A DNA stretch of 64,000 nucleotides from Coriolopsis trogii (lineage: Eukaryota; Basidiomycota; Agaricomycetes; Polyporales; Polyporaceae), in NCBI GenBank assembly GCA_020543525.1, contig JAHYIO010000004.1, positions 2,455,096 through 2,519,095 of the forward strand, written 5' to 3'. The position numbers and the translations under genes were made by a program. Shown piece by piece: positions 1 to 64,000 of the stretch. Numbering within the stretch: the first letter of the stretch is position 1; each line of letters starts with the position of its first letter. Below the pieces are notes generated by a model that was not told where the DNA came from, made no database searches, and was given only the letters and a program-made list of their open reading frames with translations.

Positions 1-991
1 GGATGATCGTGGATGGGTATGGGGCGATAAACTTGGAGGATGGTATGGGCTGGGTCGCATGGATGGCGTAGGACGGTGGACGTACCGATACATTGCCGTT
101 TGCAAACAACGACGGAAAGGCGGCTGCGGATGTGGGGACGGGCTGCAGGGTGATTGGAGGGGCCTGTGAGAAGCCGTCGGGGGTGAGGAGGGCTGGGGTG
201 GTCGAACCTGGCGTGAGGGATGTTGGGGAGGGGCTAATTGCGGTGATGCCACGCCAATCGGATGCAACGCGACGAAGACGGTCGCGGGTGTCGTCTGCGG
301 GGATGATGTCCTTTGTGATTGGGACGTAGGAGTGAGTCCAGGGCTCGTCGATGTCGACGTGCTCGTCTTCTGCTTGGGGATGATGGGCAGCGACATTGAT
401 GGAGGCTCGCCGTTTGCGCTTGTGGGCACTCCCCTCGCCGGCGACGGCGCTTGGTTTACGGGGCTTGCGGTCGACACCGGGGCTGGCTCTGCGCTTGTGG
501 ACACCAGTGGAGGCGGTACGTTGGCGAACCTTCTGAGGCTTGCCAGCACGGTCTTTGTCGAAGGAACGAGGGGCGCAGACCCAACACTGCCATTCGTCGG
601 GGACCTCGTTCTCGACGATGTTAAAACAGGCTGCATGGCACCAACGGGAGCAGGAGTCACAGCCGATGGAGAAACCGTCGTCCACGGTAGAACCACAGAT
701 GCAGTTGATGGACTCGGAGCTGATGTTGTCGTTGTCGCTGGTGGCCGGCTGCTTGCGCTTGGCTGGGATGGTTGAGGGCGGGGCTGGGGTGGGAGTGAAG
801 CCAGTGGTGAGACCAAGCAAGCCTAGAGCAGCCTCGGTAGCATCGCTGGGCATATCATAGACAGAGAGAGCGGGGAAGGGCGTTGTGTCGTCGAGGCAGT
901 CGTGGTCGTCGAGGAGGAGGACGGGGGAGCGGAGGGGGAAGGGGGAGGGGAGAGGTAAGATATGGCTTGTGCGCCTGTTGGACTTAGCCAT
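1..991 (-). CDS. SET3-like PHD-finger protein, N-terminal part (runs off left edge)
   Basis: The minus strand is open from an ATG at 991-989 to base 1, so only the first ~330 residues are seen. Residues about 97-139 form a C4HC3 PHD finger (Cys97, Cys99, Cys111, Cys114, His119, Cys122, Cys136, Cys139), a zinc-binding reader of histone H3 tails. It is followed by a basic linker and a segment resembling fungal SET3/UpSET-type chromatin proteins, in which a SET domain lies further on; that domain would be outside the window, so the SET assignment is inference. A second in-frame Met at residue 47 opens a well conserved-looking segment and could be the true start. No intron is needed in the visible part. 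A nuclear role in histone deacetylase complex function is expected from the family, not shown here. Confidence 0.8.
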   Translation of the reverse strand, partial: MAKSNRRTSHILPLPSPFPLRSPVLLLDDHDCLDDTTPFPALSVYDMPSDATEAALGLLGLTTGFTPTPAPPSTIPAKRKQPATSDNDNISSESINCICGSTVDDGFSIGCDSCSRWCHAACFNIVENEVPDEWQCWVCAPRSFDKDRAGKPQKVRQRTASTGVHKRRASPGVDRKPRKPSAVAGEGSAHKRKRRASINVAAHHPQAEDEHVDIDEPWTHSYVPITKDIIPADDTRDRLRRVASDWRGITAISPSPTSLTPGSTTPALLTPDGFSQAPPITLQPVPTSAAAFPSLFANGNVSVRPPSYAIHATQPIPSSKFIAPYPSTII

Positions 992-1802
992 GAAACTGAC
1001 AAACGGCCTTCGCCACATTTTGCAAACAGACGTCAACAACGCGCCCTGCTCTCTTTTTCTTCTCCGCGCCCTTTCCTTCGCTTTCCTTCGTTCCCCTTCT
1101 CCCTCCCCTTCTCAAGTCGTGTCCGGGTTTCCTCGATGCCAACATTTTGGACAACGTAGGAGGACACGGAGGCTGGGACTACCCGCCGCCGTTTCAAGAG
1201 TTCGCACCAAGTCCACTTCGGTATGAACCTGCCTGAAACTCATTTCTCGGTGAGGCCGCGCCATCTTTGTCCGTCACCAGGATTCGCGTCAGGTGAGTTC
1301 TTATGCCAGTTGCACTTTCTTCCCCAACCTCCCTCGTCTTGATGAATACCATATCACATTCAAGCTCAACAGTCTAATGGTTTTCGGACCATTTGATGAT
1401 TAACTACTTCTGCAATTCTGAACCTACCCTTCTTTCATGGATTTGTTCTGTAGGATGATCCATGCTGACATGTTTTCTTCAAGGTTCCATCCTGGCGCGG
1501 TGTGATATTGAGGTTCTCTGATTTGTCCAGGGAGAGTTCATACGATGTAACTACATGAATGTCTCAGTTGCAATGCAATCATATTATACATGTCTCTCTA
1601 TGTTCGTAGCTCGCCCGGTGAGATCTGAATAATTGTATACTGCGTTTGTGATATTTTCGTGTGAGCGCCCATGGCATTTTGGCGATGATCACGTGGCTGG
1701 CGTAGTGCTCTCTGCGGAAGTAAAGTGCTTACACGCAGGTACCTACCACGGCTGCTCGTACCCTCACACCTTGGTCTGCGGACTGGACTCTGCTTGCCCA
1801 CC
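992..1802. other. Intergenic, divergent promoter region
   Basis: About 800 bases between the divergent SET3-like gene and uS17m. Pyrimidine-rich runs at about 1050-1115 on the plus strand look like promoter/leader sequence. A CACGTG box occurs near 1690. No coding region, RNA gene or repeat could be supported. Confidence 0.5.
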
Positions 1803-2340
1803 ATGCCACCCATGTCGTTCATCGGCCAGGTCACCAAGGTCGGGTTCATGAACAAGACCGCCACCGTCACCGTCTCCCGCTTCGTCTATCACCCCAAGAC
1901 CGGCAAGGTTCGTGTCCCTCGACGGGGCGGTGTGCACGGAGAGCGACGGAGGACTGACAGTGACTTTGTGCCACGTAGCGGCTAGAGAGGAGTAAAAAGT
2001 TTCTGACGCACGACGAGGAGAACAGTACGTCCCCCCGTTCTCCTGCTTCATGAAACGACACTATCCCCTTTCCTTTCCGTACTATTTTCCGTACTATTTT
2101 CCCTACGTTCTGTCACGCCGCGTGTTATCACCAATCGCCACGTTCGTGTGTCAATATCTCTAATACGGCGTTCCCTCAGAACTCCGGATGAGCGACACCG
2201 TCCTCATCCGCAACTGCCCACCGATCTCGGCGCGGAAACGGTTCACGCTCGAGAAGGTGCTCAAGAGCCCCGAACGCGAACGCGAAGACCTGCACGCCCG
2301 CCAGGCTCAAGCGGCCGCTGCTGCCACTGCTGCTGCATAG
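1803..2340 (+). CDS. MRPS17: Mitochondrial small-subunit ribosomal protein uS17m
   Basis: Three exons (1803-1907, 1979-2024, 2180-2340) with GT-AG introns give 103 residues. The protein shows the uS17 core: an N-terminal beta strand segment VGFMNKTATVTV, the conserved RSKKFLTHDEEN stretch spanning exons 2-3, and the ISARKRFTLEKV C-terminal strand, followed by a short charged, Ala-rich tail. uS17 proteins bind 16S-type rRNA early in small-subunit assembly; the tail and divergence fit the mitochondrial form. An alternative start three codons later (ATG at 1812) is possible. The gene converges with prefoldin subunit 6. Confidence 0.9.
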
Positions 2341-2990
2341 TCGGCCGCTGACGCGCCGGCGGGCGGGCGGACGTGGCCCATCGACTATCGAGCTCGACAT
2401 ACTACGCATATCGACATATAATCTTCCGCGGTGCGCGGTAATCGCTATGGGCAACGACGGGCGCGGCAAAGGACGGGTGGAGGGGCGGTGTGGTCGGGGC
2501 TGGGTGCGGGTGGGAGGTCTGGAAGAGGGCTGCTGCTTTGCTGTGGAATGGGGCACACGAGGGGCGTATCATCCATCCCCGGTCACTCTTCTCTGCACGC
2601 ACAGTGGCCGGTTTTTGCGCAATCACGCCCACGAGTGGCTTCGTGACTCCGTATGTTCAGCAACGCCCGCGTTTGAGATGCACAAACCCTGGTTCCAACG
2701 ATGCGTCTCGTATTTTGATGGAATTGGCGATGCGACTCGCAAGAGCAGTCCGACGGATGGTTGTGTATGAGTTGACCACTGCAGGTTCAGACCTAGACGG
2801 CTCGAAGTCCTACCGAAACGCGACGACAATTGTGCGCCACTCCTGGAGGAGGATTTCGCCCAAAATCTCGCTGCGTACGATCTGGTGATATGATGCGCCC
2901 ACGACAAGTGAGAATGATGGTATAGATTGGCTTCGACTACGGCTACAGCATGAGAGGGAACGAGGCGCAAGTCCTGTATGGTGTTGACGA
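2341..2990. other. Convergent intergenic spacer
   Basis: 650 bases between the uS17m and PFD6 stop codons. Contains GC-rich and G-rich stretches near 2450-2530. Several short open frames cross it but none has a recognisable product or splice context; probably 3' untranslated sequence of both genes. Confidence 0.5.
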
Positions 2991-3535
2991 TTATGCAGGT
3001 GCAGGGGTAGCCTGCTGTTGCAAGGCGGTCTGGATTTCCACGATCTATGGCGAGGGAGGATGAGCGAGGGAGCGTCGGGTAGCGGGATAACGATTGCTCA
3101 CCTCTACTTTCTTCTGCTCCGCCTTCTCCCCGAGTTCCTTCAGCTGGCCTTCTACCCGTTTGCTGGTGAATGTGTGAGCGCGCGCGATGGCCAGCATGAG
3201 AAGAGTGCAGTACGCACATCTCGCTCCGGATGAAGTCGAGCCGGGTGTCGACGGTCTGCTTCGCCTCCGTCTGGTCCTGCTTGATGAGGACAGGGCCGAC
3301 GAGCTTGTAGACGGTGTTCTCCTCTGTCAGGGAAGCAAACTCCTGCAAGCGTGCGTGAGCGACCACGGCGCCACCTCGACTGGACAGAACGGGGACGGAC
3401 CTTTTTGACGAGCTCGTTCTCGGAGAGCTGGGCGTCGAGCTTCTGGCGGGCGTCGACGGCAGAGGAGAGGTCGCTCTGGATCTTTTGGAACTCGACGGAC
3501 GCGGTCTGGAGGCGGTCCTGGAGCACAGCAGCCAT
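2991..3535 (-). CDS. PFD6: Prefoldin subunit 6
   Basis: Four exons on the minus strand (3401-3535, 3218-3342, 3102-3162, 2991-3044) give 124 residues, the usual length for this beta-type prefoldin subunit (yeast Yke2). The N-terminal helix is followed by the family signature ELVKKEFASL, the beta-hairpin region KLVGPVLIKQDQTEAKQTVDTR, split here by codon into adjoining exons, and a C-terminal coiled coil KRVEGQLKELGEKAEQKK. Prefoldin captures unfolded actin and tubulin and hands them to the CCT chaperonin in the cytosol. Introns are 50-60 bp with good GT/AG ends. The start lies 336 bp from the divergent VTI1 start, so the two share a promoter region. Confidence 0.92.
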
Positions 3536-3871
3536 CGCGCTGTGGTGTGGGTGGTACTATGAGTAGTGATTGCTACGCACCCCGCTGCCGACAAGTCCAA
3601 GCAGCCTCTCTGCACTGTGGGTGCCTGATGCAGCGATGCTGTCCCGAAATGGGTGATGTGCAAGCATGGCCAAACAACGCCCTGGCCGAGGGGGCCGACG
3701 TCAACCGTCTCTCCCCTGCCGCCGCGCAGGCGCAGCTTCCTTCCCGACCTCCACGTCTCCCGCTCCTCGTCCACACCTCAGACTCGCACTACTATTGACG
3801 CACTCTTCTCGGCCTGACGTAGAGCAGGGCTTTGCGACAACAATATCACTTCAGACAATACACGAGACAAG
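3536..3871. promoter_or_regulatory. Shared promoter region of PFD6 and VTI1
   Basis: 336 bp separates the two start codons, which point away from each other, so both promoters must lie here. No specific factor site is claimed. Confidence 0.5.
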
Positions 3872-5154
3872 ATGGACAACTCCCCGACGGCGCTGTTCGA
3901 CTCGTACGAACAGGACTTCAAGCAGATCATCCGCAGCATACGCGACAAGCTCGAGGGCGACGCCAAGGATGAGCAGGGAGAGCAGCGGAAGGCCTCGCTG
4001 AGGAGGGTGGAGATGGAGCTCGACGAGGCCGACGAGATGGTCAGTCTTCTTCCTCTGGTCTTGCGCGTTATGTTGGATCGGTGGATGGCGACCAAGTCTA
4101 CAGGCGACACATATGTACCCGGAGACTGCTACAGATCATCTCTACTCTCATTTGACACGTACGTGGGGTGCGGCGGTGGGGCACCCCTGTCTGATTGGCC
4201 GTTCGCGGGGCATACGTTCCTGATCTGCTGCGGGGCAGAATGCATGCGGTCGTCCACAAAAACAATGATTCTGGGGCGTTAACTACGCTTGCTGCATCGT
4301 GGTGCGGAAGACGACTTGCCCGCGCACCGTGACTCTCTGGGAACACTGTGGAAGCCCCACTTGTAGTGCAATCTAAGAACTCGCCTGTGCTCCATCATCC
4401 TGTAGCCTCCGCATCCAGGGCTTCTGTAGGCATGCATCTCCATTTCATGGCTTACTGACGCTCTCACCAGGTCTCACAAATGGAGATCGAAATCCAAGGC
4501 ATTCCCCAGTCCATCCGGCCATCATACCAAACACGCATCAAGTCCTCGAAGGCAGACCTTCAGCGGTATAAGAAGCTTTCCAAGGACCTCCACTCTCAGC
4601 TCTCTCGTGCGGAACTCCTAGCCCGCCCAGGCATGGCTGGAACACCGACTAGTGACGAGCCCTACGGTGCGACGAGCGACCGTACACGGTTGCTCGCCGG
4701 AACGGCCGTTCTCGAAGACGGCTCGCGGAGGTTGCTGGACAGTCAGCGGATCGCGCTCGAGACGGAGGAGCAGGGCGCGGACATCCTCCGCAGCCTGCGC
4801 GGACAGCGCGAGCAGATCCAGAATGCTCGGGATACGGTACGTTCGCTCTCGCCGCCGTCTCGCGTGCCTGACCTAACGAGTTCTGACGCCCGTCGTCGCA
4901 GCTGCAACGCGCAGACACGTCTATCGATCGTGCGTCGGGCACGCTGAAGAAGATGATCCGCCGGTACGTTGGGTGTCTCTCCTCCTGCCGTGGCCGCGTT
5001 CATGCGCGTTGCACTCGCTCACAGATGGATCTGATTCTGATTTTGACGTGCGCGTGCGTGCAGGATGTACCAGCAGCGTGTCGTGACGGCCGCGATCATC
5101 GTCGTGCTCGTTCTCCTCATCCTCATCATTCTCTGGTTCAAGCTCTTCCGGTGA
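3872..5154 (+). CDS. VTI1: Vti1-type Qb-SNARE
   Basis: Four exons (3872-4039, 4471-4836, 4902-4963, 5064-5154) give 228 residues. The N-terminal ~100 residues match the Vti1 Habc-like three-helix domain (start MDNSPTALFDSYEQDF; KSSKADLQRYKKLSKDL). A Qb-SNARE helix runs from about LLDSQRIALETEEQG to TSIDRASGTLKKM, and the protein ends in a single hydrophobic segment (AAIIVVLVLLILIILW) as a C-terminal tail anchor with only a few lumenal residues. Vti1 acts in Golgi-endosome-vacuole fusion. The first intron (4040-4470, 431 bp) is far longer than others in the window but joins two conserved segments in frame. Start chosen as the first ATG of the conserved N-terminus. Confidence 0.93.
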
Positions 5155-6911
5155 GAGGCCGTCGTGTCTGGTCTCTGGTCTGTTCCCTTCAATTCTGCTT
5201 GGACGGTCGGCCGTTGGATGTGCGTGTGTAGGTTTGGATCGTATATATGTTTTATGATATCGGATTGTCTCGACGCGCTCTTGTGCGAACGTTGGCAGGT
5301 GCGCAGCGGCCTTCAACGCTGCTGTGCTTGTCTCGTCCGGGCCATTTGCTTGACGGATGTCTATTGCTCCCCAAGGACCTCGTGAGAGAAGTACTGTGTC
5401 AGGAGTCATGCGTTGTGTGCCATTCTGGCATATATTGAATGTATTCAAGGTGCGCCAGTCGTTGCTACTGATACCTTGAAGTTGCTGTTGACTTCTCCAG
5501 GGCGCCGTGCCGTGGTGAATGAAGTCTGTGCACGTCTTCGCTGCCATCATGGGAATCTGTCGATAGCGGTTCGATTCTAGAAGGCCGGAAGGGCAGAAGC
5601 ATGCTCGACAAGTCCATGCGGTACGCCTCAACGTGTATCTCTTCATCGTCATTCCTTCCTGGCAGAACTCAAGGCTGTAGGCAGCTGAGTCAGGGTGTCG
5701 CCATGAGTCGGCGACGCTCCGCTCTTTTAGGTATGTGGTCATTGCAGGCTTGGAAACGCGCTTCGACATCACCGTCGTCGCACAATCAGTGGAAGTCACA
5801 GCATTACACCTGCCTCACCCAGTCCATCGCGCAGTAGAGAGTATACGACGCTCATGATCTTACTTTGTCACGACTGCGGTTTCTCCCCTCCCAGCGAGTG
5901 TTGTTGTTCGGCTCTCACGGGCAGAGACACGTTCGCCGACCGTGAGTATGGTCTTTGTCCATGTGAATAGGAACGGACCCGACCGCGTTCTTCCCCGCTC
6001 TGCCACAGATTAGCATACTTACAAGTTGCGTGCAATCGAGGAATGGACGAAACGCCTTCCTGACGAGTATACCGGGAGGACACCTACCCGGCGTCCCTGT
6101 ACTGTTTCCCTGCCTCTGTCGTAATCCTGTTCCTGCCGCTGTCAGATGCTGCGTTCATGTCCGTTCCAGGCTTGTGAAAATTCTCTTGCGTGAGAGGTTG
6201 TACGCGCAGTGGGGTACAGCCTGAGTCCTAACGTGCATCTTCTCCACAACGCCCTCCGGCCGTGCCTGAGGCTATGGTCGCAGATTTGGACGACACTCGT
6301 CCATTATGCTGTGTACGATCTTAGAACGATGCGCTCGCTGAGATCCCGTTGCATCTCGCTCTGTTGCTGTTTTATCTTCATCTTCTCCGTCTATCGATAG
6401 TTCCAGGCTTCACGTTGTGCCCTCGAGAAATGGGCAAGAGTTCAACCCTCGGCGTCCGTGTCTGACTTTCGTGTCAGGTGTGATGGCAGGTGCCTCAGGG
6501 TAACGAAGACGTGCTCCCAAGCCCGATCAAAGCCGATTATGCAAGTGGCTATCCGCAGTACCTACTTGGTAACTTATCGGTCAAAGTGGAAAGACGGGTA
6601 GATCCAATCCGTGCGTACGTCTCCTCAATTTCGTACACATTGATGCATCATCGTCCCGTCAGGACATTGACCGTGTGCACAGGTGTCTCAGCACCCGGCA
6701 CGATCCAATCGTCGTGCGGGACTTTGTGATCCGACAGGAAGGACCGGTCGATGGTGATCGGGAAGGTTTATAGGTACGCAACGACTCCTCCTTGGCCTTG
6801 CCACGAACCTTCGCTATACATATAGCGTGAGTTATCTCCTGCGGTCCGTCTTGTGTCTCTTCCACTTTGCTCGGTCACCCTTTTACCAGAAGGCTCGCGG
6901 CATCTGGCGCG
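5155..6911. other. Gene-poor stretch
   Basis: 1.75 kb between VTI1 and the phospholipase B gene. Many frames of 60-80 codons are present but none resembles a known family or joins into a convincing multi-exon gene. No tandem or inverted repeat was recognised. Confidence 0.4.
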
Positions 6912-9030
6912 ATGCACCCAGCACTCGTTCTTCTCGTCTCGTTATTATGCCCATTCACTCTCGAGGCCGCAGCTGAAAATGCAGCTGCGTTGTACTCGCC
7001 GACTTTCCAACCGTGTCCGCGCGGAACTCCTCTCGTCCGCGAGGTTGGCCCAAATCCCCGCAAGCAGACTCTGAGCACAGGCGAGGCAGAGTACATCTCC
7101 GGACGGCGCGCGCGCGTCCTCCCTGACGCATGGGCACAGTACGCCGCGAACGTGCACGCGAACACCCACGCCCCGCTCCCAGCTTACGTCGACGCGATCC
7201 TCCGCGGCCTACCCGGCCCGGAGGCGCGCCCGACGCTGGGCATCGCCACGAGCGGGGGAGGGTACCGCGCGGCCATCTTCGGGGCGGGGATCCTCAACGG
7301 CCTGGACGGACGGAACGCGTCGTCGGTGCGCGCGGGAACGGGGGGCCTCCTCCAGGCCGCGACGTACCTCTCGGGCCTCTCGGGCGGGTCGTGGCTCATC
7401 GGGTCGCTGGCGCAGGCAGACTTCCCCACGCTGCCGGACCTGCTGCTTGGCTCCCAGGGCGAGAGGGGCGGGTCGCGCGACGAAGGCTGGCTGGCAGAGT
7501 TTGACATCTTTGCGCCTGGAGACGCGAACGTGACGGCGGCGTTCGTTGGGCAGTTGGTGAGGGACATCGCGCTGAAGCAGGCCGCGGGGTTTCCGGTCAC
7601 GCTGACGGACGTCTGGGGGCGCGCGTTGGCGAGGCATTTTGTGCGCGGGACGACTGCTGCGAACTTCTTTGCCGTGGACGTCGCGCATGGCGCCGGGGTG
7701 ACGCTGTCTGATATCGCCAAGGTGTGAGTGGTCTCCTGGGGCGATGGCTCGCGAGTGACAATTGACGTTACTTGGGTCCCGCCAGGTCGTCCTTCGAACA
7801 GCGCACCCAGCCCTTCCCCATCATCATTGCCAATTCGCTCACGAGTCGCTCCAATGGGTCAGAAGTCATTGAGCCAGGGAACATCGTCCCGCTCATGAAC
7901 CCCATCTACGAGTTCAACGTTTGTAAGTCCCAGCCGATCACCGTCTACGCGAGATCCTGACATGTCGTTGGTAGTCGAGTCGGGATCGTTTGACCCCTCC
8001 CTGGGTGCCTTCACGCCGACGAAGCTTCTGGGCTCGCCAAACAGCAGCATATGTACGACGGCGTTCGACCAGTTGTCGCTCATCCAAGGCATCTCATCGG
8101 ACCTCTTCAACGGGTTCAATACATCCGTAAGCGACTACCTCAAACCATTGCACGTGTGCTCATGCCTAGGTGCAAACTAGGAAGCGGCGCTGAAAGCGTC
8201 TACGGTCGGGCCCATCATCGACATTCTCCAGCAGACGTTCCCTCAGCAGATGGGATTCCGCCTCGATGCGGCCGAGATCCCGAACCCATTCTTCGGCGTC
8301 TCACAACGGACATTCCCTGACTCTGACCAGACGCTTCTGACACTGGTCGATGGGGGCGAAAACGGGGAAGTGGTTCCGATACAGCCTCTACTGGTGAAAG
8401 CTCGGGGTGTGGACACCATCATCGCATTGGACGCGGTACGTGACCGATTTCTGCTCGGTTGCTATCGATGTTGAACGCATGCTGTTCAGGCCTCAGATAC
8501 GACGGACAGCTGGGCAGATGGGTCCTCGATCATTGTACGTTGAATGCTCTTTTTGAGAGTTCACGCCGGATCCTGACGTATCCCATTAAACTCAGGCGAC
8601 GCAACACCGCGCGAAGCTCTTCCCCTCGATATACTCTTTCCCTCCCGTACCCACCTCGGCGTCGACATTTCTCTCACAGAACCTCACGCGCCGGCCCACG
8701 TTCTTTGGCTGCAACAGCCCGTCTTCTCGCGGAGACCCGCTAGTGATCTATCTCGCGAACGGGGGTCCGCCACTAGGTCAGCAACCGCTGACGAACACGT
8801 CGACGTTCCAGACGCAGTACGGGGCCGAGCAGATAAGCGGTATGCTGGACCAGCTGTTCGACGTCGCGACTCAGGGCATTCCCGTTGTCTCGCGCCCAGA
8901 CAAGGAGTCGAAGGATCCGCAGTGGCCCGCGTGTCTTGCGTGCGCGGTGGTAGACCGGAAGAGGAGGAGTCTCGGCGTATCGCGCTCGGGGGTGTGCGAG
9001 GATTGTCTGCGAAGGTATTGCTGGAGCTGA
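6912..9030 (+). CDS. PLB: Secreted lysophospholipase / phospholipase B
   Basis: Six exons (6912-7723, 7786-7922, 7975-8126, 8181-8435, 8490-8534, 8596-9030) give 611 residues, typical for fungal phospholipase B. An N-terminal hydrophobic segment (residues 1 to ~20) is a signal peptide. The cPLA2-like catalytic domain has SGGGYR at residues 114-119, the nucleophile elbow GLSGGS with Ser157, and the catalytic Asp in VDGGENGE (about Asp424). The C-terminus carries the family's paired cysteines (CLAC, CEDC, YCWS). It hydrolyses both acyl chains of phospholipids outside the cell. An in-frame ATG at 6867 would add 15 residues before the signal peptide and is less likely. A decayed partial copy lies 4.5 kb downstream. 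Confidence 0.92.
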
Positions 9031-9280
9031 ACACGTTCATGTGCCGATGGCTGTGGTATATTGACACGGACAGTGACCGAATGTCTGCAGTACTACTTTG
9101 CTGCTATGCATTGCCTCCGTGTTCACTTCTACACGTGGTTCTAGGGCATAGGGGGTGAGTGACAGGAGCCTGCTACACGTGGGGCGCCAACTTTCGTTAT
9201 ATGAAGTCGTCCGCCGCTGCGCAGCGCGCTCCTGAAGCTGGTCACATACCACCACCACCCCTCCCTCACCCAACATCAGG

Positions 9281-10948
9281 ATGACATCGACCACAAACCT
9301 CCTGCGCTTCATCGGGTCTTTTCCACAACTTCATCGGCTGGTATGCACTGGTATTCGCCTCCCAGACCATGCCGCCCAAGCGCCTAATCCGGCCGCTTCA
9401 CGCGAAAAATGGCGTTCGCGCTGTTCTTCACGTCTTCAGATGTTGCAGGTGAGAAAACATGGTCACGGAATGCTTAATGCTTCAAGGTAGTAAGTTCTTC
9501 ATGGATGCCCCGTTTGTGTAGATGTCCGGATGCACTCCCAACATTGTCGCCGCCCTTCTGAACATGACTCGAGCGACCATCACCTCGCTCACGCTGGATG
9601 CCGACACTAGTAAGTATACATTTGCCTACAACTCGGCTTCATAGAGGTATGTACTGATGTATCGTAGCCGCCATCCAACAGGTCCTCCCACGTCTCATGC
9701 ACCTACGCAGTCTCGGGATACTCGCACCATCCCCACCCACAAGCACGGAAAAGCAGCTAGAGAGCACGTATAATGCACTCTCATACTTTCGTACGGCCGC
9801 CCAGACCCCAGCTCACATCTCAATATTTCTCACCGGTCTCGAGCGGATCGCCATGTCGATACTTGCACAAAATGGTGCCTCACCCATCTATACCTCTTTA
9901 CAAGATCTCCTTATCGAACTCCATATCCGATCACTTGAATTTTTGGTCGAGGGAATGGGGCATAGGTCCTATTTGGAGGTCGTACTGAAAGCTGCGTTTC
10001 CGAAGCTTTTTCGGAGCAGAATTTTGATCATATGCAGGGTTGACGGTATGAACAAACCAGTTCAGCGTTGCATCCCCTCCCATATTGACTCGATGTCCTC
10101 CAGGTGAAGAGGATAACAGGAGCTGCATCAACCTCGGAGCTCCTGCGAACTCTCTCATTGTGTCCCCTGACGGGAGGTGGATGGCGGCAAGTTCGAAGTG
10201 GTGTGTGATCTTACACAGCACACGTGACGCCACCCTTGCCCGTCGCTTGCTCCTCAACACATGTCACAATGAGCCCCTCGAGCTGTTCTCCAGCCCCGAC
10301 GGGAACTTTCTGGCGGGAAGGACATCTGCTCTGGAAGCCGGTCTTGGAATAATTCTATGGAGCACTGCGACGGGGAATATTGTAGCCGATTTCACGGCCG
10401 AGGAGGATTCAGTCTGGAGGCCTTCAGATATATTTGCCTGGTCTGCAGACAGCCGCAGAATTGTGCTCGGTTGTTGCATGAATCATCTGAGATCCTGGGA
10501 TGTTTTGTGCCTCCTGAGAGAGGGCAAGATGAACAGGGAGGTCCATGCTGAACAGGCCAACAAAATGGCTTGCGATCATGATCACTCAGATTTCATGGTC
10601 TTCGCAACCCCCTGTCATTACCCCGGAAGCAGGCGCAAAATCCCTCTCTGGGACACAGACGAGCTTGTTGATCGCGAGCACTCTGACGACCTGCAAGGCT
10701 CACGCGTCTCCGGAAGCTTGATCATCTGTTCAACCCGCACTCTCTATGTTACGATCGAGCAACGGGAGATTCTGTTGTGGTCTATGGCCTGGCAAACATG
10801 TCTAGCAACGTTCCGGGAGCACGTAGAGGTTGTTACTCATGTTGCATTTTCTCCGAATGGCGAATGGCTGTATTCCGCGGCAAATGATGGAAAGATATAT
10901 GTACGTTACCTGCCGCAGTACGTACCCAGGGCTCTGCTGCATGTATGA
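9281..10948 (+). CDS. WD40-repeat protein related to the F-box-WD40 gene, F-box part missing
   Basis: Four exons (9281-9448, 9522-9609, 9668-10045, 10104-10948) give 492 residues. The first ~280 residues align by eye with the middle, LRR-like region of the F-box-WD40 protein at 33.2-35.6 kb (FPQLHRLVCTGIRL against FGSLRSLRCTDITF). The intron before the WD40 part is in the same place in both. The C-terminal ~280 residues hold degenerate WD40 repeats (SPDGRWMAASS, ADSRRIVLGC, THVAFSPNGEWLYSAANDGK) and the end is collinear with the related gene. No F-box is found upstream: only ~250 bp separate the start from the phospholipase stop. It may be a truncated but expressed gene or an early pseudogene; all frames are open. 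The start is uncertain. Confidence 0.6.
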
Positions 10949-11667
10949 TATCGTTCACATGGCATTGTGTTCTGTGCATCATGGAGTCGAGACTCGACAT
11001 GCGCGATGGCCTGTCAGCAAAGTCAGAGTGTTTCATGGACCCTTGTCTCACGCAGGAGATCTCACGGGTCTTCCAAGTAGCGAGCGGGTTCAATGGTACA
11101 GTCAGGGTAAACTCGATTTGGGATTGAGTTGTCCCTGTCATTATCACAGTGAATGCCTTTTCTGAATCCGTGTCGGCCCATACCACTTCGTGACCAAACG
11201 CAAGCAATTTTCAAATTACCCTGAACGCGAAAGAGCGCGTCCTCCATCACTGTCAAAAAGCGACTGTAATGTTCCCCAGTATGCGTCGGCCTCGAGAGCC
11301 TCCTGGCAGGACCAGGCGTGTGTCACAGTGTATGTGCAGAGACAAGTCATGACCGGGACCATCGGCTGCGTGTACGGCGAGAATCAGTCAAGATCCATAA
11401 GTGTCTGTCCAGGCGAAATCGCTCCTATGCGAGACATTCGATCCATCTGAGTCGACTGACCAAATACCGAGAACCATGTCGTATAACGGTGTCAAGACGC
11501 GCCCAAGCTCTCCACACGTGCAGGCTGTTTGTTGATAGGCACGTACAGAGAGATACTGTAACACAGGTCAGCGACGTCTCCCATCTCGGAATACTAGAGA
11601 GACAGAGAGAGACACGCAGATCAGTGACACCTCCTGCTATTGGATAGAACACCGATGGCTAAGTACT
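10949..11667. other. Intergenic, no feature recognised
   Basis: About 700 bases downstream of the WD40 gene. Only short frames without similarity are seen, and no repeat. Confidence 0.4.
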
Positions 11668-11900
11668 GTGTCGAGTAGGTATCCGCGCGCAGGAGGCCGT
11701 AGAGTGGTGAAAGGAGAGCGGAGGAACTGGTGTCGTAGGAGGCTCGCCGGTGGCGCCGTCACGTCATCCACGTTCTCCGTCGACATCGAGAACCTTGTTC
11801 TCCTGTCCTCGCAATACGGCATGACTCGCAGCACGCCTTTGCGCCGGCGGCTGCTATGGCCCAACATTCTACCCTTGTCCGCGCGCTCCTACAAGTTCGA
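11668..11900 (+). pseudogene. Relic of the N-terminal module of the tandem WD40 genes
   Basis: Around 11745-11830 the frame reads GAVTSSTFSVDIENLVLLSS, which matches GPVASAAFSINIENHVLPSS in the WD40 gene at 22870-25755 (about 23570-23630), with matching nucleotides as well. The rest of the module and the WD40 repeats are not found here, so this looks like a short decayed fragment of a third family member. The boundaries given are approximate, and similarity was judged by eye over only ~90 bp. Confidence 0.45.
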
Positions 11901-13527
11901 GCCCTGCCACCTACTATCTAGAAAGCCGATCCGGATCGCCACAAATTTGCGCTGGCCCACCCTGACAATTCAGAAGAGGAATACGCACCAACAAGCTGGC
12001 GAAGGCTCATCGCGGTACGAGTCCAAGCCCGAGTGCACAGCAGGGCGCGGAGAGATGCGGTGCGGCATTCGATTGAGCGCGGACTCCTTTGTGGACCTGT
12101 GACCAAATCGAACAGAAGCCGGGTGTGCACGTCCCATCAGAGGTCAGGGCTTCGGAGTAGTAGAAGCAGCGAAATTCTTACCATGCACGATAGGCCTTTC
12201 GTAGACTCGGGCAAGATGCACCTCACGGTGACCCTGCTCGCGGCCACAGCGCGGAGAGCGGTCGGGGGTCGAGAGGACAACATGCTGCATGTATTGCCAT
12301 GTTATATAAGTTAGAGCCAACATGCACAGAGGTCCGCGACAGCAACCAATCAACCATGACTCACTGCGACGGGAGGATTCCACACGCAAAAAGCGTCTAT
12401 CAAGCCTAGCTAGATGACGTGGTCCCCTGCTATTGTCGTCGACGAAAACCAAGGGGGAAAGTGCAGGTCAATTTAACGTCGAACCCGCAGTGTTGTACGA
12501 CCCAATTAAGAGAAATAGCCGCATGACGCACCATCCGAATGTCCGAGAACGTTTGACAGGCGGTATCTCATGAGTAGGTGCGCGCTGCTGGGCCAATACC
12601 ATCGTGAGTAAGGAGCGAGAAAACTGGGATACAGAGAGACCGTCACCACGCCGACCTCCATCGTCCTCACTGCTCGGCGCAACTGTCGTCCGCTCATATG
12701 GCCATAGCGCCACCAAGCACCGTAGTCACAACGGAACGTTGCATATGTTGTGGTGTGATCACGGAAGCCACTCATAGAGCCATGGTGCGACCCAGCGAGC
12801 AGCTTCGTGCCCTATGTGTACCATTTGGTCCAATTCGAGAGCGGAGAGACATAGCACGCGTCATAATAGTGCTGTTCTTCATCCGCATACAATCACCCAG
12901 TCGTCGCATGTCTCCGGAACCCTCATGCCTTCATGAGTCTGACTTCTGCCCAATGTTGAACTCGACGGGGTGATAGACGCAATGCACTCCCTGCAATCTA
13001 AATTCTGGAAAGCTATCGTACTCACCTGTCCTTCACGGCTGATGCGACCCCTCTCTTCTTTCGTTACAAGCTCTCTCCTCGTGTCTAGCCTCTCATCCCA
13101 GATTCCGAGGTGTCGTGCACTCTGAGATGCGCTGTTGGTCGACCTTCGAGCACCACCATACTTCCGATCGAAGAGAGGCGCAGAAGGGAGGTTCTGGAGG
13201 AGAGACTTGCACATGACAGGGGTATATGCGTGTAGCATAGGAGACCAAGACGTAACCTCAGGATCTAGAAAGGGTGTGGTGACTCGGTGTGAAGCAGAGG
13301 CAAGCGTCGGGACCCGGGACGAGTACGGGCCGGGGTAGCGCCATACGCTTGTGCGCGTCTACATCTCTCTTCAGACTCTTCCTGAGCCTCTAACTTCATC
13401 CTTCCTAACAACGCGACCGCCCTACAAGTTCAATGCCTGTACCTTGAAACATTCAGATTTATTCTGTTGAGGTATAGCATTGATTAATTAGCTCGGCTGG
13501 AATCGATTGGCCTATCATTCAGCGCTG
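11901..13527. other. Gene-poor stretch
   Basis: 1.6 kb with only short, unrelated frames on both strands. It may include further decayed sequence of the WD40 relic or of the duplicated phospholipase upstream half, but no match could be supported. Confidence 0.4.
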
Positions 13528-14275
13528 CTTCCACCCAACAAACATGTTCAAGAGCTTGCCAAACAGCAGCATATGCACGACTAGCATCGACCGGATTTGC
13601 CTCGTTTGAAGGATATGATCAGATATCTATCAAAGCCTCATCATATGAGCAAATAGTTATTACAATGACCATCTCGTCCAGTGTGTATCTACATATTATC
13701 TTATTGCATGCTAATGCTCATAATAGGACACTATCCATGCTCAGGTGTCCGATATGACGGATAACTGCACGGATTGGTCCTCGACCATTGTACGTCCAAG
13801 GTCCACCAAGAGTAATTACACCTGAAGGGTCACATGAGTATTCCATATTGCTGAGGGAACACAACACCGCATGAAGCTCTCCTTTCGAGGTGTTCCTCTC
13901 CGCTACTCTCCTAGATGTCGAACTTTTCCTTGTTATGGCCAACTTTCTCGGGCACAGCCGCAACTCATTGACCTCTCCAACGGCCATATACCGCTATGTC
14001 GACTACCAGTGATGAACACATTGACGTTCCAGATGCAGTACGGAGCAGACAAAATAGGTGGCATGCTGAATTACTGGCAGCTGTTTGGTGTCATGACTCA
14101 GAGCTTCCCTACTGTTTCGGACAAGGAAGAGTCAAAGGGTTTGCAGTGGTCCGTGAGACTTGCATATGCAATGGTGGATTAGGAGCAGAGGAGCCTCGGG
14201 GTGTCAGGATCAGGTGTGTGCAAGGAGTGTCTGAGGAAGCATTGCTGGAGTTTACTTCCTTCATGTGATGAGAAC
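13528..14275 (+). pseudogene. Decayed partial copy of the phospholipase B gene
   Basis: Three blocks match PLB exons in order. Near 13530-13600, GCCAAACAGCAGCATATG matches exon 3. 13743-13795 matches exon 5 including its GTACGT donor. 13853-14275 matches exon 6 through the stop codon and a few bases beyond (GTTCCAGATGCAGTACGGAGC against GTTCCAGACGCAGTACGGGGC, each shortened here). The first exon, exon 4 and parts of exon 6 are missing, the catalytic serine region is absent, and the frame is interrupted by small deletions and a TAG. It must derive from duplication of a PLB gene. The right end stops about 30 bp from the retrotransposon LTR. Confidence 0.8.
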
Positions 14276-14303
14276 TGCGATACTGTACCGTTTCAATTGG
14301 TTC

Positions 14304-14861
14304 TGATGAACTCTGAACCTGGAAGGCTTGGAGTGACCTGTAAGTCACACAGAGAGAGATCTTTAGTCAGTGAGCGAATGACTATATTGCATAGTCCAGT
14401 ACCTGTAAGTCACACAAAAAGAGACTACAAGGACTAGTAAGTAAAGTGTAGTAGAGCATAAGTAATGAGTGGGACTTACTCTTCAGTTAGTGAGCGAACG
14501 ACTGAAGAGCAGAGGGGCAAACAGACTGCCTTATATATTGGAGAGAGGAGTGCATGAGTAAGCAAATGAAGCAGTCACATGTTAACCATAGTAAGAGTCC
14601 GTACTTGGTGTATGAGTAAGAGCCGAGAGTATTCTGAGTAAGACATAAGGTCTAGAATGTTCCGGTGCATTGTAGAATGCACAGGAAGACAAGGGAACCA
14701 TATGGTTATGGGAACGTATAGTAGTTTTGTAGAGAAAACTGTATATGGTGAGTAGAAACACAGCCTATAGTAAGTGCTATCTAAATATAAGTAAACATGA
14801 ACATATAAAGGTTGTGTGCACAACTCCGGACCAGTAAAGCCATAAATCCGGAATATCAACA
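14304..14861 (-). repeat. 3' LTR of the Copia element
   Basis: 558 bp, colinear with no gaps to the LTR at 20250-20807. It begins TGATGAACTC and ends ATATCAACA on the plus strand. Hand comparison finds about 14 differences (~2.5%), mostly transitions. Confidence 0.95.
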
Positions 14862-14870
14862 CTCCCACTC
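14862..14870 (-). other. Polypurine tract of the Copia element
   Basis: On the minus strand the sequence GAGTGGGAG lies directly next to the 3' LTR, the position of the primer for plus-strand DNA synthesis. Confidence 0.7.
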
Positions 14871-14872
14871 AT

Positions 14873-17800
14873 TTAAGATGCAACAGACACAGGACCTATC
14901 TCTTTGATGAACTTGGCCTGGTTAGAATAAGGCACATTCTTCGTGAGAGGATTGGCCAATTGGTCCTCAAAAGCGACATAGTAGATCTCAACAGATCCCA
15001 TCTTGACCTGTTCACAAATGAAGTGATAACAGATCTCTATGTGCTTAGTACGACGGTCAATAAGTGGATTGACAGACAAGAAGATCGAGCCTTGGTTGTC
15101 GAGACACAAAGGCGTTGGATCAGTCATGTCATCTCCGAGTTCATTGCCGAAGGTCCTCAGCCATGCCAACTGACAACAAGTGTCGGAGGCCACTTTATAT
15201 TTCACCTTGGTCGTGGAGAGCAAAATGGTAGGCTGACACCTCGATACCCACAATACGGCACTACCTGCCATCAAGAAAACAAAGCTGGAGATCGAGTGCC
15301 AACTATCACGGTCTTTCGCCCAGTCCGAATCTGAGTTCGAGATCAGACTGTTATTAGACACTCCCTTATAGCGCAGCCAATATGCCTTTGTTCCCTGAAG
15401 GTAATGCAGGACATACTTGGCATAGTTCATGTGCACTTCAGAGGGATTGTTATTATACTTGGACAACCGTGTGACAGCAAAAGCAATGTCAGGGCGCATC
15501 CCGAGCATGGTGTATAAAAGACTGCCAATAAGACTCTGGTAGCATTGCCTGAATGAATCGGAAGCAGGCTGATCGGTTTTTACCAAAACAGCGCTAGCAG
15601 GGAGAGAAGTACGCAACGGTTTACAGTCAGCCATCTGGAAACGCTCAAGGACAGACTGGATGTATTCTTCCTGGTCAATATCGAGTGTTTGAGTAGAACA
15701 ATCCCAAGTGATTCAAAGACCAAGGAAGCACTTAACCAGTCCCAAGTCTGTCATCTTGTACTGTTTAGAAAGAGAGCACTGTTTAGAAAGAGAGGGCTTG
15801 ACGTGCTTGATGTAACTAGACTGATCACCAATGAGAAGTAGATCATCGACATAGAGTATGACAATCGTTACATGTTCCCCCCCTTGTTGCCGATATACAT
15901 AGATCCTGGCATCAGAATAGGTCTGTTGGAATCCCAAGTCAAGAAGCAATTGGTGAATCTTTGTATTCCATTGATGCGACACCTGTTTAAGACCATAGAT
16001 AGCCTTTTTGAGCAGACAGACGTGGTCTTCCTTCCCAGGAACGACCCAGCCCTTGAGCTGTTTTATGTAGATTTCCTTTTTGAGATCACCATTCAGAAAC
16101 ACAGTCTTGACATCCATGGATTCAATGTCCCAGTCCTCAAGCGCAGCGTGTGCAAGAAGATACCAGATAGACTCGAACTGCGCAACTGGAGAGAACATCT
16201 TGTGATAGTCCTCACCCCATACTTGAGTAAAACCACGAGCAACAAGATGAGCTTTGTACTGCCTATCATGTTTAATGTTATAAACCCAGCAGTTTGAGAC
16301 GACGTGTCGACCTTCAGGATGAGGAACAAGTACCCAAGTCCTGTTCTCAATAAGTGAGTCATACTCCGACTTCTCAGCTTCACGCTACTTAGGAGCATCA
16401 GGTAATCGCATGGCCTCCTTGTGGGATTGAGGAATACCAGCTTTCAACTGAGCAGCAGCAAGAAAAGCAAGGAAAGTCTCTGCCTCCTACTGATCTCCAT
16501 CCAGATCTGTCTGAGCATTGACATGAACTGGGTTCTTATTGCCATAAATGTTGTCCTGAGTCATACTCTTGTGGGGCATGCCTGCTTTGTCACGACAAGG
16601 ATGATCGTGAGCAATGCTAGGCTGATTATCTCCCACTGGTCTGTTACGACCACAACGGTGAGGAGGATGAGGAGCAGGAACAGGTGGCAGTGTCAGAGGA
16701 CGATCAGGAGCGTTAACCAGAGCAGATGCTTCAAGCGCATCATCATCTGCAGGATTATCAAGCGGTGGTGGAACATCAAGCGGAATGGGAAGGGGAATGT
16801 CCAGGATGTCATTGGGATCAACCAAGTCAGAGTTGTCGTTCGAGGACTCATCCAACTGGTCATTCACAAACAGATTATCACTGGGGGCGACAGCTTGATT
16901 ACCAGGAAATTTATGTGTAGGGAAAAACTCTTCATCAAATGTCACATCACAGGACACGACAATAGAGCAGGTGGCCGGATTCCAAAAACGATACCCCTTG
17001 GAACCCTGCTCATACCCCACGAAGATCATCTTGACTGCCTTCTTGTCGAGCTTCTTCATGCTTCGCCTTCTGCACATGCACAAAGGCTTTGCACCCAAAC
17101 ACACGGAAGTAGAAAACATCTGGTATAGTACCGTCCCATAATGTGGTAGGGCATTGCCATTTGTGTCATTGCATAGGTTGACGATTGTAAATATGAACGG
17201 CTGCATCAATAGCGAGTTGCCAGAAACCGTGACTAAGTCCAGCCTGATGTAACATACACAAGGCCTTCTTGGTGATAGTACGGTTCCAGCATTCAGCACG
17301 TCCATTCTGTTGAGGCGAACCCGCAACTGTCTTCTGGTGCTCAATGCCATGTGAACAAAGAAGCTCGCTGAACTCGCTAGACATATATTCCCCCCCTCAA
17401 TCAGAGTGGACCTTCTTGATCTTTTTACCGGTCTGAGTCTCAGCCCATGCCTTATAGTCAAGGAATGCTTTGATAGCATCCAACTTGTGCTTAAGGAAGT
17501 AGGCGCAAGCGAGACCAGAGTAGTCGTCTATGAATCTAGCAAAATATTTCCATTCTCCGATAGCCTGAGTACGCATCGGTCCATCGAGGTCTGTATGGAT
17601 GAGCTCGAGAACTTCAGTTGCACGCTTCTCAGAAGGTGGGAAGAGGGTGCGAGTGGATTTGCCAAAGGCACATCCGTCACATGGGTCTTCATCTGCAGAA
17701 TCAACAGCATCAACTCCCTTGGTATTCTTAGGAAGATGTCGCAGCACGTCCTTGCCCACATGACCAAAGCAATAATGCCAGGTCTTGAAGTGATGGACAT

Positions 17801-18143
17801 TGAGGTGGACACGGTGACTATTACAGAGTTTGAGGAGTGTCCAGTATGTGTTGCTATTCGGGTTGTACTTCACCTCAAGGATCTTTCAACCCATGATATG
17901 AATTGTTGAACCATGTTTGACAGCACCATCAGGTAGCTTGTCAAAGATACACATGCGACCTTCACCTTGGAACAAGGAGTAATCATTGCACTCAATGGAG
18001 CCCATCAAGAAAAGACGACCTTCCATACTCAGGATGTAGTAGACATTGTTCAGGATGACAGGGACGCTCTGATTGTCGATGTATGTGATCCCTTCAACCA
18101 TTCCCGATCCAAGTGCATGGATAACTCTACTTTCACCCAACAC
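14873..18143 (-). pseudogene. Broken Copia pol region: integrase, reverse transcriptase, RNase H
   Basis: Successive minus-strand open segments carry, in order: the end of the protease and GAG-pre-integrase region (17886-18143; 17397-17873 with a conserved HxxxH-type pair and Cys pair CDGC), the integrase core (from LELIHTDLDGPM to SPQQNGRAE), the RT domain with YVDDLLLIGD, and RNase H with LSTTKVKYKVASDT. In-frame stops lie at about 17886, 17397, 17166, 16487, 16396 and 15713, and a frameshift lies near 17060. Several stops would be explained by one C-to-T or G-to-A change each (for example in Trp or Arg codons). The region cannot give a polyprotein and is a fossil. Confidence 0.9.
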
Positions 18144-18176
18144 AGCTGTGCCGAAAGGAACAGTGGTCTCAAAAGG

Positions 18177-19544
18177 CTAGTAGGTGGAGAAATCAGACAT
18201 GTCGCCAGTGATATGCTGAGAGGCTCCTGAGTCCATGAGCCACATGGTCCACTTCGAGCTATCCGAGGCCATAGCCTCATCATAGAAAGAAGCAGCGATG
18301 TTCGAGGGATCTGAAAGTACGTTTACAGCAGATACAGACTCAGAGACAACGTGCGCATGACTATGAGAAGTAGTGTCCTTGTTCTTCCCCTTGTCCTTGT
18401 CCTTATCCCTTTCCTTCTCCTTCTTCTTACCCTTAGGATGCTTGTCCGGGTGCTTCTTGTAGCAGTTGGACTCGTGATGAGAACTACTACCACAGAAGGA
18501 ACAAGGATCTTTAGGCTTTGGCTTGGTCTGGGAGACCTTGTTGGTGGACTGTCCGTTCTTGCACAACGACTCCTCGGCCAAGGTCTTCAACTGGATGTCG
18601 TCAAGAGTGACTTTATTAATGTCCGTGATAGCTATTAGCGCAGAAACCATGGACTGGTAGGACTCGGGGACCTTTAACAGCAACAGGAGAGCCTGCATGG
18701 TCTTGCTGAGCTTGACGCTGTTGCTATCGATATTGTGAAGGCAGTTGATGATCTTTATCATCTGGTCCTGGAGAGGCTTCGAATCGTTCATGCGAGGCTC
18801 TGCAACGAGCGACTTGAACATGCCCCAGACGTGAGCGCTGTTAGGCATGCCAAATTTCGTCTTGATGGCAGTCCAGGTCTTAGTGGCTGTCATAGTACAA
18901 GGAGCAGCACCGCATTGACCCGCAACCTTGGCATTGAGGATGTAGTGGAAGTTTGGTGAGACTCGCATGTACATCATGCCGCGAGCCTGCCCATTGAGAT
19001 TCTGCCATGTCTCTATGGTGGCTAGTTCCGCCACAGTGGCAGTAGTACCGGCAGGAATAGGCTCAGTCTTGGTGCCTTCGACAATCTCCCAACAGCCTAT
19101 GAAGATGAAGTATCCCTTGAGCTTTGCAGCCCAATCATTGTACTGGTTCACTGAAGAAAGGATAGGGATCGAGTCGATCTTGACATCTCCCATAATGGAA
19201 AGCAGATATTGAGAAGAATGGAGATAGTCCTCGTCATTGAAGTCTAGAGTGAAGGATATAGGCACAACAGATGGAAGCACAGTGATAAGAGGTGGAGGGA
19301 GAGTTTTAATTGGAAAGAGATGTGGAGATGTGACAAGAAGAGTGTGGTATGGGGTGTCAGAGGCGAGAGGAAGTGCTACAACAAGTGGTGTGTCATAGGG
19401 TGTATTGGATGCGACTGGAAGAGCTGTGTTAACTCTAGTAAGAAACTCCTCATCAACTTGGTAAGGAGAGATAGGCTGCCAAGCAAATGATGTAGGATCC
19501 TTGGGTAAAGCGATGTTGTTGTACCAATGAGGACAGAGGCTCAC
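18177..19544 (-). pseudogene. Copia gag with zinc knuckle and protease start
   Basis: 455 codons open. The middle holds a UBN2-like gag domain (QYNDWAAKLKGYF, ETWQNLNGQARGMMYMRVS), followed by a CX2CX4HX4C zinc knuckle (CSFCGSSSHHESNC), a Lys-rich tract, and the protease active-site motif WLMDSGASQH just before the stop at 18177. Reading on in the same frame past this TAG continues protease-like sequence, so the stop is a mutation and not the natural end of gag. Confidence 0.88.
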
Positions 19545-20230
19545 GGCACAATTGTACCAACCTTCACTTTGAAGGTGGGCATTGACTTGTTCGTCAGAGT
19601 CTCAAACATGAGGAAGATTTTGGCAGGAATTCTCATCAGCTGAGCTGTCAGAGGATGCTTCTGTTGAAGTGTCAACGATGTCCTCGACTTCAGCCTCAGA
19701 GGAATGAGGAGATGCTGGGGGAGTTGGCTCCAGAACGGTGGTTCAAAGTATACACGATGATTGACGTGCCACGTGCGAGAGGAAGGTGGACAGAGGCACC
19801 TTTTGAGGTGAACCAGAGAGCCAGTAAGCCGAAATTATTTACAATCCAGGTAGAAGTCGCCAACTGTGCCCAAGAAATGCTATAGTAACTACCGAGGCAA
19901 AAAGGTATCGTAAGGAGGGTCCAAACGGTTGTCCTCCAGTCCAAAGGTGCTAACCACCCCAGGTACAACAGCTGGCGGGCGCAAGTGCATGGCCTGGCTG
20001 AGGGATGCCTGAATCACCCAGGTGCCTCGAGAGCACAACAGGTGTTACAACGATAGTGGACTAGAGACTAACTACAAAGCGCTCAGGGCTGCGTCACAAG
20101 TGCAGAAATGTCCCCCTGTCAGCAGTGTCAGCGGGCACAGTCAAGAGAGTAAGAAAGTGGGGATGCACGGGCAGAGAGTCGACATATAAAGAGTTGCACG
20201 CAGAGGTGTCAACAGAGAAGCAACTGATTA
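19545..20230 (-). other. Copia 5' leader
   Basis: Sequence between the primer site and gag. No conserved coding sequence was seen in the 700 bases, consistent with an untranslated leader/packaging region. Confidence 0.6.
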
Positions 20231-20249
20231 GAGCGCAGGGCTCATAACC
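20231..20249 (-). other. Primer binding site for an initiator tRNA-Met half molecule
   Basis: Directly inside the 5' LTR. The plus strand reads GAGCGCAGGGCTCATAACC, matching the anticodon arm of fungal initiator tRNA-Met with the CAT anticodon. The element's own strand is its complement. Drosophila copia is primed by a 5' half of this tRNA cut in the anticodon loop; the match here ends at the same loop next to the LTR. Confidence 0.8.
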
Positions 20250-20807
20250 TGATGAACTCTTAACCTGGAAGGCTTGGAGTGACCTGTAAGTCACACAGAG
20301 AGAGATCTTTAGTCAGTGAGCAAATGACTATATTGCATAGTCCAGTACCTGTAAGTCACACAAAAAGAGACTACAAGGACTAGTAAGTAAAGTGTAGTAG
20401 AGCATAAGTAATGAGTGGGACTTACTCTTCAGTCAGTGAGCGAACGACTGAAGAGCAGAGAGGCAAACAGACTGCCTTATATACTGGAGAGAGGAGTGCA
20501 TGAGTAAGCAAATGAAGTAGTCACATGTTAACCATAGTAAGAGTCCGTACTTGGTGTATGAGTAAGAGCCGAGAGTATTCTGAGTAAGACATAAGGTCTA
20601 GAATGTTCCGGTGCATTGTAGAATGCACAGGAAGACAAGGGAACCATATAGTTATGGGAACGTACAGTAGTTTTGTAGAGAAAACTGTATATGGTAAGTA
20701 GAAACACAGCCTATAGTAAGTGCTATCTAAATATAAGTAAACATGACCATACAAAGGTTGTGTCCACAACTCCAGACCAGTAGAGCCATAAATCCGGAAT
20801 ATCAACA
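20250..20807 (-). repeat. 5' LTR of the Copia element
   Basis: 558-bp partner of 14304-14861. On the element strand it starts TGTTGATATTCC and ends TTCATCA. Confidence 0.95.
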
Positions 20808-22869
20808 GAAGGCAAAAATCTTGCAGTAGCCCGGTGGGGAAGGGTTCAAACGGCTCAACGTGGTGCTGGTACATGTTTGGCAAATCATTGCAAGCCTGCA
20901 GAGCACATGCCTCAATGCGCTGGCATACCACCAGCCCACAGCTGCGTAAAGTAATACGTGCCTTGCAATGCGTACTGTAGCAGACTCACCGGCATAGACA
21001 TTTGCAGTATCCAACTGGCATGAACATTGAGGGCTGCTGCAGAATATGGAGCAAAACACTGATCTATGAGGGGTTTAAGTGAACTTTATCTGAAAAAGGT
21101 CTGGAACTGATCCAGACTTAAGTTATGAGATATGCTGATCATCTCTGGCTGCAACTGATTTCTACTTACTGGCTGAGTTTCTCTGGGTCTATCTGAGTCC
21201 GTCTTGACCGGATGCATGCACTTGTCCTGCATGAACTGACACTGTTGGTGTTGTGGCTCGAGCCTCCCTCAGCGTCTGTCTTCGTCCCTCCCTTCCGGCA
21301 ACATCCGATACCATTCAATCTCTGCTCGGATAATGACACATTCCCTCCCTCCGAACGTCCTTCTTGAACTTCAACATCAACTAGCTCGCGTCTTTGTTGT
21401 CGTCTTGTGTCCAGCCTGCCTGCTGCTAGTACTGGATCCTGTCCAGCTTCATGGACAGGTTGGATGCCTAGGTCAGTCTCCCCTGCCTTCCTCCACGCCT
21501 ATGTTCAGTAGCCTCATATCTGCTCACACGCCCAGGTTGTGGAGTCCGTTATGGGGAAGGACTTCTGCCTGGAGGGTTAGCTCACAGGAGCACGGCTTCT
21601 CTTTGTTCTCGGTGCGTGTTCTCTCCAATACATTCAGTGTGAGATTGGTGCTGGTATCACAACATGGCCCACCATAGCATATAATATGCATTCAATTTTT
21701 TCTCTTATATGCGCATTTTTGACCGTACCCGCAGATCTCGGTGAACGCCCCCTGGAGGAACCTACGAGTGTCTGATGGGCAACAGACATCTCACAAATCC
21801 CACCTAAACACCTGTCTTGCTATGCTTGTGCGCAACCTCATCACTACTACCTCCCTCTCTGCAATTGCCTTTGTCCTAAAGGGCTTCTCCTACTCAATAT
21901 TTGTTCCATTACATTTCATATCCGCCGTTTCACCTTCGTACTATATATTCCACGTACTTACATATACGTCCTGTGTCCCGACGCTTTATATAGTACCGCA
22001 TTCTCCGGGTTGGGTAGTATACTTCCCTCTGTAGTTCCTAGTATCCATCAATACTAGCCCCGTATGCGCGTTCATAAAATGGCTGATATAGCGCCCCTCG
22101 AGCGAGTGGAATCGTCTGAGTCGGGCTGATACGGACTGAACGGCGTCTTGGACGCTCTGGAGCCAGAAAGTGAACCTTCTGGGTCCAGAACTCTGGGATG
22201 GTCTGAGATGTTCTGAGTCAGAGCGGCTCAGTTAACCGACGGGGCTACTGGCCCGTGCCGTGTTTCCTAACAGTCGGACAGTCAGCACTCATGCCGAGTG
22301 GGACCGAGGTTGAGTAAGCTTTGAATGTGAGATGACCTTGAGAGTATGCAAAATCGTGAATTGGCGGGCCTGCTAAAGTATTCAAGTATACTGATGTCTG
22401 CCTCCGGGCCGGGGTCGCCCGGGGCGTGGCCAAACGCGGTCGAGTCTCTCGTCCTCGCACCTCAACCTCAACCTCAACATCGACCTCAACCTACTTTCAT
22501 GGTTCCCGCGCTCGCTTCAGCTTTTCCTCCTGACAACAACTCTTGCGAAGCGACAGTATATGTCTACCACTCTATATGGGTTCTCTTGCATCTTTCGCCA
22601 CTGCGTCTATGGTCAACTTTGGCATACCTTCGGATTCAATCTTGCGCGTGTACGGAGTCTGAGTCGCTCGACAGGTGGACAAGTGAGTCGAGAAGTAATT
22701 TCCAACCAGTGTGATACGCTCCGTTCGGCATGCATCTCTCAGCGAGCACAAATCTCGCGCGTGTCTGGCTTGCTGGATATAAGGTTCACCGCCTGGTGGA
22801 CTTCTTCGCACAGCCTGCTTGGTCGATATATACTGTCTTCGAGCAGCTGGCCCACCGGACGTCTATCTG
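20808..22869. other. Gene-poor stretch
   Basis: 2 kb between the retrotransposon and the first tandem WD40 gene. Short frames only. A GGCGTCTTGGACGCTC palindrome occurs at 22142, similar to the subtelomeric family. CT- and AT-rich promoter-like sequence precedes 22870. Confidence 0.4.
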
Positions 22870-25755
22870 ATGAGCTCCACTACCCCCTGGGACATCTACG
22901 CCGAGCAACTCCTCCCCCATGGCTATGGGCACCCCCTCTGGATGCCTGAGCCCAACGAGCGCGAGGTCCTCATCGGAGACGTAGGATGGCTCAGAGATGG
23001 CGAGTTCAGGGCGCTCTTCAACAGCAGGATCTCCGGAGACGAACCTATCAATCAACTCAAAGGTGTCCCGAACGACTTCAAGACCTTCAACCCTCCCAAT
23101 TTAGCCATCAACCGAAACAACAAGATCGCGCAGAACGTCATCTGCAGCAAAAGCTTGCGCACCGTCGACTTGCAGGCCGAAGCCGCAGCCTCCGCGTGAG
23201 TGATGACTTCACTCGACTCCTTTCGTACACACTCGAACGCAATTCGTCTCTCCTGTCAGTCAAGTTGCTCCGGTCAGCGCCGGTGCAGGCTTCAAGTTCC
23301 AGTCCCTGTCCGATTCCGGCGCGTTCGTCATGCTCGAGCCCCCGACGGACAACGAGGACATCGAGTCCAAGCGGCACATCGTCAACTACATGCGCGAGAA
23401 CTTTGACAAGTGGCTCGAGTTCGCCAACGGCACCTACTCATGGGGCCTCGACCTCAAGGAGCAGGACATCCTCTTCATCTGCGGCACGGCCAAGACGACC
23501 CGTTGGGCCGTCTCCGCCTTCCAGGGAGACATGTTCAGGCAGAAGCAGGGATACGTCCGGGGCGAGTTCGGGCCCGTCGCGTCCGCCGCTTTCTCTATCA
23601 ACATCGAGAACCATGTCCTCCCGTCCTCGCACTGGCGCCATGGCCCCCGGCAGGCCTTTGGGTCCGCCACGCCCATGCTTCAGCATCCTGACCATCCGAG
23701 TCCTTCGGGGCCCCGGCAGGCGAATCAGTGTCTTTTCGTGCATTATTACAAGATGAAAAGGAGGCTCTGGTGGCCGCGGCTTATCCAGGCTGCTGCCGGT
23801 CCACACCAGCTGCCCCCAGGGCCCGACAATCCCGGGGCGGACTACGCGCAAATGGCTGGGGGAGGCGAGTCGCCATACGAATTTGAGTCCGAGGGCGCCC
23901 CCGGACGTGGAGCGGTGCGTTTCGACGTGATGTGTGGCTCGATTGTGTCCTCTGACTCAAGATAGACGTACGATCCCGTTAACGTTCTGCTCGATTATAT
24001 ACTCGAGGTGCGTATGCTTGTTCCCTGTCCCGTGCGCGACCTGATCGAACTTAGAAATCGGATGCGCAAGTGGCCATCGCATCAGACCTTGACTTGGTCG
24101 CAGTCTTCTTGGTGGGTCTCTACTCCAGCGAGCCTCTATATTCACTCATCCGGCGCAGGATCGCGATTTCCCTACAGATATTCGCGCAGGATTGGAAGAA
24201 GCGGAACCAGTCGTCGAAGTCGACGAGGATGGAGGTCGGTGCCAGCTTTGCTTTGTGTTCCCACGCGGCCGACACTCATGTTTCTGGCGCCATAGTCGGG
24301 ACTGTGGCCGTAGACCATCGGCTTATGCGAAAGCGGAGGATTGACGAGGAGGAGGTCGAGAGCGGGCAGATGAGCAAGCGCGTGCGAGCTTCTGGGAGTG
24401 CTGATCCGTCGGGTAGCGCAATGGACACGGATAAGCCATACTACGGTTTGCGTAAGTTAGATGTGAATTCTACCTCGTCTCTTATGATTCATGGATATCA
24501 TTCAGCTCAGACCAACTGGGATGATGCGAGCCACGCGCCTCCGCCTCCACATCCGGTGTACGGCGGTGTGCATCGAGCAGCCCGCCAGTCATGGGCAGAC
24601 GACGTTGACGACGATTTCGACCACGAGGAAGCGCCGACCATAGATGAAGACGTACCGATGGAGGCCGCAGGAGAGAGGGCGGCGGGGAAGCGCCCGGAAT
24701 GGGGCGCACCTACGAGCACGCACGACGGGTCGGTGACCGCGCTCGCGTACTCTGCGGAGGGCCAGTACGTGGCGAGCGGGTCCGAGGACATGACGGTCAT
24801 CCTCTGGGACGCGGAGGTGAACCAGGCGATCGCGACGCTGCAGGGGCACGGGGACACGGTGTCTGCGCTCGCGTTTTCGCGCGACAGTAAGGTGCTCGCG
24901 TCGGCGTCGCATGATAACGACGTCATTCTTTGGTCGGTGGACACGCGAAACGAGCTGCAGCGGCTGCAGACGCAGAGCGCGATACACGCGCTTGCGTACA
25001 CCCCGGACGGGACGAAGCTCGTCGCGGGCGGGAGCGATGGGCGGCTGCAGATCTACAGGATCGGGGAGGCGTACGAGGAGGCGATGGTGCTGGAGAAGAA
25101 CCAGGCGGTGGTGACGTTCATCATCTTCTCCCCCGACGGCCGGCTCATGGCGACAGGCGGGACGGAGCGCGTGGTATACATCTGGGAGTCGGCGCGGCTG
25201 GATAGCGAGAGCGGGAGGCCGGAGCCGCTGTCGGTGCTGGAGGGACATACGGGCATGGTGTGCGCCGCGGCGTTCTCCCCTGACGGACGGAGGATCGTGA
25301 CGGCGTCGGACGACGTGAGCAGCCGGATCTGGCGGACGGAGACGGGGGAGCTGCTGGTGGAGCTGCACGAGCACACGGGCCCGGTGTGGACCGTCGCGTT
25401 CTCGTCTGACGGGCGGCAGGTCGCGTCTGGGTCGAGCGACGGGACGGTGAAGGTGTGCGACTCGTTCACGGGCGCGCGGGTGCACTCGCTGGACGGGCAT
25501 GACAGCATGATCAACGCGGTCGCGTTCGACCCGGTGGGGCGGTACGTTGCGAGCGCGTCGTCGGACAACACGGTCAAGCTGTGGGACCGGGCGGACGGGA
25601 AGCTGGTGCGGACGTACAACGAGCACAACGACAATGTTGTGCTTGTCGGCTTTGCGCCGGATGGGACGACGCTGGCGAGTGCGAGCCAGGACGGGACGGT
25701 GCTGATGCGGCCGTTGGGGAGCGGTGCGCCTGCGTATGACGAGTCGGACGAGTAG
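22870..25755 (+). CDS. WD40-repeat protein with agaricomycete N-terminal module (tandem paralogue 1)
   Basis: Exons 22870-23195, 23260-23914, 23966-24007, 24055-24115, 24178-24234 and 24296-25755 give 866 residues. A further perfect GTAAGT...CAG intron of 54 bp (about 24451-24504) is in frame and optional (848 residues if removed). Residues 1 to ~400 form a module shared with the next gene (PWDIYAEQLLPHGYGHPLW; VNYMRENFDKWLEFAN; CGTAKTTRWAVSAF; QCLFVHYYKMKRRLWW; YDPVNVLLDYILE; VAIASDLDLVAVF). A basic/acidic linker follows, then eight WD40 repeats making one propeller (for example GHTGMVCAAAFSPDGRRIVTASDD). Cytoplasmic scaffold or sensor function is plausible; the biochemical role is unknown. 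The fourth donor (GTCTCT at 24116) is weak, but it restores the frame shared with the paralogue. Confidence 0.85.
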
Positions 25756-26559
25756 TTTCTTGTTTTGGTCGTGCACTGTATGTCTTGTCACGACGTGCAT
25801 CCAGGCTTTGAAGGGGAGTGGTTCCCCTGCGCAGTCTTTTCTTTCCCACAGATATGCTGACGACTTCCTGCAGCTGGATAGTGTGCCTTTCTCGAGCATT
25901 TACTGGTAAGAATGCGCGAAAGGAGGCGGTCTTGAGCCTTTCATTACAATGCACACCTTTCCCTTGGTGAGAAAGCCTCCCCTTTCCCGTAACAGACGGA
26001 AACGGTCAAAAAGGCATTGATGTCCCGGTGTTGAACTCCTGTGAAAGGCTAACTGCGCGGCAAGAAAACTGACCTCTCACCTGATGCACGTCGTGTGTTT
26101 TCTGGAATACATCAGCTCTGCTTTCACGTAAATGTCTGCGACCGTTTGCTTCCACTGGCCAGGGAGCTAGGCGATGCTAGACACGGCGACTCTCATCGCC
26201 ACTCTCAGGTAGTCCACACCGCTCTCCTCAACCTCGCTCTCTACTGTTCTGGAAGCCTATTAGTGTGCCCTCAGAGCCACATATACACCGACAGCTGTCG
26301 CCTTCTCTCTTGTATTTCCTGTGATGACAACCCCAGACAGTAGGGCGCCCATAAGCATGTCTTATCTGCGGTCATCGCCTCGACTTCAGTCTTCTGTCCA
26401 CAAGGCGATGCCCAGGGCTTCTACGGTATTAGGTTCCATCTGACAATCAAGCGATCTCATCCATGCCCGCGCTCTCTGTCTCTCTCAAAGTCCACGTCCT
26501 TGGCTAGCGTACCTCCTCGTCTCGCGCCACTAGCTCCCGTACTCGACTCTCTGCTCATC
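25756..26559. other. Intergenic between the tandem WD40 genes
   Basis: 800 bases: 3' end of the first WD40 gene and promoter of the second. Nothing else was recognised. Confidence 0.5.
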
Positions 26560-29325
26560 ATGCCTCCGACCGACTGGGAGATCTACCACAGGCAGATGTA
26601 CTCTCTTGGCTATGGCAAGCCTCTCTACGAGCCTGAACCCCAGAGCGCAGACAGGCGGCTCGAGATCGGCTCGGTCGTATACCATGTCAAGGAGATGAAG
26701 GACAGAGTGGTCCAGCTCCTCAATACTGCCCAGGACCCTCAGCATCCGGCCAACCAAAAAGGCGTCCCCCTTGGCTTTGAGCAGTTCTCGATCTCAAAAG
26801 TACTCGGCCCTTGGCCCGCCATCAAGCAGGAGGTTCTCTGCAGCAAAACGGTCAAAGGGAACGGCGGCGAGTTGCGCGCCGGTGCGTCAATGTGAGTCCT
26901 CTCCTCCCCTACCGAGCGACGTCGTCGACGGTGCAATCCCCCACAGTCCAGGTGCGCCGCTGGGCGCCGAAGCAGGCGTAAAGTTCAAGATCAGCGGAAA
27001 CACCGGTGCCTTCCTCGTCCTCAAGCATCCCGCCATCCAGCGCGTGTGCCGCTCCAAGCGTCCGATCGTGACCTACATGCGCGCGCACTTTGACAGCTGG
27101 CTCGAGCTCGCGAACACCGTGCACGAGGAGTCGCTCACCCCGCACGACCTCTTCTTCGTCTCGGGCACGACGATGACGACCAAGTGGGCGATCACCGCGT
27201 TCGAGGACGCGCACTATCGCGAGAAGGAGATCGACCTCCAGGTGAGCATCGCGGACGCCGTCACCGTCAAGACCGCGTGGTCGCACGAGCGCGGCGAGGA
27301 GACCGGCCTCGTGTGGAACTACGGCCCCTCGATGGGCACCGAGCCGGACCCGCCCCGCGTCGTCAAGCTCGAGAGCGAGAGCAAGGAGGAGGTCGAGGGC
27401 AACCAGTGCGTCTTCCTCAACTATTACAAGATGAAGAGGCGCATCTGGTGGCACATGTCGATCAGGGCCGGCGCGGGTCCGCACGAGCTCCCGCCCGCTG
27501 ACGAGGACGGGCGGTCGGAGAGCCCCGTGCGCGCGTACACTCCTGTCTCGGACGACTCTTCGGACGAGGACCGGCCTGGAAGGAACGGGGTGCGCTCTGA
27601 ACACTCGACGGTGTATGTGGTGTCGCTCATGGGTATTGGCAGTTGTTTGACCCTGTGGACGTCCTCCTTGACTACATCTTTGAGGTACGTATTGCGTACG
27701 TCGCCGCGAACAAGGAATTGATCAGCAAACCCTTCCAGCAATCTCATGCAGACATTGCGATAGCGTCGGACAGAGATCTTACCGCGCTCTTCAGGGTGAG
27801 TATAGGCGTCTCCCTCCATGTGCATGGCTGGCTGACCCACGTCGTACAGCATACTGAGCTACCTATGGAGCCGCAACCACTGAAAGATGCGCTCGCTCAG
27901 ATGCAGCCGCCGATCGACGTCGATGAGGAAGGAGGTACGTCCCCTCCGTTCGCGAGCTCTCCGCTTTTGACTGAACTCCGGTGCAGTTGGCACGATCACA
28001 GTCGACATGAGCGTTCTGGACCCCGAGTACCCTGGGACGCAAGCGCAGAAGGCTGAGGCGGAGGAAGACGGTGAGCAAGTAGCAGCGCCGGAAGAGACAA
28101 CGGAGGATGTTCAAGGTACGTCGGATATATCTCTGTCCCTCGTGTCAAGTTGACCTTTATAGAACCCGCTTCAGTCCTGGAGCCTGCGCTCGACGATCCG
28201 CAAGTGGGGCAGTCCCAACCCAGAGCGCACGACGCAGGCGACGAGGAGTCGAAGCTCCGTCAGCCGATCATCTGGGAGCCAGCCCCTAACGGGCACACCG
28301 GGTCTGTGACGGCCTTTGAGGTCTCGCCCGACAGCCGGTGGGTGGCGAGCGGGTCGGACGACACGACGGTCATCCTCTGGGACAGGGACGAGCAGACGGT
28401 GGTCCGCAAGTGGGAGTCACACGGGGACACGGTCTGGGACCTCGCGTTCTCGCCCGACAGCCGGCGGCTCGCCTCGGCCGGGGAGGACAAACGGATCGTG
28501 GTGTGGGATATCGAGGAGGGCGTCGAGCTCGCGGTGCTCGAGGGACACACGGACACGATTCACAGCATCGTGTGGGCGCCGGACGGGAAGAGGCTCGCGT
28601 CGGGCTCGGACGACACGACGGCGCGCGTGTGGAGCATGGAGACGTACGAGGCCGAGTACACGCTCGAGGGCCACCACGCGATGGTCACCTTTGTTGTCTT
28701 CTCGCCCGACGGGAGGTACCTCGCGACGGGCGGCGCGGACTACACGTGCCGGCTGTGGAACGTCGAGGACGGGACGATGCTGCACGCGCTCAGGGGCCAC
28801 AGAGGCATGATGTGGACCGCTGCGTTCGACCCGGAGTGCAGGCGAGTCGCGACGGCGTCGGACGACGGGACGGTGCGGATCTGGCGGGTGGAGAGCGGGG
28901 AGGAGCTGCTGATCCTGCACGAGCACCACGGGCCGGTGTGGTCCGTGGCGTTCTCGTCGGACGGGAAGCAGCTGCTGTCCGGGTCGAGCGACTCGACGGC
29001 GCTCGTGTGCGATTCGTACAGCGGGGAGCGGCTGCTGGCGATCCGGGGGCACGACAGCATGGTGAACGCGGCGATGTTCTCGCCGGACGGGAAGTACATC
29101 GCGACGGCGTCGTCGGACAACACCGTCAGGCTGTGGAAGAGGAGGAGCGGGGAGGCGGTGAGGACGTTCAACGAGCACAACGACAAGGTGACGCACGCGG
29201 TGTTCTCGCCGGATGGGCTGACGCTGGCGTCTGGGTCGGACGATGGGACTGTGCGGATTCGTGCGCTGAGAGAGTATGTGCCTGACGACGCGGAGACGGC
29301 GGCTGCTGCGAGTGCGAGTGTGTAG
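26560..29325 (+). CDS. WD40-repeat protein with agaricomycete N-terminal module (tandem paralogue 2)
   Basis: Seven exons (26560-26891, 26947-27589, 27643-27684, 27739-27795, 27850-27934, 27987-28115, 28163-29325) give 816 residues. The N-terminal module matches the preceding gene through the same landmarks (DWEIYHRQMYSLGYGKPLY; VTYMRAHFDSWLELAN; SGTTMTTKWAITAFE; QCVFLNYYKMKRRIWW; FDPVDVLLDYIFE; IAIASDRDLTALF), with most introns in corresponding places, so the two are tandem duplicates that have diverged considerably. An acidic linker leads to eight WD40 repeats ending VFSPDGLTLASGSDDGTVRIR. No NACHT or other NTPase domain is present, so these are not classical fungal NLRs. Confidence 0.9.
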
Positions 29326-29674
29326 AAGAGGGGAGTGCCGGTTCTGGATCTGCTGTTTATCGAGTTGTTATATCCTCCGTTCATAGTTCACGTGTAGTTG
29401 CGTGCACGTGGCCAGGGGAGGCCGGTAGCCTCGTGGCCAGCGCGCTCACGTGGTTGGGCCGCGTCAAGTTGAAGAGTGACTTGAAGAGTTAACGTTTACA
29501 CTTATCCCGACACTGATTGTCGCGGTTGTTCTCCTTGCTCTTTGTCCTCTTCCTACCATCTCCCTTTGTACTCTGGTGCCTTATTGCACCTGGACGCGAC
29601 GTGGACTCGTATTCTCAATCCCCAACTTTCTCTCACTCTCGTATTGGAAACCTCGGGTCCTATCCGACGTGACC
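29326..29674. promoter_or_regulatory. Promoter region of the dynamin-like gene
   Basis: 350 bases, with the 3' end of the WD40 gene on the left and pyrimidine-rich sequence (29520-29640) before the dynamin-like start on the right. No specific site was identified. Confidence 0.4.
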
Positions 29675-32600
29675 ATGGTGGCCTCGGGAAACACACTTCT
29701 CAACACAGACTATGGGAAGAGCTCGAAGGAGCTCATCGAGTTTGTAGGCCAGCTTCGCGCACTCGGGTGAGTCTGATGCGTTCCATTCTTCTGTGCGCCC
29801 TGATTGACGGCGCTGGCTGGCACAACGGATCAGCGCGCACATTGACCTCGAACTGCCGCGCATCGTCGTCATTGGCAATCAGAGTGCGGGCAAGTCCAGT
29901 CTCGTCGAGGCCATCTCCGGGGTGAGCTTTCTGTTCTCCTCACGTCGCGCGGTGGCTCGTATGTTTTCTTCGTTCGCTTCGGTGACGTAAGCCTCCGCCG
30001 CGGATTGCCTGCTCTCTCTCTGAGACTCTTATGCTGATGGTTCCCGTACCATTGTGGTAAGATATGTGGGGTGCAGTGTTGATATACCGCCTTCTTCAGA
30101 TCAGCGTCCCTCGGGATGCGGGCACTTGTACTCGATGCCCGATGGAATGCCGACTGTCGCATACCGCAGGCGAGTGGTCCTGTCAGATCAAGATCCGCTG
30201 GGAGTATGCGGACGACAACAAGCAGCGGCTGGACGAGGTCGAGGAGATTGAGTTCGGTCCGCGCCTCTTCAACAAGGGCGATGTCGAGCTCATGCTCCGC
30301 CGGGCGCAGGCCGCCGTCCTCAACCCACAGTCACCCATCTCCACGTTCCTGTCCATGGCCGAGGCCGATCTTAGGGCTGGCGTCAAGGTCTTGGGCAAGA
30401 AGCCACTCGCCTTTTCTCGTAATGTCGTCTGTATCGAGCTTGATGGCCCTGAGCTTGCCGATCTGTCTTTCGTAGATCTTCCGGGTACGTGGCTGGTCTC
30501 GATGGCATTTGGGAGTATACTCATCCTACACGCTAGGAATCGTTCAGAACGCGGATGCAGAGATTGTCCAGCTCGTCGAAGAGCTCGTCAATTCGTACAT
30601 TCATGGAAACAGCTTGATCCTCGTCACGCTCCCCATGAGTGGTGAGTAGTCCAACGCCATCCTCCCACCATCTACCGTAATTGATGCGCTTCTCCAGACG
30701 ACATCGAGAACCAGAAAGCCGCCAGACTGGCCAAGCTCGCTGACCCCAATGGCTTGCGGACAATCGGTATGAACGGTAGTGGCTGGCCATGATATCACCC
30801 ACTAACGGTCGCATAGGAGTCATGACGAAGCCAGACACGCTGACAGCGGGCTCTACAAAAGCCCGCGAGATGTGGCTCGAGGTGCTCGAGGGTCGGCGTC
30901 ATCCGCTCCTGCATGGGTACTACTGCACCCGTCAACCGGACGACGACGAGCGTACTCGCGGAATCACCGGGTCCGACGCGCGTGCCGCTGAGGATACGTT
31001 CTTCAAGACTACTGTGCCATGGGCAACCTCGAGTCACCAGCACCGCTTCGGGACCACGAACCTGGTCCAGAACATCAGCAAACTGCTGACGCAAATCATT
31101 CGGGAGTCGTGAGTTCTCTTATCCGTCTGGCACATCCACACAATCCTGATATTCTTATCTAGTCTTCCTGCCCTGCTGGGACAGGTCGCCTCTCATCTCG
31201 AATCATGCAACGGGCAGCTCGAGAAGCTCCCTCCGGCTATCACGACCGACCCTCCCGCCTTCGTTTTGCAGCTCGTCACATCTTTCTGCAACGACCTCGC
31301 ACTCCGCGTCCGCGGTTCTCCCACCAACACTGCCCTCGTTCAGGGAACGCGCAAGACCTATGAGTCTTTCAAGTACTCGGTGCGGTCCTCCGCACCCCCT
31401 TTTGTTCCTTACGAGAACGTTTTCCATGCCCCTAAGGACATTAACGAGTACCTCAGGGTGGACGACAAGGGTCGAGGCTCGTTTCCACCAGCAAAGACGG
31501 TAGGGGCGGTCATGTACCTCGAAGATGTCAGGAAGCACATCCGAACGTATGTCCGTCTTGTCTCTTGTGATGAGCGGTAATTCACCGCGTTCTACTCTTT
31601 CAGCTCTATCACGCGCGAGCTCCCTGGGAACATTCCGTATGCTGCCAAGGTATCGTTGATCCAGTCATACCAACGCACCTGGGAGTCCTCCGCGGTTGGA
31701 TGCTTTGATGAAGTGCAGAAGATGTTCAAGGGTGTCGTTTCCGAGCTCATACTCGAGCACTTTGGACGGTATGGTAACCTGAAGGCTGTCGTAAAGTACG
31801 CGCTTTCTTGTTCGCCCTCACGATCCGTCGCCTTACTACTTCTACAAACAGTCCGGTAACCTTGGAGCTCATCAACCGCTGCTCGGAGAGCGCTCTCACG
31901 AGCATCCGACAGATCTTGCAGCTCGAGACCTCTCCCTTTACCCAAAACGACCACTATCTGTCCACGTGCCGCGACAAATGGCTCGCGAAGTACAAGGATG
32001 CGCGGGCGGGGCACGGGCCCGCCGAGCGAGTCACTCCTGCTATCACCGCACCGCCTGCTGCGGCAGCTCCTTTCAGCTTCCAACAGATGCCCACGCCAAC
32101 ACTCTTCTCGGGCGTGAGCTTCAAGCCTACGACGCCGAGCACAGCGAAAGGTGAGAACCCCATGTGCTTATGCCGCGAATGAGGCTGTAACCGTTGCGGC
32201 TTTGTAGAGGGGACGAAGGCTCCTGAAGGAGGAGGAGCATCGACAGCGAAGGCGACTCAACCGACGAGTGCGACGCCAGCACCTGCCCAACCACAGGCGG
32301 GCTCCTCCGAGAGTGAAGTGCCCGGGATTGGTCTGCAGTCGACTGGAGCGGCTCCGGCGGCCACGAGCGCATTCCAATCTCTTCGCGCGACCCCGGCGCC
32401 CTTTGCGTCTTTTGCCGCGGGGCCTTTCCAGAGCCTGAGCCTGAGCCAGAGTCAGAGTCAGAGCCAGACGCCGTCGTTGTTGTCCAAGAGCGCTGGGGAC
32501 GTGCGGCGGGAGATGATGCAGGACGTGCTCGCGACGCTTACGAAGCTCGGGTATAAGGGCGTGACGGAGGACGACCTCGGGAAGCTCAACCCGCCGGACA

Positions 32601-32950
32601 AGTACGAGGAGGAGCTGGAGGTGATGGCGGAGGTGAGGGCGTACTTCCAGGTGTCATACAAGGTGCGCTCTGCTTTCACTCCGTTCGCTCCTCGATGCTG
32701 ATGCGCGCATGCGTAGCGTGTGATCGACATGGTGCCGCTGTCGATCGACCACCACTTTTTGTACGCGTTTGTGAACGCGCTGCAGCAGCTGTTGTATGAG
32801 CGTTTGGGGCTCGGCACGGCGAACTCGGCTGCGCGCTGCAGCTCTTATGTCGCCGAGGACCCGAACGTGGTTGCTTCGCGCGACGAGCTCCTGACGAAGA
32901 AGAAGCGGCTGGAGAACGTGCAGAAGGCGCTGTTTGGCTTTGGTCTCTGA
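29675..32950 (+). CDS. Dynamin-family large GTPase
   Basis: Eleven exons (29675-29766, 29834-29921, 30100-30484, 30537-30641, 30698-30766, 30817-31108, 31163-31546, 31604-31795, 31852-32150, 32208-32662, 32717-32950) give 864 residues. The GTPase domain has P-loop GNQSAGKSS (residues ~45-53), the switch-I region RDAGTCTRCPMEC, DLPG (~186-189) and TKPD (~250-253). A middle/stalk region follows (ALRVRGSPTN...), then a Ser/Pro/Gln-rich insert (~570-670) with SQSQSQSQ, and a C-terminal GTPase effector domain (HHFLYAFVNALQQLL). No PH domain or transmembrane segment is seen. It resembles the Vps1/Mx-like soluble dynamins that constrict or sever membranes, but the exact subfamily is not certain. Start chosen at MVASGNTLL, close to the GTPase domain. 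Confidence 0.9.
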
Positions 32951-33199
32951 AGATGTTTTCTTGGATCGGTCGGTGGCAGCTATCGGTGTTTTGGATGTGT
33001 TCTCTGTCGTGTCTTGTCTGATTCTTGTACCCTCTACTCCTTGCAGAACGTCATTGAGTTCATATTGTAGTAGTATGTCATACGGGAGGTCTATGGAGAT
33101 TGGTTCTTGTCCTTGTATGAATCGCCATTATGTACTGTACTGTAGATAATACATAGATTTATATAGAGGGGCTTCCCTCAGCATCCGACGGCTTGACGT

Positions 33200-35605
33200 T
33201 CATGCGGAGAGAACATGTGCCAGTGGTCTGATGCACACACGCCCATCCCGTCCGCCCGACAAGAGTGTCCTACCGTCCGGAGAGAATGCGACGTGCTCTA
33301 CTGCCGCGTTGTGCTCTGTGAATGTGGCCACCTCGACGCCGTCGCTTGGTCTCCAGACTCGCACCGAGCCGTCTTCGTACCCGCACGCGAGCAGCCGTCC
33401 GTGCGGAGAGAAGCACGCCGTGAAGACGCGGTCCCATTCCGAGAGAGCCGATGACACGAGCACGCGCCGCAGTCTGCCTGTTTTGGAGTCCACGACGTTT
33501 GCTTTGCTGCCTTGGCTTGGGAGCGCGGCGAGCTGGCTTCCGTCAGGAGAGAACGTGAGCTGCCGGTAGGGTGCGTCACGCTCTCCCGGGAGAGGCTTCT
33601 CGTGGAACGAGAGGAGGGGAGGCTCGGTGGCCACATCCAGCTTGTAGACTGAGAGTGTGCCGTGGGCGGATGTGAGCGCACCCCAGCCGGTGGTGGGGGA
33701 TGTGAAACGGAAGGTCGTCGCAGACGTCTCGGCTGTACGGGCGGGGGCCCCTACAAGAACTCGGTGGGTCGAGTGCCACATGTCCCACATGCACCATTCC
33801 CGGAGCGGGCCGCAGGCGACGAGCCAGTGTCCGTCAGGCGTGAACGCGAGGATGCTCGGGGAGGATTTGCGTTGAGCCTGGTGGGCGTGGAGGTGCTGGC
33901 GGTCGAAGACCCTGCGTTGCTTGCGGCTCGCCGCGTCCCAGACTCGGACCTTGCCCGTGGGAGAGATGGAGGCGAGGGCCGTGCCGTCTGGGGACCACGA
34001 CCACGCTGAAACGCCGTCTGGGTCGCCCCCGAGCACGGGAGTGAGATCATGCTCGTCGTAGTGGACAGGCCAGATGTGAGCGCGATCGTTTGGGGCATCG
34101 GATGACAGGAGACGTAGACTGTCAGGAGAGAATGCGAGAGCGTGGGCGGGGCCGTCTGCGTATCGCCATTCTCGGATGACGGCGTGCGTCGACAAGTCCC
34201 ATAGGATGATCGTGCCGTCGTCTCCGCCTGTGGCGAGGACTCGGCTGTCGGGAGACACTGCGAGAGAGGTCACGGAGCCTTCGTGTCCATCCGCGCACGT
34301 TTCTCCGTCGGCTGCAGCATACGGAGCGTGAGGTCAGTGATGCTGTCTGGATCGCGTCGGCCATACTGACTTGTTCTGAAGCAAACGACGAGGAGGCCAA
34401 GCTCGTGCAAACGGGGAAAATGGCGGGCGACGGCCCGGGTCCAGTATGATCGCTTGTTGCTCTTGGCCCCGATCAGAGTGCATGCCAGCTCGATACGTTT
34501 CTGGACGAGGTGGTTCTCCAGATTCTCGCCGTACGCGTGAACTTTCGTGTGCTGCAGATCCTGCCGTAGCCGGTAGATGTTCTGCGAGTAGTCGAGGTCT
34601 AGACGAAGATGCTTGAAGGTGACGGCACTACTGCTGTCAACGGCGGTGGCTGCGTGTTCCAAACACGCCTGGAGCGCTTCTCGAGTGTTGTATGTGTACT
34701 TGAGCGAGAGCGTGCGGATTGCCATCAGCGTTGGCACGATACGGTCTGTAGGGCAGAAGTGAGCACGCGGACCGCCAGGCTGTTTACACGCCTCGTGCTG
34801 ACCGAGCTTATGGTCGCTGTGGAGCGAGTCCGTGTGTGAATCTAGGGATAGATGCTCGAGGGTGGAACGCGTTGCCTCGAGGAACATCTCGAGGGTGAGA
34901 CTGTCGATCTTGTTGACCTTTGCAAGTTGTGCATACCGTTGAGCATCCGTTTGCCCGCGTGAGCGCGCGAACACTCACGATCAACATAGACACGCGTAGC
35001 CGACGTCGCGCGAGCCGCGCGTTCGCAAAGGCCAGAGGGATCGCTGCCGTCGTTCGCTTGAAGGTGATGTCCGTGCATCGAAGACTACGCAGGCTGCCGA
35101 AAGACGCTAGCAGACGGGCCAATTCGGCGCGGGACTCTAGCCTGACGGGACCGAGGCATAGTTCATGCAGTGAGGTGTACTGCCGGAAGCAAGCGAGAGC
35201 GACCGAGCTGAAGGATAGATAGGAGAGCCGCGGGGGGTATCCGACCGTGGCGGCGTCGACGATGCTCGTCTGGTGATGAGCAAGCTTGAGCTCCCAGCAT
35301 TCCAGGTGGGGGAGGAGCGGCAGGAGAGTGACCGGTGCGAGGCCAATCAGGGCGATCTGGGGCACGATAGTAGGGGTGAGGACGACTTTGCGTATCCGCG
35401 AGGAGAGGGTGGGGTTCCGGGTGAGGAAGGCAGAAAGCAAGGCGACCTGTGTCCCGCGCCTGACATGGATGGTCCGAAAGAGGTGGAAGCGACTGCGGGT
35501 GAGCCAGGCGGTGCAGACGAGGGAGGTGTTGCGCAGATGAGCCGGGTGGATTGCGAGTTCGTCGATGATGCGTTCCTCCAGTTCCAGGGGCAACACTGCA
35601 CGCAT
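33200..35605 (-). CDS. F-box protein with LRR-like region and C-terminal WD40 repeats
   Basis: Three exons on the minus strand (34979-35605, 34371-34917, 33200-34311) give about 761 residues. A further in-frame 57-bp intron inside exon 2 is possible. Residues ~4-45 are an F-box (LPLELEERIIDELA...LRNTSLVCTAWLTRSRFHLF), the part that binds Skp1 in SCF ubiquitin ligases. A leucine-rich stretch of ~250 residues follows, then WD40 repeats (HEGSVTSLAVSPDSRVLATGGDDGTIILWD; AFSPDGRTLLSGGRDGRVCIRPL), the likely substrate-binding propeller. It converges with the dynamin-like gene, 250 bp between stops. The gene at 9.3-10.9 kb is a relative lacking the F-box. Confidence 0.85.
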
Positions 35606-36518
35606 ACTAACATCGAGGCGGGGGCGACTGGGAGTGGTGGGAGGTTGATCTCAACGTGGGATGATGTCGGGCTGCATGGGAGATATCGGCGAGATCCCTG
35701 AGGATTGGCGTCAGGTGAGTGGGAAGCTGGTCAAAGGTTGATTCCGAACACAGCCCGCATCCAGGCGGAACCCAAGTTTGGCACCAGTGTGTCGGAGAGA
35801 ACACCAAATATCCACGGCCAGTACAAAGTACGTGTCATATCTCTGCACGCCTGAACGGAATTGCAGTGGCGATTTGCAGTCTTTGCGCAGTCCTGAGGCA
35901 GTGATGATGAAGAGCTCGTGTCACAAGAGATATAGAGTCAAGACTAGGAATTAACCCTAACCTGTGCCCCCGCGCCGCGGCTATTGCTGGCGCCGCACGC
36001 AGGGAGGATGAAGACCGAAGGGTAGGTACCGAGTGTGCTGTTCTCACCAGCGACGCCCGCGAGAGGACTCCAGCACGCACTGCCCGTCATGGATCCGAGC
36101 GGACGACAGCCAAGGTTCGAGGTTCGCTCCGTGTATAGCATTGTGCAGCTACCTAAGGGAACACACGGAGACTAAAGAGCGTCCGTACGAGAAACTGTCC
36201 ATCGAAGATCGTTGAAGGGTGAAAAGAAAGCGGTCGGAAAAGAAGGAAGAACGCCCTCGGATGCTCCGCCGCCTCTCGAAGGTGGAGAGGAGGCGCGGAG
36301 CGGAGGTCGGCACAGCACAGCGCGGCGGGCAGTCGGGACTGCTGGTCGTGTGTGTGTGTGGGGGGTGCGTGTGCCGGGGAGCCGGAAAGTTGCTAGTGTG
36401 TGTACGTGTGCCTAAACCCTATCCCAAAGTGAAGTAGAACGCAGCCAGAGTCCGTGTCCGAGACAAGCAGAACAAGAGACGGGAGGGGGAGAGCGAGAGC
36501 GACGGGCGGCGAGCGCGC
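35606..36518. other. Intergenic
   Basis: 900 bases upstream of the F-box-WD40 gene and downstream of the secreted-protein gene. Contains a GT-rich microsatellite near 36347-36375. No coding region supported. Confidence 0.45.
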
Positions 36519-37605
36519 TCAGTGCGAGAGGCTGACGACGCCGGACTGGGAGAGGCCGCTGATCTGGGTGATCTGCTCGAACTGCTCGGTCACCTGGACC
36601 TGGGTGACGTCGACGACTTGGATGATCGAGGAGAGCATCTGGATGATGATCTCCTCGACGTTGCGCGAGGAGAGCTGCTGGGAGATGACTTGCCGCACGA
36701 ACTCTTGGTCGCTGTATGCGGAGAGAGGAGGGCGTCAGCTGCCGCGTGGGCGGTGGGAGGGATAGAGCGCTGCTTACATGTCGACGCCGATGACCTGTAC
36801 TTGCTGGACGACGTTCACGATGTCTTGCGACTGGCTGTGGAGCAAGCGCGTCAGCTGCATGGACGTGTGCGCGACAGGGAGGGAGCGGAGACTCACATCA
36901 CGCGGCGGTTGTTACGGCGGCTGTTGGTCTGCGAGATGACAAGAGTCTTGACGATGTTCTGGACGATGACGACTTCTCCTGCGTGCGAACGCCTATGGGG
37001 AGATTCGTGAGCACACTGTAGCAGGGGGATGAGGCAGGCCGACGTACCAGTTGGAGGAGATCTTGCCGCCGATGGAACGCAGGATGTCGATGATGTCCTG
37101 TGGCAGGAAGTCGCTGAGGTCGATCGAGTTCGAGTTCGAGTTGTCGTCGTTGTTGTTGTCGTCGTTGCGGTCGTTGTTGTTGTCGTCCTTGTTGCTGTCG
37201 TCGTTCGAGTTCGAGTCCGTCGAGTTCGAGCTTGAGTTGTTGTAGTCGGTCGAGTTCGAGTCGCTGCCGGACGAGACGGTGCTGTTCCCGTCCGGGGCCA
37301 GGTAGTACGTGTTGTCCGAGTCGCTGCTACCGCTCACGTCCGTGCTGTTCTTGTCCGACGACGTGCTGTTGGACGCGCCGCTGACGTCGGTGCTGTTGGA
37401 CGACGTGCTGTTCGAGGCGTTGTCGCGGAGAGCGAGTGCGCTCGGGATGTGGACCCTGGCGGGACCGAGAATGCGGATCAGCATGGGAGTTCTAGAACGA
37501 GTCCGGGGGGAGGTGGGTGAGGACGTACCATGGGGTGGGGCGTGCGACGACCGAGGTCGCGAGCACGGAGAGGACGATAGCGGCTGCGCCAAAGATGCGG
37601 ACCAT
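36519..37605 (-). CDS. Secreted protein with Asn/Ser/Thr/Asp-rich region, unknown function
   Basis: Five exons on the minus strand (37529-37605, 37048-37455, 36897-36992, 36778-36834, 36519-36711) give 276 residues. It starts with a clear signal peptide (MVRIFGAAAIVLSVLATSVVA). Residues ~40-140 are a low-complexity tract in which NST and related N-glycosylation sequons recur, passing into runs of Asp and Asn. The C-terminal ~130 residues are a hydrophobic, Gln/Val/Ile-rich helical region (VVIVQNIVKTLVIS; EEIIIQMLSSIIQVV; QVTEQFEQITQISGLS). No known domain was recognised. A heavily glycosylated wall or secreted protein is a reasonable inference. All introns have GT-AG ends and keep phase. Confidence 0.8.
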
Positions 37606-39231
37606 GGTGGCTGAGAACGGAGACTGGACTGGTGTGAATGAAGTCGAACGAAGGTCGAACGGTGGGCGGACACTGGCTGGCAGGTGAAAAGGGGTAGGTG
37701 AAGCAACTGGGCTCAGAAAGGAAGGAAGAGGGTTTCCGGTACCCTGTAAGATGGACGATGAACGACGAACAGTAACTCTGAAGGAGCGCGGCTGGAGTTC
37801 TCAGGTCGGAAAGCCCCCGGGCTTTATACTCTGGTCGAGGCTGCGGCTAAGCGAGTCTGGCGTTGTATCTCACAGGACGGTTCGGACGCGGACCCGGCGG
37901 AGTGGACGATGTGTCACGCGGGACCCGGGGCCATGGTAGATGGCCGTTCTGTGGGCACGGTGGTGGCGGGCGTTGGCAACCCAAGAGGCCGACAGAAACT
38001 GTCTGTTCGAAAGACGACGTCGAGCGTGAGCGCACGCGTAACCATCTTGATGAGAACCCGATCGGCACTTGCATTTTTGTCGAAGGGTGCTCACTCGAAG
38101 GTGTCGACAGATCATAGCTCGAGTGACAAGTAATCAATGATTCGCAGTGGCAAGACCTCCGCACACCGTCTGTTTGAGCGAGCTCGAGGGCGACAGAGGT
38201 TGTGGACAGACGAGTCGGGAAGTTCCGCCGAGAAGGCCGGGGCTAGTGCAAAAACGCCTAGCGCCGAAAAGGATCAGCGGAATCGCACCTACATCTCTCC
38301 GCCGGACGAGTGTCCTGAGAAAAGTGTGTTCTACAGAATGGAGAAGTCAGAACGTGCTCTGGTTGCTAGTCCTCCAGCCCCGACGACACCGAGGGGATAC
38401 GCACCTCACGGCATAGTCGTCACCTTCGCCTGATGTTGCCTCACATTCTCTGCTAATTACCACTGTCCTGGCTTGATCGTCGCCCCCCGAAGTTTAGCTC
38501 TCTGCGACTTGGGTCGGAAATCACGCCTTCGTTTGTCTGATGGCTCTCTCGGGGACGTCGAAACGTGGAAGAAGCCTGCGGAGGCGGCCGTAAGCGAGTC
38601 GAGGGTAGACTGGTCGAGGAACAAGCTCGCTGGTCCGATCATCGCCTGGTGTTACTTTGACAGCCATGCGCGCGACCTGTCTGTTTACACAATCGGGACG
38701 TCCTATTGCGCATGGGCTTAGACGGACGGTTCTGTTCCTCACCTGTACAGTCGATATGCGAAAAAAGAGGGACTAGGGCGTGAAGTCACCGGTCAGGTCA
38801 TATGTCATACATGGATTGTGCGAGATAGAACATGTGTTCGCCGTCGGAACGTACCATTGTCGACCATAGACTCGAGGCTAAGAGGGAGAGGTATTGGACG
38901 AGCTTGAGGCGTCTAGGGTGGGGCAAAATGGGAAGAGAGCACGCGTGCGGAGGGTAGACGAGGGAGTGTGGCGGATGTTGGCTGGAAGTGAACGGGCGAC
39001 GAGGGAACTGTAGGGTGCTCATCTATATGGACTTGCTGGCATGTGCTTGGGAACGTGGTGCGCGAGAGTATGAAGGCCCGCGCTGGGAGGGCAAAGTGCT
39101 TGAAAGGAGCGGAAGAAACATGGAGATCGTATCGGTCGAAGTCATGAGTGTAAACAGTCGCGGAGTGGTGTGTGGTGGGATGGTAATAGAGGAGACAGCA
39201 ACAGCGCCAAATGCAAGAAGTCTGGGAAGAG
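37606..39231. other. Intergenic, no feature recognised
   Basis: 1.6 kb upstream of the secreted-protein gene. Short frames on both strands but no family match, repeat or RNA gene. Confidence 0.4.
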
Positions 39232-39237
39232 CAGCGA

Positions 39238-40058
39238 CAGGACCCCTGATAATATTGTTCAAGGCCTGATCACAAAATCGGCCATTTCCTCACTTTTGGT
39301 CCGCACATCCCACCTTCCTATTTGGGCCAGATTGGTCCGCACATGCGACAGGCTTCATTAAGCGCCTATGTTTGGTCCGCACATCGCGTTTGGCTTCAAT
39401 ACGCTTGTTACCCCCGCGTTTCCGCCCCCAACATGCATACGGACAACTGCCTAGAAATCAGTGCAGACCTCACTAGCTACTCTGTATACTCACTCACATT
39501 GTCTCCACTGTACCGTCTCTTTTTGACCAGAATTCTTGACATTATGTAGTCTCCACACCGGCCTTCCGAAGGAAGGTAGCTAGGTACATATAATACAGAC
39601 TTAGCCATGAGCTGCTACCGAATATCTGCGCCTTTAGATAGTCAGTCTCCCACCACCTCCTCTACATACTCTTTCTTTTTGGGGCGAACCTCATGTTAAG
39701 TATGGCAGACAGCATAGCATTGATTTCACCGTCATTTGCTATGGTCAGACTATAGAGAAGTTGATAATATTGAAGCCCCGACCAACCAGGGCATAGGTGA
39801 GTTGCAAACTCCGATTACAACATATACAAGCTGGATGTAAAGACAAGGGTGCGGCCGCCGGCAGATTGAGGGTAGGCGCTGGTCCGCACATAGAACCGGC
39901 ATCGAGCGTCTCCGGACACTCTGGTCCGCACATTTGGTCTGGCGTTGCAACCCATTTGGGTCACTTTTGGTCCGTATGTGAGCTGGCCTCACCCCACCAA
40001 AACCTCGATTTTGGTCCGCACCGCGATCAGGCATATGACAGTATTATCAGGGGTCCTG
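39238..40058. mobile_element. Non-autonomous DNA transposon with terminal inverted repeats
   Basis: 821 bp. The ends CAGGACCCCTGATAATA are perfect inverted repeats for 17 bp and match at about 28 of 34 positions (39238-39271 and 40025-40058). The sequence CAGCGA directly flanks both ends (39232-39237, 40059-40064), a 6-bp target-site duplication. No transposase frame is present, so it is a MITE-like passenger of another element. The motif TGGTCCGCACAT recurs near both ends. The CAGG terminus is hAT-like, but hAT elements make 8-bp duplications, so the superfamily is open. It sits 189 bp upstream of the SOD2 start codon. Confidence 0.82.
39297..40023 (+). repeat. Subterminal TGGTCCGCACAT repeats inside the transposon
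   Basis: Seven copies in the same orientation at 39297, 39333, 39373, 39880, 39922, 39968 and 40012. The first five are exact over 12 bp, the last two are variants. They cluster in the left 100 bp and right 150 bp of the element, as transposase-binding subterminal repeats do in some DNA transposons. Confidence 0.8.
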
Positions 40059-40247
40059 CAGCGACGATGGGAAGCTATTACACTTGCCGTACTCGAGGAG
40101 GAGGAACGTCCGAGAAGGTTAGAGTCGTCGGCCGCATTCGGACATGTTCGTCATGGCCACGTGATGTGCGTCATAGCTCGGCAAAGTCTCCCGCGTATAT
40201 ATCCATCCCTCCTCGTCCTCCTCCTCCTCGCACTCATCCAGCTCGCC

Positions 40248-41075
40248 ATGTCTGTGCTCTCTGCTGTCACTCGCTCTGCTACTCGCGCTGCATTCCGTCC
40301 GCGGTCAGCGGCCGCACTCTCGCTCTCGGCCCGCGGCGTCCACTCTCTGCCCAAGCTCGATTACAGCTATGACGTCCGTCTCTCTTCCACGCATCTCCTC
40401 GCGTTCTCATGCTCACCCCGTCTCTAGGCCCTCGAGCCGCACATCTCAGGCAAGATCATGGAGCTCCACCACTCAAAACATCACCAGGCATACGTCAACG
40501 GCCTCAACGCCGCCGAAGAGGCCTACGCCAAGGCGCCCTCCCCCAAGGACCAGATCCGCCTCCAGTCCGCACTCAAGTTCAACGGCGGCGGCCACATCAA
40601 CCACTCCCTCTTCTGGAAGAACCTCGCTCCCCAGTCCGCCGGTGGAGGTCAGCTCAGCCAAGGCCCTTTGAAGGATGCCCTCGAGGCCGACTTTGGCAGC
40701 GTCGATGGTCAGTCTCTCGCCTCTCTCTCCGAACAACACTCACAGCCCCTCCAGCGTTCAAGAAGAAGATGAACTCCGTTACAGCCGCCATCCAGGGCTC
40801 CGGCTGGGGCTGGCTCGGCTACAACCCAGACACCAAGAAGCTCGAGATCGTCACCACCGCCAACCAGGACCCGCTCCTCACCCACGTCCCCATCATCGGT
40901 ATCGACATTTGGGAGCACGCGTTCTACCTCCAGTACCACAACGTCAAGGCAGACGTGAGTCTGACTCCCTCTCCTTCTCCGTCCGCGTGCTCATCTCCCA
41001 CAGTACTTGTCCGCCATCTGGAACGTCATCAACTTCAAGGAGGCCGAACGCCGCTTCCTCGAGGCCAGCAAGTAG
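40248..41075 (+). CDS. SOD2: Mitochondrial manganese superoxide dismutase
   Basis: Four exons (40248-40373, 40428-40707, 40755-40954, 41004-41075) give 225 residues. The first ~30 residues are rich in Arg, Ser and Ala without acidic residues, a mitochondrial targeting peptide, before the mature start [17 protein letters not shown]. Metal ligands are visible: His56 in [11 protein letters not shown], His in [11 protein letters not shown], and Asp and His in [10 protein letters not shown]. The Gly/Gln pattern (GSGWGWLGY) fits Mn rather than Fe use. It converts superoxide to peroxide and oxygen in the matrix. The promoter is short because a transposon ends 189 bp upstream; a CACGTG box and a GCGTCAT motif lie at 40156-40175, outside the transposon. 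Confidence 0.95.
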
Positions 41076-41350
41076 AATCGGTGGTCGGAACACGGATAGA
41101 CGATGCTATGGACCCACGCATGTACTGTAGACAACTCTTCCATGTATGCTACATCTCGTTATACTACTGTGCGAGCGTGACTTGACGGAGCCCATATGGG
41201 CGCCTATCAATCTCCGTTTTCATTGTCGACCGTCCTCTCCTTCCCTCTCTCGCTCTCTCTCTCTCCTCGTCCATCTCTGCCTCTCGCTTTGCTTCTCACT
41301 CGGAGATCGTCTAGCACAGTCGTCGACGGCGACCTCGCACGTCTGCGCAC

Positions 41351-43681
41351 ATGTCTCAGCTCGACCTCCACTCCCGGGATCGCATCGCATCCTTTCCAGA
41401 CGATCCGCACGCTCACTTGGCCCCGGATCGTCGCGTCGATACCCTCACCCAGAACTGGAGACATGCGAGCCACCCGCCCAACGGCCGTCTCGCTCTCGAG
41501 GAGGTCAGGATCCACTCTGCCGATGCCCTCGACGTTCTCGCCCGCTCTCTGCGCGATGGCCCGAGCCTCCATGGTGCGGAAGCCCTCGGCATACTCGCTC
41601 AGTCCTTGCGGAATACGAGGGGCGTCCGAGGGCAGCTCATGGACGCCGACGAAGACTATCCGATGGATCTCGACGATGATCAAGGCCACGGCGCAGATGC
41701 GCACAACGCCCCCTCCAGCTCCGCCACCCCCCGCCTCCGCAAGATCACCGTCGAGATCTCCCCCGACGAGCTCTCCCCCACGTTCCCCACCTCCGCCCTC
41801 CTCGACGTCTACGCGATCTCCTCCACCACCCTCACCCACCTCCACCTCACCTACACCGAGCACCTCCTCGCCCACGACGCCCGCATCTCCCGCATGTCCC
41901 TCTCCCTCCCCGTCCTCACCCACCTCATCCTCTCCGACGTCGGCCCCCGCGGCTGCGAGCTCCTCCGTGACCTCAAGGTCCAGCTCCAGGAGGTCGAGGT
42001 CGACTTTGACGACGCCTGGGTCACCGCCATCATCTGCGACTCCTTCTCCCCCAAGCACCACCAGGCCGCCGTCGTCCCCGAGCTCGCCAACGGCCAGCCC
42101 TCCGGCCTCCCCACTCCCGCACCTACGCCCGCCACGACCCCCGCCGTGCCCCCGGGCTACTACGGCATCCTCCCCGACCCCGTCCCGCTCCTCGCGCACT
42201 CCATGGCCAGCCTCAAGACGCTCCGCGCGAGCAACGCCGTGATCGTCACCGTCGCGGACAAGCTCCGGTACCCCGCCGTCCGCACCCTCGCGCTCCGCAT
42301 CGCCGGCGTGCCCACCGTCACCCCGCTCGTGCACGCGTTCCCGGCCGTCGCGGACATGTACGTGTACACGCCGTACGACGGCTGTGGGATCCGCGCGCCG
42401 TCGGCCAGCCCGTTCCCGTCCCCGATCCCCGCTATCCCGCTCCCGTTCGAGCCGGCGGGTCCGGGCGGGGACGAGGACGAGGACGGGAGCGAGGCGTCGG
42501 GCGTGTCGTCGCCGCCGCCCTCGAGCGACGTCGGCTCTCCGCCCCAGTCGCCCGTCCCCGCGCACGCCCACGCGCATGCGCATAGGAAGAGGAAGCTGCG
42601 CCCGCCGATGCCGTACATCCACGCGACGCGCGACGCGAACCGGACGTCGCAGCTGTACTCGTCCTTTCCGCCGCTGTCGGTCGTGCGCGGGTTCGCGCCG
42701 GGGCTGTACGCCCTCGGCTTGACGTGTGCGGTGCGGCACCTGGAGATCGGCGCGCTGACGCCGCCGAGCGTGGGCGGGCACGAGGCGGTCGCGGTCAGGA
42801 AGCTGTTGGCGGACACCATGCCGCCGAGCGTCAGCTTGGGCTTGGGGAGGGGGTGGTGGGCGCCTGGTACGTTTGGGCCGCGGGGGAGGGGCAGGAGGAA
42901 GGGGGGCAGGGAGAGGGACGGGCTCCGGACGATCTTTGGTGGGGAGGGGGGAGGGGGTGGGCAGCTGCTTGGGGAGGGGAGCTTGAGGCAGGTCGCTGAT
43001 GGCGGGCAGCACGGGCGGGCGCAGGGTCAGGGACAGGTGCAGGGCTTGGTCCGCCCGGCGGCGTGGACGGGTGTCAGCGAGCTCGTCGTCCGAGTCGAGG
43101 AGCCCGGACGGTGGCGGGACGTCACGGTGAGTCGTTCGAGTCCGTCCGCGGGTCGTGTGTGTGTGTGTGCTCACGGGCGTATGGTGAGCTAGCGCGACGT
43201 CCTCGCGATGCTGCGGCCGCTCGCGGACTCGCTCTCGACGTTCATCCTGCACTGGGACCGCACGTCTGTCCCGTTCGACCGGATACCCCTCGACGACGAC
43301 GACGACGACGACGACGGGAGCGACGGGAGCGAGGACGACGGAGATGGAGACCCGGACGCGATGGAGACCGAGACCGAGAGGGGCAGGCCGGACGGCGACT
43401 CTCCCGCGTCAAAGCCGACGCGCCCGCGCCGACCGTCGGTCGCCTCGCGCGAGGAGGCGTTTGCGCAGCGCGTCGCGGAGCAGATGCCCCTCCTCCGCTA
43501 CTTTCTCCTCGAGATCGTGCACGACGTGCCGGACGCGCCCGGCGCGCGCGCGTGCGAGAGGCGGTACTGGCGCGTGGACAGGAGCGAGGAGTGGTTGTGC
43601 CTCGACCAGCTCAGCGAGGCGGACGCGAGGGTCGTGTTGGACACCGAGGGGCTCAGCTTCGAGGATCGGGTGCGGTATTGA
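41351..43681 (+). CDS. Large agaricomycete protein of unknown function, LRR-like
   Basis: Two exons (41351-43126, 43193-43681) give 754 residues. Leucine-rich stretches (LLDVYAISSTTLTHLHLTY; LPVLTHLILSDVGPRGCELL; KLRYPAVRTLALRIAGV) resemble the LRR-like backs of basidiomycete F-box proteins, but no F-box is seen at the N-terminus. A Pro/Ser-rich linker with an acidic patch (~380-420), a His-Ala repeat, a Gly/Arg-rich segment (~510-570) and a run of eight Asp (about 43291-43315) are low-complexity. Codon use is strongly GC-ending, which leaves long open shadow frames on the other strand. Function unknown. The intron carries a GT repeat. Confidence 0.75.
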
Positions 43682-44029
43682 GGGCGGGGCGGGTGCGTGC
43701 TTGCGCAGTGCGAGTACTGTTCGCGCTTCTCGTTCGTTTTGTCTCCTGTACGTTCGTCTTGGACTCTGTTGTCCGCAAAGCTTTCATTGTCTGTATCGCT
43801 ATCATCTGTAATCGTGCTACGGTCGCTCTAATTGTTCTCATCGAATACACGTTGTACCTGTCCATGCGCGTGCTGTGTCTTGTTCTCCGAGGATTCTCGT
43901 TGGTCGCGCCAACATCCACTTCTCTGTACCAGCCCAGATCACCGACCATGGACGGCGCACGGACGCGTCATCACCTCCTGAGGAGCGTCCGCATCAACGC
44001 GAACTTGTCGCCACCCTCGACTTGACGCC
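43682..44029. other. Convergent intergenic spacer
   Basis: Between the stop codons of the large unknown protein and the HNH gene. Nothing else was recognised. Confidence 0.5.
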
Positions 44030-45403
44030 CTACCCCCCTTCTCTCATTCGCTTAACGACGTCGCTGGCGGCGGTAGCGGAGGTCAACTGCAAGGCCCTCA
44101 GAGCACGGCTCAGCTCGTACGCCGCGTTCGGTTCGGTCATGACCGCAATATCGTCGGTGTCTCTATACAACTCACGGAGAACTTCCACCGCGCCCGACAT
44201 ATGGGCGATCTTTGCGCAGGCAGCGTGGAGTGCAATGATTCGGGGGTCGGGACGGGGTATTGGCTCGCCCTTGGGGGAGGTACCGGTTCTGAAATGGACG
44301 ACTTGAGGTTGGAAGTCGATCTTGTGGCGGACACTTTCGTGAAGACAGACATGGTAAGTATCGGGTATGACCTCATCGTGTGCATCCTGATCGCAATGCA
44401 TTTAAAACGTGGATCATCACAAGGCAACTCCCAAGAGGCAACTCACCTTTGCCGGGGTTAACCACATGTCGAGCTCGTCGAACAAGTAATGCGGATCCGT
44501 GCTTGCTGTGAACGCATTTTGGGGGCTGTGGAGGTTGGCTTCACCGAGCACATCGTGCGCGCTGAACCCTCCAAAGCGTTCAATCAGTGCTCCTGCCGTC
44601 TTGACCCACCGGGACTACCGATAACAATAAGGTGAACGTCTTATATAAACCAGGCGTACACACCTTGGCAGGCGAGTCTCCGGCGGTGTTTTCGGGGATT
44701 GACTGGCTGATTATATGCGCGACATTGGTAGATGCCCCCTTTGTAATGTTAGGGACGACGTTAGGAGCTATGTTGTAGGACTTGAGGTCGACCCGTCCAG
44801 TGATGACACAACGATATTCGTCGCGAAGCAAGGTCTGTTGCATGAGGTTTGAAGGTGGAGAATATCATGAGATGTGGAAGTAGACAGAAAAGGAGGTGCA
44901 CTCACGAGAGCACGGAGATGAGATGCAGTGCTCGATGACGGCTGGAGGATGAGTGAATTTTGTGCAGCAGCTTCAAAAGACAAGCGAGGAGTGTACACAG
45001 GAGTGACAGCAGGCGTAGGTCCCTTGGGATTGTAGACTATGAACACATCAGTCGTCGTGGAGGGATGAAAACAGGGGACTCACGTACAGATGCGGATGAG
45101 CCCATGAACATAGAGGGAAGCAAGCACGCCCAACTTCCTGCGCTCCTGTTTGCACTCAAGGATATCGCGCATCAGGGCATCCCGTCCTATCTCGTTCGGA
45201 GCGTAAAGAAGACCATAGCCAAGAACTCTGGCCGCGACAATAGAAGACATCGACTCCAGACTTTCCTCGAAGGGAGGACCGGCCGGAGATTGCTCGAGTA
45301 CTAGACAATGCCCGTAGGCGGTATAAACATCGCTGTTTTGTGGATACGGATTCGCAGGCAGAGGGTGGCCGTGGTCGTGTTTGTCTGCTAGAGTCATAGC
45401 CAT
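44030..45403 (-). CDS. HNH-nuclease-domain protein
   Basis: Five exons on the minus strand (45088-45403, 44906-45036, 44664-44834, 44447-44614, 44030-44386) give 380 residues. Exon 3 holds an HNH_2-like core: LLRDEYRCVITGRVD followed by NVAHIISQSIPEN, where Cys, the His of AHI and downstream residues would coordinate the metal. Exon 4 continues the domain (PQNAFTASTDPHYLFDELDMWL, split here from its exon). This single-domain form is common and multicopy in agaricomycetes; cutting of DNA is possible from the fold but not established. The N-terminal ~150 residues and C-terminal helical region are not recognised. Confidence 0.82.
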
Positions 45404-47388
45404 GAGGAGAAGAGAGAGGTTGTTGGCGGTTGGCCTACTGCATCAGCAAAAATCCCCCTTAAACGAGACATAACGAGCCCTAATAGCCCTTGTAACTTTT
45501 GCGTGGCGATATTGATCCATACACGGCCAAACGGCCATTTGGCAGACTTCTATCAGCCGAGACTTACGAATTGATACCAAATCTCGTAGACCAACAATAT
45601 CATAGCGACTGACAGTCAGAATAAAATATGAGATTCTGGAATGATTTGGATACTGACTTGGATAACAATTTGACACCGCCGGCAGTCCAACATCGGCGGA
45701 AGGCCACGTGTGGGCGCTACGGACTTTGTCTTCCTCCACCCATGCCGCCACAGCTCTCCCGGCTTGTCGCGCGTGCGCGAGATCGACCATCATCGCCTCG
45801 TCGCCTCATAGCAATCAAACAGCGTTCACAATGGCGTCCTCGTTCGCCGTCATGCGTTTTTACGCTTGATTACACTGTTGGCCGCTACGCTCTCAACAAA
45901 CTTGGTGCCATATGGGCTCTCAGCATCATCTTCTCTATACCTTCCTCAGCCATGCCGCGTTCACATACCTATTAACGAGATATCGCACAGAGCGGGAGCT
46001 TTTTGGGATGTGGAGTAGTGTGTTGTATGGCGGTATGTTCCTATATAGCCTGTCTCTAGGTAAATCAGTGCCCCCTCTTCAATTTGACGCCTTCCGGGCG
46101 AGTCCTCCCTGACTGATTTGCAACACGTAGAACTCGAATACAATCACGAACACGATGACTGGACCACATTGTTGGACCGCTGCACAGCATTGCGAGCACT
46201 CCAGCATGCACATGCGAGCGCATATACATGGCGTGTCAGTGAGTTGGTGGCTCCACGTTCCCCTATCTTCACGCTTCTGGTTGCTGGGACTGCTGTCAAG
46301 ACCACCGCTCTCCGTACGTGTCCTTCGTCACCTTTGTTGCTATGAATCGTGTCTGAAAGTGTGAATTGCACTGATAGGTGTCTCGTCTAATCATACAGTC
46401 GGTGAAGTGATCCTGATGCTTGAAAAGCGGCATCTAGTCACGCCGTTTCGACACATCCAACAGTATGTCGTCTTTCCCCTGTACTCAGGAGCGCCCCTTC
46501 ATCATGACCTGCGCCTCGGGGACATTGGAGTCCGCGATCTTTCCATTGTGCATGTGCGGACATGCGTACCTGGTGAGGTTATGAGAGAGATTTGGTGTTC
46601 ATAGGCTTGGATAAACCCTAGGCTTGGGCAGGACCTAATCCTAAATTAGGGTTTAAATATCTCTCTGAACACATAGGGAGTTGCTGAGCATCATACACAG
46701 CAGCCAATCTTCTGCACTTGTAATCCCACAACCGTGCATCAAGTAATATTTTGTAACATGCTACTCTTACTAGTATTATGCAAAGGATTCTGATTGAATT
46801 GAGGGAGAAGTGCTAGCCATTATTTTTCAGTGTTCCTGAGAGCTTAATGTGGAAAAGTAGTTTACTATAATATTGCTAGTATTGTAACACACCTACCGTG
46901 AACAATCCTTCTATGCTTCATTTTAGAATGCTTATTCCAGGCCTTGAACACACAGCTGGCTAGATGATTGGGTTGCACCAGATGCTCCTAGGAACAGACC
47001 ACCTAGAGTATCTCACATCTAGAGAAGATCATTGTCATTATATAGGGTCAGAAAAGCGTACACAGATACGGAGCTTGAAAGGGCTTGTGTGCATGCACTT
47101 AGTAGATTGTTAATTGCATACTTGTAATGCTGCATAGCAAAGTGCTCAAAAGCACTGCAGCTGGGTGTGTAAACTTGGTGGAATCCAGATCAAGCTGAGT
47201 AAATTTTTCTTGAGGGGTGAACAAGCTCCAGACCTGAGGAGCATTTGTTCTGCCACCTCTTTCAGAGTATGACAAGCTTTCAGAAAGCCATTAAATTATC
47301 AAGATATTTACATGGGACTGTGAGGGACATTGGAAAGCAAACCTCTTCAGAGTTGAGAGATACCTTGCCTAAATTTGGTGGTGTGTGA
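45404..47388. other. Subtelomeric gene-poor stretch with possible decayed coding sequence
   Basis: 2 kb. Small plus-strand frames at 45912-46112 and 46407-46604 look protein-like (hydrophobic and Arg-rich segments) but do not join into a recognisable gene. From 46620 the DNA becomes AT-rich. A block at 46612-46665 holds AAACCCTAGG and TTAGGGTTTAAATA, like a block at 48090-48132. Likely old repeat and gene remains. Confidence 0.4.
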
Positions 47389-47590
47389 GGCTGGAGGAGG
47401 CTCACATGTGTGCAGTACAGTACGAGTTGTGCCTATGTGGTGCTGCATTACAAAGGACCTCAAGAGTATGAGGCTTGAGGAAACTCATTGCGTACGGGCC
47501 TCGAGGAGGCTCGCAAGCGTGCAGTGTAGTGCGAATTGCGCGCTTGTGGTGTTGCACTACAGAGGGCCTCGAGGAGGCTCACGCGCGTAT
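47389..47590. repeat. Two diverged tandem copies of a ~110-120-bp unit
   Basis: 47389-47470 and 47503-47580 share the framework GAGGAGGCTC...GTGCAGT...TGGTG.TGCA.TACA.AGG.CCT. Differences are mainly C/T or G/A, and many fall where one copy has CG and the other TG or CA. Confidence 0.65.
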
Positions 47591-47762
47591 GGGACTCGAG
47601 GTTGAGTGTCAAAGGAACAGAATTATAAGAAATTAATATAATACATGCATTGAACTATAATGTTCAGTTCAAGAGTCCAAGTACATGCAATGCGTAGTAG
47701 ATACAGCGTTCAGTCCATGTCCGAGTACATGCGATGCATAGATATAGAATGCCAGTCCGTCC

Positions 47763-48030
47763 GAACTCACCATCAGTCAAGCCGATTGTTCGCCAGGAAG
47801 TCCTTTGCCCTGTCGTCCAGTCCCTTCTGCACCTTCTGCGCTGTGATCGCGTGCTTCAGCGAGCATCGCCAATGCGTGGCGGTGCGAAGCTGAAACGTCC
47901 CATTGCGGATGGCCTTGAGGTGGTTGACGAACCACGACTCGCAGTACGGCGTCCAATAGCCGACATTGAGGCTACACTTGTCCCAAGTGTCGCACCTGGG
48001 CCACCATGACATGAGGTACACGTCGTTCAC
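47763..48030 (-). pseudogene. C-terminal fragment related to the disabled gene at 49.3-52.3 kb
   Basis: The minus strand reads MSWWPRCDTWDKCSLNVGYW...CESWF, closely matching MSWWPQPHYWNRSSYNVGFW...AEGWF at the end of the larger gene, and both then run ~55 residues to a stop. Only the C-terminal exon is present here (upstream sequence at 48030-48400 does not match), so it is a detached fragment of the same multicopy family. Confidence 0.7.
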
Positions 48031-48039
48031 GTTTTGGCG

Positions 48040-48405
48040 TTGGTCTTAGGGTTATGAGAGATTCTGAGGGTCCCTGGGTTGAGATTAGACCCTAGGGTAG
48101 GGTCTTACAACCCTAATTTAGGGTTTAAATAAGACTTTCCCACCCCCGTCCCACGTATGTCACACAGATACTACAGACAGCCATGGGTACCAACTCATGT
48201 AGATTAAAATATCTCACGCAGCATCATATCTACACTCTATAGCAAACAGGCATATATTCTCAACTTATACTGATTTACTATGTCTATATACTCAAATACA
48301 CTAGGTTCATCTATATACTGGACTGGGATTTTATTCTGGTTAGTGAATTGAAATAGCAGTTATAGGCAAACAGCATACGATAAATTCCCCATTGCACTCT
48401 GATCG
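48040..48405. other. AT-rich spacer with telomere-like motifs
   Basis: Contains CTTAGGGTTA (48048), CCCTAGGGTAGGG (48089) and ACCCTAATTTAGGGTTTAAA (48113), short interstitial telomere-like or telo-box motifs, then AT-rich sequence. No coding region. Confidence 0.5.
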
Positions 48406-48543
48406 TGGCCGCTGCTTAAAAGTCCAAGTTTGGCATTCTCAGTATGGCAGAATATCTATACACCAAAGCATGCAACTTGCATGCTTTGGTGTATAGATAT
48501 TCTGTCACTGTGAATGCCAAACTTAGACTTTTAAGCAGCGGCC
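48406..48543. repeat. Near-perfect ~138-bp inverted repeat (foldback)
   Basis: Arms 48406-48475 and 48477-48543 are reverse complements with few mismatches (TGGCCGCTGCTTAAAAGTC at one end, CTTTTAAGCAGCGGCCA at the other), and the centre ...TGCAACTTGCA... leaves almost no loop. It would form a long hairpin as RNA or single-stranded DNA. Confidence 0.88.
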
Positions 48544-48725
48544 ATATCAAATCACACCATTGAAAGGTAACTCATATAGTAATATGGCAGGATTATTGTT
48601 TCTTACTTGTATAGAGTGACATTGTAATCAGTGTGTTCTTATGTCTTAATGCAGCGGTTCTAACACTGTAGTTATCTTATCTGGGACATGGTCGCGCTTA
48701 TCTAGTTGCTCAATCTTATCACGCA

Positions 48726-48936
48726 GAGATCCGGGAGTCCTGGACGCCCTGCGCCGCGGGCCAGCAACCGGGATCCGAGAAATGCGGAACACACAGAGAC
48801 GCGGGAGTCCTGGACGCCCTGTGCCGCGGGCCGGCAACCGGGATCCGAGAAATGCGGAACACACAGAGACGCGGGAGTCCTGGACGCCCTGCACCGCGGG
48901 CCGGCACCCGGGATCCGAGAAATGCGGAACACACAC
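48726..48936. repeat. Three tandem copies of a 70-bp unit
   Basis: Units start at GGGAGTCCTGG 48733, 48803 and 48873, exactly 70 bp apart, nearly identical. Each contains the palindrome half-sites GGAGTCC and GGACGCC and the run GGGATCCGAGAAATGCGG. Confidence 0.92.
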
Positions 48937-49256
48937 CACCGGCGTCCAGGACGCCGCTCATCCCATGCGGATGGGGAGCACAAGCATATGCGAGTGCCTC
49001 ATTAGTGCGTGACGCGTCGGGAGTCCTGGACGCCGCACAATTACATACCACTTATTCGCTCAGTGGTGCCTACAATAGATAGGCAAGGGGCGCAGGACGT
49101 CCAAGACGCCGTTCTTGGCACACAGATATTTTTTTGGCACAGATATACACAGTACAATATACAATACACTTGATATACAAAAATATGTCCGAAACAATGC
49201 GGGGAGAGCGAGATGATACATGCAAAAACAAATACAAAGCAGCGGCTGAGAACACC

Positions 49257-52200
49257 CTACTCAACTATGAAGACTCGAAGGTCGTTGACGAGGAACGCGG
49301 TGCTGGCATCCTCCACCGCATTGCGAACGTTCCTTGCGTCATTGGCCGTCTTCAGCACCTCACCCCACTTCCTTGAACCATAGGGCTGTGCCTCGTTGCT
49401 GCGAATTTTGGAGAGTCACGCGAGGAACCAACCTTCGGCCCAAGGACTCCAGAAACCGACGTTGTATGACGACCGGTTCCAGTAGTGAGGCTGGGGCCAC
49501 CACGACATGTCCGAAGTCTGAGTGTTGCGCCAATCTAGAGAACAATAGAATTAGTACCTGGGCACAAGAAAATAAGAAGGAACACTTACTCGAACAAACT
49601 TTGTACACACCGCAGATGAGAGCTATCTCATCAGCGGTAAGCCTGTCGTCGTACCAGTCGTCCCCTCGGTTCGGGTGGAACGCCTGTCCGTACCGGTAGA
49701 CGTCGACCGAGGGCCCCTCGATTGCCGCCGTGACCACCCCGCCGTAGAGAATCTCCATCGCGATTCGCCACACAATCCCTCCCTGGAGGAGAGCAGCCCG
49801 ACCTTTGGGACCTCGGAGGAGATCGTACACCCGGCTCTCGTAGTGCCGGTAATCATATCCGTTGAGGGACATTGAGTCGGCGCGCCATCCAAGGCTGACT
49901 GGGGGAGCGGGCTGTGTCTTCATGGGAGTCCGGTGATCGGGCTTGAAGATGGTGCGGAAGGGAATACCTCTGAGGACGAGGTATTCCGCGGCGGCTCGGC
50001 AGTTGGTGATGGTGTGGACGCGGAGGAGCCGGACGACAGTCGTGGCGTGGGGGACGATGAGCTCCCAGTCGAGCTGCAGGGCGTCGTCGGCGTGGTAGCG
50101 CAGGTAATACCACGACTCCCTGGAGAGCTCCTGCTTGGTGATTTGAAGCGACGGGTGAATGTACCCGACGCGACGGACGTTCTCCGGGCAGAGTGCGTGG
50201 AGGTCCCATACAGCAGCGGGGAGGACGGGAGGCTTCCGCTTGGTGAACCCGTAGACGAATGCTCGCATACAATCGAGGTATGCGTCGTCGATATCGAACG
50301 CCCCCTCGCCCTCGTCGGCTCGCAGGTATCCAACCACCCGTCGCAGAACCTCAGCAGTAAAGCCGAGTCCCGTCCACTCCTCCGGTGGGTGCTTAACACG
50401 AACCACCCCGAGATGCTGTCGGAGGACATCGCGCACGGGATCAAAGACGGGTTGGAACTTGATATTGTCTGCGTCGTAAAAGACGCTCAAGTTGTTGGCG
50501 AAGGACGATGTGAGGAAATTGGGGATTTCCCCGTCTTCGATGGGTTGAGGGTCGTGCGGGGGATTGAATCGAGGGGCGGTGGGCAGCGCAGTTTGGGACG
50601 AGAAGGGTACGGGCTGAGGCGTTGGGGCAACAACGGGGGCCAGAACCAGGACGGGTGAGGGGACGGGGACGGGGATGGAAGGCGCGAGGGGCGGATATAC
50701 CGTTGGAGCGGGGACAGACGACGACGACGATGGCGCGTTGGCCGTCGGAGGGGCATTACGGGCGGGCTCACGCAGAGGGGCGAAGGTGAGCGTTGGGAAG
50801 TCGTCGTCGTCGTCATCGTCGTCGAGCTCGTCGTCGGGGCACAGCTTGGGACAAATGTCCCACTCATTGTGGAACGAGTCGTACCGCTTCTGGCGCACGG
50901 TGTACTGGTTCCATGTGTCGAGGCGGCCCCGTTTCCCTATGAGCTTCCGATAGTCCTTGTCGAGATACTCCGGGGGAACGTTGGGGTCGACCTCGCCGAC
51001 CTCCACCCACAGGAAGACGAGTATGCTGTGCGGGGGGTAGTTGAAGGCCGCGTGCGCTTGTTCGCGAGCGAGGCGGGCAGCCCGCGCCTCCTCAGACTCA
51101 TTCGCCATGATTGCCTGCGCCCTTGCCTCCCGTCGCGCGAAGAACTCCGAGTATGATTCCCCGGATTGCTGTCCTGGCCCGTGCGGAATCTTGGGTGCGG
51201 CCGGGACTTCAGCCGGAACTTCAGAGGGCGGCGGCGGAGGCGGCTTCCAGCGTGCGAGGCGGTCCCAGCGAAAGAATCGCGGGACTCCGTACATGGGATT
51301 CCGCGCAACCTTGGCGGGGTCGCGGTTGGGTGGCGGGGTTGGAGGAGGGACAGCATGAAAGTCGGGCATGCTGGGACGGAGGGGAGCAAGCCAAGGAAAT
51401 TCCTGGCATGCCGCCTGCCAGTGGTCAGGCTTGGGGAGAAGGAGGTAGATTGGGAGGCCGGCGGCAGCCATGACCGGGAGATGGTCAAGCCAGCGCACGC
51501 GAGCCTCTCCAGGGCCAAGAGCGACGTAAGCGCCGGTGCGGATGCCAGGAGAGAGGTCGGAAATGAATGGATTCTGAAAGGCCGCCAGCCAATTGCTGGA
51601 CATGCCCTTTTTCAAGACGAGAGTGACCCAGTGAGGAGGATAGTGAGACGGGGGAGGAGGGAGGATGGTGTGGAGAGAGAGGGCGATGGCGAGGGTGCAC
51701 CGCGCCGCCAGCACCCCCATCGCATTCCTCGCCCGCGCGGCCGCGATGTATGCCTCGTGTTCGTGCCGGTGGACGTGTTCGTACCCGGCCTGCGCAGGGA
51801 GAGGCCAGAAGGGATCGAGGGGGAACTTGGAGGCAGGCGTGGGCGGGATGGCGGCGAAGAGGGTCTCGCTGAACCACAAGAGACCCCGCTCGACCGTCCG
51901 CCATTATTTGACAATGTCGTCCTTCATGCGGACGCCGTCGGCGAAACGCTCGAACTCCACCCGCTTGAGGTCGACGCCAAGCTGCGCCATCCACCGATTC
52001 TCGCTGTCGAAGGAGCGGACCATGTACGCGAGCTCAGGACAGAGCTTGTTGACCCAGAGAGCCTTGCGCAGGTCGCGTCCGTACACACCCTCGTATGGCG
52101 TCTCGAGGATGAGGCCGGGGAGGGAGTCGACTTCGGACGGGTTGATGACGACGAAATCGGACTTATCCTCCTGGTAGAAGAAGTACTTGCGGGGATAAGT

Positions 52201-52283
52201 GGAGCTGTGAACGTATTAGTATGCGATCGTACGATTGACTGTAATTCGGTTACTTACAGGGAGGACAACGCCATTGGATTCAT
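49257..52283 (-). pseudogene. Large gene of unknown family, disabled by two stop codons
   Basis: Start at 52283, exon 1 to 52258, intron to 52205, then a long exon. After the segment ending MKDDIVK an in-frame TAA lies near 51906. The same frame then stays open for over 2.2 kb (residues such as WFSETLFAAIPPTPASKFP, proline-rich tracts, an eight-Asp run, RVGYIHPSLQITKQELSRES). A GTAAGT intron near 49535-49590 follows, and a last exon with MSWWPQPHYW. An in-frame TGA interrupts this exon near 49425, after which ~50 matching codons continue to TAG at 49257. Each stop differs from a sense codon by one C-to-T or G-to-A change. No known domain recognised. The gene is divergent from the SNF2 gene and has a related C-terminal fragment at 47.8 kb. 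Confidence 0.75.
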
Positions 52284-52445
52284 TGTGAGATGCGCGCGCG
52301 AGAGGGGGTGAGTTGAAGCAGGAGGTTATGCTGTGGGGAAGATAGAATGATGAGAGAGAGCACGCGCACATGCAAATGATGAGCACTTACGGAGCAGGAA
52401 ACCAGGAAGACGAAGATGTAGATATGCGAAGGAGGAACGGGAGGT

Positions 52446-52551
52446 GTGAAGGACAACCCTCACAGAACCCGGAAGAGAGGAGGAGAGTATGTAGTTACGA
52501 GGCGAAGAAACTATGTAGAGAAGCACGGGAGGTGTGAAGGACTACCCTCAC
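52446..52551 (-). promoter_or_regulatory. Pair of 18-bp hairpin motifs upstream of the disabled gene
   Basis: GTGAAGGACAACCCTCAC at 52446-52463 and GTGAAGGACTACCCTCAC at 52534-52551, 88 bp apart. Read on the gene's strand they are GTGAGGGT.GTCCTTCAC, the same orientation as the copies upstream of the SNF2 gene. Confidence 0.85.
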
Positions 52552-53162
52552 AGAACCCGGCAGAGGAGGAGGGGAGAGGGAGGGGTACCGAGAGAGGTCT
52601 TGATTGGAGAGAGTGGTTAGCGCGCCGATGATTTGAGACGGCGCGTCGGCGGGAGGTGTTTACGCGAGGTGGTAAGCGAGATGATGGGTCGAAATTGGGA
52701 GGGTGGGCGAGAGGTAACTGTGTTGCTGGCAGCTGGTGGTGGGTGGTGTGTTGTTGAGCGCAAACGGACGAGCGCGAGAATCGGAGGAAGAGTCGGGAGT
52801 GTCGAGCAGGAGATGGTGGGCCTTGCCCTCCAAAACCTGGGGATGCGGGGTGCGGGAGAGAGTGGCGGTCGCTGGGAGGCGACTGATGTTGGACTTGGCA
52901 ATTCTCGCGCCCTTGTTTGGTCATGTTTGGTAGGTGGCTATGCCGGGAAGTCGGTCTTTTGGCTTTTGCCATGCCGGTGGCTGTGCCAAGAAGATAGCGA
53001 TAATCTTGAGATTAGACTATTAAGAGATAAGATTATTCCGCAGCACGTGAGGAAGATCGTATCTCAGTTCGCCACGTGGGCGGATCGGGACTTCGACTCA
53101 ACATACTGAACGCCTCCGCTCTACCATCTCAACTCGCTTCCCTCCCCCACTCCTGCAGCCTC

Positions 53163-53251
53163 GTGAGGGTCGTCCTTCACGTTCCTGCGTCTGGGCGACT
53201 CTAGGCGACTCTTGGCAACCGTTCTGCAGCCTCGTGAGGGTAGTCCTTCAC
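53163..53251 (+). promoter_or_regulatory. Central pair of 18-bp hairpin motifs
   Basis: GTGAGGGTCGTCCTTCAC at 53163-53180 and GTGAGGGTAGTCCTTCAC at 53234-53251, 71 bp apart, each in the longer context GCAGCCTCGTGAGGG and CACGTTCCTGCGTCT. No gene start directly downstream is certain. Confidence 0.85.
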
Positions 53252-53718
53252 GTTCCTGCGTCTCTGGCGACTTCGACACGACACCTTAGTGACTTCGACA
53301 CAGACTTACCGGCGACTTCGAAACGGACTTACTGGCAACTTCGACACGAGCGCCGCACTAAACCGCCTTTCTCCATTGCCACGCCCGATGTTCCACTCCC
53401 GCAATGACTGCTCTTCTTGCGGGCAGTGAAACATTGGAGTGCAAGCTCGACTTCGCCCGCGACCGCACTCAGCTTGCAACATGCGCAACCTCCTCAAGAT
53501 ATAATTCTCGACTATCTTCACTTCCTCATGGACCCTCAGCAGATCGTCAAGCAACACACCACCGCCCTTATCCGACTCCAAGCACGCCGAATCGCGCCAA
53601 TGCCCCACAAAGCGGCGTCCGAGACTCCGCGCGGCCCACAACGCAGGTCTTCAGCCCGACCCCTCCACCTCTCGCCGCTTCCTATGACTGCTCCATATCG
53701 GTTCCACTCACCGGCTTC

Positions 53719-53736
53719 GTGCGGGTTGTCCTGCAC
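53719..53736 (+). promoter_or_regulatory. Variant hairpin with compensatory stem change
   Basis: GTGCGGGTTGTCCTGCAC. The stem pair that is A-T in all other copies is C-G here, with both sides changed. Confidence 0.75.
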
Positions 53737-54366
53737 GTCCCCGAGATTCCAACTGGCTCTACGTACTGACCCGAGCTCACGATTGTCTCAAGCGGTAAGC
53801 TTTTATGACTATTCAGATAACCTGCCACAACTCGGGCGTCTCGGACGCCGCACGCAGCTGGATGAGCGCATGGACGGGCCTCGGTATGCACCGACTCCCC
53901 CGCTGCGTGCGGCGTCCAGGACGCCCCGATACGTCAGGTCGAGAACCCTCGGACCATAGGGCCGAACCACGATCGACGTCCTGCGTGGTGTGCGGCGTCT
54001 GGGACGCCGCCTTCCCCAACGGGGAACAAATCGTCGCAACGCCTGCCCAATCCCGCGTGCTCGCACACTGAACGTTTCTAGAAAGCGCCACCGATCATAC
54101 GCTGACTGTTTTTCCGTTCCATCTAGTGTCTCTCTTACTAGCTGATGCAGAGCTGTGCCTGTGAGGTGCGAGGTCGCTTAGTGGCCGCGGAGGTGAATAT
54201 CCTCTTATTTCCATCAGCCAAAATCCTTGGACTCACCTCGCGTCACCATGCAGATGATTTTCCGTCATAGCCTGCCGGCTCAAGCCCCACCGAGAGGAGT
54301 ATAAAGAGGTCGGGCCATGACCCTGCGTAGCCCCGCTACTTTCCCCCGCTTTCCACCTGCAGTCTC

Positions 54367-54459
54367 GTGAGGGTAGTCCTTCACGTTTCTGTCGAGCTCA
54401 CCGTCGCCGTCGCCGCTGCACTTCTCCCCGTCTACAGTCTCGTGAGGGTTGTCCTTCAC
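54367..54459 (+). promoter_or_regulatory. Pair of 18-bp hairpin motifs just upstream of the SNF2 gene
   Basis: GTGAGGGTAGTCCTTCAC at 54367-54384 and GTGAGGGTTGTCCTTCAC at 54442-54459, 75 bp apart. The second ends 21 bp before the start codon, so it probably lies in the mRNA leader. Confidence 0.85.
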
Positions 54460-54480
54460 GTTTCTGCTTAATCCGAACGC

Positions 54481-57400
54481 ATGCCTACTCCGCCTGCCGC
54501 CGTCGCGCTTCTCGAGCTTGGTTTTCTCGACAAGCAGCCACTCGTCATTCCGACTCCTTGGAGTTGGAAGGAGTGGCAGCTTTTGACTAGTTTCCCTCAT
54601 GCGCCATGGGCACCCGAGGCAACGCGGGCCACTGTTCGTATCAGCGAGCGCAGGCTGGCGAAGATCAGGGCCTTCGCGCAGAAGTTCTATGCGCTGAACA
54701 GCGAGTCGGCACGTCTCAAGTTCTGGCGCCAGCCTCAGACCCACACTGTAGCCCGCGACACGCTCAGCGATTGGATCCGCTTGCACTGGGGGACTTGGGG
54801 CATCAACAAGATCATCGACAAGTGCCTGGAGGCCCACGGTCGAGGCTTGTACGACGTTGCGACCAAGTCGGGGGAAACGGTACGTCACCTGGAGACTTAC
54901 GATTAGATTGCTCGCACTGACATTGAGTGACGCAGATCATGACGATGGAAGTCAGCAATGCCTCCGTCGCGTTCAATGACATTGCCGCGAGGCTCTTCGG
55001 ACCTGACGCATTCATGTCCGAGAACATGTTGGATCCCGATGTCTACCGCTTCGTCAGCCAGCTCTGCGCGCTCACATGGAACCGATGGCGCAAATCGTTC
55101 GAGGGCTGCCGTCGCCGCGTCAACAACGCGCAGGTCAAGGTGGACGATCTCTACCTCGGTAAGCACCAACCTCTTTCTGATCATGAGTGATAGAAGCTCA
55201 CCCTGCTGCCTAGTCATCACGACATCGGAGAAGCCTCGAGTTGTCGACATTCGTCTATGGATCCAAGCCGTAGGCAGGCTGATTGAACAGCTGAAATACT
55301 TCAAAGATGCCGCCTCCGTCGAGGAGACAGAGCGCTACCGCACCCAAATGGAGGAAATCAAGGCTATTGCTATGCACGGCGACAGTGCTCCCATGGGTCG
55401 TACGTACACCTCGCAGAGCTTTGCGTGAGCTTCCAACGCTAACGATTGTTCAGGTATTCCTGCGTCTTTGAGGCGCGCACTCATTGACATCCCCTCGGAG
55501 GAGGACGTGCAGGCCATCTTGATCGCTGTTGGCGAGGTGATCAACCGCACGAGCCCGGATGAGGATGAGGAACTTCCCGAGGGCGGCATGATGGACTTCA
55601 TGGACTGGAAAGAAGGGACGGAGATGTACTCGCATCTGGATGAGCACGCTATCGACAAACTCTTGGGCATCAACCAAACCAACGGGACGTTCCTCGACTT
55701 CAACGACACGGAGGACCCTGACTGCGCTCATGATCCCTGGTCTGTGGAGGGACGCAAATTCCTCAAGGAAGGATTGGGCGTCCCCCTTCGTTTGAGGTGG
55801 CATCAAAAGGTCGGCATCCTGCGCATCTTCGAGAACAAGTTCGCCCAGAAGAACATGGCGCTCGGAGATGAGGTTGGCGTTGGGAAGACTGGACAGGCGT
55901 TGGCGACGATTGCCGGGTCGGTGCAGTACGAAGCCTTCCACGCGAAGCACGGGAGGTACCCCGGAAAATTCGGTGCGTTACTTCGTTCCGCGCGCAGCAT
56001 ACGTTGATACTTACATATGTTTATTGCAGAGGATTGCAAAAACTTCGGCAGGCTGCAGGGCAAAGCGGGTATGCTACCGCAAATTGTTGCCGTGCCTGCC
56101 AACCTCTTGGAGCAATGGAGGATTGAGATGCACAGGTGGTGGAAGTTCGGCTCCTTCGCGGTCCTACCGTACACTGGTGCCTGCACCACGGCCAACCGAG
56201 GCGCGTTTTGGCAGCAATTCGACGAGCTGAAGTCTCCAATGAACCGGAGAATCATCCTGGCGTCCATTCCGGTACGTACATGCACGATTCTATTAACATA
56301 ACCGGTAGCTGAGCATAGATTAGGCCATCAAAGCCGACGCTGCGTATTTGTTCCTCGATGCATCCGCCAAGAACCCGCACCAGCGCGCGCGCCCTCGGAT
56401 CGACTTGGAGACCGACTCTCTCGCTGCACTCACTCTGTTTGCCCCGGGCCGGGCGTATGACAACCTCATCCTCGACGAGGCTCACATGCTGCGCCTGCCT
56501 AACAAGTTCCACATCGGCGCGAAGGAGCTCCGATACCGTGCGTCATTTGCACTCGCAATGTCTGCGACGCCGGTCATGTCGACGCCCCAGGTACGTTAGG
56601 TAGCTTGCGCGCAGAGTATTAGAATTGACCACCTAACAGGACCTTGTGAACATCGGGTCATTCCTAGGGATCGATGCAATCGAAGTGGAAGCTCACGATC
56701 TTGATGTCCTCCGTCGCAAGACAGAGCTGCTCAAGCGCAAGGATCGGAGCGAACGCAAAGCCGCCGGAGTGGACGCAGGGACCGAGGCTCGCGCATTCGC
56801 GAAAGGCAAGCAGACCAAGAAGTCCAGCGTCGAGACGGAGTACGACCGCTCGCTTAAAGCTTGGATAGACAAGTTGCGGGTGATCTACGAAGGCTTCATC
56901 GTACGTCGGACGGTGAACTCGCTCAATTGGAAGGGCGAACCCATTTCCGGGCTACCACCGTATCATGAGCATCCTCTACTGCTCACGCTGACCGACCACG
57001 AGCGCGTCGTGCTCGACAACCTGGCGGAAGAGGTTGTACAGGAAGGGGGTGGAACGAAGCAAATTGCGGTGAGTGTCTCCTGTCCTCCGGCGTCCGAGAC
57101 TCCCGCCGCACTTCACGAGGTGTCTCGACAGCTGCACCGTGCTGCGTCGAGCAGAGCGGCGTCGTGGACGCCGCACGTTGCGCGCACCCGCCCGCTACGA
57201 CCTCAGTCCGAGATTCACGAGGTGTTTCGACAGCTGCACCGTGCTGCGTGGAGCAGAGCGGCGTCCTGGACGCCGCACGTTGCGCGCACCCGCCCACTAC
57301 GGCCTCAGTCCGAGATTCACGAGCTGTCTCGAGAGCTGCACCGTGCTGCGTCGAGCAGAGCGGCGTCGTGGACGCCGCACGTTACGCCCGCCCGCCCGCT

Positions 57401-60109
57401 GCGACTTCAGTCCGAGATTCACGAGCTGTCTCGATAGCTGCACCGTGCTGCGTAGAGCAGAGCGGCGTCCTGGACGCCGCACGTTGCACGCACGCGCCTG
57501 CTGCGACCTCAGTGCGGCCTTACATGTCCGCCACGTCCCGGGTGTCCTGGACGCTGGGTGTCCTTGCGCGAGAGCTCGAACTGACTCCTCTTAACGCAGG
57601 CGTTCTATCTCGGGCTTCGGATGGGTCTGACCCATTGTGACCTGGCCCTTGGGAAGATATGGGGTCCAACGGAACGCTACTCCGACAACCCCTCCACGAA
57701 AATCAATGCGATTCTGGCGATCCTGCTCCACCACCTCCCGGAAGCTGGCCGGCCTCCTCTGCACGTCTCACCCGATGGCGACAATGTTCTTGTTTCCAAT
57801 CCGCAGTATCTCCCAGGGCCTAATGGGGAACCCCCTGAGGTGCTGCTGTTGCAGAATACGATCGAGTGCCTCGACAACACTGTGATCTTTTCGCAGTTCC
57901 CGACGAACTTCTGGCTCATATCACGCGTATGTTCAATACTTGTCTATTAGGCTAATCACTGATGATTACTTGCAGGCCTTGCGGGAGCTGGGCATCAAGC
58001 ATCTCTTGCTCCATGGGGACATGTCGCTGAGGGAGCGTGCCAAAGCCCTCCAGACATTCAAGAAGGATCCTGAGATCCAGGTTCTGCTTCTGTCGGGGGT
58101 GGGAATGGTCGGGCTCAACATTGCCTTCGCGAACATCCTCATTATCGTCGTGCGTACCTCGCATTACCATTCTTGCTTGCAGATTCTGATTTTATCATAG
58201 GATACGCTCTGGTCCGCTCAAGAGGACGCGCAACTTATCGGACGCGTGTGGCGTTATCCCCAGCCGAAGCCTGTCCATGTATACCGCCTAATTGCCAAAG
58301 ACACTCCCGACGTCTTTTTAAACACCATCTCCTTCGACAAGGCAAAGATTCATCAAGCATTCATGAACTGTTCGGTCCCAATGCGTGCGTCATAATTGTT
58401 TCATAAATCGGGCGATTACTAATATTGACCTCAGAGCGCGCTTTCGATCAATCCAATGGTGAACTCATTGAGGACAGCGACGAGGAAGAGGAGACCGACA
58501 AGGGCAAACAAAAGGCCAGCAGTAGCAAGTCTCGCAACTCAGGCGAGAAGTCCAAAGGCAGCGCCGCAAAGGGCAACAATAAGGAGACATCCAGTACCAA
58601 GGCGAAGGCGAAGGGGAAGGCGAAGGGGAAGGGGAAGGGGAAGGCTAAGCCAAAGAGCCCACCATTGGTAGAGTCAGAGGACGAGGAGCCGCGTACTGAA
58701 GGTGAGTAAGGGCGAACTGTTTTGACGGCGTAGCTGACCCTGTCCAGTTGAGGATGAGGAAACTGTCAAGGATGTCGGGAGGCCTGCGCCGGATGAGAAG
58801 ACTCGCGCCGAGGGAGAGTCTTCTTCCAAGTCCAAGGACAAGCCCGAGCGTAAGGCGAAGCGTCCGATTGTACTCGATTCCGAACCGGAGGGTATGTACT
58901 CTCATCTAGTGTTCAAGCGATGGACTCATGAGCTTCTGTGCTTCAGACAATGACGAAGAGAGCAGCAAGGAGGAAGCGTTGGTGCCGACGAGCAAGACTC
59001 CGCCGCCGCCTCATGCGGGCTCTGCATCAGAGCCCATGCAAGTGGACCCGGTTGACGCGAATGGGGGGACGGTCGAGGATCAAACGTCTGTGCCGGCGTC
59101 CAGGACGCCGCCGCCGCCTTCTCCGCGTTCTGAGCCCATGCAAGTCGACCCGAGGAATGAGAACACGCACCACGGCGCGGCGTCCGAGACGCCTACTCCT
59201 CCCGCCTCGCAAGCTGCCCCTGCGCAGACCTCAATTCCCGTTCCCGAACCCCGTGAGGACACGCGCGAGACAACCACGCAGACCGACGTGGCAAAGCGGG
59301 TCAGTAACGCCCTCTCACAGGAGGGACAGCAGACGGAGGTTACTCCCCGCTCCGGCATTGAGCGGACGTTTCCTCCAGTGCACTTTGCCGACCCGGATTA
59401 CAACGACGAAGAGGCGATGGAAGTTGACAACCCCCAGCATTCTCCGGGTGCCACGCTGCAGCGTCAGCCTCCACGCCGTCGTAGGGTAGCCAGGTTGCCG
59501 CGCGGCGACGAGATCGACCTCTCTCGGGACGACGAGAACCTGCTTGACGAGATCTACCACCAGCTCGACAACAGCGACGTCGGCGACCATGTTCTGGACG
59601 GCAGCGGCGGCCATGGCGATGACACTAGCAGCCTCAGCTCGACCCCCTCCTCGGAGAGTGAGAGTGACAGCGCTCCGCACACCAAGAGGACAACGACGGT
59701 GTCAGACGCTCCCGTTCCCACGAAGCGCAAGGCGAGCACCTTGGACGGGCCCCAGGAAGCCGGGCAGCTGCTCAAGTTTGCTGCAGAGAAGAAGCGCGCC
59801 AGAGCTGCTGCCCGGGCACTCGAGGATTTGCAGGGAGATAGTGATGGCAAGGCGTCGGGCAGTGGGCAGGTTGGGCTTGAGCCAGACTTGCCGAACGCTT
59901 CGTCTTCGAAGGGGGGTCCTCGCTCGAAGGTTGGGAAGAAACAACCCAAGGCTCAGACGGCGCAGCGTCGTCCGGTTCAGAACCAAGCCGCGGAGATGGG
60001 CTTGGAGGTAACCCCTGTTCGTGCACCTACCGGTGGATTGGACCACCTCCCGCCCTCCCTTCGTGGTGCATCTGCTCGTGGCACGCGCTCCCACGTCAAA
60101 CGTACCTAG
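54481..60109 (+). CDS. SNF2-family ATPase, subtelomeric
   Basis: Thirteen exons (54481-54879, 54936-55158, 55214-55399, 55454-55972, 56030-56271, 56324-56590, 56640-57068, 57600-57926, 57976-58149, 58201-58384, 58435-58701, 58748-58891, 58947-60109) give ~1507 residues. Helicase motifs are in order: I GDEVGVGKTGQ (~407), Ia VPANLLEQW, II LILDEAH (~574), III SATPVMSTPQDL (~604), V SGVGMVGLNIA, VI QLIGRVWRYPQPKPV (~932). This is the SNF2/Rad5-like order, predicting DNA translocation. The N-terminal ~270 residues are not recognised. The C-terminal ~500 are low-complexity with a Lys-Gly/Ala run (58599-58650), acidic Ser stretches and Pro-rich repeats. Catalytic motifs look intact. The seventh intron (57069-57599, 531 bp) holds a minisatellite. 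The third donor may be 3 bp earlier. Related multicopy genes near chromosome ends suggest a telomere-linked helicase; that role is inference. Confidence 0.88.
57114..57520 (+). repeat. Four-copy 102-bp minisatellite inside an SNF2 intron
   Basis: Landmark CTGCACCGTGCTGCG starts at 57132, 57234, 57336 and 57438, exactly 102 bp apart. Each unit carries GAGCGGCGTC.TGGACGCCGC. The unit is 34 codons and the exon-7 frame stays open through three copies until a TAG in the fourth. Confidence 0.9.
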
Positions 60110-60430
60110 TTGTATAATTCTCGCATGTATCGCACGCATATCCAATGAATCTGAATGTCCGCTTCACACAACAGTAAGGCGTGTTTTCATGGAGTCCTCG
60201 ACGCCGTCCGGCCCTGCCGGCATGTTGATATAAGTACACTCACTGGGCAATTAGTGTTTGGAGAGTGGGCACTATCCCCGGAGAGGTGAGGGCGTATGTG
60301 TCATATAAGGTAAGGTGTTCATTGTGCGCATTAGCATGAAGTGCAGTGGAAGGAATCCAGCAACGGTTGTGCATAGGTCCGCACAGAAGCTCGGTCTTGT
60401 GGTTTGATATACACACACCCCGTGCAACGG
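60110..60430. other. 3' flank of the SNF2 gene
   Basis: 320 bases with one loose palindrome (GGAGTCCTCGACGCC at 60191). No gene. Confidence 0.5.
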
Positions 60431-61325
60431 GAGTCCTGGACGCCTGTGTCGTGCGCGGCGCTGCGTGACCGCAGTCTCTACATGCCCACACACCGCACGT
60501 AGCGCGACGGGAGTCCTGGACTCCCGTGTTGTGCGCTGTGGGGCGAACACTTAGTCTCATTGTTTGATCCATACACTGCACGTAGCGCGACGGGAGTTCT
60601 GGACTCCCGTGTCAAGCGCTGTTGCGCAAAAGCTTGGTCTGATTGTTTGATCCACACACTCCCGGCGCGACGGCAGTCCTGGACGCCCGTGTCGTGTGTG
60701 GGGGTGCAAAAGCTTGCTCATTGTGCGGATACACACACACAGCCCGACGGAGTCCTGGACGCCCGTGTCGTGCGCGGCGCTGCGTGACCGCAGTCTCTAC
60801 ATGCCCACAGCCCGCACGTAGCGCGACGGGAGTCCTGGACGCCCGTGTCGTGCGCCGCGCTGGGTGACCGCAGTCTCTACATGCCCACAGACCGCACGTA
60901 GCGCGAGGGGAGTCCAGGACTCCCGTGTCGTGCGCTGTTGTGCAAAAGCTTGGTCTGATTGTTTGATCCACACACTCCCGGCACGACGGCAGTCCTGGAC
61001 GCCCGTGTCATGTGTGGGGGTGCAAAAGCTTGCTCATTATGCGGATACACACACACAGCCCAACGGAGTCCAGGACGCCCGTGTCGTGCGCTGCGGTGCG
61101 AAAGCTTGGTCTCATTGCTTGATCCACACACTCCCGGCACAACGGGAGTCCAGGACTCCCAATACCCATCCTACAGTATGGTAGCTTGGTCTCCGACTTG
61201 ATATACAGGGCTCCCAGTGCCATGGGAGTCCAGGACTCCTGTAACAGATTTTGTCATGCAAACACTTGGTTGTGTTGTTGATCCACATACACACAGTGCG
61301 AGAGGAGTCCAGGACTCCCATACAT
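60425..61325. repeat. 80-bp satellite with palindromic core, 12 units
   Basis: Core GTCC(T/A)GGAC or one-base variant at 60433, 60513, 60596, 60676, 60752, 60832, 60912, 60992, 61068, 61148, 61228 and 61307, spaced 76-83 bp. Flanks extend the dyad: the second copy is a perfect palindrome with 10-bp arms ACGGGAGTCC. Unit types repeat in order (60676 with 60992, 60752 with 61068), a 316-bp higher-order period. Confidence 0.93.
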
Positions 61326-61627
61326 ATCTCACAGTGCCATGTATATTTCATGACTTTTAACATATCATTCAATTAATAGGAAATATAGTGTCTGCATATT
61401 ACTTGATTCATTTAGAGCTATAGTGATATTTGCTCAGTCAGATATTTGATTCTGTTTGGACCGATTGGTCAGATATTTGGATCTGTTTGGACCTATTTAT
61501 ATCCTAAAAATTGCTGTTCCTAGATGAGGGGTACATATATGCAGACCTCTCCATAATGATCCCCCCTCACTCTCTCCCCCCAACCATCACCATTGCTCTC
61601 TGCCCTCCATCTTAGCTCTTACCTACT
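61326..61627. promoter_or_regulatory. AT-rich promoter region of the terminal gene
   Basis: A tandem GATTCTGTTTGGAC/GATCTGTTTGGAC duplication with TCAGATATTTG (61437-61492) is followed by TATTTATATCC (61494-61504), a likely TATA region, and a CT-rich leader (61560-61620) before the start codon. Confidence 0.5.
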
Positions 61628-63940
61628 ATGGAATATCCTGATGAATATTGTCGCCCTCTCCAGCTTAGCCTTGCTGATCTCATTGATCAGGCCAAAGACT
61701 ATCTCAATGAGGGTACTCCAGCAGCTGTGGATCGCTTTATGCGACTCATGCTTGCTGGTCGTGCTACTGTCAATGGCGAGAAGCGGCGTGTCTTTGTTAA
61801 CCCTATGGATGGGGTCTCTTACCCTCCTCAGGGAAGCTATACTCTTACTGGCGACTTTGACTCTCTGTTGGGCTTCTGTTACACTCTCCCTCTCAAAGTC
61901 CCCTTGGCTATATATCCGGTCCCCTCCTTTGCTCATACTCTTACCAAGTCCATCCATGTGAAGGTCCCTATAACTATCAATGGGGTGAGTGTGTATTGTA
62001 AAGGAGCTGGACTATTTTGACAACAAAAAATAGGCAGTGCACCGTATCCCTCCTCATAAGATTCCCAATATCTGTATTGGACGCTTTGGAGTCCGTCATC
62101 AAGTTCGCATTTTCTTCCCTCAGCTCTATAGAGAGGGCATGCCTTCAAAAATAGAGCAAGCCGACATTGCTCTCATTTACAATCAGGCCATTCTGGAAGC
62201 AGTTCGTGAAATCATGCCTCATAGCCTTGCACATTGGCCACCCTCCTATGAGGTTGCCCTCACAGCATCCAAGGACGCTCGTGGCGGCATGCATTTCCAG
62301 TCTGTGGATGTACCAGAGGAACATCTTCATCGTTTTGCCGAATATGTTCTCAGGGAGCTAGCAACATTCCCTCGTTTTGCTGGGGCTATGTTTCAGATCG
62401 AGATCCGTGGTACCAAGGGCGCCTTCAGTTTCCCCTTCCATAACACCCCTGCTCGCAACTATGCTTTCAACCTCTTCATTGAATCTCTGGACAATGCCAC
62501 TATGGGATCTCGGGATAACTGGTGTGTCGACATAGGCCTGGAGATTCATCATCCTGGCCACTGCGTACAGTGGCTTGATGCAGCCCATGAGCGCTTGCTA
62601 CACCATGCTCTTCCCTCTCTCCTCAATCCAGCCATCGCCACCCTTGCCAAATCATCCATGTTCCATAAAGATGTCAGCGGACATCTGTTTGACCTTGCTG
62701 GGTTCCGTGTGGAACCTGGAGTTAAGGGCACTCCAGACAAGGTGGCATATGTCAATGTCTATACCACAGACAAGGCTATCACCTACCAACTTCATCGAGG
62801 CATTTACCGCCAGCGCCGTGCGGACGAGCTCTTCCCTGGTCCCCTCCCCAAACTCTGCAACGACCTCCTCTCCATATCTGAAACCTTTGCTGTATGTGCT
62901 GGTTCAGAAGGAACAACTCAAGATGGCACTGCTCGTTATGAGATCCGGGTGAAGTTGTCTAAAGTGCACCGGACACTTAGGACCTTCCCTGTTGAGCTTA
63001 TTCAGCAGTCAGTAGTTTCAATTCCCAACGACATTTGGTGGTACGTGTTTATTAGTTACTTATAAGTATGATACTAATTTATCATAGGACATTCAAATAT
63101 TATCGCATCGCTGCCATCTCCTATGTTTTCAATGAGTTTCTCAATGATCCACCCAACTCTAGAGCCACCCTCCCCTCCCTCACACTTGGTGCTGCATGCA
63201 TCTTCATGCTTAATGCTGTGATGTCACGCCCTAGTGACTGGCGAGCTGAGGTTGCCTTGCAGAACACGGTTTGCATCCACATGCCTGAGGGCGTGAACCT
63301 TCACGATGAAGACTTGGATGACATGGAGTTCGATGAGGATGAGATTGTCCCTGCTCCCACTGAGCAAGGGTTATTTTATCTCTCCGATCTGATCAGAGAT
63401 GGACGTCACCACTGGCTGCGCATTCCTCGGTCCCGTGTCCTAGAGATCCCTCAACTCTGCATCCTCTACAAGGCATCCTCCATAAGCGACATCGAGACCC
63501 GTCTTGGAGCCACAGGTATCACCTACACTCGCCGCTCTGCCAATCCAGCACGGATATCCAACCGCCGTGCTCACACACTCAGCATCAAATATGCCAATCC
63601 TGATGCAATCACTCCTTCTGTCTTTGGGTTGGACGATCTTGGTATCCGGCTACACAATCGTCTTCGGCTCACAGGTCCTGATCAAGTCAACTATAATTCG
63701 GATGATTCGGATGAGGAGCCTCAGGATGTTCAGGGTCTCTTGCCAGATGCTGTTGTGGACCGGATCTGGGCCCAATTCCCTTACGACCTGATACAGGTCT
63801 CTCCCAACCTCAAGGACCGATACAAGCCTGCCTATTGCACTCTCTCCCCTGCGGATCAGTCCCGTGTTACCCTTGATCTCTTTACCCGGCCAGCCTTTCC
63901 ATTTCGCAATGTGTGGTGGCGAATCCGTGACGAGGACTTC
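61628..63940 (+). CDS. Terminal gene of unknown family, cut by the telomere
   Basis: Exons 61628-61984, 62034-63040 and 63088 onward give ~740 residues before the telomere repeats. Landmarks: MEYPDEYCRPLQLSLADLI at the start, DRFMRLMLAGRATVNGEKRR, IPPHKIPNICIGRFGVRHQVR, a His-rich stretch LEIHHPGHCVQWLDAAHE, and an acidic segment near 63310-63360. No known catalytic motif was recognised. Splice sites are good and the frame is clean, with codon use less GC-rich than in the arm genes. The frame passes without a stop from ...WWRIRDEDF into TTAGGG repeats (Leu-Gly), so the real C-terminus has been lost or lies beyond an assembly break. Confidence 0.75.
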
Positions 63941-64000
63941 TTAGGGTTAGGGTTAGGGTTAGGGTTAGGGTTAGGGTTAGGGTTAGGGTTAGGGTTAGGG
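63941..64000 (+). repeat. Telomere repeats (TTAGGG)10
   Basis: Ten perfect TTAGGG units to the last base, G-rich strand running 5' to 3' toward the end, as at a right chromosome end. Confidence 0.98.

What the first reader, a model, noticed from the sequence alone, without database searches (positions are those of the whole stretch)
52446..54459. An 18-bp hairpin, GTGAGGGTNGTCCTTCAC, repeated as pairs upstream of two divergent genes, with covariation
Six near-identical copies and one variant occur in 2 kb (52446, 52534, 53163, 53234, 53719, 54367, 54442). They come in pairs 71-88 bp apart and keep the same orientation relative to each flanking gene. The stem always has a G-T pair at one position, and the variant at 53719 swaps A-T for C-G on both sides. 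A retained G-T and a compensatory change point to a structured RNA leader or a dyad-binding factor that co-regulates the two genes.
Basis: partly seen in the sequence, partly recalled or inferred. Interest (0 to 1): 0.75.

Follow-up and report, generated by a model that had tools for sequence, protein, structure and literature searches.

The report
Paired RNA hairpins beside fungal telomeres
Near chromosome ends of a mushroom-type fungus, genes of a repeated element begin with small paired hairpins, and different versions of the element carry different hairpins of similar design, which suggests a regulatory tag read by a matching partner molecule.

Summary
In detail: seven copies at the stated places, 0.25 expected. 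The real unit is a 34-nt hairpin: outer 4-bp stem, 3x3 internal loop, 8-bp stem with an invariant G·U, UNGU loop. In 18 distinct copies 97.7% of pair cells pair and 6 of 12 pairs change on both sides; the gene-sense strand folds better in 18 of 18. All 71 zero-mismatch matches to the open-stem pattern lie in a repeated element near contig ends. The element holds unknown gene 1, a divergent SNF2-type helicase gene 2, and gene 3 with polypore relatives. Hairpin pairs lie between TATA and ATG in three leaders. Between lineages A and B the loop-closing pair switches G-C to A-U in 6 of 6 matched hairpins, almost the only change there. Lineage C has a different hairpin (loop CUAUA), also covarying, at the same gene positions. 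Best reading: structured RNA leaders read by a lineage-matched factor. Transcription, factor and regulation are not shown; a DNA dyad operator is the main rival. No Rfam family fits.

The parts
52438..52471 (-). hairpin, gene 1 leader, proximal to gene 1
52526..52559 (-). hairpin, gene 1 leader, distal
53155..53188 (+). hairpin, distal set on the gene 2 side
53226..53259 (+). hairpin, distal set on the gene 2 side
53711..53744 (+). variant hairpin (C-G at pair 4-15); no counterpart in lineage B
54300..54305 (+). TATAAA upstream of gene 2
54359..54392 (+). hairpin 1 of the gene 2 leader
54434..54467 (+). hairpin 2 of the gene 2 leader, 13 nt before the ATG
52560..53154 (.). region between the two hairpin sets, partly conserved A to B; presumed two-way promoter (no TATA-like site found on either strand)
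   Evidence: function inferred
49363..52283 (-). gene 1, unknown family; ATG at 52283, main open frame 51879-49363; window copy has an in-frame stop near 51906
54481..60109 (+). gene 2, SNF2-type helicase, 13 predicted exons
61628..63940 (+). gene 3, family with polypore relatives, cut by the telomere; no hairpin in its leader here
63941..64000 (+). telomere repeat (TTAGGG)10
48043..48062 (+). centromere-side end of the element, beginning at a partial telomere repeat

Best explanation
The copies are structured RNA elements in the 5' leaders of genes of a subtelomeric element in a polypore-like fungus. Shown by sequence: each is a 34-nt hairpin kept by compensatory changes, sense-oriented to the adjacent gene, exact matches confined to the element, and in a diverged lineage C a different covarying hairpin sits at the same gene positions. 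Inferred: the leaders are transcribed; a trans-acting RNA-binding factor, most simply one encoded by the element, binds the tandem hairpins and sets translation or fate of the element's mRNAs, as a translational operator would; and factor and hairpins change together in each lineage, which would explain why the loop-closing pair differs (G-C in A, A-U in B) in every matched hairpin.
For: Six of 12 pairs with two-sided changes and 97.7% of cells paired, against 35-64% for slid partners; the same fold predicted unaided. Invariant G·U; gene-sense strand more stable in 18 of 18 AB and 11 of 11 C hairpins. Placement between TATA and ATG in A gene 2, B gene 2 and B gene 3, with TATA-to-hairpin distances 59, 61 and 65 bp. 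Six of 6 matched A/B hairpins differ on both sides of the loop-closing pair, 12 of 19 differences in 204 positions, while aligned leader outside hairpins is 482/731 and 57/118 identical. Lineage C hairpin at the same gene positions.
Against: No transcript data. No RNA-binding domain recognised in the frames scanned of genes 1-3. In one search, 22 of 500 shuffles reach the number of pairs with two-sided change and 413 of 500 the number of further pair types, 27 and 38 of 500. One B copy type has an uncompensated U-U mismatch; 4 of 18 lack the outermost pair. The distal copies (53163, 53234, 53719) lie 0.76-1.32 kb upstream of the gene 2 ATG and may not be in its mRNA; no TATA-like site was found in the central region. 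A-lineage gene 3 and two gene 1 paralogue upstream regions (L048, L049) lack such hairpins.
Confidence: 0.5

Rival explanations
1. The sites are double-stranded DNA operators: an imperfect palindrome bound by a homodimeric transcription factor that co-regulates the divergent genes.
For: Dyad symmetry; position around a presumed two-way promoter; a symmetric switch of both half-sites is also what a changed DNA-binding dimer would leave.
Against: The outer stem is CGGG/CCCG, GCAG/CTGC or TAGG/CCTA: complementarity is kept, half-site sequence is not. The G·U asymmetry is invariant and flips strand with the gene; the sense strand folds better in 29 of 29. Pairs also lie downstream of TATA boxes.
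Confidence: 0.2
2. The hairpins are RNA tags for something other than translation: localisation, packaging or targeting of the element's mRNA, for instance to chromosome ends.
For: Same RNA evidence as the best reading; found in leaders of more than one gene of the same element; the element sits at chromosome ends.
Against: No reverse transcriptase or packaging protein was recognised in the frames scanned. Tags of this kind need not lie just before the start codon.
Confidence: 0.14
3. The hairpins act as single-stranded DNA or cruciforms in joining, copying or moving the element.
For: The element looks mobile: 20 copies of its end, each behind a partial telomere repeat. Strand-specific pairing is also expected of single-stranded DNA hairpins.
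Against: The hairpins lie in the middle of the element, not at its end, and their strand follows the gene direction.
Confidence: 0.1
4. No function: homogenised repeats or a remnant peptide repeat, spread by subtelomeric recombination.
For: Copies across loci are about 99% alike within a lineage. Read as GTG AGG GTN GTC CTT CAC the 53719 changes are synonymous.
Against: Flanks and the loop base stay class-specific while the loop-closing pair differs between lineages. Hairpins are 126/136 and 59/67 identical where the surrounding leader is 482/731 and 57/118. Spacings such as 71, 88, 62, 85 and 70 are not multiples of 3, and the frame of the 54442 copy stops after 9 codons counting the motif's own. 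A peptide does not explain the outer stem.
Confidence: 0.06

Closest known systems
Iron-responsive element with its binding protein (recalled, not looked up)
   Same: A small stem-loop in a 5' leader near the presumed cap
   Different: Different loop and shape, tandem copies, confined to a subtelomeric element; no binding protein known
Phage MS2 coat-protein operator hairpin (recalled, not looked up)
   Same: Small hairpin just before a start codon, read by a protein of the same element (here only supposed)
   Different: Eukaryotic element, paired hairpins in several leaders, lineage-specific versions; reader unknown
Subtelomeric RecQ-like helicase genes of fungi (passages of PMC7473861 and PMC10817607)
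   Same: Helicase genes repeated near telomeres of mushrooms
   Different: Here the helicase matches SNF2-type domains and pairs with a divergent gene; those passages do not mention leader hairpins
MoTeR telomeric retrotransposons of Magnaporthe (start of abstract of PMC7367193 in listing)
   Same: Mobile sequence at chromosome ends in a fungus
   Different: No reverse transcriptase recognised here; not tested exhaustively

Membership tests
Structured RNA leader (general kind) | Pairing kept by compensatory change | tested here: met
   shuffles on two of five measures are less favourable (22 and 413 of 500; 27 and 38 of 500)
Structured RNA leader (general kind) | Lies in transcribed 5' leader | tested here: inconclusive
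   Between TATA and ATG in three leaders; no transcript data
Any Rfam family | Covariance-model match | tested here: not met
   two weak matches (E 1.2 and 3.1), neither on a hairpin; none at E up to 1 for lineage C
Iron-responsive element / MS2-type operator (works like) | Bound by a dedicated RNA-binding protein that controls translation | not testable with these tools
   Needs binding and reporter experiments
Homodimer DNA operator | Half-site sequence conserved between copies | tested here: not met
   Inner 7 bp conserved within a lineage, outer stem differs between classes but stays complementary
Subtelomeric RecQ-like helicase genes | RecQ-type helicase | tested here: not met
   Pfam SNF2-rel_dom and Helicase_C; no RecQ family at E up to 0.1; closest PDB sequences are ERCC-6 and other SNF2-type proteins
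Subtelomeric RecQ-like helicase genes | Repeated near telomeres | tested here: met
Kyakuja-Dileera-Zisupton transposons | KDZ transposase and terminal repeats | not tested
   Considered from recall; one paper search listed, none read

The most novel reading that the evidence does not exclude
Families of a chromosome-end fungal element each carry a private RNA hairpin in the leaders of their genes, read by a co-diverging factor of the same family: a lineage-specific RNA lock and key that lets sister elements, such as the A and B copies side by side on C27, control themselves without cross-talk.
Probability: 0.3. Interest if true: 0.8.

Novelty: new variant of a known kind. Interest (0 to 1): 0.62.

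Why it matters
Diverged lineages of one chromosome-end element keep the hairpin's place and general shape while changing its sequence, and one base pair differs in every matched hairpin of two lineages. That predicts a matched reader molecule and tells an experimenter which base pair to swap to test it. No family of this shape is in Rfam release 15. If true it would be a directly testable case of an RNA signal and its reader diverging together in repeated chromosome-end DNA.

Tried and rejected
Rejected or disfavoured: (1) Coding repeat: the core reads VRVVLH and the 53719 changes would be synonymous, but copy spacings are not all multiples of three and stops follow. (2) Known RNA family: no credible match. 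(3) Viral relatives of the motif: 16 single hits in viral contigs, which I judge near chance for a pattern of that length; no control was run and none was followed up. (4) Gene conversion as sole cause of the A/B difference: disfavoured by class-specific flanks and a retained loop base.

Led nowhere: gene 1 homologues (one hit, P0001, in both of which only about 8000 candidates were scored); gene 1 structure (mean pLDDT 36.5, not searched); fold search of the gene 3 exon (no PDB match at E <= 0.001); PDB profile search with gene 1 (0 hits at E up to 1); seven answered paper searches, whose listings showed nothing on this element or hairpin; of the listed papers I saw passages of two and only listings of the rest, and the library lacks most subscription papers. 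Type E arrays (about 12 tandem 72-bp units with a GUCUGAC-AGU-GUCGGAC hairpin upstream of a distant helicase paralogue) look analogous, but that palindrome also occurs in arrays elsewhere and in both orientations, so they carry no weight in the claim.

Rows dropped: alignment A1 used 18 of the 20 distinct 48-nt windows; left out were a near-duplicate from C32/C33 and the C32/C33 copy whose 3' outer stem is lost at a rearrangement, which would count as unpaired. One broken copy on C35 was not caught by the pattern. The A/B comparison uses six position-matched hairpins; 53719 in A, the third gene 1 copy, the third distal copy and the gene 3 pair in B have no partner. Alignment A2 holds only copies with the exact string GGCTATACT from L045, L046 and L050, so its invariant loop and G·U are by selection; copies with loop CTACA were left out. 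Upstream regions of C6, C31 and the far end of C30 were not fetched.

Full report
WHAT WAS CHECKED. The window is G000:C4:2455096-2519095 of an unnamed 38.8 Mb genome in 39 contigs and ends in (TTAGGG)n at 63941-64000. Start-to-start spacings within pairs are 88, 71 and 75 bp.

THE REAL UNIT. The flanks of the 18-mer also pair. Folding gives a 34-nt hairpin: 4-bp outer stem, 3x3 pyrimidine internal loop, 8-bp stem with one G·U, and a UNGU loop. Copies were collected from ten stretches of nine contigs besides the window's; 18 of 20 distinct windows were aligned. Of 216 pair cells 97.7% are standard pairs, against 35-64% when partners are slid by 1 to 3 columns. Of 500 column shuffles none reaches the percentage paired or the covariation score, 22 reach the number of two-sided pairs and 413 the number of further pair types. 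RNAalifold predicts the same fold unaided. Four of 18 copies lack the outermost pair and one has a U-U mismatch. The G·U never changes (18 of 18). The opposite strand folds less well in 18 of 18, by 4.8 kcal/mol on average.

WHERE IT OCCURS. With up to two mismatches 63 of 69 genome matches lie in copies of one element near contig ends and 6 elsewhere (control 7); the 18 exact matches lie in three copies on C4, C27 and C39. With the varying stem positions left open, 71 of 71 zero-mismatch matches lie in the element, within about 33 kb of a contig end. At one mismatch that call counts 151 against 70 for the reversed-pattern control and its list is cut, so only the zero-mismatch class is informative. 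I call A the copies with G-C at the loop-closing pair (C4, C27, C39) and B those with A-T (C2, C5, C27, C28, C32, C33, C34, C35; several are truncated).

THE ELEMENT. Three genes were outlined by comparing A with B and by predicted splice sites. Gene 1 runs leftward from an ATG at 52283; its main frame has no Pfam match and one database homologue, and the window copy has an in-frame stop that the C27 and C39 copies lack. Gene 2 runs rightward from 54481 and carries SNF2-type domains. Gene 3 starts at 61628 and is cut by the telomere; 9 of its 30 homologues bear an organism name, from Trametes, Cerioporus, Pilatotrama, Cubamyces and Dichomitus, so the host is probably a polypore (inference).

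PLACE RELATIVE TO GENES. In A the proximal pair of gene 2 lies between TATAAA (54300) and the ATG (54481). In B the same holds for gene 2 and for gene 3. TATA-to-hairpin distances are 59, 61 and 65 bp. The gene 1 hairpins lie upstream of what looks by eye like a 5'UTR intron. The plus-strand distal copies lie 0.76-1.32 kb before the gene 2 ATG; whether they belong to a spliced leader is open, and no TATA-like site was found between the two sets.

THE A/B DIFFERENCE. Six hairpins can be matched by position (alignment). Inside them 185 of 204 positions are identical. Of the 19 differences, 12 are the two sides of the loop-closing pair (6 of 6 hairpins), 3 the free loop base, 3 the outermost pair and 1 a G-C to G-U. 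Outside hairpins the aligned leaders are 482/731 and 57/118 identical. The flanks keep their class, and the loop base C of the first distal hairpin is kept in both lineages between the two changed positions. I read this as repeated point change under a shared demand, not copying. Copies within a cluster may be duplicates, so at least three events are implied, not necessarily six.

A THIRD LINEAGE. Gene 1 and gene 2 searches found distant paralogues near other contig ends. The divergent region of two of them (L045, L046) has no convincing match to the AB model (best E 1.4 there) but carries its own repeated hairpin, GTGTGCGG-CTATA-CTGCGCAC. In L045 seven copies are sense to gene 1 and six sense to gene 2, with one more of loop CUACA; spacings are 55-79 bp on the gene 1 side, where four of six are 71-72. 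Two copies precede the gene 2 ATG, and the gene 1 set precedes a like-placed presumed 5'UTR intron (by eye). In 11 distinct copies every pair cell pairs, 3 of 9 pairs have two-sided changes (27 of 500 shuffles reach that number), and 11 of 11 fold better on the sense strand. Genome-wide 61 of 61 zero-mismatch matches lie in six such places and 6 of 7 one-mismatch matches do (control 4). AB and C share a G·U followed by G-C near the loop, but the C copies were picked on a string containing it, so the likeness is only suggestive.

NEGATIVES. A-lineage gene 3, the type D gene 1 paralogue (L049) and the C28:37959 gene 1 paralogue (L048) show no such array upstream. No Rfam family fits. No RNA-binding domain was recognised in the frames scanned.

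READING. A structured RNA is well supported by sequence (my estimate about 0.85). That it acts as an operator read by a lineage-matched factor is the best account of placement plus the lineage-wide difference (0.5 overall). A DNA dyad operator is the main rival: it explains the symmetric change but not the outer-stem covariation or the strand rule. Likeness to the iron-responsive element and the MS2 operator is from recall and concerns how it might work, not membership. Seven answered paper searches listed nothing on this element; passages seen in PMC7473861 and PMC10817607 concern RecQ-type subtelomeric helicases.

MOBILITY, IN PASSING. The element's end GGGTTATGAGAG... is preceded by zero to three letters of a telomere repeat and then by flanks that mostly differ; 20 exact ends exist in the genome, one next to a lineage C copy on C30. 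The first 808 bp are 97% identical between A and B, against 66-78% in most other aligned pieces.

Noticed in passing
window 48734-61318: A second dyad, GGMGTC-NNN-GACKCC, fills the non-conserved parts of the element: 22 matches in the window against 0.04 expected, 21 inside the element; a looser form gives 27 inside and 1 in the other 48 kb, and 20 in the B copy on C34. Exact GGCGTCCAGGACGCC occurs 14 times in the genome, 13 of them on C4, C8, C27 and C39 near contig ends. It shows no strand preference.
   Followed up: partly
window 48043-48062; L054-L062; joints on C2, C5, C27, C28, C32-C35, C39: The element's centromere-side end starts with a partial telomere repeat joined to flanks that mostly differ, 20 exact ends in the genome, as if it joins broken or telomeric ends.
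   Followed up: partly
window 48046-48850 versus C34 copy: The first 808 bp of the element are 97% identical between lineages A and B although most other aligned pieces are 66-78% identical.
   Followed up: no
C28:8450-11450 (L047); arrays on C6, C28, C34, C35: A distant helicase paralogue is preceded by about 12 tandem 72-bp units each with a GUCUGAC-AGU-GUCGGAC hairpin; the same palindrome occurs in arrays elsewhere.
   Followed up: partly
window about 51906: Gene 1 of the window copy carries an in-frame stop; the C27 and C39 copies are open there.
   Followed up: no
window 61628-63940: Gene 3 is cut by the telomere; its family has 30 database homologues, the 9 with organism names all from polypores, and no PDB fold match.
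   Followed up: partly
window 57112-57513: A predicted intron of gene 2 is filled by a 102-bp tandem repeat, 3.9 copies.
   Followed up: no
C2:1-170, C32 and C33:1-1400: Element truncations close to telomeres share one sequence joined at different points of the leader, in C32/C33 inside a hairpin's 3' flank.
   Followed up: no
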